Shown: positions 1-64,000 of the stretch, in pieces | Position numbering within the stretch: position 1 is the first letter of the stretch | Layout of the letters: each line of letters starts with the position of its first letter | Assembly: GCF_013343295.1 (NCBI RefSeq) | Contig: NZ_CP049074.1 | Coordinates: 1,097,501-1,161,500 of the forward strand | Direction: 5' to 3' | Source: Metallosphaera tengchongensis | Lineage (GTDB): Archaea; Thermoproteota; Thermoprotei_A; Sulfolobales; Sulfolobaceae | DNA length: 64,000 bases | The notes under the pieces: model-generated | What the model saw: the letters and a program-made list of their open reading frames with translations, nothing else | Database searches by the model: none | What the model was told of the DNA's origin: nothing | Program-made: the position numbers and the translations under genes

Positions 1-875
1 AATTCAAGGAAGTAGAACTCCCTTGTCAAATCCGAGAATACAGTTTCAAAAGTACCCAGTGTAAAGTAGTTGATAAGTTGTCCGAACTTCATTATTGGTT
101 CAAACATTCTAGATCTTTCTTCCATGGTAATAGCGGGTGACGGCGCTTCCTCGATGAGTTTTTGGTTCCTTCTCTGAATTGTACACTCCCTTTCCCACGC
201 TACTACATAGCTTCCGTATTTATCACCAATAAGCTGAAACTCTATATGTCTAGGGTTTACTGCAGCCTTCTCTATGTATAAATCTGATCTACCGAATGCC
301 TGAGTTGCCAATCTCTTGTTCCTCTCCCAGACGTCCATAAGCTGATCAGGGGAGTCAACCTTTGTGATGCCCACTCCACCTCCCCCACTAGCAGCCTTCA
401 CCATAATGGGATACCCTATTCTATCAGCTATCTTTAGAGCCTCATCTATGGATCCAACAGGTCCATCTGATCCTGGGGCTATGGGAACTCCAGAGAGTTG
501 CGCTATCCTTTTACCGTCTAGCTTATCCTTTATTTTCCTCATCACTTCAGCTGAAGGACCAATGTAAGTCATTCCGGCCTTCTCCACGGCTTCGACGAAA
601 TCAGCGTTCTCAGACAGAAAGCCATATCCTGGATGTACGGCATCAACGTGAGCCTTCTCAGCTGCGTCTATTATATGGGGTATGTTTAAGTAACTTTCTA
701 GGGCAGGAGAGGGACCGATATAGTAAGCTTCATCTGCATACTTTACGTGAACTGCATACTTGTCAGCCTCAGAGTAAACAGCTACAGCTTTCATTCCCAT
801 TTCCTTTATTGCTTTCATAACCCTTACCGCTATCTCGCCCCTGTTCGCTACCAATACCTTTCCGAAAGGTGGCAT
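1..875 (-). CDS. accC: Biotin carboxylase subunit of acetyl/propionyl-CoA carboxylase (partial)
   Basis: The gene runs off the left edge; about 291 N-terminal residues are visible. It begins MPPFGKVLVANRGEIAVRVM, the nucleotide-binding start of biotin carboxylases, and has the HPGYGFLSEN segment and the glycine-rich ATP-grasp loop (KAASGGGGVGI). The family uses ATP and bicarbonate to carboxylate biotin on a carrier protein. In Sulfolobales the complex carboxylates acetyl-CoA and propionyl-CoA for the 3-hydroxypropionate/4-hydroxybutyrate cycle (known for the family, inferred here). The ATG at 873-875 is preceded by an AT-rich box at a leaderless spacing. The C-terminal part and any accB partner lie outside the window. 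Confidence 0.93.
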   Translation of the reverse strand, partial: MPPFGKVLVANRGEIAVRVMKAIKEMGMKAVAVYSEADKYAVHVKYADEAYYIGPSPALESYLNIPHIIDAAEKAHVDAVHPGYGFLSENADFVEAVEKAGMTYIGPSAEVMRKIKDKLDGKRIAQLSGVPIAPGSDGPVGSIDEALKIADRIGYPIMVKAASGGGGVGITKVDSPDQLMDVWERNKRLATQAFGRSDLYIEKAAVNPRHIEFQLIGDKYGSYVVAWERECTIQRRNQKLIEEAPSPAITMEERSRMFEPIMKFGQLINYFTLGTFETVFSDLTREFYFLE

Positions 876-903
876 TTTGAATCAAAGAATGTAGTTTCAA
901 GAG

Positions 904-913
904 TTTAAAAAAC
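904..913 (-). promoter_or_regulatory. TATA box of accC
   Basis: On the minus strand the run GTTTTTTAAA lies about 30 bases upstream of the accC ATG, the usual place for a TATA element of a transcript with little or no leader. Assigned by position and composition only. Confidence 0.5.
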
Positions 914-1124
914 TTTTACTTTTGGAATTATACATATACGTTTAAAGAAATATTTATTAAGGTTTGTCGCCTCTTTACCACCAATAATATGATTGTTTAC
1001 TAAAACTGAGTTAAGATAAGATATGCCCAAAGGGTTACAAACACTTTAAGATTAGCCTAGTACTAATCAGGAAAGCCGTGAAAATTAGATGAAATGAAAG
1101 TTAAGATCTGGAGGTAGGGGACTA

Positions 1125-1199
<75 letters not shown>

Positions 1200-1236
1200 G
1201 TTCTACCCTACCAAGCTTTAGTACAACTACTTATCC

Positions 1237-1246
1237 TTTAAATTTT
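1237..1246 (-). promoter_or_regulatory. TATA box of initiator tRNA
   Basis: GGAAAAATTTAAAGG on the minus strand combines a purine-rich BRE-like stretch with a TATA element about 40 bases upstream of the tRNA 5' end. Confidence 0.45.
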
Positions 1247-1435
1247 TCCTAACCGTTTACCTGACATATAGATTATGCGGGTTGGATACGGTCTGGTAAA
1301 ACATGTTTGTTTTCGCTCAAGCTTGGATGCGACCACCTTGCAGGAACTAAGCGACAGTTCAAATTCTCGTTATCAAGAGGTCATTCAAGTTATAGTACAA
1401 TAATTAGAGAATGAGTTGTAATATCATCTTGGCGT

Positions 1436-1840
1436 CTATATTATCTTTGTGCAAGAGTTGAAATCATTTTCAGCTATCTTATCTGCTAACCCTCGCAATT
1501 CGGCCATAAGTTGAGTTAAATCGCCCTTCTTAATATTGGAGATAGAGATCAGAACTAGTTTATCAGAGACTATACACTCTGGTTCCTTTCCTTCATATTC
1601 GATTTCGGGAAAAAATAACAAGATAATTGAAGAAAAAGGAAAATTGGATAGCCTTCTTTGAAGACTATTAATGATCCTCCTCCCATCGTATCTATTGCTA
1701 TTCCAATTGTATGCGGAGAGGCTAAGATGTATTATTTCCGTCATAACATACAGTTTAATTCCATGATTTTCCAAAGTGTCGCGAATTAGTTCAATAAACA
1801 CTCTATCGTTCTTACTGATATTTACCAAAAGAGTTTCCAC
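1436..1840 (-). CDS. Hypothetical protein, 134 aa
   Basis: A 134-residue ORF with a GTG start. I do not recognise the family. It is soluble-looking, with alternating helix and strand character: a hydrophobic stretch near residues 70-77 (FSSIILLFF) and another near 94-101 (KLVLISIS), which would suit a small alpha/beta fold. No Cys cluster, signal peptide or catalytic motif is visible. It stands alone between two tRNA genes and has a nested inverted repeat directly upstream. Its place next to the tRNA-Gly integration site means it could itself be an old acquisition, but nothing shows this. Coding status is moderately secure, from ORF length only. Confidence 0.5.
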   Translation of the reverse strand: METLLVNISKNDRVFIELIRDTLENHGIKLYVMTEIIHLSLSAYNWNSNRYDGRRIINSLQRRLSNFPFSSIILLFFPEIEYEGKEPECIVSDKLVLISISNIKKGDLTQLMAELRGLADKIAENDFNSCTKII

Positions 1841-1844
1841 TGTA

Positions 1845-1911
1845 GGGGTCCCTGGAGACCCTAATTCACAGACACCCTAATAAGGGTACTCCTCGGGTGT
1901 CGCCGGACCCC
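1845..1911. repeat. Nested inverted repeats upstream of the 134-aa ORF
   Basis: GGGGTCC at 1845-1851 pairs with GGACCCC at 1905-1911. Inside it GACACCC at 1871-1877 pairs with GGGTGTC at 1895-1901, and at the centre CCCT pairs with AGGG. The segment is far more GC-rich than its flanks. It could be a structured RNA, a terminator or a protein site. It is not a tRNA: the outer 7-bp stem looks like an acceptor, but no T-loop consensus is present. Confidence 0.5.
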
Positions 1912-1933
1912 AAATATGCATTTCAGGCAAAAG

Positions 1934-1943
1934 CTTTAAGTTT
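1934..1943 (+). promoter_or_regulatory. TATA box of tRNA-Phe
   Basis: CTTTAAGTTT lies about 25-30 bases upstream of the tRNA-Phe 5' end. Confidence 0.45.
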
Positions 1944-1965
1944 TAGATACTTCAATAATGAATGT

Positions 1966-2051
1966 GCCGCCGTAGCTCAGCCCGGGAGAGCACCCGGCTG
2001 AAGACTCCTGCAGATACCGGGTTGTCCGGGGTTCAAGTCCCCGCGGCGGCA
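1966..2051 (+). tRNA. tRNA-Phe (GAA) with a 12-nt intron
   Basis: Acceptor GCCGCCG/CGGCGGC with discriminator A. The anticodon stem CCCGG/CCGGG closes the loop CTGAAGA once an intron at 2004-2015 is removed. The intron sits between positions 37 and 38, the canonical archaeal place, and is only 12 nt long. T-arm CGGGG-TTCAAGT-CCCCG. CCA is not encoded. Confidence 0.92.
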
Positions 2052-2137
2052 TACAAAGACTTTCTAGAAGTACGCAAGAAGATAGTTGTGGATATTCGGT
2101 CTATGATTCGCGCAGCAGCTCGTTTGGGGACCAGGTG

Positions 2138-2147
2138 AAATTTATAA
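2138..2147 (+). promoter_or_regulatory. TATA box of tRNA-Gly
   Basis: AAATTTATAATC lies about 25-30 bases upstream of the tRNA-Gly 5' end. Confidence 0.5.
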
Positions 2148-2170
2148 TCTCTAGATCAATTCTTTATACT

Positions 2171-2246
2171 GCGGCCGTAGTCCAGCCTGGATTAGGACGC
2201 TGGCCTCCCAAGCCAGAGATCCCGGGTTCAAATCCCGGCGGTCGCA
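2171..2246 (+). tRNA. tRNA-Gly (CCC), integration target
   Basis: Acceptor GCGGCCG/CGGTCGC with a G:U at the fourth pair, anticodon stem CTGGC/GCCAG around loop CTCCCAA, T-arm CCGGG-TTCAAAT-CCCGG. No intron. Its 3' half, read on the minus strand, continues into an SSV-type integrase N-terminal fragment, so the present 3' half was probably supplied by the attP of an integrated element while keeping the tRNA functional. A degraded copy of the 3' half lies at about 4679-4728. Confidence 0.92.
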
Positions 2247-2425
2247 TGTGGGGGTACCCCACTCTTTTTCAATTTTAAACCTGATTCGACTTAGTCAACT
2301 AAGGGAGCGACGTAAGTTTCCTTTACCTCACCGTTTATCGTTTCCAATTTATAGATGTAATACTTCCCTTTAATTTGACGTATAATATAGTCGCCATATT
2401 TATATCGGGTCTTCTCTTTCGTCAC
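2246..2425 (-). pseudogene. SSV-type integrase N-terminal fragment, int(N), copy 1
   Basis: From a GTG at 2425 the translation [20 protein letters not shown]... followed by KYYIYKLE and VKETYV matches, from memory, the N-terminus of the SSV1 tyrosine integrase. The upstream TTG would add 25 residues not found in that family, so I prefer the GTG. The homologous frame hits TAA at 2291-2293 just after PLVD, then continues as VESGLKLK and, one frame over, as PPGFEPGISGLGG across the antisense of the tRNA, exactly where SSV1 integrase reads through its attachment site. It is a remnant, not a functional enzyme: the catalytic domain is absent. Confidence 0.85.
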
Positions 2426-2443
2426 TTTTACGCCCAGTATAAT

Positions 2444-2477
2444 GGTTACCAAAACGCGTTTATATGCACTGGTAACC
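2444..2477. promoter_or_regulatory. Inverted repeat around the int(N) TATA box
   Basis: GGTTACC at 2444-2450 and its exact complement GGTAACC at 2471-2477 flank a TATA-like TTTATA about 35 bases upstream of the int(N) GTG. This placement fits an operator controlling integrase expression. The equivalent place upstream of the second int(N), near 4925-4960, keeps only a degraded version. Confidence 0.5.
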
Positions 2478-2760
2478 TGTAAAAAGTTACGGGAATCCAA
2501 GTTTAGTTGAAAGATATCGGTAATAATTCCTCGGCAGTAATAATAACAGAGAAGTTAGACTCACATACGTGCAGAATTATCAACGTCCTACCCCAGGTAT
2601 ACACAAACGACAGACTGCGTTATTGTGACAAAAACTCAGTCTACTCCTGGTAAACGTTGGTACTAGGGCAGAGGTAGGGATAACTGGGACGACTGGTATG
2701 AGTATTAGGAATAGCAGGCCTTTTGCATACCTGGGAAAGGAGAGAGGATTAGAAAACGGC

Positions 2761-3129
2761 TTATAGCTTAGACCTCTTAGCCGCTAGTATAGCCAATATG
2801 GCTAGGCCGGCAGCGAGTGGCAAAAACCACAGTTGGGCGTAGAGCGGCGGGTTGGCAACAAAGTAAGACGTATTAGAGGGCATCATGACTTCTACACTAT
2901 TAGTGAGCGGCACGAAGTTAAACGTATTATTGGCCACCGTATATGGGGTAAAGTTAGATGTATTAGAGTTAACGACTTGGACGACTGTTGTACGCCCTGA
3001 CGGTAGGTAGTAGATCGAAAAGAGTGGTGGTGTCTTTAGTGGTATTGGTCTATCCATTGAGTGGAGTGCAATACCACTAACTATCAGAATTATTGCTGCT
3101 GAGAGGAGGACTAGAGTTTTAACCCTCAT
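2761..3129 (-). CDS. Small membrane protein of the integrated element, 122 aa
   Basis: An N-terminal hydrophobic segment (about residues 5-23) acts as signal anchor, a Thr/Ser/Asn-rich outside domain with several N-x-T/S sites follows (NTSNFT, NNTF, NTSYF), and a second hydrophobic segment (about 99-117) ends in a basic AAKRSKL tail. This hydrophobic-polar-hydrophobic plan resembles fusellovirus coat proteins such as VP1/VP3 in outline, including an NP-x-Y-type segment before the last helix, but I cannot claim homology. The gene lies inside the provirus, with an ATG start and no adjacent partner. Confidence 0.6.
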   Translation of the reverse strand: MRVKTLVLLSAAIILIVSGIALHSMDRPIPLKTPPLFSIYYLPSGRTTVVQVVNSNTSNFTPYTVANNTFNFVPLTNSVEVMMPSNTSYFVANPPLYAQLWFLPLAAGLAILAILAAKRSKL

Positions 3130-3274
3130 TATTTATAAAAAACGGAATTGGCATAAGAACTTTACTCAAGGTATGCGTTGTAATCCTATTTTCGTAATAA
3201 ATGTTAGCTAGTCTGCGAAACTTGTAAAAACTTCGCGGACCTATCTATATTCTCAGCCTGCCTAGTGCAAGTGG

Positions 3275-3395
3275 TCACAAATTACGTTTAAACCGCTCTA
3301 TTGCTCTTTCGCACTCTTCTAGGTTGTCAGTGATGCAACTGTAGAAGTATACGAAACGGTCAAGTTTTCCACCTTTATCCTCAGCCGACGCGTCG
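3275..3395 (-). pseudogene. Out-of-frame remnant related to the following ORF
   Basis: In the frame next to the C-terminus of the 85-aa ORF, the minus strand reads DKGGKLDRFVYFYSC and then NLEECERAIERFKRNL before a stop. The segment EECERAIERF repeats the EECERATEKL of the neighbouring protein. It has no start codon of its own, so it is either a frameshifted extension of that ORF or a decayed duplicate. Confidence 0.35.
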
Positions 3396-3638
3396 GTACG
3401 CCCTCAACGCCTCTATCAGCTTTTCCGTCGCCCTCTCGCACTCCTCCTTTGTCGCCTGGCACGGCATTTGGCTTATCTCCTCCTCCATCAGCCCCTCGAA
3501 AAAAGTCCTTGTCTGCGAGTACTTCAACATTTGGCGTCTTACCCTAACGACGTCACCCTCGACCTTAACGTAGCTATCGTCACTCTCAACAGACTCGACG
3601 AAGTCGAGTATTCTTTCCCCAAATCCGTCGGTCTCCAT
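3381..3638 (-). CDS. Hypothetical protein of the integrated element, 85 aa
   Basis: A short soluble, acidic, mostly helical protein beginning METDGFGERILDFVESVE and containing two cysteines (MPCQATKEECERA). Its start overlaps the stop of the upstream 83-aa ORF, so the two are probably translated from one message, or they were one gene before a frameshift. No known family recognised. Codon use and position inside the provirus suggest element origin. Confidence 0.5.
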   Translation of the reverse strand: METDGFGERILDFVESVESDDSYVKVEGDVVRVRRQMLKYSQTRTFFEGLMEEEISQMPCQATKEECERATEKLIEALRAYRRVG

Positions 3639-3889
3639 CAGAAAGCGTTGTCAAGCTTTTCGCTAGATACTAACCCTTTGCGCTCTAGGGACTTCAACAC
3701 GTTTATCATGTAAGGCTTGCCTACTTTCGCTATTTTCACAACGTCGCCAGTCTTAGGCAATACGTCCGCATTTTCGCGTTCAGCGTCCCTAACATAGTGT
3801 AAGAACTCAATGTCCCTTTCAGTGGGTCCTAAGACGTCAAACAATACCTCGTCATAGAACTCGCCCACGATGGCGTTATAAATAGTCAT
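3638..3889 (-). CDS. Putative winged-helix DNA-binding protein, 83 aa
   Basis: The C-terminal half, about residues 45-78 (KTGDVVKIAKVGKPYMINVL then KSLERKGLV), has the pattern of a winged helix: a turn, a recognition helix and a KGLV wing entry typical of archaeal MarR/ArsR-like regulators. It is probably a small element-borne transcription factor. It is the first of two overlapping ORFs on the minus strand. It is short and may have lost a C-terminal wing; the next ORF may be the rest of it after a frameshift. Confidence 0.5.
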   Translation of the reverse strand: MTIYNAIVGEFYDEVLFDVLGPTERDIEFLHYVRDAERENADVLPKTGDVVKIAKVGKPYMINVLKSLERKGLVSSEKLDNAF

Positions 3890-4393
3890 GTCGACTACGT
3901 TCTTAAATCTCGATTGCGTACGACTTCAATAAGTTCCTCAACTCTCAGTCGCTCCATTCAAAACTCCGATATTGTTCACGTAACCCCTCGAACTCTTTCT
4001 AAACTCCATGACCGCCCTTACAACTTCGTCGTTTATCTTTGCGTTCTAAGGGCGTTTCGCTCAATGCATACGTCACTGTCGCCTTCGCTTCGAAACTTTC
4101 GCTAACGCCCTCTCCCTAGAGCATTGCGTTTGACATTCACTCATAACTCCACGTAAGTAGTTTATGTTCTGTCTGTCGATTTGCTCTATGAACAATACTA
4201 CCCGAACGCTTAAAGAAGTACAAGGAGTTTATCGTCAAGAAGGTCTGATAAAGCGTGGGAAAGACTTTTTTACCCAAAACTGCGTAAAAAGTTTTAGGGA
4301 GTGGTGGGTCAGCTGCCGGTTGGCTCTTCATGGGTCTCGGGTAACTCTGTTCATCATCCCCTGCCACTCCTACGCCTCTACGTTCGTCCTAAG
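3890..4393. other. Degenerate interior of the integrated element
   Basis: No intact gene. On the minus strand, about 3905-4060 reads as broken helical, charged coding sequence (DEVVRAVMEFRK, then in a shifted frame FEGLREQYRSFEW), with stops and frame changes. From 4140 to 4390 short ORFs overlap on both strands and none looks real. I read the stretch as decayed coding DNA of the provirus. Confidence 0.5.
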
Positions 4394-4668
4394 TCACTCG
4401 ACATATTTTTGATAGTACTGTTTCGCTATGCCAAAGAGCGAGATGTAGCGTCGCGTTAACACGCGTGTAAGTTTCCTTCCTTGAATAAAATCGATCACGT
4501 CGAAGGGTACCTGTAGTGTTGCGATCTACGCCGAAACGAACTTCTAGAAGTACTTTTGACATTTTGCGTTTATTCAACAACCGGTCGTAGAACGCCCTAA
4601 CGTTACCGTCTGTCGCGTATTGGCGTAAATTGGTAACTAACGCTATTTTACGCCCCTCTCAAAGCCGA
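4394..4668 (-). pseudogene. SSV-type integrase C-terminal fragment, int(C), internally deleted
   Basis: The minus strand reads [19 protein letters not shown] then [13 protein letters not shown], which matches the segment just after the attachment site in SSV1 integrase. It jumps directly to KYF*KFVSA*IATLQ and [13 protein letters not shown], the C-terminal domain, ending with [13 protein letters not shown] and a stop at 4394-4396. Two in-frame TAG codons and the loss of the whole middle, including the catalytic Arg and His-x-x-Arg region, make it a pseudogene, although the presumed nucleophile Tyr (RRYISLF) survives. Comparison is from memory of the SSV1 protein. Confidence 0.85.
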
Positions 4669-4678
4669 TTTTTCGGCT

Positions 4679-4728
4679 TGCCAGGTCAAAGGTTCAGGGT
4701 AAAAATCCAGGCGGTCGTATGTGGGGGC
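4679..4728. repeat. Degraded attachment-site copy of the tRNA-Gly 3' half
   Basis: GCCAG, GGTTCA, AATCC and GGCGGTCG-ATGTGGGGG recur in the order seen at 2214-2255 across the tRNA-Gly 3' half and its flank, with substitutions and small insertions between. It marks the right att site of the first element and at the same time the left att of an older element. Confidence 0.75.
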
Positions 4729-4913
4729 ATCCACATTACGTTTTCTTTCAGTTTGATGTAAGTCTCAACAACGTCGATTAAGGGTTTACGTAATGTTCCT
4801 TCACCTCGCTGTCGACGTTCTCTAGCTCATGCATGTAATACTGCCCTTTAATCCCACGAATGATATAGTTACCGTATTTATAATCCGTCTTCTCTCTCGC
4901 CACTTTAACGCCC
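4700..4913 (-). pseudogene. SSV-type integrase N-terminal fragment, int(N), copy 2 (older)
   Basis: From a GTG at 4913 the minus strand reads KTDYKYGNYIIRGIKGQYY, then HELENVDSEVKEHYV, homologous to int(N) copy 1. A frameshift follows, after which the next frame gives PLIDVVETYIKLKEN up to the att copy. It is more decayed than copy 1, as expected if it belongs to an earlier integrant pushed away from the tRNA when the second element entered the same site. Confidence 0.8.
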
Positions 4914-5119
4914 TGTATTATAGTTACCAATCTACGTCTATAAGTATCGGTTATAGGTTTTATCCTAAATTCTCATAAACTTTTTGTATTCATATAAATA
5001 TATGTTATTTAAGTTAAAAACTATACTTATATTAACTTCCAATCTAATCCGTTAGCTCTCATTCGATAATTTATTCGAGTCTTCCGTGCGTTATGTCACA
5101 ACGGTAAAAGGTAAAACCG

Positions 5120-5674
5120 TTAATTTGATACGTTACTGATATCTAGTTTCAATCCTATAACTCCTTTATCCTGTATTATCTTCGCTTTTATCTCGGACGT
5201 TTCCAATAACCCCTCAATTAGATTCCTAAGATTATTCATCACGATATCAGACATCAAATGAGGAGAGACTACTTTAATGGAGTCTGAACTGATCTCCACG
5301 TGGCCAATGACCTCTAAGAGAGTCTTTATTACCTCCAAGATTGCATTTTCTACGTTCTCAAAGCTTCCCTTTGACACTATCCCCATCATTTTGCCTAACT
5401 CTCTCCATCCTTCCCCTTTCTCGACCGCTGAGAACGGTGCAATTACCACAGTTCCCTTGTAGTTTTGGGCCAGTTTGCCCATTACTACGGCGAATTCCTT
5501 GATGTCCTGTAATCTGATTCCAGCGCTTTCAACTTCCAAGGCGTTCTTAATTAGGTAATTAGTGTAGTTGTAGAGACTCATGTGTTTCTTGTCGGCCTCC
5601 CTTTGCAACTTGGCGTGGAGTTCCCTGTCCATAAAACATGGATGTCTCCTTCCCTTCTTTCCAATCTGGGACAT
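5120..5674 (-). CDS. Conserved protein with a ribbon-helix-helix-like N-terminus, 184 aa
   Basis: Residues 10-45 (RHPCFMDRELHAKLQREADK, then HMSLYNYTNYLI) have the strand-helix-helix spacing of ribbon-helix-helix DNA-binding proteins. The remaining 130 residues are helical with a few strands and carry no motif I know. It may be a regulator with a sensing or oligomerisation domain. It is transcribed away from the DUF1464 operon, with a short shared intergenic region (5675-5796) holding both promoters. Whether it belongs to the chromosome or to the older integrated element is unclear. Confidence 0.6.
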   Translation of the reverse strand: MSQIGKKGRRHPCFMDRELHAKLQREADKKHMSLYNYTNYLIKNALEVESAGIRLQDIKEFAVVMGKLAQNYKGTVVIAPFSAVEKGEGWRELGKMMGIVSKGSFENVENAILEVIKTLLEVIGHVEISSDSIKVVSPHLMSDIVMNNLRNLIEGLLETSEIKAKIIQDKGVIGLKLDISNVSN

Positions 5675-5796
5675 GTGATCGCTATGTATACATTAGTATA
5701 TAAACAATTTCCTCAGTGGCTGCCCGCTCCTGTCACCAATCCAGGAAAAAGCTTCATCATCAAATCTCTTTAAGCGAAGATTGATATAAACGCTTA

Positions 5797-6690
5797 ATGA
5801 TTTTCGCCGGAGTGGACCCCGGATCTTCAAGTTACGCTGTGGCCTTTGTGGATAATCTAGGTAGGCTAATCGCATATCGGGAATTTCTTACAGATATGGT
5901 CGAAAAGGACGTGAATATCATTTTAGACTACATCATGAGCAAAAGACCTTACCTCATCTCTCTTCCTTCAGGTCACGGTCTACCGTTTAAGTCAAGTAAT
6001 AGTCTCACAGAGAAAGACCTCTTCATGGTATCTCTAAGCAGATCGGGAAAGGGTCCACTAAGGAGGTTCTTGCAAAACTCGAGAAAGCTAAACGGGATCA
6101 CTATACCATCAGTCATAGAGTTGGCAAGCGTCCCGAGTTTTAGAAAGGAAAACTTCATAGACTTAGGAACAGCCGACAAAGTATCTTCGGCTTTCTTTTA
6201 CAGGACCATGTTTGACAGCTTCGTGTTAGTTGAGGCTGGATCAAAGTTTATTGCAGTAATTGTTGTCGTGAATGGGAATATAATAGATGGGCTAGGCGGT
6301 TCAGCTTTTCCAGGCTCCGCTGGCTTTATAGACGGGGAGATAGCGTACCTAATGTCTCAATTCTCTAAGTTGACTAAAGCGTCCATCTACTCAGGAGGGA
6401 ATTTCAAGAGGGGGATAGAGATAGCTAAAATGTTTGCCCAATATTACTCAAAAGAGTATAACATACCCATAATAGTGTCGGGAAGGAACAAGAACCAAGT
6501 GGAGTTTGGTCTAAAGTTCAATTTCAGATTTAAAGAGGCCGCAGTCGGTGCGGCGTACATCGCCTCCGCTTTCTCTGGAAACGCCTACAAGGATTTCCTT
6601 GAAATGCTTAATAGCGCAGGGACGGCAATAGATTATGTGAAACTGGAGGGATGGGAAGAAGTTACTTCCTGGATAAAGACGGAATTATAG
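5797..6690 (+). CDS. DUF1464 family protein, predicted small-molecule kinase (ASKHA fold)
   Basis: The start MIFAGVDPGSSSYAVAFVD is the phosphate-1 motif (D-x-G-x-x-S) of the acetate kinase/sugar kinase/actin fold; DLGTADKVSSAFF and GLGGSAFPGSAG later supply phosphate-binding turns, and SGGNFKRG near residue 200 is a third. This matches archaeal DUF1464 proteins, predicted as butyrate-kinase-like enzymes but without proven substrate. 297 residues, full length. It opens a four-gene operon, overlapping the next gene by 40 bases. A TATA-like GATATAAAC lies just upstream of the ATG, consistent with a leaderless message. Confidence 0.8.
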   Translation: MIFAGVDPGSSSYAVAFVDNLGRLIAYREFLTDMVEKDVNIILDYIMSKRPYLISLPSGHGLPFKSSNSLTEKDLFMVSLSRSGKGPLRRFLQNSRKLNGITIPSVIELASVPSFRKENFIDLGTADKVSSAFFYRTMFDSFVLVEAGSKFIAVIVVVNGNIIDGLGGSAFPGSAGFIDGEIAYLMSQFSKLTKASIYSGGNFKRGIEIAKMFAQYYSKEYNIPIIVSGRNKNQVEFGLKFNFRFKEAAVGAAYIASAFSGNAYKDFLEMLNSAGTAIDYVKLEGWEEVTSWIKTEL

Positions 6691-7547
6691 ATAAAAATGG
6701 AGATATTTACTTCACTATTTCCAACGTTAATGGGCCTGGCTTTGTCTATGCGTACAGGAAATACGTATTTACTGGTAACGGGTTATGGAAAGGATACGAG
6801 AGAGTACTGAGAAATTACGGCGTCCATAATCTGGTTAAGTCCCAACAGAAATTCATGTTTGACCCGTGCCAGAACGTTGATTTCCCCACAATAATGACGT
6901 CTGACATAAGGAAGCACCTCCTACCTGAACAGGCATTCAGGCACTTACTAACGAATGAGAGAAAGTCGTTTCTAACGGATTACCTACTAGGGCTTCTGGA
7001 GCCTGTTACCAACTCTAGGCTTGGAGTCACAGGGTCCCTTCTTCTAGGTATAGAGCATAAGAATTCCGATATAGACATCTTGGTTTACGGCTGTAAGAGA
7101 GCTGAGGACTTCCTTACAGAATTTAGAGGCGGAGAACCTGATAAGGATTGGTTGAGGGAGACTTCTATAAATTATTCTCTTGAGGAAGATCTAGTTAAAG
7201 ATCTTTACGACTCAAGAATTAGAGGGATATTTAAGGGAATAAAGTATTCCGTCCACTTTGTAGATGAGACGCCTCGTAGATACTGCATGGACGTTTGCAC
7301 TCAAAAGGGGGATATCAGATTGCAAGGAGAAATCGAAGGAGAATGTCAAGCGCTATTTTACCCTGCCAGAGCTAAGTTCAATAGCCATGAGGAGTATGAG
7401 TTAATTTCGTGGGAAGGTATTTTTTCCTCCTCTATGTATGGGAGAAGGAAAGCCGAGGTTAGAGGGATTGAGCTCGCGTGCTCAGGCAAGAGGGTGATAA
7501 TTATTGGAGACAGAAACGTCCAGGGTTACATCAAAGTTCTGCACTAA
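6651..7547 (+). CDS. Predicted nucleotidyltransferase, 298 aa
   Basis: The motif GSLLLGIEHKNSDIDILVYG near residue 127 is the G-S-x9-D-x-D signature of the polymerase-beta nucleotidyltransferase fold: Gly-Ser to bind the triphosphate and two aspartates for the metals. The C-terminal half (about 190-290) has several cysteines (RYCMDVC, GECQALF, ELACSG) and is lineage-specific. Family members are often labelled predicted nucleotidyltransferase (COG1665-like); the substrate is unknown. It overlaps both neighbours in the operon, so its product is likely needed with the kinase-fold and CitG-like proteins. Confidence 0.72.
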   Translation: MGRSYFLDKDGIIDKNGDIYFTISNVNGPGFVYAYRKYVFTGNGLWKGYERVLRNYGVHNLVKSQQKFMFDPCQNVDFPTIMTSDIRKHLLPEQAFRHLLTNERKSFLTDYLLGLLEPVTNSRLGVTGSLLLGIEHKNSDIDILVYGCKRAEDFLTEFRGGEPDKDWLRETSINYSLEEDLVKDLYDSRIRGIFKGIKYSVHFVDETPRRYCMDVCTQKGDIRLQGEIEGECQALFYPARAKFNSHEEYELISWEGIFSSSMYGRRKAEVRGIELACSGKRVIIIGDRNVQGYIKVLH

Positions 7548-8391
7548 AATCGCAGAGAGACTCTCAATGGCTTCAATTTTAGAGTCATCGATACCTAAGC
7601 CAGGAAACGCCAGCCCTCTACAGGACATAGAAACTGTAACTTTGAGAGATATTATTGTTTCTGCGCTAAGATTGAAAGATTCTTACTACAACGTATGTTT
7701 GAGAGGCTATGAAAGGAGACTTCCAATAATGGATAGGCTAAGCGAGGTAACGGATAGGAGTTTCTCCTTGCTAGGCACTGCACTCCTCCTTTTTCCCATA
7801 GCCTATTCATCTACGTTCTCCACAGACGTGGAACAGCTAATCCATAACGCTTCACTGGTCAGCGTTATGCTCACTTCAGAGGACTGGAAATGGTTCAGGG
7901 AGGCTCTCACGAAGCTGAACTTGAGTTATCTTGGAAGAACAGATAGGATGGATTACAGAAACGCCAGTGTATCCATGGGGGAGATCTTAAGATGGTCTGC
8001 AGTATACGATGAGATAGCAAAGGAAATTGTAGCTGGATATCCCTTATCTAAGGAGGTTTACAATATCATAAGGGAGAATCCCTGCGGATCCTTTTCGTCC
8101 AACGTTAAGTGGGCTTTCATTTACGTTCTCTCTAAGCAACCCGATGGTCTGATTTCGAGGAAATGGGGACACTCAATAGCAATAAAAATATCTCAAATGG
8201 CTTCCAAGATCCCACCTTGCCCGCAGGAAACGGAACTCCAGATATTTAACGACTTCCTTAGATCGAGGAAAATAAATCCCGGTTCTACTGCTGATATAAT
8301 AGCTGCAGGAATTGCATTGCACGAGATAGGTGAGTTATTTGATAATGATATCAGGCCTCCCTTGCCAAGAGGATGTGATAGAACGACTTAA
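7504..8391 (+). CDS. CitG/MdcB-like triphosphoribosyl-dephospho-CoA synthase family protein
   Basis: SIPKPGNASP near residue 30 and NPGSTADIIAAGIAL near the C-terminus are the two signature motifs of the CitG family, which makes triphosphoribosyl-dephospho-CoA from ATP and dephospho-CoA in bacteria. Archaeal members are of unproven function. I chose the TTG at 7504 over the in-frame ATG at 7567 because the family has a helix (here KFCTKIAERLSMASILE) directly before the first motif. It overlaps the previous gene by 44 bases and the next by 62. No citrate or malonate decarboxylase is visible nearby. Confidence 0.8.
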   Translation: METETSRVTSKFCTKIAERLSMASILESSIPKPGNASPLQDIETVTLRDIIVSALRLKDSYYNVCLRGYERRLPIMDRLSEVTDRSFSLLGTALLLFPIAYSSTFSTDVEQLIHNASLVSVMLTSEDWKWFREALTKLNLSYLGRTDRMDYRNASVSMGEILRWSAVYDEIAKEIVAGYPLSKEVYNIIRENPCGSFSSNVKWAFIYVLSKQPDGLISRKWGHSIAIKISQMASKIPPCPQETELQIFNDFLRSRKINPGSTADIIAAGIALHEIGELFDNDIRPPLPRGCDRTT

Positions 8392-8830
8392 TAGTCTAAA
8401 TAAGCCAATACTAGGTCTTGGGGACGTAGAATGTCCTCAAAGGTTGAAGAATTTTAGAGGTATTTTGGGAGAGATGGACAATATTACTGCCATGAAATAC
8501 ATGGAGAACCACTCCTTATTGGTCAAGGAAAGAATTCTAGACCTCTCAGTAGATTTCTCTACCCCACTTGTCATCTCTCATCTTCCACCATTAGGAAGTT
8601 CAACTGGGATGATTTATGGGGTTATGGTAGGATCCAAATCGGTTAGGGCCAGAATACTTGCGCACAAACCTAGGTTATTGTTTCACGGTCACTCGGAGGT
8701 TCAGAGCGTGGCCGATTTCCATGGGTCTACGGTGGTCTCTATCGGTTCAACCTTGATGGGGTACGTCATAGAATACTTTGGGAATGGAAAATTTCAATTT
8801 ACAAATATATACGAAATGACCAATTTATAG
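8330..8830 (+). CDS. Calcineurin-like phosphoesterase homologue with altered metal site, 166 aa
   Basis: Late motifs of the metallophosphoesterase fold are present (LVISHLPPLG near residue 80, and LLFHGHSE near 118), and LGLGDVEC near residue 30 resembles the GD motif. The usual first motif D-x-H is replaced by ISGLPC, so two metal ligands are missing. It may be catalytically weak, use one metal, or serve a binding role. The GTG at 8330 is preferred over the ATG at 8345 because the first beta strand (YLIMIS) would otherwise be lost. It is the last gene of the operon and convergent with treT. Confidence 0.6.
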   Translation: MSYLIMISGLPCQEDVIERLNSLNKPILGLGDVECPQRLKNFRGILGEMDNITAMKYMENHSLLVKERILDLSVDFSTPLVISHLPPLGSSTGMIYGVMVGSKSVRARILAHKPRLLFHGHSEVQSVADFHGSTVVSIGSTLMGYVIEYFGNGKFQFTNIYEMTNL

Positions 8831-8839
8831 CCTTCAACC

Positions 8840-10036
8840 TCATTTTCCTTGAAGAGCAAGTGCAAAAGTCATTAGGTAATCCCTTAGTTCCCTTATCATT
8901 AGGAAGTTATTTTTAACATGTTCCCTTGCACTTTCTCCAATCTTTTCCCTTACCTCCTCATTTCTCATTAGGTATATTAAGTAGTGGGTTGCCTCTTCTG
9001 GCGTATTTACTAGGAATCCTGTGTATCCATGGATTATCTGAAGCGGAATTCCACCAGTATTGCCCCCTATTACAGACCTCCTTTTCCACATGGCTTCACT
9101 CACAGTTAGCCCAAAACCTTCCTTTATAGACTTCTGCATGACTACGTCTGAACCTCTCTGAAAAGCGTTAACCTCTAGATCACTGTCAGGTGGTAAGAGA
9201 AGTAGATGAACATCCTTGACACTCTCAGCCGCTTTTAAAGTTTCTTGATACACTATATTACCTTCAGGATCATCTGAAGCTGGACTTCCTAGATAAACCA
9301 ACTGCGCGTCAATATGACGTTTGAGGCCTTTAAATGCCTTTATGACTCCCAATGGATCTTTAGCCCTATCAAATCTGCTTATCTGGGTCACTAAAGGCCT
9401 ATCTGGGTCTACGTCAAACTTTCTCAATATTCTTTCTACTGTAAATCTTGATATATCCCTGTTTTTTATACTGAAGGGATCTATAGACGGTGGAATAATA
9501 AATTGTTGTAGTTTCAAATCATCTCGACCAAACACAGGGGAAGAAATAACCATTGAGTCGTATAGTTCTATGTATCTCTTGAGGAACTCCCAGACTGGAG
9601 GGTATGGGTTAGATATATCAATGTGGCAACGCCATATCCACTTACCCTTTCTCTTAAACCTAATTAGGCCTGCAGGCTGTGGATCATGGATAAACACCAC
9701 GTCATAATCCGTTGAAATTTCAGACGAATTAATTTCTTGCCACTTATTATATATATCGAAGGCTGAGGGAGGCAAATTCCCTACCCCGTTCTGTAAAGAG
9801 TTATGGAACGACTTAGTAACGTTGAAAAACTCACTGTCACCCCTTATAACCTTCCAGTCAGTGTTTATGCCCAGCTCCTTCATCATGGGCACCATCTTGC
9901 TAAGAATTTCAGCTACACCTCCCCCTTTGGGTGTAGAATTAACGTGGAGTACGGATATGCCTTTCAATTTTTCTGCTATCTTATAGACGCTATCGAGTTC
10001 GCTTTCACCTATTATTTCTCCATACTTTTCTATCAT
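8840..10036 (-). CDS. treT: Trehalose glycosyltransferring synthase, GT4 family
   Basis: A 398-residue GT-B fold glycosyltransferase. The GGGVAEIL loop near residue 38 and the E-x7-E pair (E306 and E314 in KEGFGLTVSEAMW) are typical of TreT, which makes trehalose from an NDP-glucose and glucose. Length and N-terminus (IAEKLKGISVLHVNSTPKGG) match the archaeal TreT group. It follows the DUF5752 gene with a 4-base overlap, a pairing seen widely in Sulfolobales. Trehalose acts as a compatible solute and heat protectant. Confidence 0.88.
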   Translation of the reverse strand: MIEKYGEIIGESELDSVYKIAEKLKGISVLHVNSTPKGGGVAEILSKMVPMMKELGINTDWKVIRGDSEFFNVTKSFHNSLQNGVGNLPPSAFDIYNKWQEINSSEISTDYDVVFIHDPQPAGLIRFKRKGKWIWRCHIDISNPYPPVWEFLKRYIELYDSMVISSPVFGRDDLKLQQFIIPPSIDPFSIKNRDISRFTVERILRKFDVDPDRPLVTQISRFDRAKDPLGVIKAFKGLKRHIDAQLVYLGSPASDDPEGNIVYQETLKAAESVKDVHLLLLPPDSDLEVNAFQRGSDVVMQKSIKEGFGLTVSEAMWKRRSVIGGNTGGIPLQIIHGYTGFLVNTPEEATHYLIYLMRNEEVREKIGESAREHVKNNFLMIRELRDYLMTFALALQGK

Positions 10037-10689
10037 GAAAAGATCACCTTCTCGAGTGTGGAAAGGATATCGCTCCTTAGCTTCTCTTCGCTATTGTATG
10101 TCTGTGGATCCAGCATCGATATGCTTTGTGCCACTTTATCAGCCTGAAATTCACGAATGAGCCATGCCGAGAAGTCGTTGGTCTCAGCATACCCCATTAC
10201 CCTCCTAAAAACCAAGTGATAGACTATGGATCTCATTGTTATATTTGAAAGGATATCAATTAGTTCACCTATGGAATGTGCCCTAATGCCAGTGTCGAAG
10301 ACTACGGGCCTGCATGTGTTGAAGTGAAATGGCTTACCTTTGTTTTTGTTGTCCGACTCCTCGAGAATATTTATAATATCTTCTCTAACTTGCTCAACAG
10401 TTTTAGGCTCAACTGCTTCCACGTCGGAGACGCGATAGGCTAAGGAGGGGTCATGAAGTTCGTCCCTTATCCAAAAAGCGAAGTCGTTATGGAGATCATA
10501 TGGAATGACATGGCTTGAAAAGACTGGATGAAATACATGATAAAAGACGGAAAACCCGTCGACTTTCCTTAAGCCGTCAATTAGGTCTTCTATTGTGAGT
10601 GCCTTCTTACCTGCGTATATGGGTGGGTAGTAAGCTGCGTAGAACTCAAAGGGCTGTCTAGCTTTAGCGTCTAAAAATTCCTTGGTCAT
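10033..10689 (-). CDS. DUF5752 family protein paired with TreT
   Basis: A 218-residue protein with two similar halves: YHVFHPVF...NDFAFWIRDEL around residues 50-78 and YHLVFRRV...NDFSAWLIREF around 158-184. This internal duplication is typical of DUF5752 proteins, which often sit beside trehalose synthases. Function is unknown; a regulatory or accessory role for TreT is inferred from the overlap. It is the first gene of the two-gene operon, with an AT-rich upstream region at 10690-10720. Confidence 0.7.
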   Translation of the reverse strand: MTKEFLDAKARQPFEFYAAYYPPIYAGKKALTIEDLIDGLRKVDGFSVFYHVFHPVFSSHVIPYDLHNDFAFWIRDELHDPSLAYRVSDVEAVEPKTVEQVREDIINILEESDNKNKGKPFHFNTCRPVVFDTGIRAHSIGELIDILSNITMRSIVYHLVFRRVMGYAETNDFSAWLIREFQADKVAQSISMLDPQTYNSEEKLRSDILSTLEKVIFS

Positions 10690-11068
10690 ATTACTTATCA
10701 GGATACGGATTCTAATATCTTTTAGCGCTCTCTGTTGGATAGCATTGATTTCACGGACTCGCTTCCCAGTCTCTAATCAATGGGATGCTTCTTCCTGAAT
10801 TGTCTCAGCCAGTCCTAAAAGGGATGGGTTTTCTTCTAGGCGAGTTTTACGAAGTGAGGAAAGCCTTGCCCTTTAGGGCGTGGTGGAGGTCAGGAGGTAT
10901 ACAATCAAGTAAAACCTAAACTTTCTATATTTTATTTTATAAACTTAAAAAGTAATATACTAAGGGATACAATCTCCTTTAAGCTAGACAAAGTCAAGAA
11001 TTCTTTCCAACCGGACATAGAAGATATTAGGCTTAAGTTCATAAGGACAAATTGAGATAATTATTCTT
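10690..11068. other. Intergenic region with an IS605-type right-end remnant
   Basis: No gene. GAGGAAAGCC...CCTTTAGGGCG...GGAGGTCA at 10856-10892 matches the 3' ends of the tnpB elements at 44942, 49962 and 51624, so it is a solitary right end of a lost copy. A TATA-like TTTATAAACTT at about 10938-10948 lies in front of the TnpB-like gene. Between them, 10969-11055 holds a short open frame (TISFKLDKVKNSF...) with no start codon, one frame off the TnpB-like ORF and possibly its former N-terminus. Confidence 0.55.
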
Positions 11069-11899
11069 ATGAAAGAAAAGCTAGTGGAGGCAAAGATTGT
11101 TGATTACGGAAAACTCAAGCAAATATATAGTGATATCATGTATTATATTGAATATTCGAAAGCTCTTGAAAAGTCTGGAGTAAAGACGAAGCCTTCTCCA
11201 CCCCCATATCTAAAGGAGATGAACGTCATACTGAGCAAGCCTAGACTAGGGCCTGTGAAACTCATAGGAGACGGACCTTCGTTCAGACTGGAGAAACTGA
11301 ACGCAGTTGTGGAGTCAGAAGAATACGGAAAGCCCATTTACGCATTGGTGGATTTCACCAACGGGATTAAAGTATTTTTAGCCTATCAATTTGACGACCC
11401 AATAGTAGGAATTGACCTGGGGATAAGGCACATATTCACTGTAGTGGCTGTAGTGAGAGACGGAAAGGTGTACAAGAGTAAGTATATCGGTAGTAGCGGA
11501 ATATTCGACACGTTCACTAAGTACATGAGCGAGTCTCAGGGTCTCTCATACGTAGCTGAGATTAAATCGAAGGTTAGGGTAGCCATGAAAGAGCTAATTG
11601 CATTCCTAAATGAGATAAATCCGAAAATGGTAGCACTGGAAGATCTAAGACTTTACGATGCAAGAATTGGGAGAGGTCTGAAGATTATAGAGGACGAGCT
11701 TGAAAGGGAGCTCATGGAGAAAGGGATCAGGTTTAAGAGACTAGACCCTAGGAACACTTCAAAGGTGTGTTCCCACTGTGGTTACAAGAAGGGCGAAGTA
11801 CTTGGCTCTATCTTTGTATGTCCCGCTTGTGGATACAAGGTGGACAGGGACTTTAACGCTGCGTATAATCTGGCGTTGAAGTGTTATTATACATGTTAA
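11069..11899 (+). CDS. Compact TnpB-like RuvC protein, 276 aa
   Basis: The C-terminal two thirds form a split RuvC nuclease domain: VGIDLGIRH with D116, ALEDLRL with E191, a zinc ribbon C234-x2-C237...C251-x2-C254, and VDRDFNAAYN with D259/D261. All three acidic positions are kept, so a nuclease activity is plausible. The N-terminal recognition part is only about 110 residues and does not resemble the usual TnpB start; typical TnpB proteins have about 370-430 residues. No guide-RNA/right-end sequence follows: pepQ starts 25 bases after the stop. It may be a domesticated or N-terminally truncated gene. Confidence 0.72.
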   Translation: MKEKLVEAKIVDYGKLKQIYSDIMYYIEYSKALEKSGVKTKPSPPPYLKEMNVILSKPRLGPVKLIGDGPSFRLEKLNAVVESEEYGKPIYALVDFTNGIKVFLAYQFDDPIVGIDLGIRHIFTVVAVVRDGKVYKSKYIGSSGIFDTFTKYMSESQGLSYVAEIKSKVRVAMKELIAFLNEINPKMVALEDLRLYDARIGRGLKIIEDELERELMEKGIRFKRLDPRNTSKVCSHCGYKKGEVLGSIFVCPACGYKVDRDFNAAYNLALKCYYTC

Positions 11900-11923
11900 C
11901 TTATTTCTTTTCGCTGTTTAACA

Positions 11924-12985
11924 TTGCATGTGGACTACAATAGAAGGATTCAGAAAGTCAAAAAGATGATGGAAGGAAAGGCAGATTATCTAATAGTGGG
12001 TCCTTCGAGCAATATGCTGTACCTTACAGGTTTCGTTGAGGAGCCTATGGAGAGACCCATTTTACTAGTCCTAGGTGACAGGGACTTCATGTTGGCTCCG
12101 AGAATGTATATGGAGCAGCTGTCTGACCTACCTATAGAGTTGCAAACCTATAATGACGGAGAGGATCCTTATTCTTACCTTAACCTGAGAAAGGGTGCAT
12201 CGCTCGTTGTGGATGATAGCCTATGGTCGGCTTTCCTGATAGAGATCGTAAATAGATTCTTGCCTTCAAATCTATTGCGTGGTTCAGTTTTAATGAAAAA
12301 ACTCAGGGCAATTAAGGATCGAGAGGAGATAGAAATTATGATGGAGGGGTTAGGTATCGCAGAGGCGTCATTTCACGATCTCATTAACATGATCAAGGAG
12401 GGCGAAACAGAGTGTGAGGTGGGCAGGAAATTGGAAATGATCTTTGCAGAACACGGGGTAGTCCCCTCATTCTCGACAATCTCAACCTCCGGCCCGAACA
12501 CTTCAATGCCCCACCTTAGGTGTACTGACCGGAGAATAAGAAAAGGGGATATTATTATTGTAGACTTTGGGGTTAAGTATAGGGGTTACTCCACCGATAC
12601 TACAAGAGTGTTAAGCCTGGGAAGCCCGTCGAAGGAAGTAATGGAGATATGGTCTATAGTTGATGAAGCAGTGAATCTGGCCGAGAAGGTCCAATTTGGG
12701 TTGTCTGGAAGAGAGATCGATAATATACCAAGGAAACTCATAGAGGAGAAGGGCTATGGGAAATATTTCATACATAGGACAGGTCATGGAATAGGAATCG
12801 ATGTTCATGAGGATCCATACATTTCCTCCGATAATTTAGAGGTAGTTGAAAGAGGTTCTACATTTACTATAGAGCCCGGAATATACATTCCAGGAAGATT
12901 TGGGATAAGACTTGAAGACATGGTAATTATGAACGAAAAAATAAACAGAATGAACTCCCTATCAAGGGAACTTTACGTAATCTAG
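11924..12985 (+). CDS. pepQ: Xaa-Pro dipeptidase (M24 metallopeptidase)
   Basis: A 353-residue pita-bread metallopeptidase. All five metal ligands are visible: D and D in VDFGVKYRGYSTDTTR, H in HRTGHGIGIDVHE, E in FTIEPGIY and E in GIRLEDMV. It removes the N-terminal residue from dipeptides ending in proline and helps recycle peptides in the cytoplasm. The start is TTG at 11924 or GTG at 11930 (MHVDYN or MDYN); no ATG fits. Its 3' end overlaps the convergent aminotransferase gene by 4 bases. Confidence 0.88.
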   Translation: MHVDYNRRIQKVKKMMEGKADYLIVGPSSNMLYLTGFVEEPMERPILLVLGDRDFMLAPRMYMEQLSDLPIELQTYNDGEDPYSYLNLRKGASLVVDDSLWSAFLIEIVNRFLPSNLLRGSVLMKKLRAIKDREEIEIMMEGLGIAEASFHDLINMIKEGETECEVGRKLEMIFAEHGVVPSFSTISTSGPNTSMPHLRCTDRRIRKGDIIIVDFGVKYRGYSTDTTRVLSLGSPSKEVMEIWSIVDEAVNLAEKVQFGLSGREIDNIPRKLIEEKGYGKYFIHRTGHGIGIDVHEDPYISSDNLEVVERGSTFTIEPGIYIPGRFGIRLEDMVIMNEKINRMNSLSRELYVI

Positions 12986-14121
12986 TTTCGCATAGAACTT
13001 ACTACGTCTTTTAAAATCTTTACACCTGACTTTATTTGCTCTTCGCTGGGCATTGTTATACTAAGCCTTGCCATTGTATCCCCTCCCCTCAGGAAAAACG
13101 CCTTTGCGGGTACGAAACTTAACCCTCTCTTTGCCGTTTCGTTTAAAACTACGTCGGCGTTTACACCTAAGTCGACCAAGAGAAAGAACCCGCACTTTGG
13201 CACATTAAAGTTATGAAATCCAGCGTCCATCAGAGAATCTACAAGAACCCCCATTTTCTCCTTGTAATGCAGAGACAGACTCTCCATCCTTGAATATATA
13301 AGACCTTTTCTTAAAATTTTTGCAATAACGTACTGATTAAGGGTTGAGGTGGAGAAGTCAAGCTGCTCCAGCAGACTCAGTTTCTCTCCGATGATTTCGT
13401 CTGCAAACACAAATCCAATTCTGAGTCCAGGAGCTAAGATTTTGCTAAAACTGCTCACGTATATTACCTTCCCGGATCTGTCATATTCCTTTATAGGTTT
13501 AGGCAAACAGCCAGCAATGGGTCTATAGGGATCATCCTCAACTATGAAAAAATCTCTTTCCTCCGACAGTTCCACTAATCTCTTTCTTCTATCCTCACTC
13601 ATATTGACGCCTGCGGGATTATGACAGTTTGGGATAGTGTAAACAAGCTTGGGTTTTACGATTTTAGTAACCTTTTCCAGTTCCTCGATCGAGATACCGT
13701 CCTTATCAAGATAGATGGGTAAGGAGACTGCTGATCTGAGCTTGAGTGCCATAAAAGTCTCGACGAATGTGGGATTTTCCACTGCAATGATGTCATCCTG
13801 TAGAAGATATTTCGAAATAAGCTCTAGGGCATGCTGTGCCCCACTGGTAACCACTACCCTACCCATTTTAGATATGCCGAGCCTTGGAAGGTACTTTTCT
13901 ATTTCTTCTATGAGGTCTTGTTGGCCACCTGCTCCGGGGTAAAAGAGGGACTTAGATCCAATCTCGTCCAGAACTTCCTGAAAGGTATCACGGATTTCAT
14001 TTACCGGTATTGTCCTTGGGTCAGGCGTCCCACTGGCCATGTTGATCTCTACTGTTCTCCCTATCCTGGAACCCATTTCTACAGGGGACAGCTCTATTTC
14101 TTTACCTATTCTCGATACCAC
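12982..14121 (-). CDS. PLP-dependent aminotransferase, class I/II (ARO8/LysN-like)
   Basis: A 379-residue fold-type I aminotransferase. GAQHALELISKYLL near residue 90 binds the cofactor phosphate, NCHNPAGVNM and EDDPYRPI supply Asn and Asp contacts, and SSFSKILAPGLRIGF near 230 contains the Schiff-base lysine. The sequence type groups with 2-aminoadipate/aromatic aminotransferases that lack the GntR DNA-binding domain. It overlaps the upstream cyclodeaminase-like gene by 16 bases, so the two products probably act on linked amino-acid substrates. Substrate not determined. Confidence 0.82.
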   Translation of the reverse strand: MVSRIGKEIELSPVEMGSRIGRTVEINMASGTPDPRTIPVNEIRDTFQEVLDEIGSKSLFYPGAGGQQDLIEEIEKYLPRLGISKMGRVVVTSGAQHALELISKYLLQDDIIAVENPTFVETFMALKLRSAVSLPIYLDKDGISIEELEKVTKIVKPKLVYTIPNCHNPAGVNMSEDRRKRLVELSEERDFFIVEDDPYRPIAGCLPKPIKEYDRSGKVIYVSSFSKILAPGLRIGFVFADEIIGEKLSLLEQLDFSTSTLNQYVIAKILRKGLIYSRMESLSLHYKEKMGVLVDSLMDAGFHNFNVPKCGFFLLVDLGVNADVVLNETAKRGLSFVPAKAFFLRGGDTMARLSITMPSEEQIKSGVKILKDVVSSMRN

Positions 14122-15044
14122 TTTCCTACGACCTCCATGTCAGTCCCTACCCTCTTAGCTTTTGCTAAGGAGTATAACTTTCTCGTAACAGCTACGTCCT
14201 CAAGACCTATACCCACAGATTTGAAAATAGTTAATCCCTCACCAATCCTAACGTTCCCAGATATAATTTCAGAAAGCTTAACCACCTTGTTCCAGTCCAT
14301 CATGCCCATTTTATCAGCCAGATGGAACTCTCCAGCTTCGTCCTTAGCTTGATCCTTGTCTTCAACGGCAATAACGCTTGAGGCCTTTATAACTTCAGGG
14401 AAAAGCTCCTTCCTCTCTGGCAAGTTCGATCCTAGCGCATTAACATGAGTTTGTGAGCCCAAAAATTCCAGCTTAAGAAATGGAGAGGTAGAGGTAGTGA
14501 TAGTTACGATAACTTCTGACTGCGAGGACAAGTCCCTCAGATTAGTAACTGTTCTTATATGTATACCTTCCCTTGATAGGGTCTCTTTAGCTCTCCTTTC
14601 GCGCTCTGGAGTTCTAGTGTAACCCAGGATTGTAACACCAGGCCTGAGATTGTGGAAGGCTTCAACTTGAGATATCCCCTGCTTTCCCAGTCCAATAATT
14701 CCAACTGATGAGTAGTTCCCTTTCATGTAATCTGCAGCTAAGACAGAGAGTGCGCCGGTCCTGTATAGGGACATCCTATCAGCCTCACAGAAAAGTAAGA
14801 GATTTCCGTCTTGATCGAAGAGCAACGAAACGAAATTACCCCTTACGTAAGTCTTATATCCTATAAACCCTTCAATTGCTCCTGCCTGATACGTCAAGGT
14901 GGAACCTGAGAACGACGTTCTGACCCTTTTTGTGTTTACAGCTTTCTTATTATTTTCAAGAACGAAAGCTTCCCTTAGTGCGTCATAAGCGTCCTTGAAA
15001 CTTAATAGTTCGTTAACTTGGTTCTCCTTTAGAAATAAGGTCAA
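14106..15044 (-). CDS. Ornithine cyclodeaminase / mu-crystallin family protein
   Basis: A 312-residue NAD(P)-dependent enzyme. YRTGALSVLAADYM is followed by the Rossmann motif SVGIIGLGKQG near residue 117, and the substrate-side residues SFSGSTLTYQAG and NALGSNLPERKE fit the family. Members include ornithine cyclodeaminase, archaeal alanine dehydrogenase and imine reductases, which cannot be separated by eye. It is the first gene of an operon with the aminotransferase, divergent from a small winged-helix regulator that may control it. Confidence 0.8.
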   Translation of the reverse strand: MTLFLKENQVNELLSFKDAYDALREAFVLENNKKAVNTKRVRTSFSGSTLTYQAGAIEGFIGYKTYVRGNFVSLLFDQDGNLLLFCEADRMSLYRTGALSVLAADYMKGNYSSVGIIGLGKQGISQVEAFHNLRPGVTILGYTRTPERERRAKETLSREGIHIRTVTNLRDLSSQSEVIVTITTSTSPFLKLEFLGSQTHVNALGSNLPERKELFPEVIKASSVIAVEDKDQAKDEAGEFHLADKMGMMDWNKVVKLSEIISGNVRIGEGLTIFKSVGIGLEDVAVTRKLYSLAKAKRVGTDMEVVGKWYRE

Positions 15045-15107
15045 CAGAGCCCTTGTTTACATGAGCCTTATTCCTTAAAAAACTATAATGGGCTAAATCA
15101 CTCATAT

Positions 15108-15422
15108 ATGGAACTGACACCGAGGCTTCAAGACATTATTAACATTATTAAAAACAAGGGAGACATCAACGTTCAGGACATTGCCCTATACTTAAAAGTG
15201 TCCCCTAAAACAGCCAAGGGTTATATAAGGGAGTTGGTCAGGCTTGGGTACGTGACGGTTGATGAAGGAGGGAACATCAAATTACTCATAAAGGGAGAGG
15301 ATCCTGTGGAGAAAATATCTAAAATAATCGAAATCCACGAGAGCGAAATTTCATTGCTTAGGAAGCAATTGGAGGAGATGAGGGAGGAAATACAAAAAAT
15401 GAAAAAAAGATACAGATCCTGA
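15108..15422 (+). CDS. Winged-helix transcriptional regulator with coiled-coil tail, 104 aa
   Basis: Residues 6-60 form a winged helix (DIINIIKNKGDINVQDIA, LKVSPKTAKGYIRELVRLG, then the wing YVTVDEGGNIKL). Residues 70-104 are a charged heptad-rich coiled coil (KIIEIHESEISLLRKQLEEM) suited to dimerisation. It is divergent from the cyclodeaminase-aminotransferase operon across a 63-base gap, so local control is likely. No ligand domain. Start ATG at 15108, probably leaderless. Confidence 0.75.
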   Translation: MELTPRLQDIINIIKNKGDINVQDIALYLKVSPKTAKGYIRELVRLGYVTVDEGGNIKLLIKGEDPVEKISKIIEIHESEISLLRKQLEEMREEIQKMKKRYRS

Positions 15423-15495
15423 AGGAGGATATACGAGTTTGGAGGAGATGTACGCTTAAAGTAGTGCTGAACTCACCAATTGGGCCTCGTTTTGT

Positions 15496-15972
15496 TTACC
15501 TGCTCCTGCACATTTTCCATAAATCGTCTCCAATGTAGTGTACGTTTGAGGCAATTTTTCCTTTTTTGTTTCTCATAGCTTCCTCGGCACCTTCAGAGAT
15601 CCGCATAACAGCTATTATTTGGCCTTGTTTTGCTTTTACAAGCAACAGCTTTCCTGTATCCAGGGTTCCTTGAACTTCTAAAACTCCGGGAGCGTAAAGA
15701 TCCGCACCCCTAGCTACAGCTTTCACTGCCCCCTCGTCCACTACAACAAACGGGAGCTTAATCTCGTGTTCTTGAAGAAAGCAGAGGGTAGGGATAAGAC
15801 CATCTTCCACGAAACTTAGTTTCCCGTCTATGAAATAATATACGTTCCTTTTCTCTTTGCCTACCTCTACCTTTTCTGCAGTAATGTTTAGTCCATATAT
15901 GTCTTTCAATTTAGAGAGAAATTCTCTTGTCTCCTTTTGGGAAAGTGGATGTTTTTGCAAATTACTCACCAA
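15496..15972 (-). CDS. PUA-domain RNA-binding protein, 158 aa
   Basis: The C-terminal half, about residues 72-150 (PFVVVDEGAVKAVARGADLY, APGV, GQIIAVMRISEG), is a PUA domain with the conserved lysine-free GAxxxVxxGA-x-L-x-x-PG pattern. The N-terminal half is a small alpha/beta region as in archaeal MCT-1/Tma20-like proteins (COG2016). Such proteins bind structured RNA, probably rRNA or tRNA, in ribosome-linked work. It overlaps the end of the preceding dehydrogenase gene by 11 bases, but a functional tie is not obvious. Confidence 0.78.
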   Translation of the reverse strand: MVSNLQKHPLSQKETREFLSKLKDIYGLNITAEKVEVGKEKRNVYYFIDGKLSFVEDGLIPTLCFLQEHEIKLPFVVVDEGAVKAVARGADLYAPGVLEVQGTLDTGKLLLVKAKQGQIIAVMRISEGAEEAMRNKKGKIASNVHYIGDDLWKMCRSR

Positions 15973-18100
15973 TAAGCCTCTCCGGTTTTAGAGGCATAGA
16001 ATCGAACTTGCGTTTAAGGCATTCCACTATTGCGTTGGTCACAGCTGGAGTTCCCACTACTGTTCCAGCTTCTCCTATCCCCTTCGAGCCAGTAGGATGA
16101 GGAGATAGACCAATGGTGAAGTACTTCCAAACTATCTTTGGAGATTCTACTGCAGTGGCTAAACTGTAATCCCCTAGATTACCGTTCTCCAGAAGTCCGT
16201 CCTTTATAACTGCCTCCTCATATAGAGCTTGTCCAATTCCCTGCAAAGATCCACCGTGAATTTGCCCCTCAGCCAATAGCGGATTTATCACATTACCTAC
16301 GTCATCCAAAGCTACGTACTTCCTTACCTTCACCATTCCAGTCTCTCTATCTAAATCCGCTAATGCCATATGTACCCCGTAGGGGGTGGTTGGTTTCTTC
16401 ACAGTATAAACTGAGGTCACATCTAAGGAAATACCATTTTTGTAAGCCGACTTCACAATATCCAGGAACTCCACGCTTTTCCCAGTCTTCTTATGCGTAA
16501 CCTTACCTTCTGCATATATTACCTCCTCTACGTCCGCATCTAGAGCCTTTGCGCCAGCCTCAGTTAATCTTTTCTTGAGCTCCTGAGACGCCATTAAGAC
16601 GGCTGAGCCCCCTATCGATAATGTCCTACTGCCCCACGTCCCAATACCATCCTCTATTATTTCAGTATCTCCCCACCTAACGTCTACCCAGTCAATAGGG
16701 ATCTCTAGCGTCTCAGCTGCAAGTTGGGCGAAAGCTGTAGGATCCCCTTGTCCATGAGGACCGGTCCCTGATATAACGGTAACCTTACCATCATACTTAA
16801 CGTAAACCCTTGCGGTCTCCCAAGGTCCAAAGGCAGTTATTTCTACGTACATAGCTAAGCCTACACATGAGTTGCTAGACTTTGCTTCATTTTTTAACTG
16901 TTCATAGTAGGACTTTGCTAAATTTAGAAGTTCCACGTAGTTTCCAGTGTCATAGGTTATCCCGAACGGATTAGTGTAGGGCATTTCCTCTGGTCTTACA
17001 ACGTTCCTCAGTCTGACATCTAGTGGGTCTAGATTAAGTTCAGTGGCGATTTCCTCCAATATACTCTCGATGAAATATGTTGCTTCAGGTCTACCTGCTC
17101 CTCTATAGGAGGTCGTAGGAGTGAGATTGGTATTTACTCCGTAAGCTACAACGTAACCGTGGGAGATTTTGTACGGTCCTGGAAGCATTCTAGCAGCGCT
17201 GATCACATTACCTGAATCATCATCGTTGGCGTCCTGGTAAGGTGCACCTAGGTTCCCCACTACGGTACCAACCACCGAAGTTATGGTGCCATCCCTTTTT
17301 ACCCCAACCTTGTATCTCAGCCACTTATCCCTTCCGTGACCTGCACTTACCATCTCCTCCCTTCTGGTAGGTATCCACTTCAGGGGTATGCCGAGCTTTA
17401 AGGCAAGGTAACTCAAGGCGTACTCTTCTGGGTGGGTGATGATCTTGCTACCAAACGCTCCGCCTACATCTGGTTGTATTACACGAACGTTTTGTATACC
17501 TAGAAATTTCGCCAAGTTCCGTCTCAAGTAATGTGCTGACTGCGTAGAGGACCACACGTTTAATCTTTGACCATCAAACCACGCTACCGTTCCTATCGTC
17601 TCCATTGGGGTTGAAATTATCCTTTGATTATGAAGTTCTCCTGATATAACTACAGGGGATTCTTCAAGGATTTTTTTAGCTTCTCCACTAAAAAACTCCT
17701 TCTTTACGAAAATGTTGCTCTCAAGCTTGGAGTAAACCTTTACTTTGTTTTCCATCGCTTGGAAGGGATCCGTTTCGAATGGTAACTGTTCGTATTCCAC
17801 TTCTACGCTCTCTAGGAGATCGTAAGCCTCATACCTATCTCTGGCTACAACGGCAGCAATGGGTTGTCCTGCATAGGTCACTTCGTTGGAGGGAATAGGA
17901 AAGTCTTTACCAGGGTTTACATCATGACCAGTGAATATACCGTCTGTGCGTTTGACCCTTATAATTGCGTGCGGATACTCGGATCTAAGGAAAGCCACGT
18001 AATGTAACCCAGGTAACTGAATGTCATCTACGAAAGTTCCCTTTCCTGTTATTAACTTGGGATCCTCTATTCTCCGAAGAGCCTTGCCAACGTATTTCAT
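15962..18100 (-). CDS. Molybdopterin-binding subunit of an aldehyde/CO dehydrogenase family enzyme
   Basis: A 712-residue protein of the xanthine dehydrogenase family large subunit. It begins YVGKALRRIEDPKLITGKG and contains the catalytic-glutamate motif GIGEAGTVVG near the C-terminus, with QPDVGGAFGSK near residue 210 for cofactor binding. The active-site loop is SYRGAGRPEA, not the AYRCSFR of true CO dehydrogenases, which points to aldehyde oxidation (for instance glyceraldehyde dehydrogenase in Sulfolobales). The FAD and iron-sulfur subunits are not adjacent, so partners must be encoded elsewhere or this copy is an orphan. Confidence 0.82.
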   Translation of the reverse strand: MKYVGKALRRIEDPKLITGKGTFVDDIQLPGLHYVAFLRSEYPHAIIRVKRTDGIFTGHDVNPGKDFPIPSNEVTYAGQPIAAVVARDRYEAYDLLESVEVEYEQLPFETDPFQAMENKVKVYSKLESNIFVKKEFFSGEAKKILEESPVVISGELHNQRIISTPMETIGTVAWFDGQRLNVWSSTQSAHYLRRNLAKFLGIQNVRVIQPDVGGAFGSKIITHPEEYALSYLALKLGIPLKWIPTRREEMVSAGHGRDKWLRYKVGVKRDGTITSVVGTVVGNLGAPYQDANDDDSGNVISAARMLPGPYKISHGYVVAYGVNTNLTPTTSYRGAGRPEATYFIESILEEIATELNLDPLDVRLRNVVRPEEMPYTNPFGITYDTGNYVELLNLAKSYYEQLKNEAKSSNSCVGLAMYVEITAFGPWETARVYVKYDGKVTVISGTGPHGQGDPTAFAQLAAETLEIPIDWVDVRWGDTEIIEDGIGTWGSRTLSIGGSAVLMASQELKKRLTEAGAKALDADVEEVIYAEGKVTHKKTGKSVEFLDIVKSAYKNGISLDVTSVYTVKKPTTPYGVHMALADLDRETGMVKVRKYVALDDVGNVINPLLAEGQIHGGSLQGIGQALYEEAVIKDGLLENGNLGDYSLATAVESPKIVWKYFTIGLSPHPTGSKGIGEAGTVVGTPAVTNAIVECLKRKFDSMPLKPERLIGE

Positions 18101-18211
18101 AGTTGTTATTTAGGATGACGATGAATAAAACATTTTACGGTAATATTCAAACGTAATACCAGATATTAAAACAAGATTTCAAAACTATTGGTAAATAGAT
18201 CACAACTGGTT

Positions 18212-18832
18212 CTAACCCAAGGGACCGATCTCTTCCGATTTGATCTCCATTCCTGAACTCCTTGCGATCCTTTTAAGTCTGTTGTAAATAGTGGGATGGG
18301 ATGAAAGTATCCAAGATTTCTCATTTGGGTTCATGTAACGTAGGAGCAAGGACGTATAAGACGCTTCCCCTACCAACCTAGCGGCGAAGCTGTCGGCAGA
18401 GTATTCAAACATTCTGGAAACGTACCTGAGGAGTAGAATACTGCCTATGGTCAAAGTTAATCCAAGCGCCAGGCTTACGTTAGTTAGAAGGAAAATGGAG
18501 AGAGTGACCAGGGCCAAGGTTAAAAGTAATGTTTTAAGGCTATGCCTCCCTCTAATGTGGCCAATCTCGTGTGCCAACGCAGCCCTCAAATATTCATCGC
18601 CCGCTTGGAGCAGGCCTAAGGTAACTACCACAACGCCGTTAGGATAGGAAATTGCGTTTACCTCAGGGTCATCCTTTAATTTAACCTTCACATCTGTATT
18701 CGATAGAGCGCTTAACTCATCGATCAACCGATTATTTACGCCTTTATACTTTCTGGTTAATAATAACGGACTAGTAACGTAGAAAAGCAGTATAATTAAG
18801 GGAGGGAGCACTGTGAAAATAATCATGTCCAT
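18212..18832 (-). CDS. M48 family metallopeptidase, membrane-bound
   Basis: A short HtpX-like zinc protease of 206 residues. Residues 1-25 form a membrane segment, HEIGH at 88-92 binds zinc, and EYSADSFAARLVG around residue 142 gives the third ligand. A second hydrophobic pair spans about 102-138. It lacks the longer N-terminus of HtpX, another copy of which lies at 53091-54059. Probably degrades damaged membrane proteins. Stands alone, divergent from the alcohol dehydrogenase gene. Confidence 0.8.
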   Translation of the reverse strand: MDMIIFTVLPPLIILLFYVTSPLLLTRKYKGVNNRLIDELSALSNTDVKVKLKDDPEVNAISYPNGVVVVTLGLLQAGDEYLRAALAHEIGHIRGRHSLKTLLLTLALVTLSIFLLTNVSLALGLTLTIGSILLLRYVSRMFEYSADSFAARLVGEASYTSLLLRYMNPNEKSWILSSHPTIYNRLKRIARSSGMEIKSEEIGPLG

Positions 18833-18917
18833 GTGATATTATGAGGCGTAGTACTATTTAACCTTGAGGAAATGGGTAAAAGTTTCGCTTTTATTTCCCA
18901 ATCGTATATCGAACTTA

Positions 18918-19934
18918 ATGAAAGCCGTCATAATGGAAGGTGGGAAGGCTCACCTCAAGGATGTCGAAGTTCCACGCCTGAGCAACGGTGATGTGCTGGT
19001 AAGAATGAAAGCCTGTGGACTATGTGGTACTGATATAGAGAAAATATGCGGTCAATATACCGCTTCTCAACCTGTACTCGGTCACGAGCCTGCTGGCATC
19101 GTAGAGGAATCACTTTCGGATAAAGTGAGACCTGGAGACAGGGTCTTTGCGCATCACCACGTACCGTGTTACGAGTGCTATTACTGTAAAAAAGGAAGCA
19201 CCACCATGTGCCCCCATTATAGAAAAACCAATTTAGATCCTGGAGGTTTTGCTGAGTACTTCAGGGTCCCTGCATGGAACGTTGAGAGAGGCGGGATTTT
19301 GGTTCTACCCCAAAGCGTCTCCTTCGAAGAAGGATCCTTTGTGGAGCCTCTAGCAACCGTAGTCAGGTCTCATAACAGAGTTGGGCTAAGAAAGGACGAT
19401 TCTGTCTTAATAGTTGGTTCTGGACCTATGGGATTGCTTCACTTACTTAAAGCTAAGGAATTGGGGCTCCAAGAGATCTACGTCTCAGATATATCAGAGT
19501 ATAGGTTAAACTACGCGGAGAGGTTGGGTGCTACCTATACAATAAACCCTAGTAAGATGAAAGTAGAGGAAACTTTGAAGGAACTTACTGGGGGTAGAGG
19601 GGCAGATGTTGCGATAGTAGCTTCAGGTTCGCCCCAAGCCATTGTTTCAGGGCTCAACTCGGTCAGAAGGGGTGGCAAGGTTCTTCTATTTGGAGTTCCA
19701 TATAAAGGGACTATCTTAAACTATGACATTAGTGACCTACTCAATAATGAAATTTCAATAGTCTCCAGTAACGCTGCAGACGATAGGGACACAGAGCAGG
19801 CTCTGAAGCTAATTGCTGAAAGAAGGATCAAGGTAGCTGACCTTATCACGCATAGGTATGGTCTAGATAAATTCCAAGATGCCGTAAACGTGGCTAAGCA
19901 AGCCAATGCCATAAAGGTAGTAATAACAAATTGA
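18918..19934 (+). CDS. Zinc-dependent alcohol dehydrogenase (MDR family)
   Basis: A 338-residue medium-chain dehydrogenase. CGLCGTDIEK and GHEPAG hold the catalytic zinc ligands, CYECYYCKKGSTTMC the four structural-zinc cysteines, and VGSGPMGLLHLL the NAD(P) Rossmann loop. I start at the ATG at 18918 (MKAVIMEGGKA), the family's usual N-terminus; the upstream TTG at 18864 would add 18 unrelated residues. A TATA-like CTTTTATTTC near 18888 fits a leaderless start. The substrate is not evident; relatives act on alcohols, threonine or sugars. Confidence 0.86.
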   Translation: MKAVIMEGGKAHLKDVEVPRLSNGDVLVRMKACGLCGTDIEKICGQYTASQPVLGHEPAGIVEESLSDKVRPGDRVFAHHHVPCYECYYCKKGSTTMCPHYRKTNLDPGGFAEYFRVPAWNVERGGILVLPQSVSFEEGSFVEPLATVVRSHNRVGLRKDDSVLIVGSGPMGLLHLLKAKELGLQEIYVSDISEYRLNYAERLGATYTINPSKMKVEETLKELTGGRGADVAIVASGSPQAIVSGLNSVRRGGKVLLFGVPYKGTILNYDISDLLNNEISIVSSNAADDRDTEQALKLIAERRIKVADLITHRYGLDKFQDAVNVAKQANAIKVVITN

Positions 19935-20786
19935 AATGAACAAAATATATAAAATTAGAGTAAGTTCGAACAACCTTATAGCTTTCTCTACATGTTCAGT
20001 GGAGGGGAGATCCCCATCTCCCACTACGTAGGCTCCCTTTTTCTCAAGTCTTACGTTGAGCAGACCTGCTGCGATACTTATAGGGTACCTTGCGTTGGGG
20101 CTCTCCATCTTTGTCTCGCGTAAAACCTTCAAAGCCTTGCGGAAGTCCAGCCCTAAAAGAATACCAGAAACTATCATGAACAACCCAGTCAATCTAGCAG
20201 GTACGTAATTCAGTAAAGTGTCGACCTTTGCCGAAAAGTATCCTTCCCTTATCAGCTCAGGGGTCTTATACCCTACCATACTGTCTAAGGTGTTTGAGAA
20301 TCTCTGTAGTAGAGCCCCTGGAAGACCCAAGACCAGGAACCAAAAGATTGGTGAGGTTATACCATCCACAGTGCTTTCAAATAGGGACTCAATGGAGGCT
20401 GAGGAGACGTAACCTAGAGGAACTGAACTTAGATCTCTCCTGACTATTTCCTGGACTATATGTCTAGACTCTTCCCTAAGGGGAATAGAGTTTCTAACTA
20501 TTTTATATAGCATTCGTATAGAAAATGAAATTTTTAGAAAGTATACTGCCAGTATAACCTTTAAGATAAAGAGGTATTGTGGAACATTTACCCAAAATAT
20601 CAACGTCACTGGGATCAAGACGGGTAATACTGAAGCCAGCCACAGTAGTACTCCGTAAAGTCTTCCTTTATATGGCTTTATGAGCAGGGCAGATAGTCTA
20701 CCTACGTAAACAACTGGATGTAATTGTACTGGCGGCTCCCCAAAAAGTAGATCTAAAAGAAGTGAGGCAAACAAAATGGGTAGCAC
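19863..20786 (-). CDS. cbiB: Adenosylcobinamide-phosphate synthase CbiB/CobD
   Basis: A 307-residue membrane protein. The start LFASLLLDLLFGEPPVQLHP is the family signature (D-x-x-x-GDP/EPP-x-x-HP), and SPIFWFLVLGLPGALLQRFS and NARYPISIAAGLLNVRLEKK are further conserved stretches. It joins the aminopropanol arm to cobyric acid in cobalamin synthesis or salvage. GTG start at 20786. It overlaps cobS by 34 bases, so the two are co-transcribed. Its 3' end overlaps the convergent dehydrogenase gene by 72 bases. Confidence 0.9.
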   Translation of the reverse strand: MLPILFASLLLDLLFGEPPVQLHPVVYVGRLSALLIKPYKGRLYGVLLWLASVLPVLIPVTLIFWVNVPQYLFILKVILAVYFLKISFSIRMLYKIVRNSIPLREESRHIVQEIVRRDLSSVPLGYVSSASIESLFESTVDGITSPIFWFLVLGLPGALLQRFSNTLDSMVGYKTPELIREGYFSAKVDTLLNYVPARLTGLFMIVSGILLGLDFRKALKVLRETKMESPNARYPISIAAGLLNVRLEKKGAYVVGDGDLPSTEHVEKAIRLFELTLILYILFISICYYYLYGIGLLSHVYGILEFI

Positions 20787-21493
20787 TTGACATCACCTAT
20801 GAGAAGTAGAGGGAAGCTGAGGGATATCGTGGCCCCTATTAAATCACCTGAAGAGCCCCCCAATATTTTTTTTCCAAGGGAAGAGAATATCAGCGCTAGA
20901 ACTATAAAAAGAACTGCAACTGAAAGGGAGATAAAGGGAACAACCTGAAGCAAAATTACAGGTAACTTATTCCTCAATTTCTCGTGAAACATCTTCCCGA
21001 GCTGGCTCCCATCCATAGGTTTGAGGGTAGATAGTACAGACAGTCCTATGGCCCTGGAGACAACTTCTGCGGAAACCAGGTAATAGAGAAGGGTTAGAGA
21101 GTAACCGGTAAGAAGTCGCGTCGATATATAGAATATTGTCAAATAGACTATTGCCAGTCCAAAACCGCCAGCTCCAACAGACACGTCCTTGAGAGCTCTC
21201 AGTCTATCCTTTGGAGAACCTCTGATCATTAGCGCGTCCCCAAAGTCAAGCAGTCCGTCCAAATGGTTAAACCCTCTCATGATCTCCACGAATGGAATGA
21301 GTAAAAGATAAGAAAAATTTTCTAAAACGAAGTGGGTTAGAAATACCACAATGTAATCTAACGCACCCATGACTGCACCCACAACTATGGGGGACAAGTA
21401 AGAATAGTCTATGACCAGCTGAAAGTCTGTCTGACCGCTGGGAACTATTGAGAAGAACGATAGCTGGGCGATGATTCCTTTTAATATACGCAT
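20753..21493 (-). CDS. cobS: Adenosylcobinamide-GDP ribazoletransferase
   Basis: A 246-residue polytopic membrane protein. GFNHLDGLLDFGDALM near residue 73 is the conserved CobS motif with its metal-binding aspartates, followed by DVSVGAGGFG. It attaches alpha-ribazole to adenosyl-GDP-cobinamide, the last assembly step of cobalamin. About six membrane segments. It is the first gene of a cobS-cbiB operon and divergent from cobQ with only 17 bases between the starts, so the promoters overlap. Confidence 0.9.
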   Translation of the reverse strand: MRILKGIIAQLSFFSIVPSGQTDFQLVIDYSYLSPIVVGAVMGALDYIVVFLTHFVLENFSYLLLIPFVEIMRGFNHLDGLLDFGDALMIRGSPKDRLRALKDVSVGAGGFGLAIVYLTIFYISTRLLTGYSLTLLYYLVSAEVVSRAIGLSVLSTLKPMDGSQLGKMFHEKLRNKLPVILLQVVPFISLSVAVLFIVLALIFSSLGKKILGGSSGDLIGATISLSFPLLLIGDVKCYPFCLPHFF

Positions 21494-21510
21494 CCATTGA
21501 TACTGAGCAT

Positions 21511-22914
21511 ATGGCGATTATAATCTCTTCTAGTATGAGCGATTCAGGAAAATCTCTAGTAACTGCTGGATTAACTAAACATTTTCGTTCTACCCCGTTT
21601 AAGGCGCAGAATATGTCGCTTAACAGCTTTCCGACCAGGAGTGGAGGGGAGATAGCTTTCATCCAAGCCTATCAGGCTATGGGTAGCGGTTTAGAACCAG
21701 AAAGGTACATGAACCCAGTTCTCCTCAAGCCAAGCGGTAATGGGATCGAAGTTATATTCATGGGAGACTCCTTAGGTAATCTAGCTCCCTCTTTGTATTA
21801 CTCTTCTATTGAGAAGTTTTGGGAAAAAATTAAAGGTCTCATCAAAAATGAAATGATTATAGAAAGTGCAGGGGGAGTCGGGGAGCCCAACTTCATGGAG
21901 AGGGACATTTCAGGTTACAGGTTAATGAGGGAAGGTATACCATCCATCCTAGTCCTCGACATTGATAGGGGTGGGGCGTTTGCCTCTGCGTATGGAATAT
22001 ATAACATGATGCCGTCGAGTATTAGAAATACGTTGAAGGGCTTTATCATTAACAAGTTTCGTGGAGAGGAAAAATTCTTGGATCCTGCAGTTAGGTGGCT
22101 GGAGGACAAAACTTCCATGAAATTTATGGGCGTTATCCCATACGATCATAGGTTGAAAATCATGGCGGAGGACTCAATGAACATATCAGATCTAGGGGAC
22201 GGGGAACTAGAGGTAGCAGTAGTAGCTTATCCTTACATGAGCAACTTCAACGAACTCCACGCTTTTTCCAAGTCTAACGCAACTTTAAGATTCGTAACAA
22301 GACCCTCGCAATTGTCCAAGGCGGACCTAGTAATATTGCCCGGAACCAGAAATACAAAGGCGTCGTTGGACTGGTTGATTCAAAATGGTTTTCCAGAAAG
22401 ATTGAGAAATAAGAAAATTTTAGGGATATGTGGAGGTTTTCAGATAATGGGAAGGAAGCTAATTGATCCTTACGGATTAGAAGCTGGAGAGCCTGCTGAA
22501 TATCAGGGCTTAGGTTTCTTACCCGTGAATGTGAAGTTTCAGAAGGAGAAGGTAGTCTCCCTAAGTTTAGGCGTATCTGATGTGGGAGAGATTACGGGGT
22601 ATGAGATAAGAAGAGGTAAGGTAGAATATGAAGGCTGGGTACCATTATTGACAATTAAACAGAGAAATAATATACCGGTGGAAGTGGAGGACGGTGCTGA
22701 TGCTGGAGATAAGATAGGTATTAGCATTCACGGTGCTCTGTACTCAGAAGGTGGAAAAAAACTTCTAGAGAGATTCGGAATAAAAATTTACTCAGGTTCT
22801 CTGAAACAAGAGGTAACGGAATCGGTCGATCTAATCTATAGAATTTTGAGAGATAGGGTAGACCTCAGCCTGATAGAACAGATTTATAGGGAGAGTGAAA
22901 CTAATTCAGTATAG
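21511..22914 (+). CDS. cobQ: Cobyric acid synthase CobQ/CbiP
   Basis: A 467-residue protein with an N-terminal P-loop amidoligase domain (MAIIISSSMSDSGKSLVTAG, FKAQNMSLNS, SAGGVGEPN) and a C-terminal glutaminase-like domain (KILGICGGFQIMG, with Cys near residue 311 and ISIHGALY as the His region). It amidates four side chains of adenosylcobyrinic acid diamide. The guaA subunit gene begins directly after its stop. With cbiB and cobS it forms a late cobalamin assembly or salvage set; no early corrin-ring genes are in the window. Confidence 0.9.
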   Translation: MAIIISSSMSDSGKSLVTAGLTKHFRSTPFKAQNMSLNSFPTRSGGEIAFIQAYQAMGSGLEPERYMNPVLLKPSGNGIEVIFMGDSLGNLAPSLYYSSIEKFWEKIKGLIKNEMIIESAGGVGEPNFMERDISGYRLMREGIPSILVLDIDRGGAFASAYGIYNMMPSSIRNTLKGFIINKFRGEEKFLDPAVRWLEDKTSMKFMGVIPYDHRLKIMAEDSMNISDLGDGELEVAVVAYPYMSNFNELHAFSKSNATLRFVTRPSQLSKADLVILPGTRNTKASLDWLIQNGFPERLRNKKILGICGGFQIMGRKLIDPYGLEAGEPAEYQGLGFLPVNVKFQKEKVVSLSLGVSDVGEITGYEIRRGKVEYEGWVPLLTIKQRNNIPVEVEDGADAGDKIGISIHGALYSEGGKKLLERFGIKIYSGSLKQEVTESVDLIYRILRDRVDLSLIEQIYRESETNSV

Positions 22915-24024
22915 ATGTTCTCACCAGAGAAGTTCCTCGAAGAAATAACTCCGCAGATTAGGTCCGTCGTTGGAGACAGTAAGGTGGTAGCTGCGGTAAG
23001 TGGGGGAGTTGACAGCACTACTGCCGCTGCCCTCATGTACAGAGTTCTAGGGAATAAAGTTACACCAATAATGATAGATACTGGATTTTTAAGAAAGGAT
23101 GAAGCAGAATCTGTTAAAAGTATGCTAAAGGATATTATGCCACTAAAGGTAGTGAACAGGAGTCAGGAGTTTCTAGGGGCAGTCAAGGGATTAGAAGACG
23201 CAGAGGAGAAGAGGAAAACCTTCAGGGATACATTTTACAATACTATTTCCATTATTATGAGAGAAGAAAATTCAAAATTTCTTGTACAGGGTACTATAGC
23301 TGCTGACTGGATAGAGACTCAAGGGGGGATAAAGACTCAGCATAACGTTTTAGTTCAACTAGGTATTAATACCGAGAGGACTTGGGGTTTCTCACTGGTT
23401 GAACCATTAGCTGATCTTTACAAAAACGAGGTCAGGGAACTTGCTAGATATTTAGGTTTGCCAAGGCAAATCTCCGAGAGACAACCCTTCCCAGGGCCAG
23501 GTTTACTAGTCAGATGTGTGGGAAAGGTAACTGAAGACAAGCTCGATGTTGTTAGAAGCGCCAATTCAATAGTGGAAGACGCGTTAAGTGAGCTTCATCC
23601 ATCTCAGTACTTCGCCGCAGCCTTTGAAAACGAAGGTCAAACAGATCATACGCTTTCACAGAAGTTTAAGGACGAGATATTCGTCTACAGGACTAAAGCT
23701 ACTGGGGTTAAGGGGGACGTAAGGAGCTATGGAAGGATGGCGTCCTTCAGCTTTCGAGAAGATTATGAAGAGATAAGACAGATCTCAAAGAAAATCACGT
23801 CACTTGACTTTACAAGAGCACTAATGAGAGTGAGATCAGGGAAGGGTAAGTACACTGTAGTTATTAGGGCAGTGAACACTGAGGATTTCATGACAGCTGA
23901 TATTCTAGAGATAAAGCCTGATCTACTAATCCAAGTGGCCCAAAGGATAATGGAGCTGAACGGAGTCGGAGAAGTGGTTTACGATGTAACTACCAAACCG
24001 CCAGCGACCATAGAGTTTGAATGA
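22915..24024 (+). CDS. guaA: GMP synthase, PP-ATPase (ligase) subunit
   Basis: A 369-residue protein. The PP-loop AVSGGVDSTTAAAL near residue 27 activates XMP with ATP, and the C-terminal dimerisation domain includes RPFPGPGL-like QPFPGPGLLVRC and ends KPPATIEFE. Archaea split GMP synthase into this subunit and a separate glutaminase, which is not in the window. It starts with ATG immediately after the cobQ stop, so translation is probably coupled. Confidence 0.92.
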   Translation: MFSPEKFLEEITPQIRSVVGDSKVVAAVSGGVDSTTAAALMYRVLGNKVTPIMIDTGFLRKDEAESVKSMLKDIMPLKVVNRSQEFLGAVKGLEDAEEKRKTFRDTFYNTISIIMREENSKFLVQGTIAADWIETQGGIKTQHNVLVQLGINTERTWGFSLVEPLADLYKNEVRELARYLGLPRQISERQPFPGPGLLVRCVGKVTEDKLDVVRSANSIVEDALSELHPSQYFAAAFENEGQTDHTLSQKFKDEIFVYRTKATGVKGDVRSYGRMASFSFREDYEEIRQISKKITSLDFTRALMRVRSGKGKYTVVIRAVNTEDFMTADILEIKPDLLIQVAQRIMELNGVGEVVYDVTTKPPATIEFE

Positions 24025-24116
24025 GGATAGTTGTTCTAAGTCTGATTTCTAATAGGAAAGACTCAATCAATCGTAGTAGATAAACCCTTAAGACATTCAT
24101 TCAAAATAGGGTTTAA

Positions 24117-24470
24117 ATGAAGATGGTTATCATTGTGAGAACTGACATTAATATGGGTAAAGGAAAGATTGCAGCGCAAGTTGCTCACGCTGCTGTGAGC
24201 CTGGTATTACAAGCCTTTAGTGGAGGCACATGGAGAGACTGGTTAGACTCATGGCTATCTGAAGGTCAACCAAAGATAGTAGTTAAAATCAATTCCCTAG
24301 AAGATTTGTTGTCTAGGGTAGAGAGAGCTAGGAGAGACAATCTCCCTGTAGCTGTAATTTCAGATGCCGGGAAAACCCAAGTGGAGCCAGGAACCATTAC
24401 TTGTGCCGGAATAGGACCGGGTCCGGAAGAAGAAATAGATAGAATAACTGGAGACCTTAAACTCCTGTGA
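24117..24470 (+). CDS. pth2: Peptidyl-tRNA hydrolase Pth2
   Basis: A 117-residue protein of the archaeal/eukaryotic Pth2 family. VIIVRTDINMGKGKIAAQVAHA at the N-terminus carries the catalytic lysine and histidine region, and VISDAGKTQVEPGT with CAGIGPGP closes the active site. It frees tRNA from stalled peptidyl-tRNA. It has its own AT-rich upstream region and is followed 9 bases later by truD. Confidence 0.93.
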   Translation: MKMVIIVRTDINMGKGKIAAQVAHAAVSLVLQAFSGGTWRDWLDSWLSEGQPKIVVKINSLEDLLSRVERARRDNLPVAVISDAGKTQVEPGTITCAGIGPGPEEEIDRITGDLKLL

Positions 24471-24479
24471 GGATGTAGT

Positions 24480-25571
24480 TTGCATTTATTGGACATTGCA
24501 GTTGGCATAGAGGTTAAGGTTCACGACTGGAAAGAGGTTAACGTTAGCGTTCCCAGACCTGACGGTTTTAATGTTATAGAGGAAGTAAACGGAAAACCAT
24601 GTGACCAATGGGTTGGTTCTCAAAAAGGAAAATTCGCGGTTTACCTTGTTGAAAAGAGAGGAGTGGATCACTTTAAGTTGATTTCAAGGCTCACTAAAAT
24701 CTTAGGAGAGAAACCTAGCTACTTGGGTATAAAGGATGCCAATGCTACTACTATGCAGATCGTTTACGTTAGATCCAAGAGACTGGACGCTTATACTGAG
24801 AAAAACCTTAGAATAAAATTTCTCGGTTACACTGATGCAAAGCTAGATCATACGGGAAATATATTTAAGATAAATCTCGTCACCGAGGAGACAAACGAGC
24901 TTGAGGAAAGGGTCAGAACGTTAAAAGACGAGATGCTCCCAGCCTATGTTGGGTATCAGAGGTTTGGAACGAGGAGGCCCACTACTCACCTGATTGGGAA
25001 GGCCATTACTCAAAGGGATTGGTGTCAAGCCGTGAAGTTCATGTTAGGTTACCCATTTTTGAAGGAGAGTGAGACTATGATAAAATTTAGGAAAGACTTC
25101 ATGTCAGGTACCATATCTAAAGATCAACTCGCTAGAGCTCCCTATAGGGAGAGGCAAGTTTACTTAGAGCTAGACAGGAGCGGAGATTGCCTTATGGCGT
25201 TAAAGAGGTTTCTTCCGCAGGATTTGAGCTTCATGGTAGAAGCTTACCAAAGTTATTTGTTCAATAGAGTTCTTTCACGGAAGCTGATCTACGAAAAGGC
25301 TAAGGAGGACGATATTATTACCCTCTACACAGACCCATCGCTTTGCGACTATGAATGCAGAGAGGTCTATGAGGAGGAAAACATAGGGAAAAATTCGTTC
25401 AAGATACCTGAGCTGGAGGTTAACCTGAATAATTTGAGAAGGAACGCCTTCATGAGAGTGAAGTCTCTAGAGTTCAAGGATGGTGTGCTTTCTTTTTCTC
25501 TTGACCGCGGCATGTACGCCACGGTTGTTCTATCCGAGCTTTTAAATAGTGATCCAGCAAGTTTCACGTGA
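24480..25571 (+). CDS. truD: tRNA pseudouridine synthase D
   Basis: A 363-residue TruD family protein. SYLGIKDANATTMQIVYV near residue 80 holds the catalytic aspartate (the GxKDxxAxTxQ motif) and LPAYVGYQRFGTRRP-like AYVGYQRFGTRRPTTH is the second signature. It converts U13 in tRNA to pseudouridine. TTG start at 24480; no ATG fits before the first motif. It forms an operon with pth2. Slightly short for the family, with a compact insertion domain. Confidence 0.9.
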   Translation: MHLLDIAVGIEVKVHDWKEVNVSVPRPDGFNVIEEVNGKPCDQWVGSQKGKFAVYLVEKRGVDHFKLISRLTKILGEKPSYLGIKDANATTMQIVYVRSKRLDAYTEKNLRIKFLGYTDAKLDHTGNIFKINLVTEETNELEERVRTLKDEMLPAYVGYQRFGTRRPTTHLIGKAITQRDWCQAVKFMLGYPFLKESETMIKFRKDFMSGTISKDQLARAPYRERQVYLELDRSGDCLMALKRFLPQDLSFMVEAYQSYLFNRVLSRKLIYEKAKEDDIITLYTDPSLCDYECREVYEEENIGKNSFKIPELEVNLNNLRRNAFMRVKSLEFKDGVLSFSLDRGMYATVVLSELLNSDPASFT

Positions 25572-25644
25572 ATTTTATATACAAAACTAGTACAAATATA
25601 TAAAAAGCATCTATAAAAATAAGATCAGACTTAAACCTGTTGTT

Positions 25645-26934
25645 TCATGGGATCAGTCTCTTTTTATCTCTTGGAAATAGGGAGACCTCCTTTACGTTCT
25701 GTAACCCAGTTAACATTAGCATGAATCTCTGCAATCCCATTCCGAAACCTGCGTGAGGTGGAATCCCGTAATCAAACCATTTCAAGAAGAACTCGAAATT
25801 AGCTGGGTTCAACCCTCGGGATCTCAATTCCTTTTCCAGTACCTCCCTGGTGTAGTTTCTACTGCTACCTGAGACTAACTCTAACCATCTATAAACTAGA
25901 TCGAAGCTCTCACTAACTTCTGGATCCCTCTCTTTTCTCCGCGTGTAGAATGGTCTAGCGTCTGCAGGCCAGTCGGTTATGAAATATAGATCTTGACCTA
26001 GTACCTTATTTAAAATCCTAGACTCTGGGGTGCTTATGTCGTCCCCAAACTTAATCTGTAGTCCTTGGGACTGGAGTATCTCTATGGCTTCCCTATAGGT
26101 AACTCTCTTTATGGGCCTGGTTATTGAAGGAAGTTTGTGATTCAATATGGCTAAATCAGCTTCATGGTACTTGGCGATATTATCTAGAACGTTAGCTATG
26201 ACCTCCTCCACAACGTTCATTACATCATTGTAGTCTGCGAATGCCATTTCCACGTCCATACTAACGAACTCAGCTAGATGGTAAGGCGTGTCAGACTCCT
26301 CAGCTCTCCAGGCAGGAGCAACCTCGAATACCCTTTCTACTGCACCAGCCAACAGTTCTTTGTATAACTGTGGGCTCTGGGCAAGGAACGCCTCTTTACC
26401 GAAGTAAATAACAGGAAAGAGTTGAGCTCCCCCTTCTGTTCCAGTAGCAATGATTTTGGGAGTGAAAACCTCGAAGAACCCATTCCTATACAAGGTTTCT
26501 CTAAAGGTTCTAACTGCGGTAGACTGAACTCGTATCATTGCCTGCATTTCCAACCTTCTTAGATCCAGAAGCCTCTCCTTCAGTCTGACTTCAATATCAG
26601 CCTTTACCTTATCCGCTACGTCAAGAGGCAGTGGAGCCTTGGCTTTGCTTAGTATCTTCAATTCTTGACATGAGACCTCAACACCGTTTGGTGCTCTCTT
26701 GTCAGCCTTCACAAAACCTCTAACTTGAACTGCAGTTTCTTGGCTTAGTTCCTTCGTAATCTCAAATGAGGGGGAGGACTTATCTACTACTACCTGACCT
26801 ATCCCGCTCTTATCCCTAAGGAGGATAAACTTCTTTCCCCCAAGATCTCTCAAGTTGTGGATCCATCCAGCCAAAACTATTTCCTTACCTTCTAGGGCCG
26901 GATTTAATTCAGAAACGAAGTGGGTTCTAAGCAT
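25645..26934 (-). CDS. aspS: Aspartyl-tRNA synthetase (archaeal type)
   Basis: A 429-residue class II synthetase. An OB-fold anticodon-binding domain (residues 15-105, [20 protein letters not shown]) is followed by the catalytic core: motif 2 [19 protein letters not shown] near 205 and motif 3 [15 protein letters not shown] at the C-terminus. Archaeal enzymes of this type may charge both tRNA-Asp and tRNA-Asn; that cannot be read from the sequence alone. Its ATG overlaps the stop of the upstream NusA-like gene by one base. Confidence 0.93.
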
Positions 26935-27440
26935 TATTCAACCCTTATCTTGACCTTTGTATCGTGGATCTTGGATAAAGCGTTTTCTAGATCATTTGCA
27001 CTTGCTGGTAAAAGCTTCTTCTCGTTCTTTGCTACCCTTATGACGTACTGAACTGACCCGTCTGGGAGCCAAACGGTATTAACTCCCAAGACCCTAGCGG
27101 GCGAAAGAAGTTGCACTGCACTGTTCTTTATGCTGGTAGTTTTCTCGATTATTCTCACCTTCAGTCTCAATTTGTCTTGTAAAGCCCTCGCTATCTTTAT
27201 CCACTTAGGTGCGTCTATTGAGGGCGGACTATCGACCAGGAGTATGAGTAAATTCCCTGACTTAATAGCCTTGTAGTAAGTGGCGTCCTTCAGTTCTTTA
27301 AACTGACCCTCTTCGAGTTCCAAAAGAGCTTCCATTACCTTGATCTCAAATTGATCTACATCCCCGCTATCAACAAGTCTCTGGCAACGATCGCAAAGAA
27401 GACCGCTTCTGACGCAAAGGTAATCAAGAGGAATTTTCAT
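26934..27440 (-). CDS. NusA-like KH-domain protein, 168 aa
   Basis: An archaeal short NusA relative. The N-terminus [20 protein letters not shown] contains C-x6-C-x2-C, which may bind zinc, and the C-terminal half has a KH-type RNA-binding region ([33 protein letters not shown]). Archaeal NusA proteins keep only the KH part of bacterial NusA; a role in transcription or RNA handling is presumed. It is upstream of aspS in one operon and divergent from L40e. Confidence 0.8.
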
Positions 27441-27483
27441 TTCAGCTTCACTCTCCCTTTACCGCAATACTTTTGAATCTAGC

Positions 27484-27493
27484 TATTATATAA
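27484..27493 (+). promoter_or_regulatory. TATA box of rpl40e
   Basis: TATTATATAAC ends about 18 bases before the L40e ATG, fitting a leaderless transcript. Confidence 0.5.
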
Positions 27494-27509
27494 CTACTGG
27501 GTTAGAACG

Positions 27510-27680
27510 ATGCCCCTCACAGATCAAGCAAAAATTCAGATAGTCCAACAGAGAGTGTTCATAAAGAAGGTATGTAGAAGTTGCGGCGCTCTTAACTCTA
27601 TAAGAGCTACCAAGTGTAGGAGATGTCATAGCACCAATTTAAGACCTAAAAAGAAGGAATTGCCAACTAAGAGAGCTTAA
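27510..27680 (+). CDS. rpl40e: 50S ribosomal protein L40e
   Basis: A 56-residue basic protein beginning [20 protein letters not shown]. Four cysteines, C22-x2-C25 and C36-x2-C39, form the zinc finger of L40e, here in VCRSCGALN and KCRRCHS. The C-terminus is lysine-rich. In archaea L40e is not fused to ubiquitin. It overlaps the convergent nucleotidyltransferase-like gene by 14 bases. It was found by direct translation because of its small size. Confidence 0.93.
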
Positions 27681-28230
27681 GTCCAATGGAAGCTAACCTT
27701 TCCCTTATGCTTTGAGCGTTCTCCTCAAAATCTTTAGCGTGTTCGCTTAGGATTTTCAAGTCAATTTTGATTTTCTTTTCCCCTATCAATTGTATTATTT
27801 TTTTAATCTCAGTCTCATCCTCCTCCCTGAACGCGTTGGCCTTCAGAAGAATGTAGTCCTCTATTTTTATAACTTTGAAAGTCTTTCCTCCAACCTTCAT
27901 CTCCTCAGCGCTTTCCACAACTACTGGAGGCACAAAGAAGTCCTGGATGTTTTCGTAGAAGTCCAATTGTAGTTGCTCATCATCTACTGGTACTATCAGC
28001 CTAGGGGTATCAATAGGCGTAGAACCTACCTCCCAATTCCTCTCCTCAGCGAAACTTTTTAGTAGATCCCCCTCAATTAGTACGCTGAAATTTATGGGAA
28101 AAATGTCAACGTCACTCTCAGTAACTTTCCTATTTAGGGTTAGATCAACAACGGTGTCCCCTATTATGACGAAGTCCATTAACCGCCTTATCTCATCCAA
28201 TATCTCACCAATTTTTTCAAACGAGATCAA
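27667..28230 (-). CDS. Nucleotidyltransferase-fold protein, 187 aa
   Basis: [24 protein letters not shown] near residue 21-44 resembles the G-[DS]...D-x-D nucleotidyltransferase motif, with Gly-Asp in place of Gly-Ser and SDVDIF as the metal-binding pair; a third acidic position is available in LQLDFYEN. A helical C-terminal region follows. Such proteins in archaea are often listed as predicted nucleotidyltransferases of unknown target. It lies between L40e and tRNA-Cys and is transcribed alone. Confidence 0.6.
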
Positions 28231-28258
28231 CTAAACCACACAACAAGAAACGCAATTA

Positions 28259-28268
28259 CTTTATAATT
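28259..28268 (+). promoter_or_regulatory. TATA box of tRNA-Cys
   Basis: CTTTATAATT lies about 25 bases upstream of the tRNA-Cys 5' end. Confidence 0.5.
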
Positions 28269-28289
28269 TTTTGCTACTACACTAATATT

Positions 28290-28405
28290 GCCGGGGTGGC
28301 CGAGCGGTCTAAGGCGGCACTATCGGTATACGATAGCGCTAGGGGCTGCAGTGGTTTCCTTCATGGAAACCCGTTATTTCGCGGGTTCAAATCCCGCCCC
28401 CGGCT
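28290..28405 (+). tRNA. tRNA-Cys (GCA) with two introns
   Basis: Acceptor GCCGGGG/CCCCGGC with discriminator U, as in Cys tRNAs, and T-arm GCGGG-TTCAAAT-CCCGC. A normal anticodon arm, stem GCGGG/CCCGT and loop CTGCAGA, appears only if two introns are removed: 28319-28342 (24 nt, in the anticodon stem between positions 28 and 29) and 28352-28368 (17 nt, between 37 and 38). The first has a good bulge-helix-bulge: bulges GCA and AGG around a GGCG/CGCT helix, with hairpin CTATCG/CGATAG beyond. The second junction is less regular. The mature tRNA would be 75 nt. Confidence 0.8.
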
Positions 28406-28450
28406 CCTAAGTTTATATTGAAGTAATTCTCGTATTATAACGATCCCGCT

Positions 28451-30076
28451 TTGAGTCAACCAAAAAGGAAAGAGGAGACAGTAGGTAGGGAGATGACTGG
28501 CGACGAGGCCTTAGCCTATGTCTTAAAGGAGATAGGAGTTAAGAAGGTATTTTCTACTCCTAGCATACCTGATTTCCTCAAGGAGAGGTTGGTTCAATAT
28601 AACCTTGATGTAGACGTATCCATGAGTCTCAGGGACGCAGTAGCTTTGGCTGACGTGTACGCAAGGGAGAACAATGATGCAGGTGTAGTTATAAGTGTTC
28701 CTGGTACTTCCATTTTAGAAGGGATTAGCACAATTTCACAAGCATTCTCAGACTCGGTTCCTCTCCTTCTAATTGGGACATTGAGGTCTTATAGGGACGT
28801 AGGTAGGGCAAGGGTAGGGGAATTGCGATCTCCGGATGACGTTTCCACAGCCATTTCACCATTTGTAAAAACAAAGGAAAGAGTGATAAGCATTGAGGAA
28901 ATAACTGTGACTGTAGAGAAAGGTTACAAGGAAGCCTTAAGCAATAGAATGAGGCCTGCATATGTGGAAATAGCCGAGGAACTGTTTAGGCTAAAGGCTT
29001 ATCCCCTATCTACTGCAGAGCAGAAACCTGAAAGGAAAACTCCAGACAAAAACACGGTCGCGAAGGTAGCTGAAGTATTGGGAAATTCAAAGCTTCCAGT
29101 CATTGTTGCAGGTCATGGGGTGAAGGCTAGTAACTCCATGGATCTCTTAAGGGAATTGGCAGAGTTGCTGGATTCCCCAGTTATAACCACAATAAGAGGG
29201 AAGGGAGTGTTCCCAGCATCCCATCCCCTATACGCTGGCGAGGGTTTGGGATTGTTCTCGACGGAGGTTGCATCTAAAATAATGATGGAAGCAGACTCTA
29301 TATTGGTTGTGGGTTCTAGGTTACCTCAACTCTCAACTGCTGGATGGTCGATGAGGTATAAGGGATTGTTGATGCATAACAATGTAGATGGAGAGGACAT
29401 AGGTAAAGTGGTAATGCCTCAAGTGCCCATAGTGTCTGATACAGGTCTCTTCCTGAAGGAACTTGTAGCAAACCTGAAACAGAAGATAAAGGACAATATT
29501 AAGAGAGATGTGAGATCTGAAATTTCTTCTAGCAGGAGAGTGTTTTCTATGAAACCTCATACTAAACTTTGGCCTTATGACGTGACAAGGCTCCTCCAGA
29601 ACTTCAAATTCTCCAAGTACTACGTGGATCTATCATCTACTACGTTTGACCTGATCAGATTGCCTATGGATACTCCGATTTGGTACACTAGCGAGACGAT
29701 TCTGGAGAAAAATATAGGGGTAGCTGGGGTTCTGCAATCCAACGACCCTAACTCCTTGGGGGTTACTGACCTTGGAGGGATTCAAAGAAATATAGGGCTC
29801 ATAATCCAGAGGAGGTCGACCTCGAGGGGAACTATCATAATCCTTAATGACGGGAACTCTACTTATCTGGATACGTATAAATCAGATATACCTTCTATAG
29901 GTAGGACGGGAATTCACGTGGAACTTGATAGGAAACTTGAAGATTCCTTAGATGCTATAACCGTTGATACTTATGGAGCCCTAAAGAGTGCTCTCGAAAA
30001 CAGATCCAACGGGCTGAACATAATTAACGTGAAAATTGACCCAGAGTTTGAGTCAGTTACACTTCTACGGTCTTAA
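28451..30076 (+). CDS. Acetolactate-synthase-like TPP family protein with altered active site
   Basis: A 541-residue protein with the three-domain plan of ALS/pyruvate oxidase enzymes: an N-terminal Pyr domain (residues 15-180), a central domain (205-350) and a C-terminal PP-like domain. The catalytic glutamate expected in the R-H-E segment is replaced: [14 protein letters not shown] has R61-D62. The TPP/metal motif G-D-G...N-N is not visible in the C-terminal domain, which only has LNDGNSTY. It may be inactive in TPP chemistry, regulatory, or a subunit of a larger enzyme. TTG start at 28451. It stands alone after tRNA-Cys. Confidence 0.7.
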
Positions 30077-30140
30077 AATAATTTTTGAGGCATGAATGTG
30101 ATTGAAAGAAAAGGGGAACATTAAGACCCTCCTTTTGTCT

Positions 30141-30407
30141 CTATCGATGCTTTAACTTTTCATATATAGCCTTGATCGTTTTTTGTTTGGATCCGATTTT
30201 CTTTACAACTAACATTCCTTTTATTTTGCTTGAAGGATGGGTTTTCTCAAGAACTATAGGATCTAACCCCATCTCCTTTGAAACGTCCACTATCTCCTTT
30301 AGGGTTATTCTTAGTTTTGGGAACTTTCTTCCTTCTCTCCTTGAGGTGGCAACAAAATAGGCCAGCCAGATTACTACCCTTTCTCCCTCATAATCACGTA
30401 AACTCAT
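30141..30407 (-). CDS. srp19: Signal recognition particle 19 kDa protein
   Basis: An 88-residue basic protein. VVIWLAYFVATSRREGRKFP is the SRP19 signature, where the RREGRK loop binds the tips of SRP RNA helices 6 and 8; the rest (DVSKEMGLDPIVLEKTHP) completes the small alpha/beta fold. It helps assemble SRP54 on the RNA for co-translational targeting. It overlaps the S8e gene by 4 bases and is co-transcribed with it. Confidence 0.9.
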   Translation of the reverse strand: MSLRDYEGERVVIWLAYFVATSRREGRKFPKLRITLKEIVDVSKEMGLDPIVLEKTHPSSKIKGMLVVKKIGSKQKTIKAIYEKLKHR

Positions 30408-30790
30408 TTTCTGATCAGTATAGCATTTATTGTACCGTCTTGCCCAGGTCTTGAAGTTATAACGGCCTTACCAAGTTCAGTTCTGATTACAGAGCCCTTG
30501 ACTAAAATGCCTCTTCTGGCATATTCTCTGTTGGCAGGGCTCTCTAAGACCTCAAGAATTTTAACTTTCTTTGCAGTACCGTCATCTGGATTCAGTACGT
30601 TGGCGTAACCTGCGTAGGTCAATCTGATTTTAATGTTCCCTCCCAGACCTCTGGCCTTTTCTCGTACATCTTCTGTGTGAACTTTTGTTTCTGTTGGTTG
30701 GCTACCAATTTCAAATTTCCTTTTCCCTCTAAATTCAGATTTTTTACCGCCGGTGATCTTCCTTAAGTCCCTTCCTTGAAACACACCCAT
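30404..30790 (-). CDS. rps8e: 30S ribosomal protein S8e
   Basis: A 128-residue basic protein beginning GVFQGRDLRKITGGK, the S8e signature, with RLTYAGYANVLNPDDG and EYARRGILVKGSVI in the middle. It is a structural small-subunit protein of archaea and eukaryotes. It is the first gene of an operon with srp19 and sits close to uppS on the same strand. Confidence 0.94.
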   Translation of the reverse strand: MGVFQGRDLRKITGGKKSEFRGKRKFEIGSQPTETKVHTEDVREKARGLGGNIKIRLTYAGYANVLNPDDGTAKKVKILEVLESPANREYARRGILVKGSVIRTELGKAVITSRPGQDGTINAILIRK

Positions 30791-30829
30791 TACGACTCAC
30801 TCTTCATTCGATAAAGGAGGATTATAAGG

Positions 30830-31597
30830 TTAAGCCCCGAACCTTCTCAGCCTGTGTTGGTAAGCCCTAATGGCTCTCCAGAGATCGATCTTCCTGAAAT
30901 CTGGCCAGTAGGCCTCGCAGAAGAATAGCTCTGAGTACGCCAGGTGCCAAAGGAGAAAGTTGCTTATCCTCATTTCTCCGGAAGTTCTTATGACTAGATC
31001 GATATCGCTCAGTTCCTCGTCGTAGAAATATTTCCTAAACTCAGCCTCAGTAATGTTTGATAGATCCTTTTTCTCAATATCCCTAAGCATCCTCGAAACC
31101 GCATCTAGAATTTCTTGTCTTCCTCCATAACATATTGCTAAGGTCAGTTTTCTCTCAGAATATTTAGATGAAATCTCACTCACTTTAGATACAGATTTCC
31201 TCAGATCCTCAGTGACCATCTCCAGCTTGCCAATTGCCCTAACCCTGATCTTGTACTTGTAAATGAATTCTTCGGTCACAAGTTCCTCTATACCCCTTTT
31301 TATGTATCCCATGATAATATCTAGCTCAGATCTAGTCCTCTTAGTGCAGTTTTCAGTAGATAACGCAAACACGGTTACGTTTTTTACTCCAACATCTAGA
31401 AGCCAGATGAGGACTTCCCTAAGCTTCTTATATCCCAACATATACGCCTCATTAATTGTCTGATTGTTATTCCTAGCCCATCTCCTATTCCCATCAGGAA
31501 TAATGGCCACGTGACTCGGAATAGGACCACCCTTAATTTCGTGCCAAAGTACTTTTTCGTATAGTGGGTAGAGTGGTTTCATTAATGTTTTAAGCAT
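30830..31597 (-). CDS. uppS: cis-Prenyl diphosphate synthase (UppS family)
   Basis: A 255-residue cis-prenyltransferase. [17 protein letters not shown] near residue 27 carries the catalytic aspartate of the PDGNRRWA motif, [10 protein letters not shown] near 75 the substrate loop, and [18 protein letters not shown] near 205 the conserved RTSGE-RISNF region. In archaea the product is the polyprenyl (dolichyl) phosphate carrier for N-glycans. It overlaps lysK by 16 bases and is probably at the end of the lysW operon by read-through. Confidence 0.92.
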
Positions 31598-32619
31598 ATC
31601 TCCTCCAATGCATTGACATATGTGACTGTTGCTATATATATTTCATCAAGAGTTATTCTTTCAAAGTCAGTATGTTCAAGCCTAGAATCCCCAGGTCCGT
31701 AGGTCGCAATATTGTTTGTAAGTGAAACTAAGATGTTCATGTCACTTGTACCTGCCTTCCTCACAAGTGAGGGCTTTATTCCTTGCTTTATTAGCCCTCT
31801 CATCAGGTACCTCACAATTGGGGTGGAGGATGAAACCTTAACTGGTTCTATAGACTCTCCGACGCTTATCTCGCAATTGGGAAATAGCCTAGCAAATTTT
31901 GAAATTATTTCTTCCTTTGTTACTCCATGAGGATACCTGACGTCAAAATGAACGTAAAGTTTGTCTGGAGTTACGTTAGGAGAGTCCCCTCCCCTTATGA
32001 CGGTCGGTACTATGCTAGGGGTAGAATATTCGGACGGCAATTGTGATACTTCTAGGATAGCAGGTATGTGATTCAGAATTACATTGGAAGTAGAGGAAGA
32101 TGAGTGCTCTGGATTACCCTTACAGCTAATACCGACCCTAAGTATTCCCCTGTACTCAATGGCTATGTGAGTTGTGTTGGTAGGTTCGCCCACTATGATG
32201 TGAGAATACTTAGAGCCGCTAGAGACGAGTTCCCTGGCTCCAGAGCTTTTATTTTCCTCATCAGAAAGGGCCGCTATTTGGACACTACATCCTCTTTCAT
32301 TCATGATCCAACCTGCTAGTATCATGGATGTTAACGGTCCCTTTGCGTCAACAGCTCCTCTCCCGTAGATCTCCTCTCCCGTGACCTTAGACGGGATAAA
32401 CCCCTTAATTGTGTCCAAATGGGAAGCAAGAAGAATATCGCCTTTACCGAGATAAAAAGAGTTAGAACTGGACTTTCTGAGCTCTAAATTAAACCAATTG
32501 GAAATTCTTTCAAAAACATCAACTGCTTTGCCTTCTTCGCCAGAAGGTGTGTAGATTTCAATAAGGCTTTTAAGAACTTCCTTTCCTTTCTGTTTCAGCA
32601 ACTCCTTTTCGAGTTCCAT
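31582..32619 (-). CDS. lysK: [LysW]-lysine / [LysW]-ornithine hydrolase
   Basis: A 345-residue M20-family metallopeptidase. [35 protein letters not shown] and [10 protein letters not shown] hold the His, Asp, Glu and further metal ligands. It releases lysine (or ornithine) from the C-terminal glutamate of LysW in the last pathway step. It overlaps lysJ by 50 bases when started at the ATG at 32619; an in-frame TTG 18 bases later is possible. Part of lysW-lysX-lysJ-lysK. Confidence 0.9.
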
Positions 32620-33730
32620 CCACTGCCAGCTCCATGTCCTGATTAGTTATCATGTATGGAGATAGGAACCTTATTGTCGTTATCCCTGCCTTGAGGGAAA
32701 GCACAGCGTTATCTTGGAGAACTTTGATAGCTGTGCTAGGGTTTAGCCTGAGATCAACCCCAATCATTAGTCCCAATCCCCTAATCTCTCTCACTGACTT
32801 AAAGTCCTCTAGAGCCTCTCTTAACATCTTCATAAATGTCTGCCCCTTTATCCTAGCTTGCTCGGGAACATTATCTTCCTTCAGAACCTTAGATGAGGCC
32901 GCTACAGCTGCTACAGCCATGGGGTTTCCTCCATACGTAGTTCCGTGGTCTCCCTCCCCAAGCTTATTGGCAATCGAATCTGGCATGAATACTGCGCTCA
33001 CCGGAAATCCTCCACCAATGGCCTTCCCTGCAGTAAGCAGATCTGGCGTTATGCCATAGTGTTGATAAGCCCAAACTTTGCCTGTTCTTCCGAACCCTGC
33101 CTGTACCTCATCAGAGACCAATAAAATACCCTTTCTCTCTGTCTCTTCCCTAAGTGCCTTCACGAACTCGGGTTTAGCTGGAATTACCCCACCTTCACCC
33201 TGTACAGGTTCAAGTATTACCGCAGCGACAGTGTCGTCAAGCTTCTTCAATTCTTCTAGGCTATTAAATTCTAAGAAATCAATAGGGGAGATAAGGGGTT
33301 CAAAGGGTTCTCTGTATTTCTTATTCCATGTGATTGACAGGGAACCCATGGTTCTGCCGTGGAACGAATTCTTAAACGCAATGAACTTCTTTCTCCCAGT
33401 AATCTTTCTGGCTATTTTCATTGATAATTCCACCGCTTCGGTCCCGCTATTGAGTAGAAACACGTTATCCATTCCGTCTGGTTTCAGGCTGTCTAGCTCC
33501 TTGAGCATTTCGTCCCTGATATCGTTGTCAAATGCAGTAGTAAGAGTCATTATCAAATCCATCTGTTTTTTCAGGTAATCCACAACCTTTAGGTTTCTGT
33601 GTCCTAGAAATGCCACACCGTGACCAGAGTGTAGGTCAAGAAACTTTCTACCTTTATCGTCCCAGACGTACTGGCCTTCTCCCTTTACTATCCTTAAACC
33701 TCTACTTCCATAAAAGGTAATTAGCTTCAT
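32570..33730 (-). CDS. lysJ: [LysW]-aminoadipate semialdehyde / glutamate semialdehyde aminotransferase
   Basis: A 386-residue class III PLP aminotransferase of the ArgD/LysJ type. [19 protein letters not shown] binds the cofactor phosphate, [19 protein letters not shown] holds the Asp of the cofactor ring, and [16 protein letters not shown] the Schiff-base lysine. It transaminates the semialdehyde while the substrate is held on LysW; the archaeal enzyme serves both lysine and ornithine branches. It overlaps lysX by 4 bases. Confidence 0.9.
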
Positions 33731-34578
33731 TTCTTTATTACCTCGTTAAGCTTGTTTAAAAGAAATCCGCTCACGTTGAACTGATTGACCCTGACCGTGT
33801 TTTTATACTCAGGAACTCCATTTACTTCCCCTATCAAATAGCCCCTCTCAGGGTCTTCAAAAACATCTATACCAAGGAAGAAGCCACCTATAATCTCCTT
33901 AACTTTCAATGCTAAATCCCTTAGTTCCTCATCGATCTTAAGAGGTCTTGCAATTGCACCGAGGGCTGTGTTAGTTTTCCAATTTTTCTCATTCACCCTG
34001 TATATTCCCACCGGCGCTTCGTCGCCAATCACAAATATTCTTATGTCTCTGTTTGGCTTATTCACGTATTCTTGGATGTAATATATCGTTTTGTACTGAA
34101 GGTTAGTAAATTCCTGGTATTCAATTAAGCTCCTTAACGTATCCTCGTCCTGAGCTCTGGCTACCATCCTACCCCAACTTCCCTCAACTGGTTTAATAAC
34201 CACAGGATATCCCAGTTTGCTTGCCATTTCCATGGCTTTGTCCCTGGAGAAAGCTATTGCTGTCTTGGGCACTGGAATCCCTCTGCTCCTCAATAGAAAA
34301 GTAGTCTGTATTTTATTCTCGCATCTAACTAAACTAAGCGAATCGTTATATACTCTAAAATTCATGCTCTCCAATAGCATGGATGTGGCTACCGCTCTGC
34401 TGTGACTGGTGTTCCTCTGAATGACAGCATCCACGTCCTGGTACCAAGCGTCCTCGCTGGTCAAAAATGTCATATCTTTGGTAAAAAGAGGATATACCTT
34501 ATTCCCTATCTTTTTAGCTTCCTCAATAAGATTTCTTTCTTCCCATCTGAGGAGATCATAGGATACTCCTAATATCAC
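33727..34578 (-). CDS. lysX: LysW-aminoadipate ligase (ATP-grasp)
   Basis: A 283-residue ATP-grasp ligase of the RimK/LysX group: [20 protein letters not shown] binds ATP, and [23 protein letters not shown] near the C-terminus binds the metal. It attaches 2-aminoadipate through its amino group to the C-terminal glutamate of LysW. GTG start at 34578, overlapping the lysW stop by 4 bases. Sulfolobales also have an ArgX paralogue for glutamate; its place in this lysWXJK operon favours LysX. Confidence 0.87.
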
Positions 34579-34745
34579 TCTCCCCAGTCCTCTCCCACTT
34601 GTTCTGCTAACCTTAAAGATAGTCTACCATGATCGTTAAATACTTCCAGCTGGGCTCCGCACTCGTGCTCAACTATTTCTCCTGGTAATGCGTTATCGTC
34701 TACTTGAACTTCGCCACCACAGACCGGGCATTTAAGTGAAACCAT
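34575..34745 (-). CDS. lysW: Amino-group carrier protein LysW
   Basis: A 56-residue acidic protein found by direct translation. Zinc ligands C6-x2-C9 and H27-x-C29 lie in KCPVCGGEV and VEHECGAQ, and the chain ends in EDWGE, the LysW C-terminal motif whose last Glu side chain carries the growing amino acid. Its many acidic residues let the pathway enzymes dock. It is the first gene of lysWXJK, with a TATA-like element and a palindromic site upstream. Confidence 0.93.
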
Positions 34746-34784
34746 AGTTGGATCGATTCACCTTCTATAGTTCAGTGTTCAAAA

Positions 34785-34794
34785 GCTTTTATGA
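34785..34794 (-). promoter_or_regulatory. TATA box of lysW
   Basis: TCATAAAAGC on the minus strand, about 40 bases upstream of the lysW ATG and about 10 bases downstream of the palindromic site. Confidence 0.45.
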
Positions 34795-34802
34795 AAATAG
34801 TT

Positions 34803-34819
34803 GGTTCTAACTTAGAACC
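34803..34819. promoter_or_regulatory. Perfect palindrome, candidate LysM operator
   Basis: GGTTCTAA-C-TTAGAACC is an exact 8+1+8 dyad. It lies just upstream of the lysW TATA element and overlaps the lysM stop codon. The Lrp-type regulator LysM of Sulfolobus is known to bind the lysW promoter in a lysine-dependent way. The upstream position suits activation rather than blocking. Confidence 0.7.
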
Positions 34820-35237
34820 ATGTCCTAAGAATTATAGTACTGTTTGTACCCATAACACCTTGTATACTCCTTATTTCATCTATTGTTCTGTTTATGGACG
34901 AGATGTTTATTCCTCGAACAACAACAATTATATCGTAATCTCCCGTAGTCTCATAAACTGTCTCCACACCTTGAGTCTTAGCTATTTTCTTAGAAATTTC
35001 TGGCGTTGGTATCTGGGGGGTGGACTTTACCATCACTATCGCCTTGACCTCATTCTCCAATTCGTAGTCTATGGTGAATCTCTTGATAACACCCAATTTC
35101 ATCAATTTTTCGATCCTTTTTCTAATCGCCGCTTCGCTAACTCTAAGATCCTTTGCGATTAGAGTGTAAGGAGTCCTGGCGTTCTTCTTAAGTACTTCAA
35201 GTATCTTTATATCCTTTTCATCAATCTTCTCGCTCAA
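34812..35237 (-). CDS. lysM: Lrp/AsnC-type lysine-responsive regulator LysM
   Basis: A 141-residue regulator: an N-terminal helix-turn-helix (DIKILEVLKKNARTPYTLIA, DLRVSEAAIRKRIEKLMKLG) and a C-terminal ligand-binding domain of the RAM type (AIVMVKSTP, VYETTGDYDIIVVVRG). It binds lysine and controls lysW in S. solfataricus. TTG start at 35237, overlapping the lysZ stop by 4 bases. It is the last gene of lysY-lysZ-lysM and is immediately followed by the lysW promoter it presumably controls. Confidence 0.9.
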   Translation of the reverse strand: MSEKIDEKDIKILEVLKKNARTPYTLIAKDLRVSEAAIRKRIEKLMKLGVIKRFTIDYELENEVKAIVMVKSTPQIPTPEISKKIAKTQGVETVYETTGDYDIIVVVRGINISSINRTIDEIRSIQGVMGTNSTIILRTWF

Positions 35238-36022
35238 GATATAACAGTCCCCCTTCCATTCAGAGCTTGATTAATCGAATCCTGGATAAGACCGGAGCCA
35301 ATTATTACTCTTTTTACTCCCGCCTCGATACTCTCGCTTGCCATTAAGACTTTTCTATTCATCCCTGGGCCTATTTTCGTCGCTAGATCCCTCGCTTCTT
35401 CCCTATTAAGCCTATCAATAACTTTTCCGTTCAGTAATACCCCATCCACATCCGATAGGAGAAGAAGAGCTTCAGCCCTAGCAGCCTTAGCAACAGCGAA
35501 GGCCATCTGATCTCCGTCAACGTTAAGGGGAACTCCTTCTTCATTGTCTAGGGCTATGGGCGAAATTACTACCGCCTCAAATAAGGAGAGTAGATGATTA
35601 AGAATTTCTGGGTCTGCCTGCGAGATTTTACCTGTATACCCTCCGTCTATGATCCTCTTCTTACCCCTCTCATCCATAATGATAATTCTCTTCTTTCTAT
35701 TTGCTGTTATGAACCCTCCGTCAACTCCAGTTATACCCACGGTTCTCTTCCCTTTGCTGGTGAGCCTGGTAACGATATTCTTGTTGATTAAGCCCATTAC
35801 CATTACATATATGTCCAGCTCCTCCCTACTAGTGTATCTGCTCCTTATTCCTTCAGGTGAAGTCACGAACATGGGTTCAATTCCCATTCTTTTGGTGTAT
35901 TCAGTTACTATATCTCCGCCACCGTGGACAAGAACCAATTTTCCGTTGAATCTTAGTATACTTTCTATGAGTTGGTCGAAGGCGTTTTTTATTACCCTTC
36001 CGCCTATTTTTACAACTATCAT
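35234..36022 (-). CDS. lysZ: [LysW]-aminoadipate / [LysW]-glutamate kinase
   Basis: A 262-residue amino-acid kinase fold protein of the ArgB/LysZ family. VVKIGGRVIKN at the N-terminus and LVLVHGGGDIVTEYTKRMG bind the phosphates, and INVDGDQMAFAVAKAARAE-like LNVDGDQMAFAVAKAA binds substrate and ATP. It phosphorylates the side-chain carboxylate of the LysW-bound substrate. Two bases separate it from lysY upstream. Confidence 0.9.
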   Translation of the reverse strand: MIVVKIGGRVIKNAFDQLIESILRFNGKLVLVHGGGDIVTEYTKRMGIEPMFVTSPEGIRSRYTSREELDIYVMVMGLINKNIVTRLTSKGKRTVGITGVDGGFITANRKKRIIIMDERGKKRIIDGGYTGKISQADPEILNHLLSLFEAVVISPIALDNEEGVPLNVDGDQMAFAVAKAARAEALLLLSDVDGVLLNGKVIDRLNREEARDLATKIGPGMNRKVLMASESIEAGVKRVIIGSGLIQDSINQALNGRGTVIS

Positions 36023-36024
36023 GG

Positions 36025-37074
36025 TTACGCAGGCCTCAATGGTGGAGTTCTCAAACCTTCATCTTCCCTGAAACCACGGGATATGTTGAAGCTCTGAACA
36101 GCCTGTCCTGCAGCTCCCTTCATTAAGTTATCTATTGCTGAAAATATTGTAAGTCTTTTTAATCTCTTTTCATTTGCAAATCCTATATCAGCAAAGTTGC
36201 TTCCAATTATATATTTAGGATCTGGATATGGGTGAATCCCACCTCTAATTATTCTAATGAATCTCTTACCCTTATAGAACTCAGCTATTCCCTTCCAAAT
36301 ATCCATATCATTCCTTTCTGTATCTAACCAAACATGGGCTGACGCTAGGGCCCCACGCACGCTACTAATGGCATGAGGAATAATGCTCACCTTAACGTCC
36401 TTCCCTGATAGTATTGAGAGCTCCTGCTCAGCCTCGGCAGCATGTCTATGACCGTCGGCTTCATAGGGTCTAATGGCATTTTGTCTCTCAGGGTGATGAC
36501 TCCCTTCAGAGGGTTTGGCCCCTCCCTCACTGCTGGAAACCTTCACGTCACTGATGAATCTTAAATCCCTTGTGAAATCTCCCTTTACAATTGGGGCAAG
36601 TGCCAGTATAGTTGCAGTAGCGTTACAGCCTGGAGAAGCAATCAGCTTAGCTCCCTTAAGTTGTTCGTAATGGAGTTCTGGAAGCCCGTAGACTGCCTTG
36701 TCTAATAGATCAGGATAAGGATGGTCTATTCCATACCAGTACTTGTAAATTTCAGGGTTTTTTAACCTAAAGTCAGCGCTCAGGTCCACAACTTGGAGAC
36801 CCATTTCCAATAGTTTAGGGACGTAATTGAGCGATACTCCGTGAGGTAGGCCAAGGAAAACCACGTCCGCCTTTTCACCAATCTTGTCCATCGAGAAGTT
36901 GGTAAAGTTTATTGTATAGAATCCCCTTAAATTAGGATGAATTAGGGATATGGGCTTACCAGCGTACTCCCTAGACGTTACCGTAGTGACTTCAACTTGT
37001 GGATGGGTTGCTAATATTCTTAATAATTCGCCGCCAGTGTAACCCGAACCTCCAATTACAGCAGCTCGAATCAT
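36025..37074 (-). CDS. lysY: [LysW]-aminoadipate/glutamate 6-phosphate reductase
   Basis: A 349-residue reductase of the ArgC/LysY family. AAVIGGSGYTGGELLRIL is the NADPH loop, SPGCNATATILALAP near residue 148 has the catalytic cysteine, and the His-rich SEGSHHPERQ and GHRHAAEAEQE segments complete the site. It reduces the acyl phosphate made by LysZ to the semialdehyde. It is the first gene of lysYZM and divergent from the 141-aa hypothetical gene. Confidence 0.9.
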   Translation of the reverse strand: MIRAAVIGGSGYTGGELLRILATHPQVEVTTVTSREYAGKPISLIHPNLRGFYTINFTNFSMDKIGEKADVVFLGLPHGVSLNYVPKLLEMGLQVVDLSADFRLKNPEIYKYWYGIDHPYPDLLDKAVYGLPELHYEQLKGAKLIASPGCNATATILALAPIVKGDFTRDLRFISDVKVSSSEGGAKPSEGSHHPERQNAIRPYEADGHRHAAEAEQELSILSGKDVKVSIIPHAISSVRGALASAHVWLDTERNDMDIWKGIAEFYKGKRFIRIIRGGIHPYPDPKYIIGSNFADIGFANEKRLKRLTIFSAIDNLMKGAAGQAVQSFNISRGFREDEGLRTPPLRPA

Positions 37075-37097
37075 TTGAAATGAAAGCAGATACTTAG

Positions 37098-37107
37098 CTT
37101 ATAAATA
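37098..37107. promoter_or_regulatory. Shared TATA-like element between lysY and the 141-aa gene
   Basis: CTTATAAATA lies about 23 bases before the GTG at 37130 and, read on the other strand as TATTTATAAG, about 24-33 bases before the lysY ATG. One AT-rich box may serve both directions. Confidence 0.45.
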
Positions 37108-37129
37108 ATACTGGAGCTGTATAAAGTAT

Positions 37130-37555
37130 GTGGAGGCTAATACAGACGAGCTCAGGAAGTTCCTGGAGGGGAAAATCGCATCTCTAAAAAAGGAGCTAGA
37201 ATACTACGAATATCTTCTTAGCGTAATAGAGTCAGGTTACGTACCTAATTCAAGAGGAGGGAAAGTCAGTTTGGATTACATAAAGAACAGGAAAGGGGAG
37301 ATAATAGGAGAGATTTATTTCAGCCCTCCCTCAATGAAGATAATTGTGAAGAAAAAGGTAAACATGCCGAGAAGTTACATGAACGCATTGAGTAAGATTC
37401 TTGACGACAGCAAGGCAATTGACAAAATTGATTATAACATAGTGTTAGATAAGGAAGACCTGAAGGAGATTTCCATCAGTGGAGTCAAGGAGGAGCTCCT
37501 CTATAGTAGGTTAAAGGCTTCAGTCCAATCAATTCTCGAGAGAGCCTCCAGCTAA
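37130..37555 (+). CDS. Conserved hypothetical protein, 141 aa
   Basis: Residues 5-30 form a helix with coiled-coil character (DELRKFLEGKIASLKKELEY), followed by an alpha/beta region with basic strands (SMKIIVKKKVNMPRSYMN) and a C-terminal helix. No known domain is recognised. The GTG at 37130 is the only suitable start. The gene is convergent with and overlaps the 3' end of the cedB-like gene by 27 bases. A role with DNA import is possible only by proximity. Confidence 0.65.
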   Translation: MEANTDELRKFLEGKIASLKKELEYYEYLLSVIESGYVPNSRGGKVSLDYIKNRKGEIIGEIYFSPPSMKIIVKKKVNMPRSYMNALSKILDDSKAIDKIDYNIVLDKEDLKEISISGVKEELLYSRLKASVQSILERASS

Positions 37556-39376
37556 TCTCTTGTGGGAAACTAGGATAGGTCTAGGATCTCCTAGGAATCT
37601 AACCAACATTTCACCTCTACCCATAAATGTTAGCCTGTTCTCCACATCAGCGTCTAAGATATTCGAGTACCTTTTTACAATTCCGTTCCAGAATTCTTTG
37701 TCTCCGTTATTCATAAAGCACAAGACTCCGAAGTTCTCCATAAACACATCTGTGTTATTACCTAAATCTTGGATATTTTGAGTGGCCATCAGTAGGGATA
37801 TACCGTGACCTCTCCCCCTTTTAATTAGATCTCCTATGATACCGTAGTCTTCCTCGTCCCGAAGGACTGACCAAGCTTCATCCACGACGAGTGCTATCCT
37901 CAGGCCTTGATCCACGGACAGAGAGTACTTGGAATATAACATCGAAATGAAAGAGTACGTTACAAATCTACGGAGCGTCTCGTCCTTCAGCTGCGTCAGA
38001 TCGACTACGTTAATGCCATTATAGACAGCATCTATCAAGGAGGGCCCATCATTTTCAAATATCTTTATTATTTCTATGACCCTTCTTAACGAGAATCTCT
38101 CGCTTATTTCCGGGTCTTCCAGGAGGACGTCCCAAGAAACTCTACTTTTCTCTTTGCTACTTACGAGTCTGTTAAGGGATGTGAATAATATGGCTCTCTC
38201 TTCCCTGTTGAGCCTGAAAGTCACTCCAATAACCTTCTCTAGGAATAGTGGTTTCACGGAGGGGGGTACGTAAGGAGAGTTGAGTAGATTCAGGGAAAGA
38301 AAGAACGGATTCAGTACTCTAAAGTTGTAACCATATTTTTTGAGACGAGATTTAATATCCCCCTTCGAATCAAAGAACAGAATGGGAATCCTGTAATTAA
38401 AGCTCATCATTATCCCCAACGAAATCAGGAACTCAGTTTTTCCTGATCCTGTGGGACCTATGACCAAGAGGTGCCCGTTCTCCATCGCTTCCACGTTCCA
38501 AAATACCGAGGTGTTTCGGGTCATGTCCTTTCCCAAATATATTCCTTTGCTCCACATCTCAATTTTAGGGGTTTTATCAACGGAGAATGGAGTAATGAAA
38601 GGAATTTGGGAAGGGAATCCTTCTCTCCTTAGCGAATAGGTTGAGAGATTAATGATCTCCTCTATTTCCCTAACGTCAGCAAATCTCGATTTAATGCCTA
38701 AACTTTCAAGCCCCCTCATCACTACCTCTCCAAGACTTCTGGCCTCCTCCTTACTCTTCCCGTGGATAACTAGGACTAATTGATAAGAAAAGGGTCTTTC
38801 TCCTTCATCTATTTTTGAAAGCAGTGACTGTAGTAACTCCATCTCCTTTTTTGCTCTAGCGTTCGAAGGATCGTTCTCCACTATGATTCTTAGATTTTGT
38901 ATTTTATTTAGGACTTTGTTAGTATATGATCGTAGGTCTATGTATCTTTTTCTCAAAATCATATCAATTTGTGTCCCTACATTTGTCACTTTATGAAATG
39001 CATTAATTGAAGTTTTCAAGGAGCTCTCAGACATATCCCTATAATCAAAGGGAACGTCCTCTACAACAATGAAGCTCATGGACTCCTTATCTGTTATTAG
39101 GGTGCCCTTCTCTATGGACCTATTCTGCAGACGTTTTACCCTAAACTGTGATAGAGATATACCGGAGAGTTTAATGTTTCCTGTTGCAATCATTAGAATA
39201 AATATTAAAATTAAAATAAGAATAAATAATAGATTTCTAAAGATTATTGTTAGTAAAATAGGAAGCAGGAGCATGACGTAAGGTGCGTATCTTTCAAGAT
39301 CCATGAACTTAGTGAAAACTTTAAAGTACCACTCTTTAGCGATAGTTTTCCTTGCCAGGAGGGATTTGGGTTTCAT
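37529..39376 (-). CDS. cedB: Membrane-anchored VirB4/HerA-type ATPase, CedB-like DNA import protein
   Basis: A 615-residue protein. Residues about 33-64 form a hydrophobic hairpin that anchors it in the membrane. The ATPase domain has Walker A GPTGSGKT at 307-314, FFDSKGD at 334-340, Walker B LVVDEAW at 496-502 and the conserved MATQNIQDL segment of VirB4/HerA/TraD proteins. This size and plan match CedB, the ATPase of the crenarchaeal Ced system that imports chromosomal DNA after UV-induced cell aggregation. The channel proteins CedA/CedA1/CedA2 are not in the window, as expected from other Sulfolobales where they are at another locus. Confidence 0.78.
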   Translation of the reverse strand: MKPKSLLARKTIAKEWYFKVFTKFMDLERYAPYVMLLLPILLTIIFRNLLFILILILIFILMIATGNIKLSGISLSQFRVKRLQNRSIEKGTLITDKESMSFIVVEDVPFDYRDMSESSLKTSINAFHKVTNVGTQIDMILRKRYIDLRSYTNKVLNKIQNLRIIVENDPSNARAKKEMELLQSLLSKIDEGERPFSYQLVLVIHGKSKEEARSLGEVVMRGLESLGIKSRFADVREIEEIINLSTYSLRREGFPSQIPFITPFSVDKTPKIEMWSKGIYLGKDMTRNTSVFWNVEAMENGHLLVIGPTGSGKTEFLISLGIMMSFNYRIPILFFDSKGDIKSRLKKYGYNFRVLNPFFLSLNLLNSPYVPPSVKPLFLEKVIGVTFRLNREERAILFTSLNRLVSSKEKSRVSWDVLLEDPEISERFSLRRVIEIIKIFENDGPSLIDAVYNGINVVDLTQLKDETLRRFVTYSFISMLYSKYSLSVDQGLRIALVVDEAWSVLRDEEDYGIIGDLIKRGRGHGISLLMATQNIQDLGNNTDVFMENFGVLCFMNNGDKEFWNGIVKRYSNILDADVENRLTFMGRGEMLVRFLGDPRPILVSHKRLAGGSLEN

Positions 39377-39391
39377 CGGATCTCATATAAC

Positions 39392-39590
39392 TTGATATCG
39401 ACCCTCAACCCTTGGGCTTCACGGGAGTCGAGCGAGCCTTCCTTCACCCTCCTCCACCCCATTAGCGGGGTAACCCCGACCCACCTAGATGGGATACCGT
39501 CTAAGTGGGGGAACCCGCACATCTTGGGCTGTCCATATCCGAGCCTTTCGGGATATATACCCACATCCGGCATTATGCGGAACCGTTGAT
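39392..39590. ncRNA. GC-rich structured region upstream of the cedB-like gene, candidate noncoding RNA
   Basis: About 195 bases are much richer in GC than either flank and full of complementary segments: CCCACCTAGAT/GTCTAAGTGGG, CGGGGT/ACCCCG, ATATCC/GGATAT and TCGACCC/GGGAGTCGA. Strand is unclear. On the minus strand TTTATATAAC at 39597-39606 is a strong TATA element just before it; on the plus strand CATATAACTT near 39385 could serve. It could be a stand-alone RNA, a long structured leader of cedB, or an insertion-element end. I could not match it to SRP RNA or RNase P RNA. The 66-codon ORF across it is not convincing. Confidence 0.5.
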
Positions 39591-39721
39591 ATGGAGTTAT
39601 ATAAACTTAATCCTCTCACTGAAACTGCTTACCACGGCATTTTTCTCCAGCCTTAAATTTAGGTCGGTAATATCAAATGAGGTAATTTAAATTCGCTCCA
39701 TTTTCCAATGAGATAAATGAC

Positions 39722-40033
39722 ATGAGCACTATAAGGGTTATCTTTGGTTTGAACGGTGATCGAGGTATACTTCCTGTGATATATGAGGTGACTAGGTCTA
39801 CTGGATTTAAGGACAAGTTTAACATCAAGGTAGACGTTGATCTACTTTATGACTCGCTTTACCCTTCTATAGAGATAGATGGAGTTAAGGTTACATTCGA
39901 CTACTTGTCTGATGAGGACGCAAGGGAGCAGGTAAAGAGACTAATAAAGGGAGAGCTACCAACCCAGCGCTCACCCAAGGTCTCTTCTCCTAGAGATGAC
40001 AGGATATTTTCCGACGGCGTTTTAGCATCCTAA
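39722..40033 (+). CDS. Hypothetical protein, 103 aa
   Basis: A short acidic protein. The N-terminal 85 residues alternate strands and helices (STIRVIFGLNGDRGILPVIY, KVDVDLLYDSLYPSIEIDG, VTFDYLSDEDAREQVKRLI), like a small thioredoxin-like or ferredoxin-like fold but without a C-x-x-C pair. The tail is polar. It sits 15 bases before the FAD-type protein and is probably co-transcribed. No family recognised. Confidence 0.6.
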   Translation: MSTIRVIFGLNGDRGILPVIYEVTRSTGFKDKFNIKVDVDLLYDSLYPSIEIDGVKVTFDYLSDEDAREQVKRLIKGELPTQRSPKVSSPRDDRIFSDGVLAS

Positions 40034-40048
40034 ACTTTTATCTGGGAG

Positions 40049-40936
40049 ATGGGAAAACCAACTGTGGACGTCATAATAGGAGCTGGGATTTCAGGTTTAG
40101 TCGCTGCGACCACAAGGGAATCTGTAGTCCTTGAGGAGCAACACGAAGTAGGGGGAGTTTATTTAGTTGATGAGGTATCCAACATAAAGATTCCAGGCCT
40201 ACCCCCTTTCGTAGAAAGGGAGAAGGAGATTTTAGAGATATTCCCCAGCGCAGTTATAGACGAACTGTCTCTAATAGTTGAGACGGTAGATGATATCCAC
40301 TTGAAAGAAAAAGTATGCCAAAGATGCCTTAGTCTACCGTCCTGGTTAAGACCTAGAAAAGTATTAATGATACGAAACATGTCGGAACTCTTTAACTCCC
40401 TCAAGAGTAAAGTTAAGATAATTAGAGGCTACCCGGTTAAAATTTCAGGAAACGTCCTCTTTTCCAATAGGGCTCCATTAGAGTTCAAAACCTTGGTCAA
40501 CACCGGTTCGAGGCAGCGGCTTGACAGGATTATTGGTATAAACGAGAACTTAGATAGTATAGGTTGTCTCATAGTAACGTTTACTGCCGACAAAGGCCTA
40601 CACTCATGGGATGTGCTAGAATACGGAAAATCCTCCACTATCTTCTCTCACATTTTCAGGCTTAACCTCTCGGACGAATTAGATGTTTATTACGTTTACA
40701 GTTTCTATAATAAAAACAAGTTGCCAGACGTTGAAAGAGTGATGCAAGACCTAAAAAGAGCAGGGGTAGTTGTTAGGCAGAATATATACTCCATGAGGGC
40801 AAAATACATTCAAGAATGTATCTTGATGGGTGAGAAGAGGAAAGAGAGACCCCAATATGTAAGAGACTGCGGTCGCTTAGGTCTATGGGAGAACTTAAGT
40901 CTTAGTGACGCGATAGGTTCAGCCCTTGAGTGCTAA
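40049..40936 (+). CDS. FAD/NAD(P)-binding oxidoreductase-like protein, 295 aa
   Basis: The N-terminus VDVIIGAGISGLVAATTRES is a dinucleotide-binding Rossmann motif, and VVLEEQHEVGGVYLVDE is the following FAD-ribose strand with the acidic residue and the G-G-x-Y turn of amine-oxidase-like flavoproteins. The rest is shorter than usual (295 residues against about 400-500), and the last Gly-Asp FAD motif is only weakly visible (RLGLWENLSLSDAIGSA). Cysteine pair VCQRC near residue 91. Substrate unknown. It overlaps the 3' end of the convergent sugar kinase gene by 35 bases. Confidence 0.6.
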   Translation: MGKPTVDVIIGAGISGLVAATTRESVVLEEQHEVGGVYLVDEVSNIKIPGLPPFVEREKEILEIFPSAVIDELSLIVETVDDIHLKEKVCQRCLSLPSWLRPRKVLMIRNMSELFNSLKSKVKIIRGYPVKISGNVLFSNRAPLEFKTLVNTGSRQRLDRIIGINENLDSIGCLIVTFTADKGLHSWDVLEYGKSSTIFSHIFRLNLSDELDVYYVYSFYNKNKLPDVERVMQDLKRAGVVVRQNIYSMRAKYIQECILMGEKRKERPQYVRDCGRLGLWENLSLSDAIGSALEC

Positions 40937-41690
40937 ACTTTTCTGAGAAATTCAGTGCCTCGCTAGAGGCGATCTCTGGATCCAGTCCTTCTAACCTCAG
41001 AGTGAAGTACGATGCTAAAAGGAAGTCCCCGTTTCCAACTTCATAACTGCCTTTCACAATGGGAGTCCTCTTTATGATCTTTCCACTGGCGTAGAGGGTA
41101 AAACCATTGCTACCGTCTGAGATTATTATCTCTTTATATCCTAGGTCTTTAATTTTTGTAGGATCTAAGTTACTAGCTTGAAGCTCGTCAACATTGGCAT
41201 GAAACACTGAAATATCAGAATTTACCCTAAAGCTAAAAGGACGGGACAGCACTATCTCTTCCCCCTCGATGCAGTTTCGAATAAATCCTTGAATGTCGAC
41301 CGCTATGGGCATTTCAGGCAAGTCGTAGTTCCCTATCTCGCCACAAACAGGGTTTATTAGCACACCTTGCCAACCTTGCAATACGGAGTGCCTAAGTGGT
41401 ATTGTTCCGTGCTTGTGTCTTAGTATGAGATGTCGTTCATTGTTTTCAAAAATGATGGTGAACCTCATGGTCTTTTCGAAGGTTGATTTCTCCACTACCT
41501 TGAGATATTTAGGCAACTCAAAGACAAAATCCTTCCCTATCCCTATATAAGCACCTACTTCTCCCCCAGTAACGTCAACGCCCAGCCCTGAGTAAATGGG
41601 AGATCCCCCTGCTTTCTCAATGAGAGTTCCCCTTTCGTATATCTCGTCAATAGTCACAGCCCCTAGGACAATTACCTTAGTCCTCCTCAT
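40902..41690 (-). CDS. PfkB/ribokinase-family carbohydrate kinase
   Basis: A 262-residue protein. It starts at the ATG at 41690 (MRRTKVIVLGAVTIDEIYE), the normal start of the family; an upstream in-frame ATG at 41861 would overlap most of the neighbouring gene. GGSPIYSGLGVDVTGGEVGA is the first PfkB signature and VKGSYEVGNGDFLLASYF near the C-terminus resembles the second (G-A-G-D), with GNGD supplying the catalytic aspartate. Substrate not evident; archaeal members phosphorylate sugars or nucleosides. It overlaps the 92-aa gene by 14 bases. Confidence 0.75.
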   Translation of the reverse strand: MRRTKVIVLGAVTIDEIYERGTLIEKAGGSPIYSGLGVDVTGGEVGAYIGIGKDFVFELPKYLKVVEKSTFEKTMRFTIIFENNERHLILRHKHGTIPLRHSVLQGWQGVLINPVCGEIGNYDLPEMPIAVDIQGFIRNCIEGEEIVLSRPFSFRVNSDISVFHANVDELQASNLDPTKIKDLGYKEIIISDGSNGFTLYASGKIIKRTPIVKGSYEVGNGDFLLASYFTLRLEGLDPEIASSEALNFSEKFSTQGLNLSRH

Positions 41691-41955
41691 CTTCGTTTTC
41701 TTCCTCCTCTTCAATTTCCATCTGTTTAGGCCTCTTCTTTTCCCATAGAGCGTACTTATGGGCAAGAATGTGATCAACCAGGTCCTTTTCATTGAAAAAG
41801 TATGACCCCCTATCCGGTATCCCTCCTTTAAGACACTCTGGACTGCACTTCGCACATGCATACATCCTGGTTTGTTGGTCGTAGCACGCTATTTCCTCTC
41901 TCTGGTTCACGTTTATTTTGATAGTCTGCCACCTAGGTATCCAACGACTGCTCAT
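41677..41955 (-). CDS. Small Cys-containing protein with acidic tail, 92 aa
   Basis: Residues 18-50 contain C24, and CAKCSPEC with three cysteines (MYACAKCSPECLKGG), possibly a zinc site, followed by a helix (NEKDLVDHILAHKYALW). The last 17 residues are almost all Glu and Asp (IEEEEENEDEED), an acidic tail that could mimic nucleic acid or bind a basic partner. It is conserved-looking but of unknown role, and lies directly upstream of the sugar kinase with a 14-base overlap. Confidence 0.65.
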   Translation of the reverse strand: MSSRWIPRWQTIKINVNQREEIACYDQQTRMYACAKCSPECLKGGIPDRGSYFFNEKDLVDHILAHKYALWEKKRPKQMEIEEEEENEDEED

Positions 41956-42181
41956 TGAAACTATTAATGCACAGGGAAATTTAAGCTAATTACTACGATT
42001 AATAATCCTAAAGTATCTCCCTCCCAGTCTTGAAGGGGAAGGATCCCCTCATCAGGAAACGTATACTAATGGATCTCCACATAATTCGTGTCAGACTATA
42101 AACAAAGTTGAAGAGATTTCATTGCAAATATTATTTCCACTCTTCAAACTCTAGTTTCGCTGAGAAGATAAATAAGGTAGA

Positions 42182-42190
42182 TTTAAAATA
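42182..42190 (+). promoter_or_regulatory. TATA box of the PHI gene
   Basis: TTTAAAATA lies about 25 bases before the GTG start at 42208, fitting a leaderless transcript. Confidence 0.5.
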
Positions 42191-42207
42191 TTCCTTCCAA
42201 TAGAAAA

Positions 42208-42846
42208 GTGGTGGATCGGGTGGGCTCATCGTCCATTAATCTTTCTCTCACCTTTAAGACCATGTATGACATAGCCGAGTTCATAATGCGCGCAACCAGT
42301 CAGGTGAGTTCTGAACAGGCTGGGAAGATGATCGAGACTCTAGTTGACCTTTATAACAGGAAAGACGGTAAGGTCTTGGTGATGGGGGCGGGAAGGAGCG
42401 GTTTAGTGGGGAAGGCATTTGCAATGAGGCTACTCCATCTTGGCTACAATCCCTACGTTCTCGGTGAAACAATAGTTCCTGCCATAGGGGAGAAAGATGT
42501 GACCATAGCAATCTCTGGTTCCGGGAGAACTAAGTTAATAGTCACTGCAGCCGAGGCAGCTAAGGATAATAAGGCTACCTTGATAGCAATCACTAGCTAT
42601 CATGACAGCCCTTTGGGTAAATTGGCAGACGTGGTAGTTGAAGTTCCGGGGAGGACTAAGTACTCGACTAACGAGGACTATTTCCAGAGGGAAATATTGG
42701 GTGTCAGGGAACCCCTAGCTCCTATGGGTACACTTTTTGAGGACACAGCCCAAGTTTTTCTTGATGGAATTGTTGCCGAATTAATGGTTAAACTGAAAAA
42801 ATCTGAGGATGACTTGAGGAGAATTCACGCTAATATAGAGCTCTAG
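42208..42846 (+). CDS. hxlB: 6-Phospho-3-hexuloisomerase
   Basis: A 212-residue SIS-domain protein. [20 protein letters not shown] near residue 55 and [20 protein letters not shown] near 99 are the sugar-phosphate-binding loops, and [19 protein letters not shown] near 170 contains the conserved Glu of archaeal PHI. It interconverts fructose 6-phosphate and hexulose 6-phosphate; in archaea this direction supplies ribulose 5-phosphate for pentoses. Its partner HPS is not adjacent. GTG start. Confidence 0.88.
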
Positions 42847-42922
42847 CTGCTCTCCCTGAGATTATTCCAACGACTTTATTGGGTTAGGGAAATGTAAGTT
42901 GGTAACGCATTGAGGTGATTGG

Positions 42923-43150
42923 GTGAAGTCTCCCTTTGGTTCCATAATTTTAGCTCTATCGGGTGTCTTCTATTTCTCCTTAGATATAGACAAGGCTAGG
43001 GAAGCTTTTGGAAGAGCGACGAAAATTTATCCAGATTTTAAGATTTATTTGTTAGACTTATCAAAGGAGGAGGATAAAATAATAGCTGTCGATATAGACC
43101 CTGACTTAGCGGATCTGACTGAGGGTTATGTGATAGCCATTGAAGCATAA
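42923..43150 (+). CDS. Hypothetical protein, 75 aa
   Basis: A short protein with an N-terminal hydrophobic stretch (GSIILALSGVFYFSL, about residues 6-20) that may be a strand-rich core rather than a membrane span, then helix and strands (IYLLDLS, IIAVDIDPDLADLTEG). GTG start at 42923. No family recognised. It follows the hxlB gene by 76 bases on the same strand. Confidence 0.45.
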   Translation: MKSPFGSIILALSGVFYFSLDIDKAREAFGRATKIYPDFKIYLLDLSKEEDKIIAVDIDPDLADLTEGYVIAIEA

Positions 43151-43299
43151 GGGTATCCCATTTCGGGGGTAGGAAATTTTAAGTTTCTTAGCAGGTCAAT
43201 TTTATAATTACTTCGTGTTACGCCGAAGCTTCAGTCTCTAGAGGCTGCTTTTATAACGTATAGGACGGAGGCTGATCTAATTGAACTGTGAAGCAGAAG

Positions 43300-43308
43300 A
43301 TTTTTATG
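43300..43308 (+). promoter_or_regulatory. TATA box of tRNA-Val
   Basis: ATTTTTATG lies about 25 bases upstream of the tRNA-Val 5' end. Confidence 0.4.
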
Positions 43309-43330
43309 GAACCTGTAAAATTAGAAATGT

Positions 43331-43405
43331 GGACCCGTCGTCTAGCCTGGTTAGGACGCAGCCCTCACACGGCTGAGGTCGAGGGTTCAAATCCCTCCGG
43401 GTCCA
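43331..43405 (+). tRNA. tRNA-Val (CAC), integration target
   Basis: Acceptor GGACCCG/CGGGTCC with discriminator A, anticodon stem CAGCC/GGCTG around loop CTCACAC, T-arm CGAGGG-TTCAAAT-CCCTC. No intron. On the minus strand its 3' half continues into an SSV-type integrase N-terminal remnant, so this tRNA has also served as an attachment site. Confidence 0.93.
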
Positions 43406-43590
43406 TGTAGGGGACACCACCACACCTCCACTTCCGTTTTTCAATTTCACGTAAGTCTCGACTACGTCAATTAAAGGGTAGATGCAAACCTTCTTTACAT
43501 TGTCTTCCAAACTCTCTAGGTAATGTACGTAAGAGCTCTCTTCTCTTTAATCCCATGACGATATAATCATTATTTTTATAACTAATATTT
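43362..43590 (-). pseudogene. SSV-type integrase N-terminal remnant at tRNA-Val
   Basis: The minus strand reads YPLIDVVETYVKLKNG and then through the antisense of the tRNA as TRRDLNPRPQP, where SSV1 integrase has PLADVVESYLKMK and DPPGFEPG. Upstream, in shifted frames, YKNNDYIVMGLK and YVHYLESLEDNVKKV correspond to the KYGDYI...YVYKLE part. At least two frameshifts are present and no start codon remains. The 68-codon ORF at 43304-43510 is part of this remnant. No int(C) half is visible in the window, so the element itself has been lost. Confidence 0.8.
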
Positions 43591-43608
43591 ATAACATGGC
43601 AAAATAAA

Positions 43609-44442
43609 TCATTTTTGCTTAATGATATTTAAGGCGTTTTCGGGGTCCATCCTATCGTGGACAATTTTGGAAACAGCCTGAGCAACCAGGGTTGGGTTTT
43701 GTGATTGCCACAAATTCCTTCCAACTGTTATACCCGATGCACCAGCGTCTATTGCATCCCTCAACATCTTGAGGAATTCTAAATCATTAGACGTCTTTGG
43801 ACCTCCCCTTATTAAGATCGGTGCAAAACTCGCCTCTACAACAGAAGCAAATCCAACCTTATCCCCCGTATAATCCACTTTCAATATATCAGGACCTATC
43901 TCAGACGCAAGTCTGGACACGTATTTCACCACGCTAGCCTCCTTCATGGAGTCTGTGATCTCCTTTCTTACGAAGAGGGGCTCAATAATGAAAGGTATTC
44001 CATAATCGTTGGCCTCATTTCTTGCCTTAGCCAGTTGTTCCAAGTTATAACCTTCAACTCTATCATCACCGTAGCCAACAACGAGGTAAGTAACCACCGC
44101 GTCTGCGCCTGCCCTTATAGCTTCCCTCACTCCGTAGACCAAGGAGTAGTAGCCTTGATCGTACTTCCTCGCATCTCTCCAGACATTTGCCGTATCTAAC
44201 CTGGCTATAAGCATAGGGCTACTCCTTGAGTAGAAGTTTTCCTCAACGACCTTCAACATAGCAGGAGTCATTTGAAGGGCATCAGGATAATTCCCTATAC
44301 TTTTCACTACACCCATAGCGTTCTCTATTCCCTTAAGAGGGCCCATTACTAAACCATGGTCCAAAGCGACCACGAAGGCTTTCCCCCTGCTGAATAGTCT
44401 CTTTAACCTTATTTCTAACCCGCTCATGGTCTCTTGTTCCAT
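43609..44442 (-). CDS. Archaeal class I fructose-bisphosphate aldolase (DhnA family)
   Basis: A 277-residue TIM-barrel aldolase. AFVVALDHGLVMGP near residue 17 and the Schiff-base lysine in DILKVDYTGDKVGF near 192 are diagnostic, and ILIRGGPKTSNDLEFLKM binds the phosphate. The family contains both fructose-bisphosphate aldolase and the aminodideoxyheptulosonate synthase of aromatic synthesis; no shikimate gene is nearby, so the aldolase reading is preferred. Its 3' end abuts the integrase remnant at tRNA-Val, which suggests that the integration spared the gene. Confidence 0.85.
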   Translation of the reverse strand: MEQETMSGLEIRLKRLFSRGKAFVVALDHGLVMGPLKGIENAMGVVKSIGNYPDALQMTPAMLKVVEENFYSRSSPMLIARLDTANVWRDARKYDQGYYSLVYGVREAIRAGADAVVTYLVVGYGDDRVEGYNLEQLAKARNEANDYGIPFIIEPLFVRKEITDSMKEASVVKYVSRLASEIGPDILKVDYTGDKVGFASVVEASFAPILIRGGPKTSNDLEFLKMLRDAIDAGASGITVGRNLWQSQNPTLVAQAVSKIVHDRMDPENALNIIKQK

Positions 44443-44485
44443 TCTATTCCTAAAAAATTAAGGTCTCTCCTATAATCTCCTATAA

Positions 44486-44942
44486 TCTAGGTTGATAGAG
44501 TTAGTGCAAAGAAGTGTAGTAAGCCCATGAAGTACTCCTTATCGTCTACGTGAGAGGGACAAGAGACAGAAATGCAGCCTTTAGTCTGTCCAATTCGGCT
44601 ATCTTCTTCTGAAAATAGAAGTAGTCCGCCTTTACGGAGAAGCCACGGTAGGACAGAGCGGTACATATGTCCAGAGTAACAGTTGCTAACATGTTGATGC
44701 CCAAGCCTATGGACACTACCCTCTCGTCTTTAGGCTGAGATAGAGAAAGTCCGAGAAACAGAAGCAAGGAAGAAATGTTAAGAGGAAGGATATTTAAGAA
44801 GCTCTGTCGCAGACTCCTTAACTATTACGGGACTTTAGCCTCTCACCTTGCCTAGACGTTCTTCTGACGGAGTACCTCCGTAAAGGGGAGTAACAGCCAA
44901 GACCTCGGTAGAACCCACACCCTTTAGGGCGGGGAGGAGGTC
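44486..44942. mobile_element. tnpB element remnant A with an inverted centre
   Basis: The flanking parts are in plus orientation and match element C: a fragment around AGTAAGCCCATGAAG...GAGAGGGACAA at 44508-44560, then KKLCRRLLNYYGTLASHLA at 44800-44862, then the right end. The part between, about 44561-44756, reads on the minus strand (SIGLGINMLATVTLD, SVKADYFYFQKKIAELDRLK) as the RuvC-I region of the same TnpB. The centre has therefore been flipped in place. Only fragments remain and the left end is missing. Confidence 0.7.
44868..44942 (+). ncRNA. Guide-RNA scaffold-like right end of element A
   Basis: GACCTCGG...CCTTTAGGGCGGGGAGGAGGTC forms an outer GACCTC/GAGGTC stem with a CCCT/AGGG inner hairpin, preceded by a CTCCGTAAAGGGGAG hairpin. 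The same arrangement ends elements C and D, with some base changes in the loops. It sits where the omega-RNA scaffold of TnpB elements lies. Not functional here without tnpB. Confidence 0.5.
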
Positions 44943-44967
44943 ATTCTCTAAAAAGTATTTTCACATT

Positions 44968-46485
44968 TTAAACTAAACTTCTAAACAAACTCTTAAATAC
45001 TTTTCGTGCTATCTCACGCGCGTAATTATTGACCCCTAGGTTAATAACTAAGAAGATTGCCCCACCTATGAAGGCCCTATAAATCATTAATAGTATGTCC
45101 TGGACGAATCCCGAGCCGTGGGAAGGAAGGACAGGGACGAAGATAAACAGAAGTCCAATAATGATTGCCGTAGTAACGGGACTAAGAATTTCCCTTAGAG
45201 GAGTAATGAACTCATATAAATCTCTCGAACTCTTGTAAGTGGAGAAAAGGATAGCTATAGAATTTATCAAGAGGCCAAAACTTATTAAAACTGAATAGAT
45301 TATTGGGTTCCCTTTCCCAGAGAGATTAAGGATAACCATTAGAGCAATTGCAACCCCAGCTCCCATCAAGGAGAGTACCGAGTTTCTCTTTACTAACTCA
45401 GCTAGTTTCCCTCTTAACTCCTCCTTTGACTCTGCAGCTAAGGTCTGATCCTTCATATAGACACTAGTATAGAAGATTTGGAAAAAACCTCTTAAGAGAT
45501 TTGAAATTGATAAAATGATCAGAGAAACGTATGCTGCAGTATATTCTGGTCTTAAAACGTATAGTAACGGAACTCCATCAACTAGCGCTAGGAGTAGGAA
45601 TATCGATCCAGATAGGGAGAACAGCTTTAAAGAGGTCTCGATTAAGGAGGGATCCTTGCTTTCGCTCAGTTTAGATATTAACCCGCTTGTGGAACTTGAA
45701 GCCCAAACCACCAAGTTAGAGACTATTTGGGCAGATTCGAAATACGAAACTGGTACTGTATTCCTCACTAAAGGTACAGCTACCCACATTAGAGTAGCTT
45801 CAAGTACATTCTGTACATATGGAATAATGAAGACCACAGACTTCTTAAAGGCTGAGATGGCTACCCTTATGTCGTTCCTGAGGTTAGCTTTAACAAAGAA
45901 TAGATTTATTGTTATTTGAGCGAGGTAACCGGCAACGTAAGCTACTATCACACCCTCAATTGAAAGCTTTAGTACTAGAATTAAGTATACACCCACTATC
46001 AATCTGGATAATTGAAAGGTTAGGGCAGCTATGGCGTTTACCCTGGGCCCCTTACCTAGAGAGATCGCGTTGGTCGACTTCATCAGGTAAATGATAAATA
46101 TCATGAGTACTCCCAGATCAAAGTAAAAGGGATTATTGAAGTGTGAGACTGACACGAAATAGGGTACTAGAATTAGATAAGTGATAGAGCTCAGAATTCC
46201 GCTGAACAGGTTAAACATTATGATTCCTCCTACGGGTTTCCCTTCAGCGGTATATCTAGACGTTATATTAGATAGGAGATCTCCAGGTATGGTGAAATAT
46301 CCCGTCACTAAAACGAAAATGGACTGCCATGCACCAAAGGTTTCAATTGAAATTGCAGATAGATACCTTGCAACTATAATCGAAAAGAGAAATGAAATTG
46401 GTGAGCCTAACAGCCTAAGAGCTAAGTTAAAGATTCCAACCCTCACTAGGCCTGGCTTCGCCTTGCTCAAATGTACAGCACCCAA
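44968..46485 (-). CDS. Oligosaccharide flippase-like membrane protein (Wzx/PST type)
   Basis: A 505-residue polytopic protein with about 12-14 membrane segments. VGIFNLALRLLGSPISFLFS at the N-terminus, with IVARYLSAISIETFGAWQSI, matches polysaccharide-transport family proteins. It may flip lipid-linked N-glycan precursors across the membrane. The surroundings support this: a UTP-sugar uridylyltransferase and UDP-sulfoquinovose synthase lie nearby, separated by tnpB debris. The gene is intact despite having element remnants on both sides. Confidence 0.78.
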   Translation of the reverse strand: MGAVHLSKAKPGLVRVGIFNLALRLLGSPISFLFSIIVARYLSAISIETFGAWQSIFVLVTGYFTIPGDLLSNITSRYTAEGKPVGGIIMFNLFSGILSSITYLILVPYFVSVSHFNNPFYFDLGVLMIFIIYLMKSTNAISLGKGPRVNAIAALTFQLSRLIVGVYLILVLKLSIEGVIVAYVAGYLAQITINLFFVKANLRNDIRVAISAFKKSVVFIIPYVQNVLEATLMWVAVPLVRNTVPVSYFESAQIVSNLVVWASSSTSGLISKLSESKDPSLIETSLKLFSLSGSIFLLLALVDGVPLLYVLRPEYTAAYVSLIILSISNLLRGFFQIFYTSVYMKDQTLAAESKEELRGKLAELVKRNSVLSLMGAGVAIALMVILNLSGKGNPIIYSVLISFGLLINSIAILFSTYKSSRDLYEFITPLREILSPVTTAIIIGLLFIFVPVLPSHGSGFVQDILLMIYRAFIGGAIFLVINLGVNNYAREIARKVFKSLFRSLV

Positions 46486-46589
46486 GCTCTGGCTCTTTCA
46501 TATAGTCGTAAATTAAAACTTATTCGCAAGTAAGGACTATCTTTTGGTAGGGTGGAATCGTGCAGTGGGCATTGTATGTTAAACCACAA

Positions 46590-47915
46590 ACACGCATGCC
46601 TCTATCTAGAGGCCAAAGATCCAAAAGTCTGGAGTAATTAAGATGGGATTGCTGGCTTCCTCCATGCCATAAATGGCAAGGGTTCCCCTCACCGGTCCGG
46701 ATTTACATCTCTCATGTGGGGGGCAGTCAAGAGGCTCAGAGAACACCTCCCATAAAGGTTCATAATTGCGATTACATCATGGTCGTTCTCATAACCACAA
46801 TCAACACAATGATAATATCTATGGGCAACCTCTTCCATTTCTTTCCCACACTTTAGGCAATGGATATAGGAGTGATGGGGTCAACGTAGACTACCTTAAG
46901 CCCGTGTTTCTTTGCTTGCTACTCAATGCAGTATTGTATCCTACGATACTGCATGAGATAAAGTCTGTCCCTAAACTCAAAGGTAGCTTTTTTACTCTCT
47001 TGATGAGGTTGTTGAGGTCTTCAAGGAAGATGGCAGAGACGTTAAACGACTTAGCTACTTTGACTACCCTCTTCCCAACTTTTTTGCTAAATCTTCCAGG
47101 ATGTCCCTAGCCTTCTGGTAGTACGACCTTATCCTGTTAAGGGTTCTGTCGTTCTCTTTCCACTTCTTTTCATGCTTCTTCTGTAGTCTCTAGGCTAAGC
47201 TCTTGTAGTGGTGGACGTCTTCTAATCTGGTTGGTATCCTAACGTACTTTTCGTGGTCTTTTCCAACTACGAGTTCAGCCATGTTTATGTCGACTGCAAC
47301 TCCATCCTTAACTCCTGGTCCTTTCCAGTCTTTGAGGATTGGAATCTTTAGGTACGCGTTGCCGTCCCTTAGCAACAAACTAGCCTCTCTCATTTCTCAA
47401 CCCTTGTAGGAAAAACAGATTCCTTGAGTATCCTAATATTGATAGTTCGCCAACTCCTGCTATCCTTACGCTCATTTTATCGAAGTCAGTTGAAAACGAT
47501 AGGGTTGGGGTTTTAAGCATACAGACACGTTGCGTAAACTTGGATACCTACCGCGTTTAAGGTTGTTTAAACGACCCTTGTATACTGCCATAGCATCCCT
47601 ATAGCAGTCTTGGGCGACTTTAGGGGATAGATTAAACATTTGCCTTAGCGTTTCGTAAGTTACCCTTATGAGTGTCTTTTAACTACATGTTGGTCTGTTC
47701 TCTCTTAACCAGTCGAGGACTAAACGTAGACCTTTTCCATACCTTTCAGTTAGGGACAGCAGAGAGGTGGTGGGGAAACCCTACATTGGAACTGTAGCTC
47801 TGATTTTGTTCCCACTCTTTTTAGCCCATCTGCCCATACGTATAGAAATGGAGGAAAGAGGTTTTATATCCTCTGTCATCCCCGCCCTAAAGGGCAGGGC
47901 TTTCCTCAACTTTGT
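46590..47915 (-). mobile_element. tnpB element remnant B (IS1341-like, second family)
   Basis: A full-length but decayed stand-alone tnpB element on the minus strand. Its left end is a hairpin CCCTGCCCTTTAGGGCGGGG at about 47878-47900 upstream of the tnpB start; the right end, near 46660-46740, has CCCTTGCCATTTATGGCATGG. No tnpA is present. The TnpB type differs from elements A, C and D. Confidence 0.7.
46760..47830 (-). pseudogene. tnpB pseudogene of element B
   Basis: In order on the minus strand: an N-terminal segment SLTERYGKGLRLVLDWLREN, then VYKGRLNNLKRGRYPSL, then MREASLLLRDGNAYLKIP and VAVDINMAELVVGKDHEKYV (RuvC-I with its aspartate), IRSYYQKARDILEDLAKKVG, and FLEDLNNLIKRVK (RuvC-II with Glu). 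Frame changes and stops occur after each block (for example YKSLA*, TCS*), and the zinc-ribbon part is degraded. Not translatable as one protein. Confidence 0.78.
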
Positions 47916-47955
47916 AAACTATAGGCTTAGGTTTAGTTTATCCTTTCGGGATAGT

Positions 47956-48342
47956 TCATGGTTCAAACATGTCGTCCAGGGCCTTTGCGACATCTCTTAT
48001 GGAAATTATACCCGTGAGTTTGCCGTCGTTATTGGTAACCGGTAAATGCCTTATGTTGTAGGTTCTCATTAGGCTTAAAGCCCCTGTTATGGGAGAGTCC
48101 TCCCTCACTGTTATCAGTGAAGCCGTCATTACGTTTTCAACCAAGGTGTTGAGATCCTTTCCGCTACCAATGGCTCTTACAACATCCCTTTCAGTGATTA
48201 TTCCTATAGGTTTCCCTTTTTCGGTTATAATTACGGAACCTACATTCTTTTCGGTCATGATTTTTGTAATTTCCTTAAGGGAAGCCCCCTTCTCTACAGA
48301 AATGACCTCACTTTTCATGTAGTCCCTGACTACCTCTTCCAT
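47956..48342 (-). CDS. CBS-domain protein, 128 aa
   Basis: Two CBS motifs make one Bateman pair: residues 5-60 (VRDYMKSEVISVEKGASLKE, GKPIGIITERDVVRA) and 68-124 (VENVMTASLITVREDSPITG, LTGIISIRDVAKAL). Stand-alone archaeal pairs usually bind AMP, ATP, SAM or similar ligands and regulate a partner. The partner is not evident; the gene lies between two tnpB elements and has its own upstream region. Confidence 0.88.
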   Translation of the reverse strand: MEEVVRDYMKSEVISVEKGASLKEITKIMTEKNVGSVIITEKGKPIGIITERDVVRAIGSGKDLNTLVENVMTASLITVREDSPITGALSLMRTYNIRHLPVTNNDGKLTGIISIRDVAKALDDMFEP

Positions 48343-48639
48343 GAGATAAAGGGTAGGGGCGGAAATATAAAATTAAGCTTTGATAAACTGATTTTAACGG
48401 TAGCAAAAATAACATTAGTTTCAGACCAAAGAGAAGGATAATTGATGGTAAAGAGAAGACAAACCTTGGTCTCCAAGGCCGTGGATCAGAAATATCCAAA
48501 TGGATTATAAACGGAAAAGAAAACCTCGCCTTTTAAGGCGGGTATGAACGTTTAAGCTTCTTTTCCCCACCTTTCCCTATGTAGTTCCCCTCCGGTCAAC
48601 TCCAATACCGTGAGGAGGGGGAGCCGATCTTTCCTGCTA

Positions 48640-49905
48640 TACCGGAGGGTAGCGTCCGTACAACTGTAGTAAGGCTTTTCCCTAGTTGGGCGCAACAAAG
48701 GAAAAAAAGAAAGTTGGCAGATGAAACTGTGAGGCTATACAACGAGGTAAACTACGAGAGGATGCAACAGTTCTTCCAACAGAAGAGAGTAGACTTCAAG
48801 GGCACTTGGGATAAATTCTACGAGAAGCATAAGGGGATATTAGGTCCTGCTAATGCACAAGCTGTAGTGCAGAAGAACAACGAGGTTCGATCATCCTTTT
48901 TCTCCTCTCTGAAGGATAAGGTCAGCCTACCTTCCTTCGTCAAGCATGCCTCTCCACCAGGTTATTGGAAAGACAAGGGAAAGAGGAGGGTAATCCTCGT
49001 AGTTAGGCAAGACAGCTACGAGGATGATGAAGAGAAACATGTGCTAATTCTTAAGGACTGGAAGATGGAAATACCCTTTGCAGGGAGGTTGAGGTAGTCT
49101 GGCACACAAGGCAGGCTAGAGATACACATAATTGGCGCAAGTCCTATGCTTACATCCTAGTTGACTAGGCAGAGTTACAACAAAGGAGTCCTGTAAGCCC
49201 ATGAAGGACTCCATGACCATTCACTGTGAGAGGGACAAAATACAGCTAGCTACACCTAAAGGCTAGGGGTAGCCTCAATTGACCTGGGCATCAACATGCT
49301 AGCAATAGTCACCGTAGACGACGGAAACGTCTTGTTCCACTATGCCTCTCTCGTTAAGAGCGACTACTTCCACTTGCAAAAGAAGATAGCAGGACTAGAC
49401 AGGCTAAAGGCTGAGGCAGAGGGAGTCCAAGAAACAGAAGCTAGGGAAGAAGTTCTGAATGAAAGGGTCTCTAAGAAGCTCCACCGCAGGCTTCTTCACT
49501 ATTACAGGTCTTTAGCTTCCCACCTTGCTAAGACGTTATGGCAATGAGGCGTTTCAACCGTTTGCTTTGGCTACCCTCACTCCATCTCCCAAGACAAGGG
49601 TAACAAGTTTACCGTGAACATCTGGTCTTACCGACTAATTGAGGCAATCACGTTCAAGCTCTACGAGTATGGTATAGAGACATACTTAACAATTAAGTAC
49701 AACACTTCACGTCTCTGTGCTTTCCATAAAGTCGTCGTTGTGAGAAAGTCTAGGGGAGTCGTCAGCTGTCCTTTAGCTCATAGACTGCACAGCGACGTTA
49801 ACGGTGCTCTCAACATAATGAAGCTGAGGGTAAAGAGAGTTGTAAATATGTTGAAAAGACCACTTTCCTTTATAGTCTCATCTAGCGGTGTAACTCCCGT
49901 AGATG
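48640..49905 (+). pseudogene. tnpB pseudogene of element C
   Basis: Pieces of one TnpB in order: SVRTTVVRLFP, a frameshift, ADETVRLYNEVNYERMQQFF to EIPFAGRLR (48714-49097), a broken stretch, SIDLGINMLAIVTVDDG with the RuvC-I aspartate (about 49280-49547), KKLHRRLLHYYRSLASHLAK, then NIWSYRLIEAITFKLYEYG and SCPLAHRLHSDVNGALNIM with the RuvC-III aspartate. The zinc ribbon is reduced. At least four frame interruptions. The last segment is in frame with the downstream uridylyltransferase, creating a misleading long ORF from 49614. Confidence 0.82.
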
Positions 49906-49962
49906 GGAGTAACGCCTTAGACCTCGGTAGGACCCCCGCACTAAAGGGCGTGGAGGAGGTCA
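49892..49962 (+). ncRNA. Guide-RNA scaffold-like right end of element C
   Basis: ACTCCC...GGGAGT hairpin, then GACCTC...GAGGTC closing an inner CCCGC/GCGTGG-type hairpin over the last coding bases and the right end of the tnpB pseudogene. The plan is the same as in elements A and D. Confidence 0.5.
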
Positions 49963-50006
49963 GTTCCCATAACTTATTTACTTCACTCAAACCATACTTA
50001 CCTCAA

Positions 50007-50768
50007 ATGATGGTAAAAAAGGGCGTCATAACCGCTGCCGGCAAGGGGAGTAGAATGAAGTACATCACCTCAGTTCTTCCCAAGGCACTACTGCCCCTTT
50101 TCAGAAAGGAGGATGGTAAGTTTGTCATGAGACCAATTATAGATCTCATTCTAGAGTCCCTATCTGGTGTTGGGGCTGATAAGTATTGTGTGGTAGTTGG
50201 CAACCAGGGTAAATTGCTGGTAGATTATCTTTCCGAAAGAGGAGTTACCTTTGTGACTCAGCACTATCCAAAAGGATTCGGTGACGCAGTTCTTCGTGCA
50301 GAAGATTTCGTTGGTTCAGACCCGTTTTTTGTCCATGCAGATGACGGAGTTCTAACTGGCGGTTACAAGGAGGCAGCTGAAGTTTTTGATCAGTACGCTC
50401 CAGACGGTGTGTTGCTCATTAGAGAGGTTAACAATCCCCAACGGTATGGAGTTGTGGAGGTTAAAGAACTGGGTGAGATAAATAATCATAAGTTACTTAA
50501 GGTAGAGAGGGCTGAGGAAAAGCCTAAGGTCCCGAGATCTAACCTCGGTATTTCTGCAGTTTACATTTTCTCCCACAAGATAATGGGGGCATTGAAAGAA
50601 ATTAGCATAACTGAGGGGGAACTGGAGCTAACCTATGGGATACAAAGGCTAATCGAGCAGGGTGGAGAGGTTTATGCGGTTCTATTGAAGAACGAGAGAT
50701 GGCTGAATGTAGGAGATCCTGATAGTTATTTTAAAGCTCTGGAGTTTACATATGGTAAAATAAGTTAG
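50007..50768 (+). CDS. UTP-glucose-1-phosphate uridylyltransferase-like nucleotidyltransferase
   Basis: A 253-residue sugar nucleotidyltransferase. VKKGVITAAGKGSRMKYITS at the N-terminus is the G-x-G-x-R nucleotide loop, VLPKALLPLF holds the catalytic lysine, FFVHADDGVL the metal-binding Asp, and ERWLNVGDPDSYFKAL the C-terminal signature. It probably makes UDP-glucose, the substrate of the Agl3 enzyme encoded 1 kb downstream. I start at one of the paired ATGs at 50007/50010; the open frame upstream belongs to a tnpB pseudogene. Confidence 0.85.
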   Translation: MMVKKGVITAAGKGSRMKYITSVLPKALLPLFRKEDGKFVMRPIIDLILESLSGVGADKYCVVVGNQGKLLVDYLSERGVTFVTQHYPKGFGDAVLRAEDFVGSDPFFVHADDGVLTGGYKEAAEVFDQYAPDGVLLIREVNNPQRYGVVEVKELGEINNHKLLKVERAEEKPKVPRSNLGISAVYIFSHKIMGALKEISITEGELELTYGIQRLIEQGGEVYAVLLKNERWLNVGDPDSYFKALEFTYGKIS

Positions 50769-50917
50769 CTGATAAAGAATGACAAACCTCGCCATGGCTG
50801 TGTGAGGTTCTTAACTTCTTTTTCCCCACTTCTCCCTGTGACACTCCCTCCTGGTTAACTTCTAGAACATGGGGAGCGGGAGCCGGACCTCTCTCGCAAT
50901 ACCAGAAGAGAGCGTTC

Positions 50918-51535
50918 GTACTGTAACTGTCAGATTGTTCCATAATGGAGCACAGCAGAGGAAATTGAGGAAGTTAGCAGACGCTTCAGCGAGGCTATAA
51001 AACGAGGTCAACTATGAGAGGAGGCAACAGTTCTTCCAACGGAAGAGAGTAGACCTCAAGGTCACTTGGGACAAGTACTACGAGAAGTACAAGGAGGTAC
51101 TTGGGGTCAACGCTCAGACTGTTTTACAGAAGAGCAATGAAGCCTGTCCTTTTTCTCTTTTCTAAGGGGTAAAGACAGGCTACCGCAGTTCGTCAAGCAT
51201 GTCTCACCACCGGGATGTTGGAAAGAGGGAAGAGGAAACCCTAGCATTAGGCTAGACTGCTACGAAGTAGATGAGGAAAGACACGTCCTCATCCTCAAGG
51301 ACTGGAAGATGGAAATATCCTTCGCAGGGAGGTTGAGGTAGTCTGCACAAGGTAAGCTAGAGGTACACATAGACGACAAGTTCTATCCGCATATACCGGT
51401 GACGTAGGTAGAGTTGCTGCAAAGAAGTCCGGTAAGCCCATGAAGGACTCCTTAATCATTAACGGTAAGAGGGGTAAGATACAGATAGTCTCGCCTAAAG
51501 GCGAGAAGGCAAAACAAGTTGAAAAGACCTGTCTC
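50918..51535 (+). pseudogene. tnpB pseudogene of element D (N-terminal part)
   Basis: Reads SVRTVTVRLFHNGAQQRKLR, LADASARL*NEVNYERRQQFF, VDLKVTWDKYYEKYKEVLG and KPMKDSLIINGKRGKIQIVS, with stops and frame changes between. The catalytic centre is absent. Confidence 0.75.
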
Positions 51536-51556
51536 CCTCCTCGTCTCTTCAAACGG

Positions 51557-51624
51557 AGTAACTCCCGTGAAGGGAGTAACGCCTTAGACCTCAGTGGAAC
51601 CCTCCTTTAGGGCGTGGAGGAGGT
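51557..51624 (+). ncRNA. Guide-RNA scaffold-like right end of element D
   Basis: ACTCCCGTGAAGGGAGT hairpin, then GACCTCAGTGG...CCTTTAGGGCGTGG-AGGAGGTC. The ends match elements A and C. Confidence 0.5.
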
Positions 51625-51627
51625 CAA

Positions 51628-51842
51628 ATATTTTAATAACCCCATATTGTGTCGTTTCTAATCCCTTGAATTTCACGGAATTGTGCGAGAAGACTATCCC
51701 CTTCGTTGTCACAAAAACCAAACTACATAATAAAATAACGGCAAACATAGTCCGTAGGAGCGTGGAGGCAGTAATACGTAAGAGACTATAAAACTTACAT
51801 TCTGTTGTAATAAACTGGAGACTAAAAATAAATTAGACTAAG
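51628..51842. other. Intergenic region between element D and agl3
   Basis: No convincing gene. An open frame to 51791 (PLNFTELCEKTIPFVVTKTK then NIVRRSVEAVIRKRL) continues out of the element's right end without a start of its own; it may be the tail of a lost gene. AT-rich sequence with TATA-like runs follows. Confidence 0.35.
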
Positions 51843-52997
51843 TTACTTCCAAATAGTTTTGGGCATAATCGTATGCTTAAATCTCTCTAGCCTCTCCTTA
51901 TACGGTAGCAAATCCTTGATCATGACCTTAGTCTCATCCCTTATGTTTCTTTTAGGTTTGAACCCCAACGATGGAAGGACTTTGATTTCTGGGTTGTAGT
52001 AGTGGTCCTCCGACTCAAACCTGGGGTTTTTTACGTGGTTAATATCCACTTTCAACCCGAGGCCCTCTGCAGCATCCTTTACAATTTCCGCCAATTGCCT
52101 AACGTTATAGATCTCAGCAAACTGATTAACGACCCTGTATTCTCCCTGCTTAGGTGGGTTTTCGATTAAGAGTCTCAGTGCCTCTACGCTATCCTCAAGG
52201 GATATGAATCCTCTCGTCTGTTTTCCCTTTCCGTAAGGAGTTAGAGGTAAACCTAAGACAGCCTCTACGCAATACCTGTTTATGACAGTACCCCAAGTTT
52301 CGTCAAAGTCAAATCTAGTTCTCAATTCCTCATCATTGATCTCTTCAGTTTTGGTTCCATAGACAGGACCTTGCATTATGTCAGTGACTGTTAAGCCTGA
52401 AAGTCTTCCCTTAAAGAGGATCAGGTAAGTGTCAAAGATTTTGGACCAGTGATAGTATGATCCACCCCATTTCGGTGTGGGAATAACGTCCTCTTTCCCT
52501 CCAATCAAAGCCTTAACGAAAGGTGATTCAGGGATATCGAAGTTTGGGGTTCCATACTCTCCCATGGTTCCCATTTTCAGGAGGTGTATTGTTGGATCTA
52601 TCTCTGATATTGCGTAGAGTAGACTCAGAGTAGACTTCAGGTTATTTTCAAGGGTGTACCATGCATGTTCATAATCCTTCATTGAATACGGTGCTGATCT
52701 TTGTTCAGCGAAATGGACTATAACGTCAGGTTTGAATCTCCTTATTGAATCCTCTATTAGTTTTTTGTCCTTTGCGTCACCTACCACGAACTCGATATCC
52801 CCTCCCAACTTTCTCTTCACTGCCTCCACTCTATCCTTTGGAGATGGAAGAGGAAAAGCGGAATCTGACCCAACCTCAGTAGAGAACCGTCTTGTGGATA
52901 GATTATCTATCCCCATGACCTCATGTCCTTTAGCTACCAAACGTAAAGCTAATGCCCATCCTAGATATCCGTCAATACCTAATATCAGAGCTTTCAT
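51843..52997 (-). CDS. agl3: UDP-sulfoquinovose synthase Agl3 (SQD1-like)
   Basis: A 384-residue short-chain dehydrogenase/epimerase-type enzyme. LILGIDGYLGWALALRL is the NAD loop, MGTMGEYGTPN with YYHWSKIFD near residue 180 gives the catalytic Thr, Tyr and Lys (Y-x3-K), and the length and the RSAPYSM segment fit SQD1/Agl3. It makes UDP-sulfoquinovose from UDP-glucose and sulfite; in S. acidocaldarius this sugar is part of the S-layer N-glycan. The nearby uridylyltransferase would supply UDP-glucose. Confidence 0.9.
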   Translation of the reverse strand: MKALILGIDGYLGWALALRLVAKGHEVMGIDNLSTRRFSTEVGSDSAFPLPSPKDRVEAVKRKLGGDIEFVVGDAKDKKLIEDSIRRFKPDVIVHFAEQRSAPYSMKDYEHAWYTLENNLKSTLSLLYAISEIDPTIHLLKMGTMGEYGTPNFDIPESPFVKALIGGKEDVIPTPKWGGSYYHWSKIFDTYLILFKGRLSGLTVTDIMQGPVYGTKTEEINDEELRTRFDFDETWGTVINRYCVEAVLGLPLTPYGKGKQTRGFISLEDSVEALRLLIENPPKQGEYRVVNQFAEIYNVRQLAEIVKDAAEGLGLKVDINHVKNPRFESEDHYYNPEIKVLPSLGFKPKRNIRDETKVMIKDLLPYKERLERFKHTIMPKTIWK

Positions 52998-53090
52998 TAA
53001 TGTGTGATTTCCACATAGGTTAAAAATTTATTAGGAGGAAAATTGGGCGCTTGATAGGTATTTATTCAAAACTAGATTTCAAAACTAGAT

Positions 53091-54059
53091 TTATGAATAC
53101 TTTAGCTTCTCTAACATCTGAATTCTCTTAGCTGGGTGAGGGTGATCGCTAAAGAAATCCGCATACCAAGGAACCTTTTCGCTTTTCCAGTAGTTTATCA
53201 ATTCATCTACGTTTCCATAAACATCCTCGCCCGACACTGAAGTGAAGAAAAGCATCCTCATCACGTTATTCTTGTTCCTATATTTTTCTACAGCCCTAGG
53301 GTCAACTGTCAACGTTATTTTAGCTAAGGCTCTTTCCAGGTTTTCAGCCCCACCTGGTATCGTGGTAGCTGAGTTGAGGTCAGCGTAGGCTTCCCTCATT
53401 CTATTTATTGCCAAAATGAAAAACTGAAAAACGAAGCTTAGGACTAGAAGTCCTATTCCTATAGCCCAAGCGTAGAGGGAGCCATTTCTTTGGTTTCCCC
53501 CGCCTCCCAGAAATCCAGTCCACATAAGGCTGTACCCAATCCAATACATTAGAGTTGGGATGAGACCTATAGCCAACAGTAACTCTACGTCCTTGTGTCT
53601 AAGATGACCTAGTTCGTGACCTAGAACTGCTTTTATTTCGTCCTTATTAAGGGATCTCAGGAGAGGTAGGGTTATGGCTACCCTCTTCCCTGCTATGGGA
53701 CTACCGTAAGCGAAAGCGTTAGGGAAAGGAACGTCTGCTATGTAAACCTTGGGAGTACCTAATCTATTGTAAAGCGCTACCTCATCCACCAGATCTACTA
53801 ACCATCCATAGGTAGGGTCATCTCTACTTACCTCCTTTGCCCTGTACATGGCGTTTATTATGTATGGACCAATGAGCCATTGTATAACGTTAAGAAATGC
53901 TACTACTATCAGGGCTCCCACAATGATAGCAGGGGTAAAGGAGCCGTAGATGTAGCCAAGAACTCCATAAACTAGGGCGAAACCGGCTACTAGAACCGCT
54001 AGGCTTAACAGGACCATTCCAAGCTTCAACTTAATTGATACCACGTTCATTATTATCAA
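53091..54059 (-). CDS. htpX: HtpX-type membrane zinc protease
   Basis: A 322-residue M48 protease with two N-terminal membrane helices (residues 12-33, 38-62), the zinc motif HELGHLRHKD near residue 145, two further helices (about 160-225) and the third ligand in RMREAYADLNSA near 233. It degrades misfolded membrane proteins in bacteria; archaeal homologues probably act likewise. It is longer than the other M48 gene in the window (18212-18832). Monocistronic. Confidence 0.9.
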   Translation of the reverse strand: MIIMNVVSIKLKLGMVLLSLAVLVAGFALVYGVLGYIYGSFTPAIIVGALIVVAFLNVIQWLIGPYIINAMYRAKEVSRDDPTYGWLVDLVDEVALYNRLGTPKVYIADVPFPNAFAYGSPIAGKRVAITLPLLRSLNKDEIKAVLGHELGHLRHKDVELLLAIGLIPTLMYWIGYSLMWTGFLGGGGNQRNGSLYAWAIGIGLLVLSFVFQFFILAINRMREAYADLNSATTIPGGAENLERALAKITLTVDPRAVEKYRNKNNVMRMLFFTSVSGEDVYGNVDELINYWKSEKVPWYADFFSDHPHPAKRIQMLEKLKYS

Positions 54060-54104
54060 ATAGTTATGTCAACCGTAGAGGATAAAAATTTTCTCAAAAT
54101 ATTT

Positions 54105-55532
54105 TCAAACAGGAAGAGCCATACCCTCACTTCTAGGATCGGCAACGGCTATATGTCTCCCTTTATGTGTCTTTAAGGCTTGTACTATGCCTACCTGAGG
54201 GGAATAAGGTTCCAACTTGGTCGATGGTACGCCCAGTCTACTTTCAGCTATAACCTTGTTTCCCGTAAACATGAACCTAGGAGCGTTTACAGCCTCATCC
54301 AACTCCATGGTATAATCCACGTAGTACTCAAAAACTTCCGAGTGTATTTGCGGTCTCAGATCCCCTCCTGCACATCCTATTATTAACTCCTCTCCCTTCC
54401 CCTCCGCATAGAGAACAGACAGAGTATGCAAAGGTCTTTTCCTGCCTTCAGGTTTATTTATGCCCTCAGTGAAGTTGTCTCCCCTATTGTTGAAAACGAT
54501 TTCCCTTGCAACTATCCCAGACCCGAACGGCTGAAATAGGCTCTGGATCATGCCCACTTGGTTCTCCTCGTCAGCAACAACAAAAAAGGTGGTGTCACCA
54601 TCTCCCCTGACCTTAGGCTCTATTCCACCCTCCAACATCCTCCTTTGTAGATATGATTTATCTAACAAGAATTTAGGTACTTCGTGAAATCTGGGGTCGG
54701 CTATATACGTGTCTCTATCTTCGTAAGCCAAAGAGGCTATCCTAACATGTTCGTTAACTCTCCTCACATCGTTATAGGGTAACTTGTTTATTTCAGTCAT
54801 CTCAACCATTTTAAGGATCTGCAGGGTTGTAAGACCTTGAGTGTTCGGCGGAAACTCATAGACTTGGTAGTCCCTGTACGTTGATTTAACCAAGTTAACA
54901 CTTTCTCCCTTAAATTCGCTGAAGTCCTCGACTTCAACAGGGACACCCCTCGTTTTCAACTCAGCCACTATTTCTTCCGCTAAATCCCCTTCATAGAACG
55001 ACCTAGGATCCTTGGAGACCTTCTTTAATACTTCACCCAGCTTTTTCAATTTTATTATATCCCCGAACCTCTTATTTCCGTAGATTTCCAACCAGTCTTG
55101 ACTTAATCTTGGTGAGTCCACGATGGCGTGATGAAGACCCCTTCCTACGTAAAACCCATTTACGGCTAACTTAATGGCTGGTTCAAGCAATTTGGAGAGG
55201 TCCATGGTAGTATACTCTTGCATCATTCTCCACAGTTCTACTAGCCCAGGGATCACCACAGAGTTAGGTCCTCTCGGTTCTATTTTATCAATCCTCAAAT
55301 TCTTTGGTGCCCAACCAGTAGAATTGAAAGCAACCAAGCCCTCAGGAGTCCTCGCTAAAAGTAATCCGTCCCCTCCTAATCCGCTCGTATATGGTAAAAC
55401 CACGGACAGGGTAGCACTAATGGCAACGGAGGCGTCAAAAGCGTTCCCTCCCATCTCAAGGACTTTAGCGCCTATGTACGAAGCCAGATAGTTCTGAGAG
55501 GCTACAACTTTCTTACCAACAGTTGTAGGCAT
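54105..55532 (-). CDS. ggt: Gamma-glutamyltransferase
   Basis: A 475-residue Ntn-hydrolase. GDGDTTFFVVADEENQVGM contains the self-cleavage site and new N-terminal Thr (D-T-T), around residue 310, and GCAGGDLRPQ-like IIGCAGGDLRPQI and the NRGDNF segment form the glutamyl pocket. No signal peptide is visible, so it is likely cytoplasmic. It would transfer or hydrolyse gamma-glutamyl groups; the natural substrate in an archaeon without glutathione is unknown. Confidence 0.88.
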   Translation of the reverse strand: MPTTVGKKVVASQNYLASYIGAKVLEMGGNAFDASVAISATLSVVLPYTSGLGGDGLLLARTPEGLVAFNSTGWAPKNLRIDKIEPRGPNSVVIPGLVELWRMMQEYTTMDLSKLLEPAIKLAVNGFYVGRGLHHAIVDSPRLSQDWLEIYGNKRFGDIIKLKKLGEVLKKVSKDPRSFYEGDLAEEIVAELKTRGVPVEVEDFSEFKGESVNLVKSTYRDYQVYEFPPNTQGLTTLQILKMVEMTEINKLPYNDVRRVNEHVRIASLAYEDRDTYIADPRFHEVPKFLLDKSYLQRRMLEGGIEPKVRGDGDTTFFVVADEENQVGMIQSLFQPFGSGIVAREIVFNNRGDNFTEGINKPEGRKRPLHTLSVLYAEGKGEELIIGCAGGDLRPQIHSEVFEYYVDYTMELDEAVNAPRFMFTGNKVIAESRLGVPSTKLEPYSPQVGIVQALKTHKGRHIAVADPRSEGMALPV

Positions 55533-55565
55533 ACTATGTTTATATTGATGTAGAAAATAAGTCTA

Positions 55566-55931
55566 ATGAGGATGACCATTCCGAAGGAAGTTTTGGAAAG
55601 ACTTGAGGACGGCTCGTGTATTTGCTACGATGGAGCGAAAGTTGCCTGTATGAGCGATGACGTTCCCAAGAGAGACAATGCACCTGTCCAATTTGAAATT
55701 GACAGGGAGAATCGCAACGTGGTTGTGAGACACGTTATTTACGATGAGGAGGAAAGCCCGCTATATGTCGAATACTTCATAGATAAGGAATTCCTAGACA
55801 CCGTCTCCTCGCTCAGGAGAGTAGAAATCCAGTTTGTATCGAAGGAAGGTGAAGTTAGAAAGACGATGGTTATCCATTTAAGCGACGAAGAGATCCAGCT
55901 GGTAAAGAGGGAGATGAGGGTTGGAAATTAA
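55566..55931 (+). CDS. Conserved hypothetical protein, 121 aa
   Basis: A small, strand-rich, acidic protein: MTIPKEVLERLEDGSCICYD, then alternating strands (VVVRHVIYDEEESPLYVEYF and RRVEIQFVSKEGEVRKTMVI). Two cysteines lie close together near residue 18 and a third at 28. No family recognised. It precedes and overlaps the MazG gene by 11 bases, which suggests co-translation. Confidence 0.65.
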   Translation: MRMTIPKEVLERLEDGSCICYDGAKVACMSDDVPKRDNAPVQFEIDRENRNVVVRHVIYDEEESPLYVEYFIDKEFLDTVSSLRRVEIQFVSKEGEVRKTMVIHLSDEEIQLVKREMRVGN

Positions 55932-56166
55932 AGAAGTGCAATTTAAACTAAAACAAATGTACTTCAACAAGGATTTGGAGAGGGGTATATTTGGGACATT
56001 TACCTGGTTCACTGAGGAGGTAGGGGAGTTGGCTGAAGCTCTTTTGTCTGGGGACAAGAGCTCCGTTGAGGAGGAACTAGCTGACGTAATAGCCTGGGCT
56101 ATTTCCATTGCGAATTTAAGCGAGGTAGATGTAGAGGAAGCTTTAAAGAAGAAATACGGATTATGA
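55921..56166 (+). CDS. MazG-like nucleotide pyrophosphohydrolase, 81 aa
   Basis: An all-helical small MazG domain. TWFTEEVGELAEALLSG near residue 25 and EEELADVIAWAIS near 51 give the E-x2-E and E-x2-D magnesium sites. It probably hydrolyses non-standard nucleoside triphosphates to monophosphates. TTG start at 55921, overlapping the upstream gene. TmcA starts 4 bases after its stop, so the three genes form one operon. Confidence 0.85.
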   Translation: MEIKEVQFKLKQMYFNKDLERGIFGTFTWFTEEVGELAEALLSGDKSSVEEELADVIAWAISIANLSEVDVEEALKKKYGL

Positions 56167-56170
56167 GCCC

Positions 56171-58468
56171 ATGCAAAGGAATGAATTTCTCGACGTCCTG
56201 AGACTCTCATTAATAGACTCCAAAAAGAGGTTCTACAGAAATCTGGTGTTTATTGAAAAGGAAGACTTCATGGACGATTTGCAGAGTGTGATAAAAGTTT
56301 ACAATGAGCTTGGCGGTGATAGGAGGGCTTATGCATTTCATCCATGGGTAACTGGTTCAAAGGAAAGGTTCAATCAACTTAGACCCCTTTTGGGTAATGC
56401 GGACGATATTGACTATTCCAGTTCCGAATATTATCTGGGGAAGACCTACGACCTAGTAGTGCTGGACCTAGTAGACAATTTCCAACCCAATTACGTCGGT
56501 AGGCTCGCAGATTTAGTTAGCGGTGGCGGACTCGTGGTAATGTACACGGATGACCTCATTAGAAATAAGATCTTTAGGAATTCCATTGCGAGAAAAGGGG
56601 TAGTAAATGACTACTATGAAAGACGGTTTAGAAGAAAGTTGAGAGAGCATGAGGGGATTTTCCTAATAGATTCAACAGGTTATAGTCCCAGGGAATTTAA
56701 GGGGGAAGTTAAATCAACTAGGGAGAAAAAGCCCCTTAAAAGCATGTATTTCCCTAAAGAGCTTCACGATCTCTGCGCTACTGATGAACAGGATAGAGTA
56801 CTTGAGGAGTTTAGGGTCCTTGAGCGTGGTGGAAAGAGGATAGTCGTAATTACCGCCCCAAGGGGAAGGGGTAAGAGCTCTGTTACAGGTCTTGGAATTG
56901 CAGCATTAGTTGCAGACGCCGGTGAGGACAGGGTTAGGATCGTAATAACCGCACCGTCACTGGCGTCAGCTTCGCAAATATTGGAGTTTGCAAAGAAGGG
57001 GTTAGATACTTTAGGTATAGATAACACAGCTGTATTTTCAGACGTGGGTCTAATTAGGTCTATAAGGGGAGATAACTTCTCCATTGTCTATGTCTCTCCT
57101 GAGACTGCTGTCGGTGATGATGGAGATCTACTGATAGTGGACGAAGCAGCAGCTATTGGAATAAACCTGCTAGCTCAGTATGTGAACAGGTGGAGAAAGG
57201 TTGTTTTCGTTTCTACAGTTTATGGTTACGAAGGGTCTGGAAAAGCTTTCCTTAAGTATCTGAGAGCAGTACTGGAAAGTAAGAAAGCCTGGGCAAGATG
57301 GCTAACCATGTCTAAACCATTGAGGTACTCAGAAGGAGACCCAGTGGAAAGGTGGTTATACGACGCACTTCTCTTAAGCCCTGAACCTGTAAGACCTAAA
57401 AATCTAGATACCGTTGAATACCTTACACTGGATAAGGAGGTTCTTTTCCAGGACGATAAACAGCTATCTCAGGCTTACGGGATCCTTGTAACTGCTCACT
57501 ATAGGAATAACCCTGACGACCTAATGATAATGGGGGACGGCCCACATCACATCTTAAAAGCGTTGAGAGCGGAGGACGGCTTCATTACAGTTTCTCAGAT
57601 ATCAGAGGAGGGTGACCTATCTCAGTCGATGATAGATTTGGCTCTAAAGGGCGGTACGTTTGACGGAGACCTGATCCCAGACAGGCTCCTGAAACACACA
57701 AGGATAAAGGAAGTCGGGGAACTGAAAGGTTGGAGGATAGTTAGGATTGCAACCATGCCAGAGATACAAGACAAAGGGTTCGGGAGCCAGCTTCTGCGTA
57801 TAATAGTTGAGGACTCCATGCAATCCAACGTGGACTGGGTAGGCTCTTCGTTTATGGGAGATCCGAAGGTTCTGAGGTTTTGGTTAAGAAACGGTTTCAT
57901 CCCGGTTCACGTCTCGCCCAAGAGAAATGAGAAATTCGGTGACTTTCCTGTCGTGGTCATACGCCCGATTTCGGAACCAGCGAGGAAAGTGATTGGCGTA
58001 GCTTCATCTATATTTAAAGATAAATTACTCAATACCATCCATGACGTCTACTTCAATATGACTCCTGAGATCGCCATGCTGTTGTTGGATGGCGGAAGAG
58101 CTCATAGGGAGGTAAAGTTGAACAGGATATATTTGGCTAAAATAGTAGCATATTTGCAGGGAATAAGCCCTTACGAGTCCTCCGCTGATGGAATCCATAT
58201 GTTAGTTCTCAAGTACTTCTGGGATTTCAGAAGAGACTGGAGACTAGATGACGACATGGAGAAGGTTCTAATAGCGAAGGTGTTACAGGGCATGCCATGG
58301 TCCTATCTGAATAATGTCATAGGGACAGGCAGAACTAGGGCTAACGAGCTTTTGAGGGAAGCGATAGGAACATTAGCGAAAAAATATTATAACTTAGACG
58401 AGGAGTCCAAAATAGACATATCCCTTGGCTCACTTGATGATGAATTTGAAATAAATGAATTTATGTGA
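56171..58468 (+). CDS. tmcA: tRNA cytidine acetyltransferase TmcA
   Basis: A 765-residue multi-domain protein: an N-terminal region (about 1-190), an RNA-helicase-like ATPase with Walker A APRGRGKSS near residue 228 and DEAAA-type LLIVDEAAAIG near 325, a GNAT acetyltransferase domain (RIVRIATMPEIQDKGFGSQL near 520), and a C-terminal tRNA-binding region. It makes N4-acetylcytidine in RNA using acetyl-CoA and ATP; archaeal relatives also acetylate rRNA. Last gene of the operon. Confidence 0.92.
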   Translation: MQRNEFLDVLRLSLIDSKKRFYRNLVFIEKEDFMDDLQSVIKVYNELGGDRRAYAFHPWVTGSKERFNQLRPLLGNADDIDYSSSEYYLGKTYDLVVLDLVDNFQPNYVGRLADLVSGGGLVVMYTDDLIRNKIFRNSIARKGVVNDYYERRFRRKLREHEGIFLIDSTGYSPREFKGEVKSTREKKPLKSMYFPKELHDLCATDEQDRVLEEFRVLERGGKRIVVITAPRGRGKSSVTGLGIAALVADAGEDRVRIVITAPSLASASQILEFAKKGLDTLGIDNTAVFSDVGLIRSIRGDNFSIVYVSPETAVGDDGDLLIVDEAAAIGINLLAQYVNRWRKVVFVSTVYGYEGSGKAFLKYLRAVLESKKAWARWLTMSKPLRYSEGDPVERWLYDALLLSPEPVRPKNLDTVEYLTLDKEVLFQDDKQLSQAYGILVTAHYRNNPDDLMIMGDGPHHILKALRAEDGFITVSQISEEGDLSQSMIDLALKGGTFDGDLIPDRLLKHTRIKEVGELKGWRIVRIATMPEIQDKGFGSQLLRIIVEDSMQSNVDWVGSSFMGDPKVLRFWLRNGFIPVHVSPKRNEKFGDFPVVVIRPISEPARKVIGVASSIFKDKLLNTIHDVYFNMTPEIAMLLLDGGRAHREVKLNRIYLAKIVAYLQGISPYESSADGIHMLVLKYFWDFRRDWRLDDDMEKVLIAKVLQGMPWSYLNNVIGTGRTRANELLREAIGTLAKKYYNLDEESKIDISLGSLDDEFEINEFM

Positions 58469-58488
58469 TTTCATGCATCTCCGCTGAT

Positions 58489-59265
58489 TCAAGGTACTAT
58501 TGCAAGGGAATTTAGAATTATGGCGACGACAGTTAACAATGAGAAGAGCTGGTGAAACCCTATGGAAGCACCTGGCTTCTCTGGATTCTTGTTGATAGAT
58601 CTATAGACCCATAGTCCTGCCGTTATTTCTAGCGCGGTGAACCCTAAAGTTAGCCAGTAATGTAGGTACAATACAGCAAGAATGAATATTACTGCCAGAA
58701 CGCCGTGAATTGCCCATGCCCACTGAAGTCTCCCCTGAGGTTTCCTGACCTGTCCAATAGGCCTAGACATTCTCCTGAGTCCCGTTACTACTCCTCCCAT
58801 GAAAATTACGAAGTAGAGGAAGTGGGGAGGTATTATTGCTTGTTCCAAGAACGCTATGATGTTTATGTTGTAGCCTAGCCCTTGAAGGAAGATAAGGAGA
58901 TATGTGACGAAGACCGTGTAGGCAGCTATGTCATGAAGGCCTTGAAACACGGACGGTAATTTTCCAGCCAGCACGTAAAGCGTAGCCATTCCCAGAAGCG
59001 CTGTAAATATAACTGCGATAAATCCAACAACTGTTATAAATGAAGGAGACATTATTAGAAACGCTAGAGAAATTAAACCAACGATTGTTGCGCTTATCCT
59101 GTGAAGTGCTTCTGGATCTCCTTTCATTGCGACATGATGAATGTCCCTAGTGTATGGCCATTTGGTACCTAACGATAGACCATAGCCGTACCCCTCAACT
59201 ATACCACCTAGTACGACAGTTAACCCAGCCAAGGCCGAAGCTATAACCCCTAAAGAGTACAACAT
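58489..59265 (-). CDS. CtaA/COX15-like heme-A-synthase-family membrane protein
   Basis: A 258-residue protein with about eight membrane helices in two similar halves. Histidines expected to bind heme are at HHVAMKGDPEALHRISATIV (residues 43-61) in the first half and QWAWAIHG near 183 and GFHQLF near 238 in the second. The first half ends with an N-terminal GGIVEGYGYGL loop, as in the family. It would oxidise heme O to heme A for terminal oxidases. Identity is by pattern only and a distant relative is possible. Confidence 0.6.
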   Translation of the reverse strand: MLYSLGVIASALAGLTVVLGGIVEGYGYGLSLGTKWPYTRDIHHVAMKGDPEALHRISATIVGLISLAFLIMSPSFITVVGFIAVIFTALLGMATLYVLAGKLPSVFQGLHDIAAYTVFVTYLLIFLQGLGYNINIIAFLEQAIIPPHFLYFVIFMGGVVTGLRRMSRPIGQVRKPQGRLQWAWAIHGVLAVIFILAVLYLHYWLTLGFTALEITAGLWVYRSINKNPEKPGASIGFHQLFSLLTVVAIILNSLAIVP

Positions 59266-59482
59266 GGTGATTAGTACTATGAATTGGGTAAAATAAGTTA
59301 TTGTACGTGTACTTAACTTTTGGACATTGAGTTTTACTGTTTTTATCCGAAATAGATTTTTCCTTTTGAAAGAATTACTTTCTAGATTTTGATGTTAAGA
59401 GAAAATAATTAGTTGTCCTTAAAGATCTCGTTTTAGAATAAATATCTGTTCTCATATTTTTGCAGAATAAGGACATATTTTA

Positions 59483-60079
59483 CTAGCCGTAAAATAGCGT
59501 TGATCGATTTGTCAAGTCCTTAACGATACTACCGAGATAAGCTCTCATCTGGTTATCATCAGTAACCGGAATTGAAAGAACCATCTGGAAAAGTCTATTG
59601 ACCTCGTTGCTTAAATTTAACCCATTAAAGGCGAAATTAACTATGAGAGCGTACCTTCTAGGAAAATTGGAAGCGTATCGCAGGAGGATGTCAATATTTA
59701 GAGGGTCTGTGACGAAGATAGGAAGAGCGTCTAAGTCTACCCTTACTATTTTGTTATCTAATGTCGCATTGGTAAAATTATCAATAACAATATAATCCCA
59801 ACCAGACCGATAAAAATGCATTAATTTATTTATTTCATCGTCAGGATACTCCTCGTTGATTCTAAAAGGTTTTCTAAAGAGCTTGAGTACGCACATGTTA
59901 TTGTAACATATGAGATCATGGTCAGAACCACTAATTCCAAGTTTCCTCCACAAACCACACGTCGGGGTTTTGTCAACTATCAACGTCCTACCATAGTTGG
60001 ACAGTTCCATGGCTAGGTTCACGCTCAACGTAGTTTTTCCTACACGATCCTTTATCCCAAATATTCCAATTTTTATCAA
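59483..60079 (-). CDS. ParA/MinD-like P-loop ATPase with altered Walker A, 198 aa
   Basis: GIFGIKDRVGKTTLSVNLAM at residues 5-24 is a deviant Walker A of the ParA/MinD group, but with Asp-Arg in place of Gly-Gly (KDRVGKTT; K10 and K15 retained). LIVDKTPTCGLWRKLG and YIVIDNF are the switch and Walker B strands. It is shorter than SegA/ParA proteins. The cargo is unknown. It is divergent from a 105-aa helical protein, which is a candidate partner by position. Confidence 0.7.
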   Translation of the reverse strand: MIKIGIFGIKDRVGKTTLSVNLAMELSNYGRTLIVDKTPTCGLWRKLGISGSDHDLICYNNMCVLKLFRKPFRINEEYPDDEINKLMHFYRSGWDYIVIDNFTNATLDNKIVRVDLDALPIFVTDPLNIDILLRYASNFPRRYALIVNFAFNGLNLSNEVNRLFQMVLSIPVTDDNQMRAYLGSIVKDLTNRSTLFYG

Positions 60080-60283
60080 TAAAACAAGTTTTCAATTGAG
60101 GTTATTAAAACTTTCATATTCCAATAGCCGATCTCGCCAAGCTAAATAAGGGATATTCCGTGAAAAAGGAAACCTCTATCATAGGTAACCCGGAATGTCT
60201 AACATCTCTATCATTCGATCAAGTGAGTTCCAAATTTGTCTAAACTCTTAATATGTCAGATGTCAAAATGTCTCTGAGCGATC
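60080..60283. other. Divergent intergenic region of the ParA-like gene
   Basis: About 200 bases between two divergent genes. TTATTAAAACTTT near 60103 and AACTCTTAATATG near 60244 could be the two TATA elements. ATGTCAGATGTCAAAATGTC near 60253 contains three ATGTC repeats. Nothing else is recognised. Confidence 0.3.
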
Positions 60284-60601
60284 ATGGATGAATTCATCTC
60301 TAAGGTCTGGAAACTACTAGACCTCCAGTTTCCGCTAGTAATCACTGACATGGAAACCTATCTAGTAAAGGAGGGATTTTTTACCAATGAAGATTATGAG
60401 AAGCTAAAATCCATTGAGAAAACTGTAAAAAAAGAGTATTATGATGGAAAACATAGTAAATTGGTTAATTCTATCAAAAATGGTTTAGAACAGTTAAAAA
60501 GTATTCAACCTAAAAAACCTATGCCTCCAGAAATGAAGATAAGGTTTGAAAGTTTAGTGAAAACTATGGAAGATTTAGCGAAGTCTAGCGAAACTAACTA
60601 G
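60284..60601 (+). CDS. Hypothetical helical protein, 105 aa
   Basis: Almost entirely helical and charged: FISKVWKLLDLQFPLVITDM, then KLKSIEKTVKKEYYDGKHSK and MKIRFESLVKTMEDLAKSSE. No known domain. It faces the ParA-like gene across a 200-base region. Small basic or helical proteins often partner ParA-like ATPases, but this is only suggested by position. The ATG start is the only clear one. Confidence 0.55.
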   Translation: MDEFISKVWKLLDLQFPLVITDMETYLVKEGFFTNEDYEKLKSIEKTVKKEYYDGKHSKLVNSIKNGLEQLKSIQPKKPMPPEMKIRFESLVKTMEDLAKSSETN

Positions 60602-60676
60602 ATAATATTACTTCCTATTCGATTTTGCTTAAAATTGTTTTTGAGAGATGGGGATATTCTGAATAGAATGGTTTTT

Positions 60677-60789
60677 CCCTTTAAGCAAATTTTAAACTTT
60701 TCAAGGGCTACACCCTTTAAGCTTTCATGAGATCCAATGTTTTTTCAAGGGAAATTTTTTAAACTTTTAGGATCGAAAAGCTTAAAGGG
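60677..60789. repeat. Repeats in the promoter of the amino-acid permease
   Basis: CCCTTTAAGC occurs at 60677-60686 and 60713-60722, and its complement GCTTAAAGGG at 60780-60789. Between them TTTAAACTTTT occurs twice (about 60691 and 60760), and TCAAGGG twice (60701-60707, 60745-60751). Direct copies plus an inverted one around a TATA-like TTTTTTAAAC suggest cooperative regulator binding. Confidence 0.6.
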
Positions 60790-60795
60790 AGACTT

Positions 60796-62196
60796 ATGAG
60801 GCTCAACAAGGGAGTTCTTTCTCTAAAAGAAACGTACGGTCAAGCTATGGCTGTAACTGCACCTTTAGGTAGTGTTGTTTCGACATCTACTGCCGCAATG
60901 TTGTATGCGGGGCATGCAGTAGTGTTCACAACTCTTTTGGCTTTGCTTGGCAGTGCCTTGTGGATTTACACCCTAACTAGCTATACCAGAAGGGTAGCAT
61001 CAGCTGGAGGATATTATACCTATGGTTATAGCGCGTGGAGAAAGAAATCAGTGTCGTTCTTCGAGGCGATGACTGAGGCTTTTGCCTACTCATTTTTGAA
61101 TGCTGTAAATGTTATCACACTGTACTTACTAATCAGTATAGGGCTCCAAGTGTCCGGTCTTTCTGTCCCCATCTGGCTTGAGCCTCTAGTAATAGGTATT
61201 GGTCTAGCTTACCCTACTCTTATCTCCCTTACAAACGTAAAAAAACTTCTAGGTTATGTAGTTACTATAAGCGCAACTGCAGAGGTTATACTTTTAGTTG
61301 GTTTATTTGCGTTCTCCCTTAGCAAACCTTTTCATCCAGAGTACTTCACCCCTAACGGTGTTAGTGCTAACGACATAGCTCAAGCTTTCATTCTCTCCAT
61401 GGTAAGCATATCTGGAGCTGGTGCGGCAACATATTTAGGAGAAGAGACCAAGAAACCTCTTAAAACTGTGACCCAGGGGATGTGGCTCTCCTTAATCCTC
61501 GGCGGAGTGGCCATGTTCCTAGGAACCTACGCGCTCATAGCGCTTTGGAACGGTTCATTGTCGTCCTTGGCAAACTCTCCCCAACCCCTTATATACGAAA
61601 TGTTCAGCTATGGGGAAATACCTATGTTAATTGCGTTAGTCTTGGCTGCTAACAGCCTATTGACCTCCAATATAGGGACTACTCTGGGAGCTTCCAGGAT
61701 CATTTTCAATTTATCTAGAGAAAAGGCCGCCCCTCACATATTATCGAAGGTTACCAAGAGTGGAGAACCGCTCCTAGCTACCTTACTCATAGGCTCATTG
61801 TCCGTAGTAATAACTGTTCTCTCTATCCAGTTTCTGGGTATACCTGGGGCTTTCGCCGATGTCAGCGTGATAACGGGTATTTTCTGGCTTACGGGTAGAA
61901 TAATAGACGGGTTTGGTGTCCCAGTCTTCTATTATAGAATAGGTCAGCTAACCTGGGCTACTTCAGTCATTCCCATAGTTGCTACTCTCCTAAATTCCTG
62001 GGGCGTTGCTCAGTCAATAGCATTTCCCGATACATTCTCATCTTACATACTGATTTCAACTCTAATTGCCATTAGTATTTGGTATATTACTGTGGGAAGA
62101 AAGGGTAGACCTGGATCCCTTGTGGTGGATGAAAATAACCAAGTAGTAACAATAGAGGAGTATATGCAAAAGTTAAAGAAGAAAGTTACACCGTGA
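60796..62196 (+). CDS. APC-family amino-acid permease
   Basis: A 466-residue protein with about 12 membrane helices. SLKETYGQAMAVTAPLGSVV at the N-terminus is the first discontinuous helix of the APC superfamily, AGGYYTYG near residue 73 and SISGAGAATYLGEETKKPL near 205 are further family stretches. It likely imports amino acids by ion coupling; the substrate cannot be told. It ends in a short charged cytoplasmic tail. The repeat-rich promoter suggests regulation by nutrient state. Confidence 0.85.
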   Translation: MRLNKGVLSLKETYGQAMAVTAPLGSVVSTSTAAMLYAGHAVVFTTLLALLGSALWIYTLTSYTRRVASAGGYYTYGYSAWRKKSVSFFEAMTEAFAYSFLNAVNVITLYLLISIGLQVSGLSVPIWLEPLVIGIGLAYPTLISLTNVKKLLGYVVTISATAEVILLVGLFAFSLSKPFHPEYFTPNGVSANDIAQAFILSMVSISGAGAATYLGEETKKPLKTVTQGMWLSLILGGVAMFLGTYALIALWNGSLSSLANSPQPLIYEMFSYGEIPMLIALVLAANSLLTSNIGTTLGASRIIFNLSREKAAPHILSKVTKSGEPLLATLLIGSLSVVITVLSIQFLGIPGAFADVSVITGIFWLTGRIIDGFGVPVFYYRIGQLTWATSVIPIVATLLNSWGVAQSIAFPDTFSSYILISTLIAISIWYITVGRKGRPGSLVVDENNQVVTIEEYMQKLKKKVTP

Positions 62197-62289
62197 TAAA
62201 TACAGCTACTTCTATCAGGAATAAATGGTTTATTTTATTACTAATCAATTGAATTAACAAAAAAATGTTATGATCCCTGCGTTACAAAC

Positions 62290-62325
62290 TAACTGAAAGT
62301 CCCGCCATTTATGGCGGGGAGGGAG
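62290..62325. repeat. Solitary hairpin resembling a tnpB-element end
   Basis: AAGTCCCGCCATTTATGGCGGGGAGGGAGTC lies between two convergent genes. CCCGCCAT/ATGGCGGG is an 8-bp stem. It resembles the hairpins at the ends of elements B and C. It may be an end scar and could also stop transcription from both sides. Confidence 0.5.
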
Positions 62326-62345
62326 TCAGTATCCAGGAGAGTACC

Positions 62346-63113
62346 TTAGTCAGCGCTCAGGTACTTGTTTGTTAATACGCTGCCTAGAACTAACATAACC
62401 AATGCGAATCCCGCAAGATACCCAAGGTAATTCCATGACGGATCGTTATATAGGAGCATACCTCTGTTAAGTTCAGCTGCGTAAGTCAGAGGATTGAAAT
62501 CGCTAATGACTTTGAGCCATCCTGGGAAGAAGGCTCTTGGAAATAACGCTGTACTAGAGAACATTAGCGGAAGGTTTATCAGATTAGAGATAACGCCGGG
62601 AGCTTGCCAGTCAGCGGTTTTCAGAGTAAACATGGAATATAATGAGGAGAAACCAATACCTACGAATGCAAGTGACAGTAACAGTACACCTATTGATACA
62701 ACGTTAAGATCCAGCCTTACACCGAGAAAATAGCTCGCGAGAAGCAATATCGGAACTTGAAGTAGTCCTCTGGTCATCCCCCCTAAAGTTTTAGCAAGGA
62801 AAACGTCATACTTCGGGGTTGGAGTTATCATTACCCTCTTTAGGTACCCAAACCTCTTATCTTGGATTAAACTCATGGAGCTAAACATCCCTACGAATAA
62901 CATGGATATTGAAAGTTCTCCAGGAAGGATAAAGGCGATGTAGTTTGTAGTGTGAAAGAAGCTCACTAAGACCTGGGATGGAACTCCAGAGAAGCTACTT
63001 CCAAAGAAAACTAGCCACATAACTGGTTGGGATATCAGCATTATCCACATATACACGCTTCTAAATATCCTCTTGAATTCCCTCATGTATAGGGCGTAAA
63101 GTTTGTCCATCAT
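62346..63113 (-). CDS. ABC-2 type transporter permease
   Basis: A 255-residue protein with six membrane helices, as in DrrB/NodJ-type ABC exporters. YMREFKRIFRSVYMWIMLIS leads into the first helix, and SFVGIGFSSLYSMFTLKTADWQAPGVI with the following FSSTALFPRAFFPGWL is the ABC-2 signature region. It pairs with the ATPase encoded upstream, overlapping it by 4 bases. Substrate unknown; relatives export drugs, lipids or glycans. Confidence 0.88.
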   Translation of the reverse strand: MMDKLYALYMREFKRIFRSVYMWIMLISQPVMWLVFFGSSFSGVPSQVLVSFFHTTNYIAFILPGELSISMLFVGMFSSMSLIQDKRFGYLKRVMITPTPKYDVFLAKTLGGMTRGLLQVPILLLASYFLGVRLDLNVVSIGVLLLSLAFVGIGFSSLYSMFTLKTADWQAPGVISNLINLPLMFSSTALFPRAFFPGWLKVISDFNPLTYAAELNRGMLLYNDPSWNYLGYLAGFALVMLVLGSVLTNKYLSAD

Positions 63114-64000
63114 CGTCTCGCCCTCCTTATCATTGCGTAAAACTTTCTCGCATCGAAGTCCTGCTCCTCAATGCTTCCTCCCGTTAGGTTTATGAAAACG
63201 GTGTCTAAGCTTGATTTTTGAATCCTTACAGTTTTGATGTTATTATCCCCTATAGCCTTGATAATATCCATTAGTGATGACTCGGCGTTGTTCACCTTAA
63301 TTCTCACCCTGCTGTCGGAGATAATTGCGTTTTGAATATCAAATTTCAGTTTATCCTTCTCCTTCAGCTCTATTTCTATCATATCTCCACCATATCTCGA
63401 TTTAAGCTCCTCAGGGCTCCCCAACGCTATGATCTTCCCCTTGTTAATGATCCCTATTTTTGAACATAAGGAATCGGCTTCCTCCATGTAGTGTGTGGTC
63501 AATAATATTGTGACCTGATAATCCCTGTTGATCTCTCTTATCAGGTTCCACATAGTAGCTCTGGTGTTGACGTCTAAACCTATGGTTGGTTCGTCCATAA
63601 ATATAACTTCAGGAGAGTTTAGGAGAGCCATTGAGACCTCTAATTTCTTTCTCATACCTGTTGAGAATTTTCCAGTTTTTCTGTCCTTGAACTCTGCAAT
63701 GCCAAAGTATTTTAGGAGATCGAGGGATCTTTCCTTCCAGTTCTTCACTCCAGTGAGCCTAGCTTGTATCTCCAGGTTTTCCCACGCCGTAAGATCGTCA
63801 TCAAGGATAACCTCTGAGGAAATCCACCCAATTCTAGACTTAACCTCAATTGGTTTCTCCTTAACGCTAAAACCTGATACAATGGCGTCTCCCTCGGTTG
63901 GTGGTGTTAACCCTGTCAGCATCTTTATTGTTGTTGTCTTCCCTGCACCGTTTGGCCCTAAGAGTCCAAAGATCTCACCTTTTTCCACTTTGAAGGATAT
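63110..64000 (-). CDS. ABC transporter ATP-binding protein (partial, DrrA-like)
   Basis: The visible part has every ABC motif: Walker A GPNGAGKTTT near its N-terminus, the signature FSTGMRKKLEVSMALLN, Walker B VIFMDEPTIGLD and the H-loop TTHYMEEADS. The C-terminal extension (about residues 210-290) fits DrrA-type ATPases. The frame is open to the window edge (ISFKVEKGEIFGL), and a GTG at 63988 is probably internal, so a few residues are missing. It is the first gene of a two-gene exporter operon. Confidence 0.9.
   Translation of the reverse strand: MSFKVEKGEIFGLLGPNGAGKTTTIKMLTGLTPPTEGDAIVSGFSVKEKPIEVKSRIGWISSEVILDDDLTAWENLEIQARLTGVKNWKERSLDLLKYFGIAEFKDRKTGKFSTGMRKKLEVSMALLNSPEVIFMDEPTIGLDVNTRATMWNLIREINRDYQVTILLTTHYMEEADSLCSKIGIINKGKIIALGSPEELKSRYGGDMIEIELKEKDKLKFDIQNAIISDSRVRIKVNNAESSLMDIIKAIGDNNIKTVRIQKSSLDTVFINLTGGSIEEQDFDARKFYAMIRRARR

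Follow-up and report, generated by a model that had tools for sequence, protein, structure and literature searches.

The window, a 64,000-nucleotide stretch of the Metallosphaera tengchongensis genome whose first letter is position 1 in all coordinates below, carries the gene for CedB (NF041017 equivalog; 857 bits, cut-off 700; residues 30–608) on the minus strand and a divergent neighbour on the plus strand, with a GC-rich patch lying between them. The patch (39392–39590) has a GC content of 56.8%, compared to a window mean of 42.8% (199-bp windows; s.d., 4.2%), and the 199-bp windows at or above this level, 0.03% of the total, all fall within a single run (39353–39600). The GC-rich, self-complementary stretch described in an earlier note on this DNA is thus real, and is the sole stretch of its length with such a GC content in the window. 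For both strands of the patch, the predicted fold is more stable than those of dinucleotide shuffles (z = -2.3 for the minus strand and, slightly stronger, -3.1 for the plus strand), and folding alone therefore leaves the strand undecided. The patch is the middle of a larger, repeated feature of 278 bp on the minus strand (39361–39638), one end of which overlaps the beginning of cedB as predicted.

37529–39304, minus strand: cedB, with its likely native start at Met25 of the 615-aa frame, given that NF041017 starts at residue 30 and given the starts in relatives.
39361–39638, minus strand: the whole element, probably IS607-derived and non-autonomous, with sharp common ends (5' end GCCGTGGTAAGCAG at 39638, 3' end GATGAAACCCAAATCCC at 39361).
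39722–40033, plus strand: the divergent neighbour gene, kept beside cedB in relatives without the element.

A search of the genome (2.18 Mb, one contig) with 39370–39640 as the query returned 42 matches at E ≤ 1e-3, many of which spanned the query in full; several were 85–93% identical across the whole of it and ended sharply at common points; the ends at 39638 and 39361 were set by extending the comparison of copies on both sides. Altogether, about 40 copies or fragments are present, including at least 17 full-length copies, and 17 full-length copies have the same deleted form and belong to at least two sequence types. Matches to the repeat occurred in 18 of 60 relatives, all from the same family, while IS607 TnpA genes were present in 36 of the 60. 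One genome from another genus (G010; loci L147–L158) contains more than ten shrunken gene-less copies, with no IS607 TnpA and with the cognate TnpB only as fragments, and in this genome the element family survives without helpers, orphaned. Elsewhere, a left end with a 15-bp tandem duplication (TGAGAGTATTAAGCC twice) was seen at L041:801–850, and L075 holds the same 3' part twice, at a spacing of about 1.27 kb and each time behind the same upstream sequence, suggesting a segmental repeat.

The most probable identity of 39361–39638 (probability about 0.87) is a non-autonomous derivative of the IS607 family that carries an omega-RNA region. A full element at another locus (L139) encodes a serine-recombinase TnpA and a 434-aa TnpB and has the matching right end. 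Its TnpA, and that of L143, match the IS607 model NF033518 (223 and 187 bits, respectively; cut-off 110) as well as the Pfam Resolvase and MerR/HTH_17 families, while its TnpB matches NF040570 (124 bits; cut-off 100), PF07282 and PF01385. Two further intact TnpBs were found (L140 and L141), and no Y1 transposase was found in the genome. The serine TnpA with a MerR-type N-terminal HTH by which IS607 is recognised is encoded by the autonomous partner and not by the window copy, which lacks tnpA and most of tnpB and keeps the left end with the promoter region, the tnpB 3' end, and the right end. In order, the window copy consists of a left end of about 53 bp, a short piece of the tnpB zinc finger, and the last 50 tnpB codons with the right end. 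Over 50 aa, what is left of the reading frame shares 90% identity with the C-terminus of the L140 TnpB. The minus-strand TATA element that had been reported just before the patch is confirmed (TTTATATAAC, 39605–39596) and belongs to the left end. At L143 (G000 479000–482500), a tnpA that has a left end of its own lies about 0.3 kb ahead of a complete gene-less copy.

39586–39638, minus strand: left end, about 53 bp, common to the autonomous IS607 copies, with the CC core dinucleotide at 39636–39637.
39596–39605, minus strand: TATA box TTTATATAAC within the left end, at the position that it also occupies ahead of tnpA in intact elements; putative promoter.
39361–39378, minus strand: right end CGATGAAACCCAAATCCC, the last conserved bases, in which the tnpB stop (39373–39375) overlaps the ATG of the long cedB frame (39374–39376).

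The junctions of the copies follow one rule. Clean copies start with NCC, where N is preferentially G, and finish with AAACCCC; CC stands at the left junction in nearly all of them, and a G precedes it in most (only copies starting NCCGT...GCAGTT were counted, excluding chance left-end matches). Neither terminal inverted repeats nor target duplications were found at the junctions of the copies, and an AT-rich motif such as TTTAA, looked for next to the left end at the same junctions, was not seen. An 18-bp imperfect inverted repeat is present but internal (39385–39402 with 39585–39602). The target of IS607 is (G)GG, with insertion occurring without duplication (PMC6188088), and the (G)CC junction is this published target read from the other strand. 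Two intact elements split host frames in a manner that fits a GCC target, a phosphoesterase-like frame for L141 (YEQAPA / LWDYAEEYTLFDNYF) and an ATPase-like frame for L139, both named here from sequence motifs only. In ISXfa1, the GGG motif serves as the TAM and a fixed right-flanking nucleotide is part of the scaffold (PMC10711439). Being gene-less and multicopy and having its ends in common with an autonomous element, the family can be described as MITE-like; judged from its copies, it would fall outside MITEs in the strict sense, as terminal inverted repeats and target duplications are absent.

By comparison with intact elements, the retained GC-rich part sits where TnpB elements encode the omega (right-end) RNA, on the same strand as tnpB and overlapping both the 3' end of that gene and the right end of the element, and the flanks after ...AAACCCC vary copy by copy, as would a guide. 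The predicted structure comprises the following parts.

39534–39579, minus strand: 5' hairpin region, from the first tnpB zinc-finger codons (RCGYISRK), with a GGUCUUGCC/GGCAAGACC-type stem in tnpB copies that is weaker here.
39377–39525, minus strand: candidate omega-RNA core, coinciding with the tnpB 3' end; the remnant frame stops at 39373–39375.
39480–39509, minus strand: hairpin 1 (CCCACUUAGACGG/CCAUCUAGGUGGG), the most covarying helix.
39467–39477, minus strand: hairpin GGGGUUACCCC; in a pseudoknot-like alternative, GGGUU pairs with AACCC close to the right end.
39368–39411, minus strand: 3' helices GGGYU/ARCCC and GGRUU/GAYCC, predicted to close the scaffold beside the guide.

RNAalifold applied to all 96 copies gave almost no structure, the set being too diverse, and a narrower set of 52 copies from this genome and its relatives was used. 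For these, a six-helix structure left 92.9% of cells paired, with 133 double-changed cells (shuffled, 54.7 ± 9.0; slid controls, ≤45), and the covariation score was 0.301, against 0.194 for the shuffles. As the shuffle control is inflated by related sequences, it is the slid control and the lineage-specific compensations that carry weight. Hairpin 1 varies in sequence between lineages while its pairing is kept, one pair of a 3' helix is C-G in 25 sequences and U-A in 20, and the second 3' helix also has compensatory changes. The covariation analysis in related genomes proposed in the earlier note thus brought out compensatory changes in relatives that carry tnpB; when only gene-less copies were considered, pairing (94.0%) did not differ significantly from shuffles (93.7%; 61 of 500). 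Of the gene-less copies, only 3 of 29 in this genome and none of 10 in G010 have a tnpB frame that stays open across the motif, yet most stems persist. Gene-less copies keep versions of the 5' hairpin, separated from the core by 15–26 nt compared to 80–81 nt in tnpB copies. Between the 5' hairpin and the RNA core, the gene-less L155, L164, L035, and L015 all lack about 60 nt when set against L060 and L056, a shortening that could be one old event or repeated trimming.

The same IS607 derivative could be an inert mini-transposon in which the RNA region is a passenger, its ends kept because transposition needs them, its copies young, and its omega-RNA part yielding no working guide RNA. This alternative is serious, though somewhat short of an even chance. 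It would account for the non-significant covariation within the gene-less copies and for a conservation that is greatest at the tips (0.94 right, 0.90 left) compared to the inside (0.67–0.85). It would also suit the orphan copies of G010: as that genome retains copies without TnpA or full-length cognate TnpB, the structure can persist where the RNA hardly works. What an inert element explains less readily is the manner in which the interior changed. Gene-less copies in several genomes dropped the coding linker of about 60 nt while the flanking hairpins were kept, hairpin 1 in G010 shrank symmetrically to CCCCACUGUGGG, and the interior that was retained lies far from the tips.

A second alternative, that the patch is a leader or riboregulator transcribed with cedB and controlling its expression, is improbable. 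The element is on the same strand as cedB, a TATA box lies upstream, and the long cedB frame begins inside the element at 39376, all of which would be expected of a leader. However, the element occurs in some 40 copies or fragments at unrelated places and in neither of two relatives does one lie upstream of cedB. In these relatives (L111 and L112, both Metallosphaera) the same divergent neighbour is present (54% and 51% identical), and cedB starts at the residue matching Met25 (window 39304); this start, like that of the NCBIfam CedB model, lies downstream of the element. The distance from the neighbour start to the first cedB codons is 174 and 175 bp in the two relatives compared to 455 bp here, a stretch that becomes 180 bp after the element is removed in silico. 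With the same neighbours around an empty locus in two relatives, the element is an insertion, 56 bp upstream of the native cedB start. The longer cedB frame opens with five codons of transposon sequence (39376 to 39361), its ATG being supplied by the element. The long cedB leader envisaged in the earlier note is accordingly not borne out, and nothing points to a control of DNA uptake. The insertion may affect cedB expression as a by-product, through an added read-through promoter and an alternative ATG, as the putative promoter of the element points at cedB. A candidate for a promoter of cedB itself, CTTTAAAG, is only about 18 nt upstream of the native cedB ATG, rather close for a leaderless start. 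The insertion accounts for the patch and is a caution both against taking it for a regulator of cedB and against annotating the cedB start at 39376.

Translation of the 66-aa minus-strand frame (39373–39573) as a small protein is very improbable: although this open frame shares 90% identity with the C-terminal tail of TnpB, the RuvC domain and the second half of the zinc finger are missing, the frame is broken in 26 of the 29 gene-less copies of this genome, and it has no match in Pfam or NCBIfam. A housekeeping RNA (SRP RNA or RNase P RNA) or other Rfam family, plausible at first sight for a GC-rich, structured stretch in a thermophile lineage, can practically be dismissed, as the sequence is multicopy and 39392–39590 has nothing in Rfam at E values up to 10 besides a 14-bit chance match. 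The Rfam check, which the earlier note had called for, thus returned no family for the window copy, and none was matched by three related elements. Its idea of a noncoding RNA holds for a structured, minus-strand, non-coding segment and fails for a unique host RNA, the segment being a dispersed transposon remnant; omega-RNA, one of the classes it had named, appears to be the right one.

For the IS607 derivative with its omega-RNA region, a route to function can be proposed. The left-end promoter would drive transcription starting near 39575, and the RNA would finish with a guide taken from the flanking host DNA on the cedB side (39360–39341).

39341–39360, minus strand: predicted guide TCCTGGCAAGGAAAACTATC, the first 20 nt past the right end, placed by analogy with other TnpB systems.

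TnpA from the intact copies would act in trans to move the element into (G)CC sites. TnpB from the intact copies would take up the RNA and, after excision, cut the empty site consisting of (G)CC and the guide match, and repair from an element-bearing copy would then restore the element at the cut site. With up to 3 mismatches allowed, the guide matches the genome only at its own site, and no exact match was found in viral contigs; without a second genome target, only self-site targeting can be proposed. The lone match is consistent with transposon retention at the own site and gives no hint of regulation elsewhere. The odds that the omega-RNA of the window copy works are about even. A broader proposal, more tentative, is that the gene-less copies are dispersed, stand-alone genes for shortened omega-RNAs, each with its own guide, a scaffold about 60 nt shorter than the tnpB-linked form, and service in trans from a few intact TnpBs, forming a guide-only family that lives on an IS607 serine transposase and nuclease. 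Should the gene-less copies produce functional RNAs, they would serve as natural minimal scaffolds for archaeal IS607 TnpB and would allow a direct test of whether guide RNAs alone hold a transposon in place.

Precedents exist for IS607 elements, for the right-end RNAs of TnpB, and for Sulfolobus elements without genes. PATE-like IS605-type gene-less elements combine a left end, a guide-RNA region, and a right end, with a transposase class different from that of IS607. The open-access literature searched yielded no gene-less family of IS607 origin in which the omega-RNA is retained and trimmed. IS607, IS1535, and ISC1926 (PMC6188088) resemble the window element in the lack of inverted repeats and target duplication, the GG/CC junction dinucleotide, and the serine TnpA, here in the intact partner. 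The right-end RNAs of TnpB (ISXfa1, PMC10711439; RAGATH-18 reRNAs, PMC11061315) are likewise structured RNAs at the tnpB 3' side that run into the flank. Compared to these elements and RNAs, the window copy lacks tnpA, retains only the tail of tnpB, has a scaffold that overlaps tnpB coding sequence, has no Rfam match, and is archaeal. The omega-RNA of SisTnpB1 in Sulfolobus islandicus, a member of the same archaeal family, is similarly TnpB-linked, with a conserved right end followed by a variable guide, but it belongs to the IS200/IS605 type and has TTTAA or TTTAT next to the left end, whereas the window element is of the IS607 type with (G)CC (PMC10640517). The Sulfolobus MITEs SM1–SM4 and SMN1 are also short, gene-less, multicopy, and moved by transposases in trans; as described, they have terminal inverted repeats, direct repeats, and the partners ISC1733 and ISC1058, while the window element has neither type of repeat and has an omega-RNA-like core (PMC3718332, PMC10969869).

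Further PF07282 (TnpB-type) matches occur elsewhere in the window (11696–11872, 46755–46880, and 49629–49817), apparently from different TnpB lineages. A 116-base Rfam tRNA match at 28290–28405, absent from the ARAGORN output, is probably an intron-containing tRNA gene.
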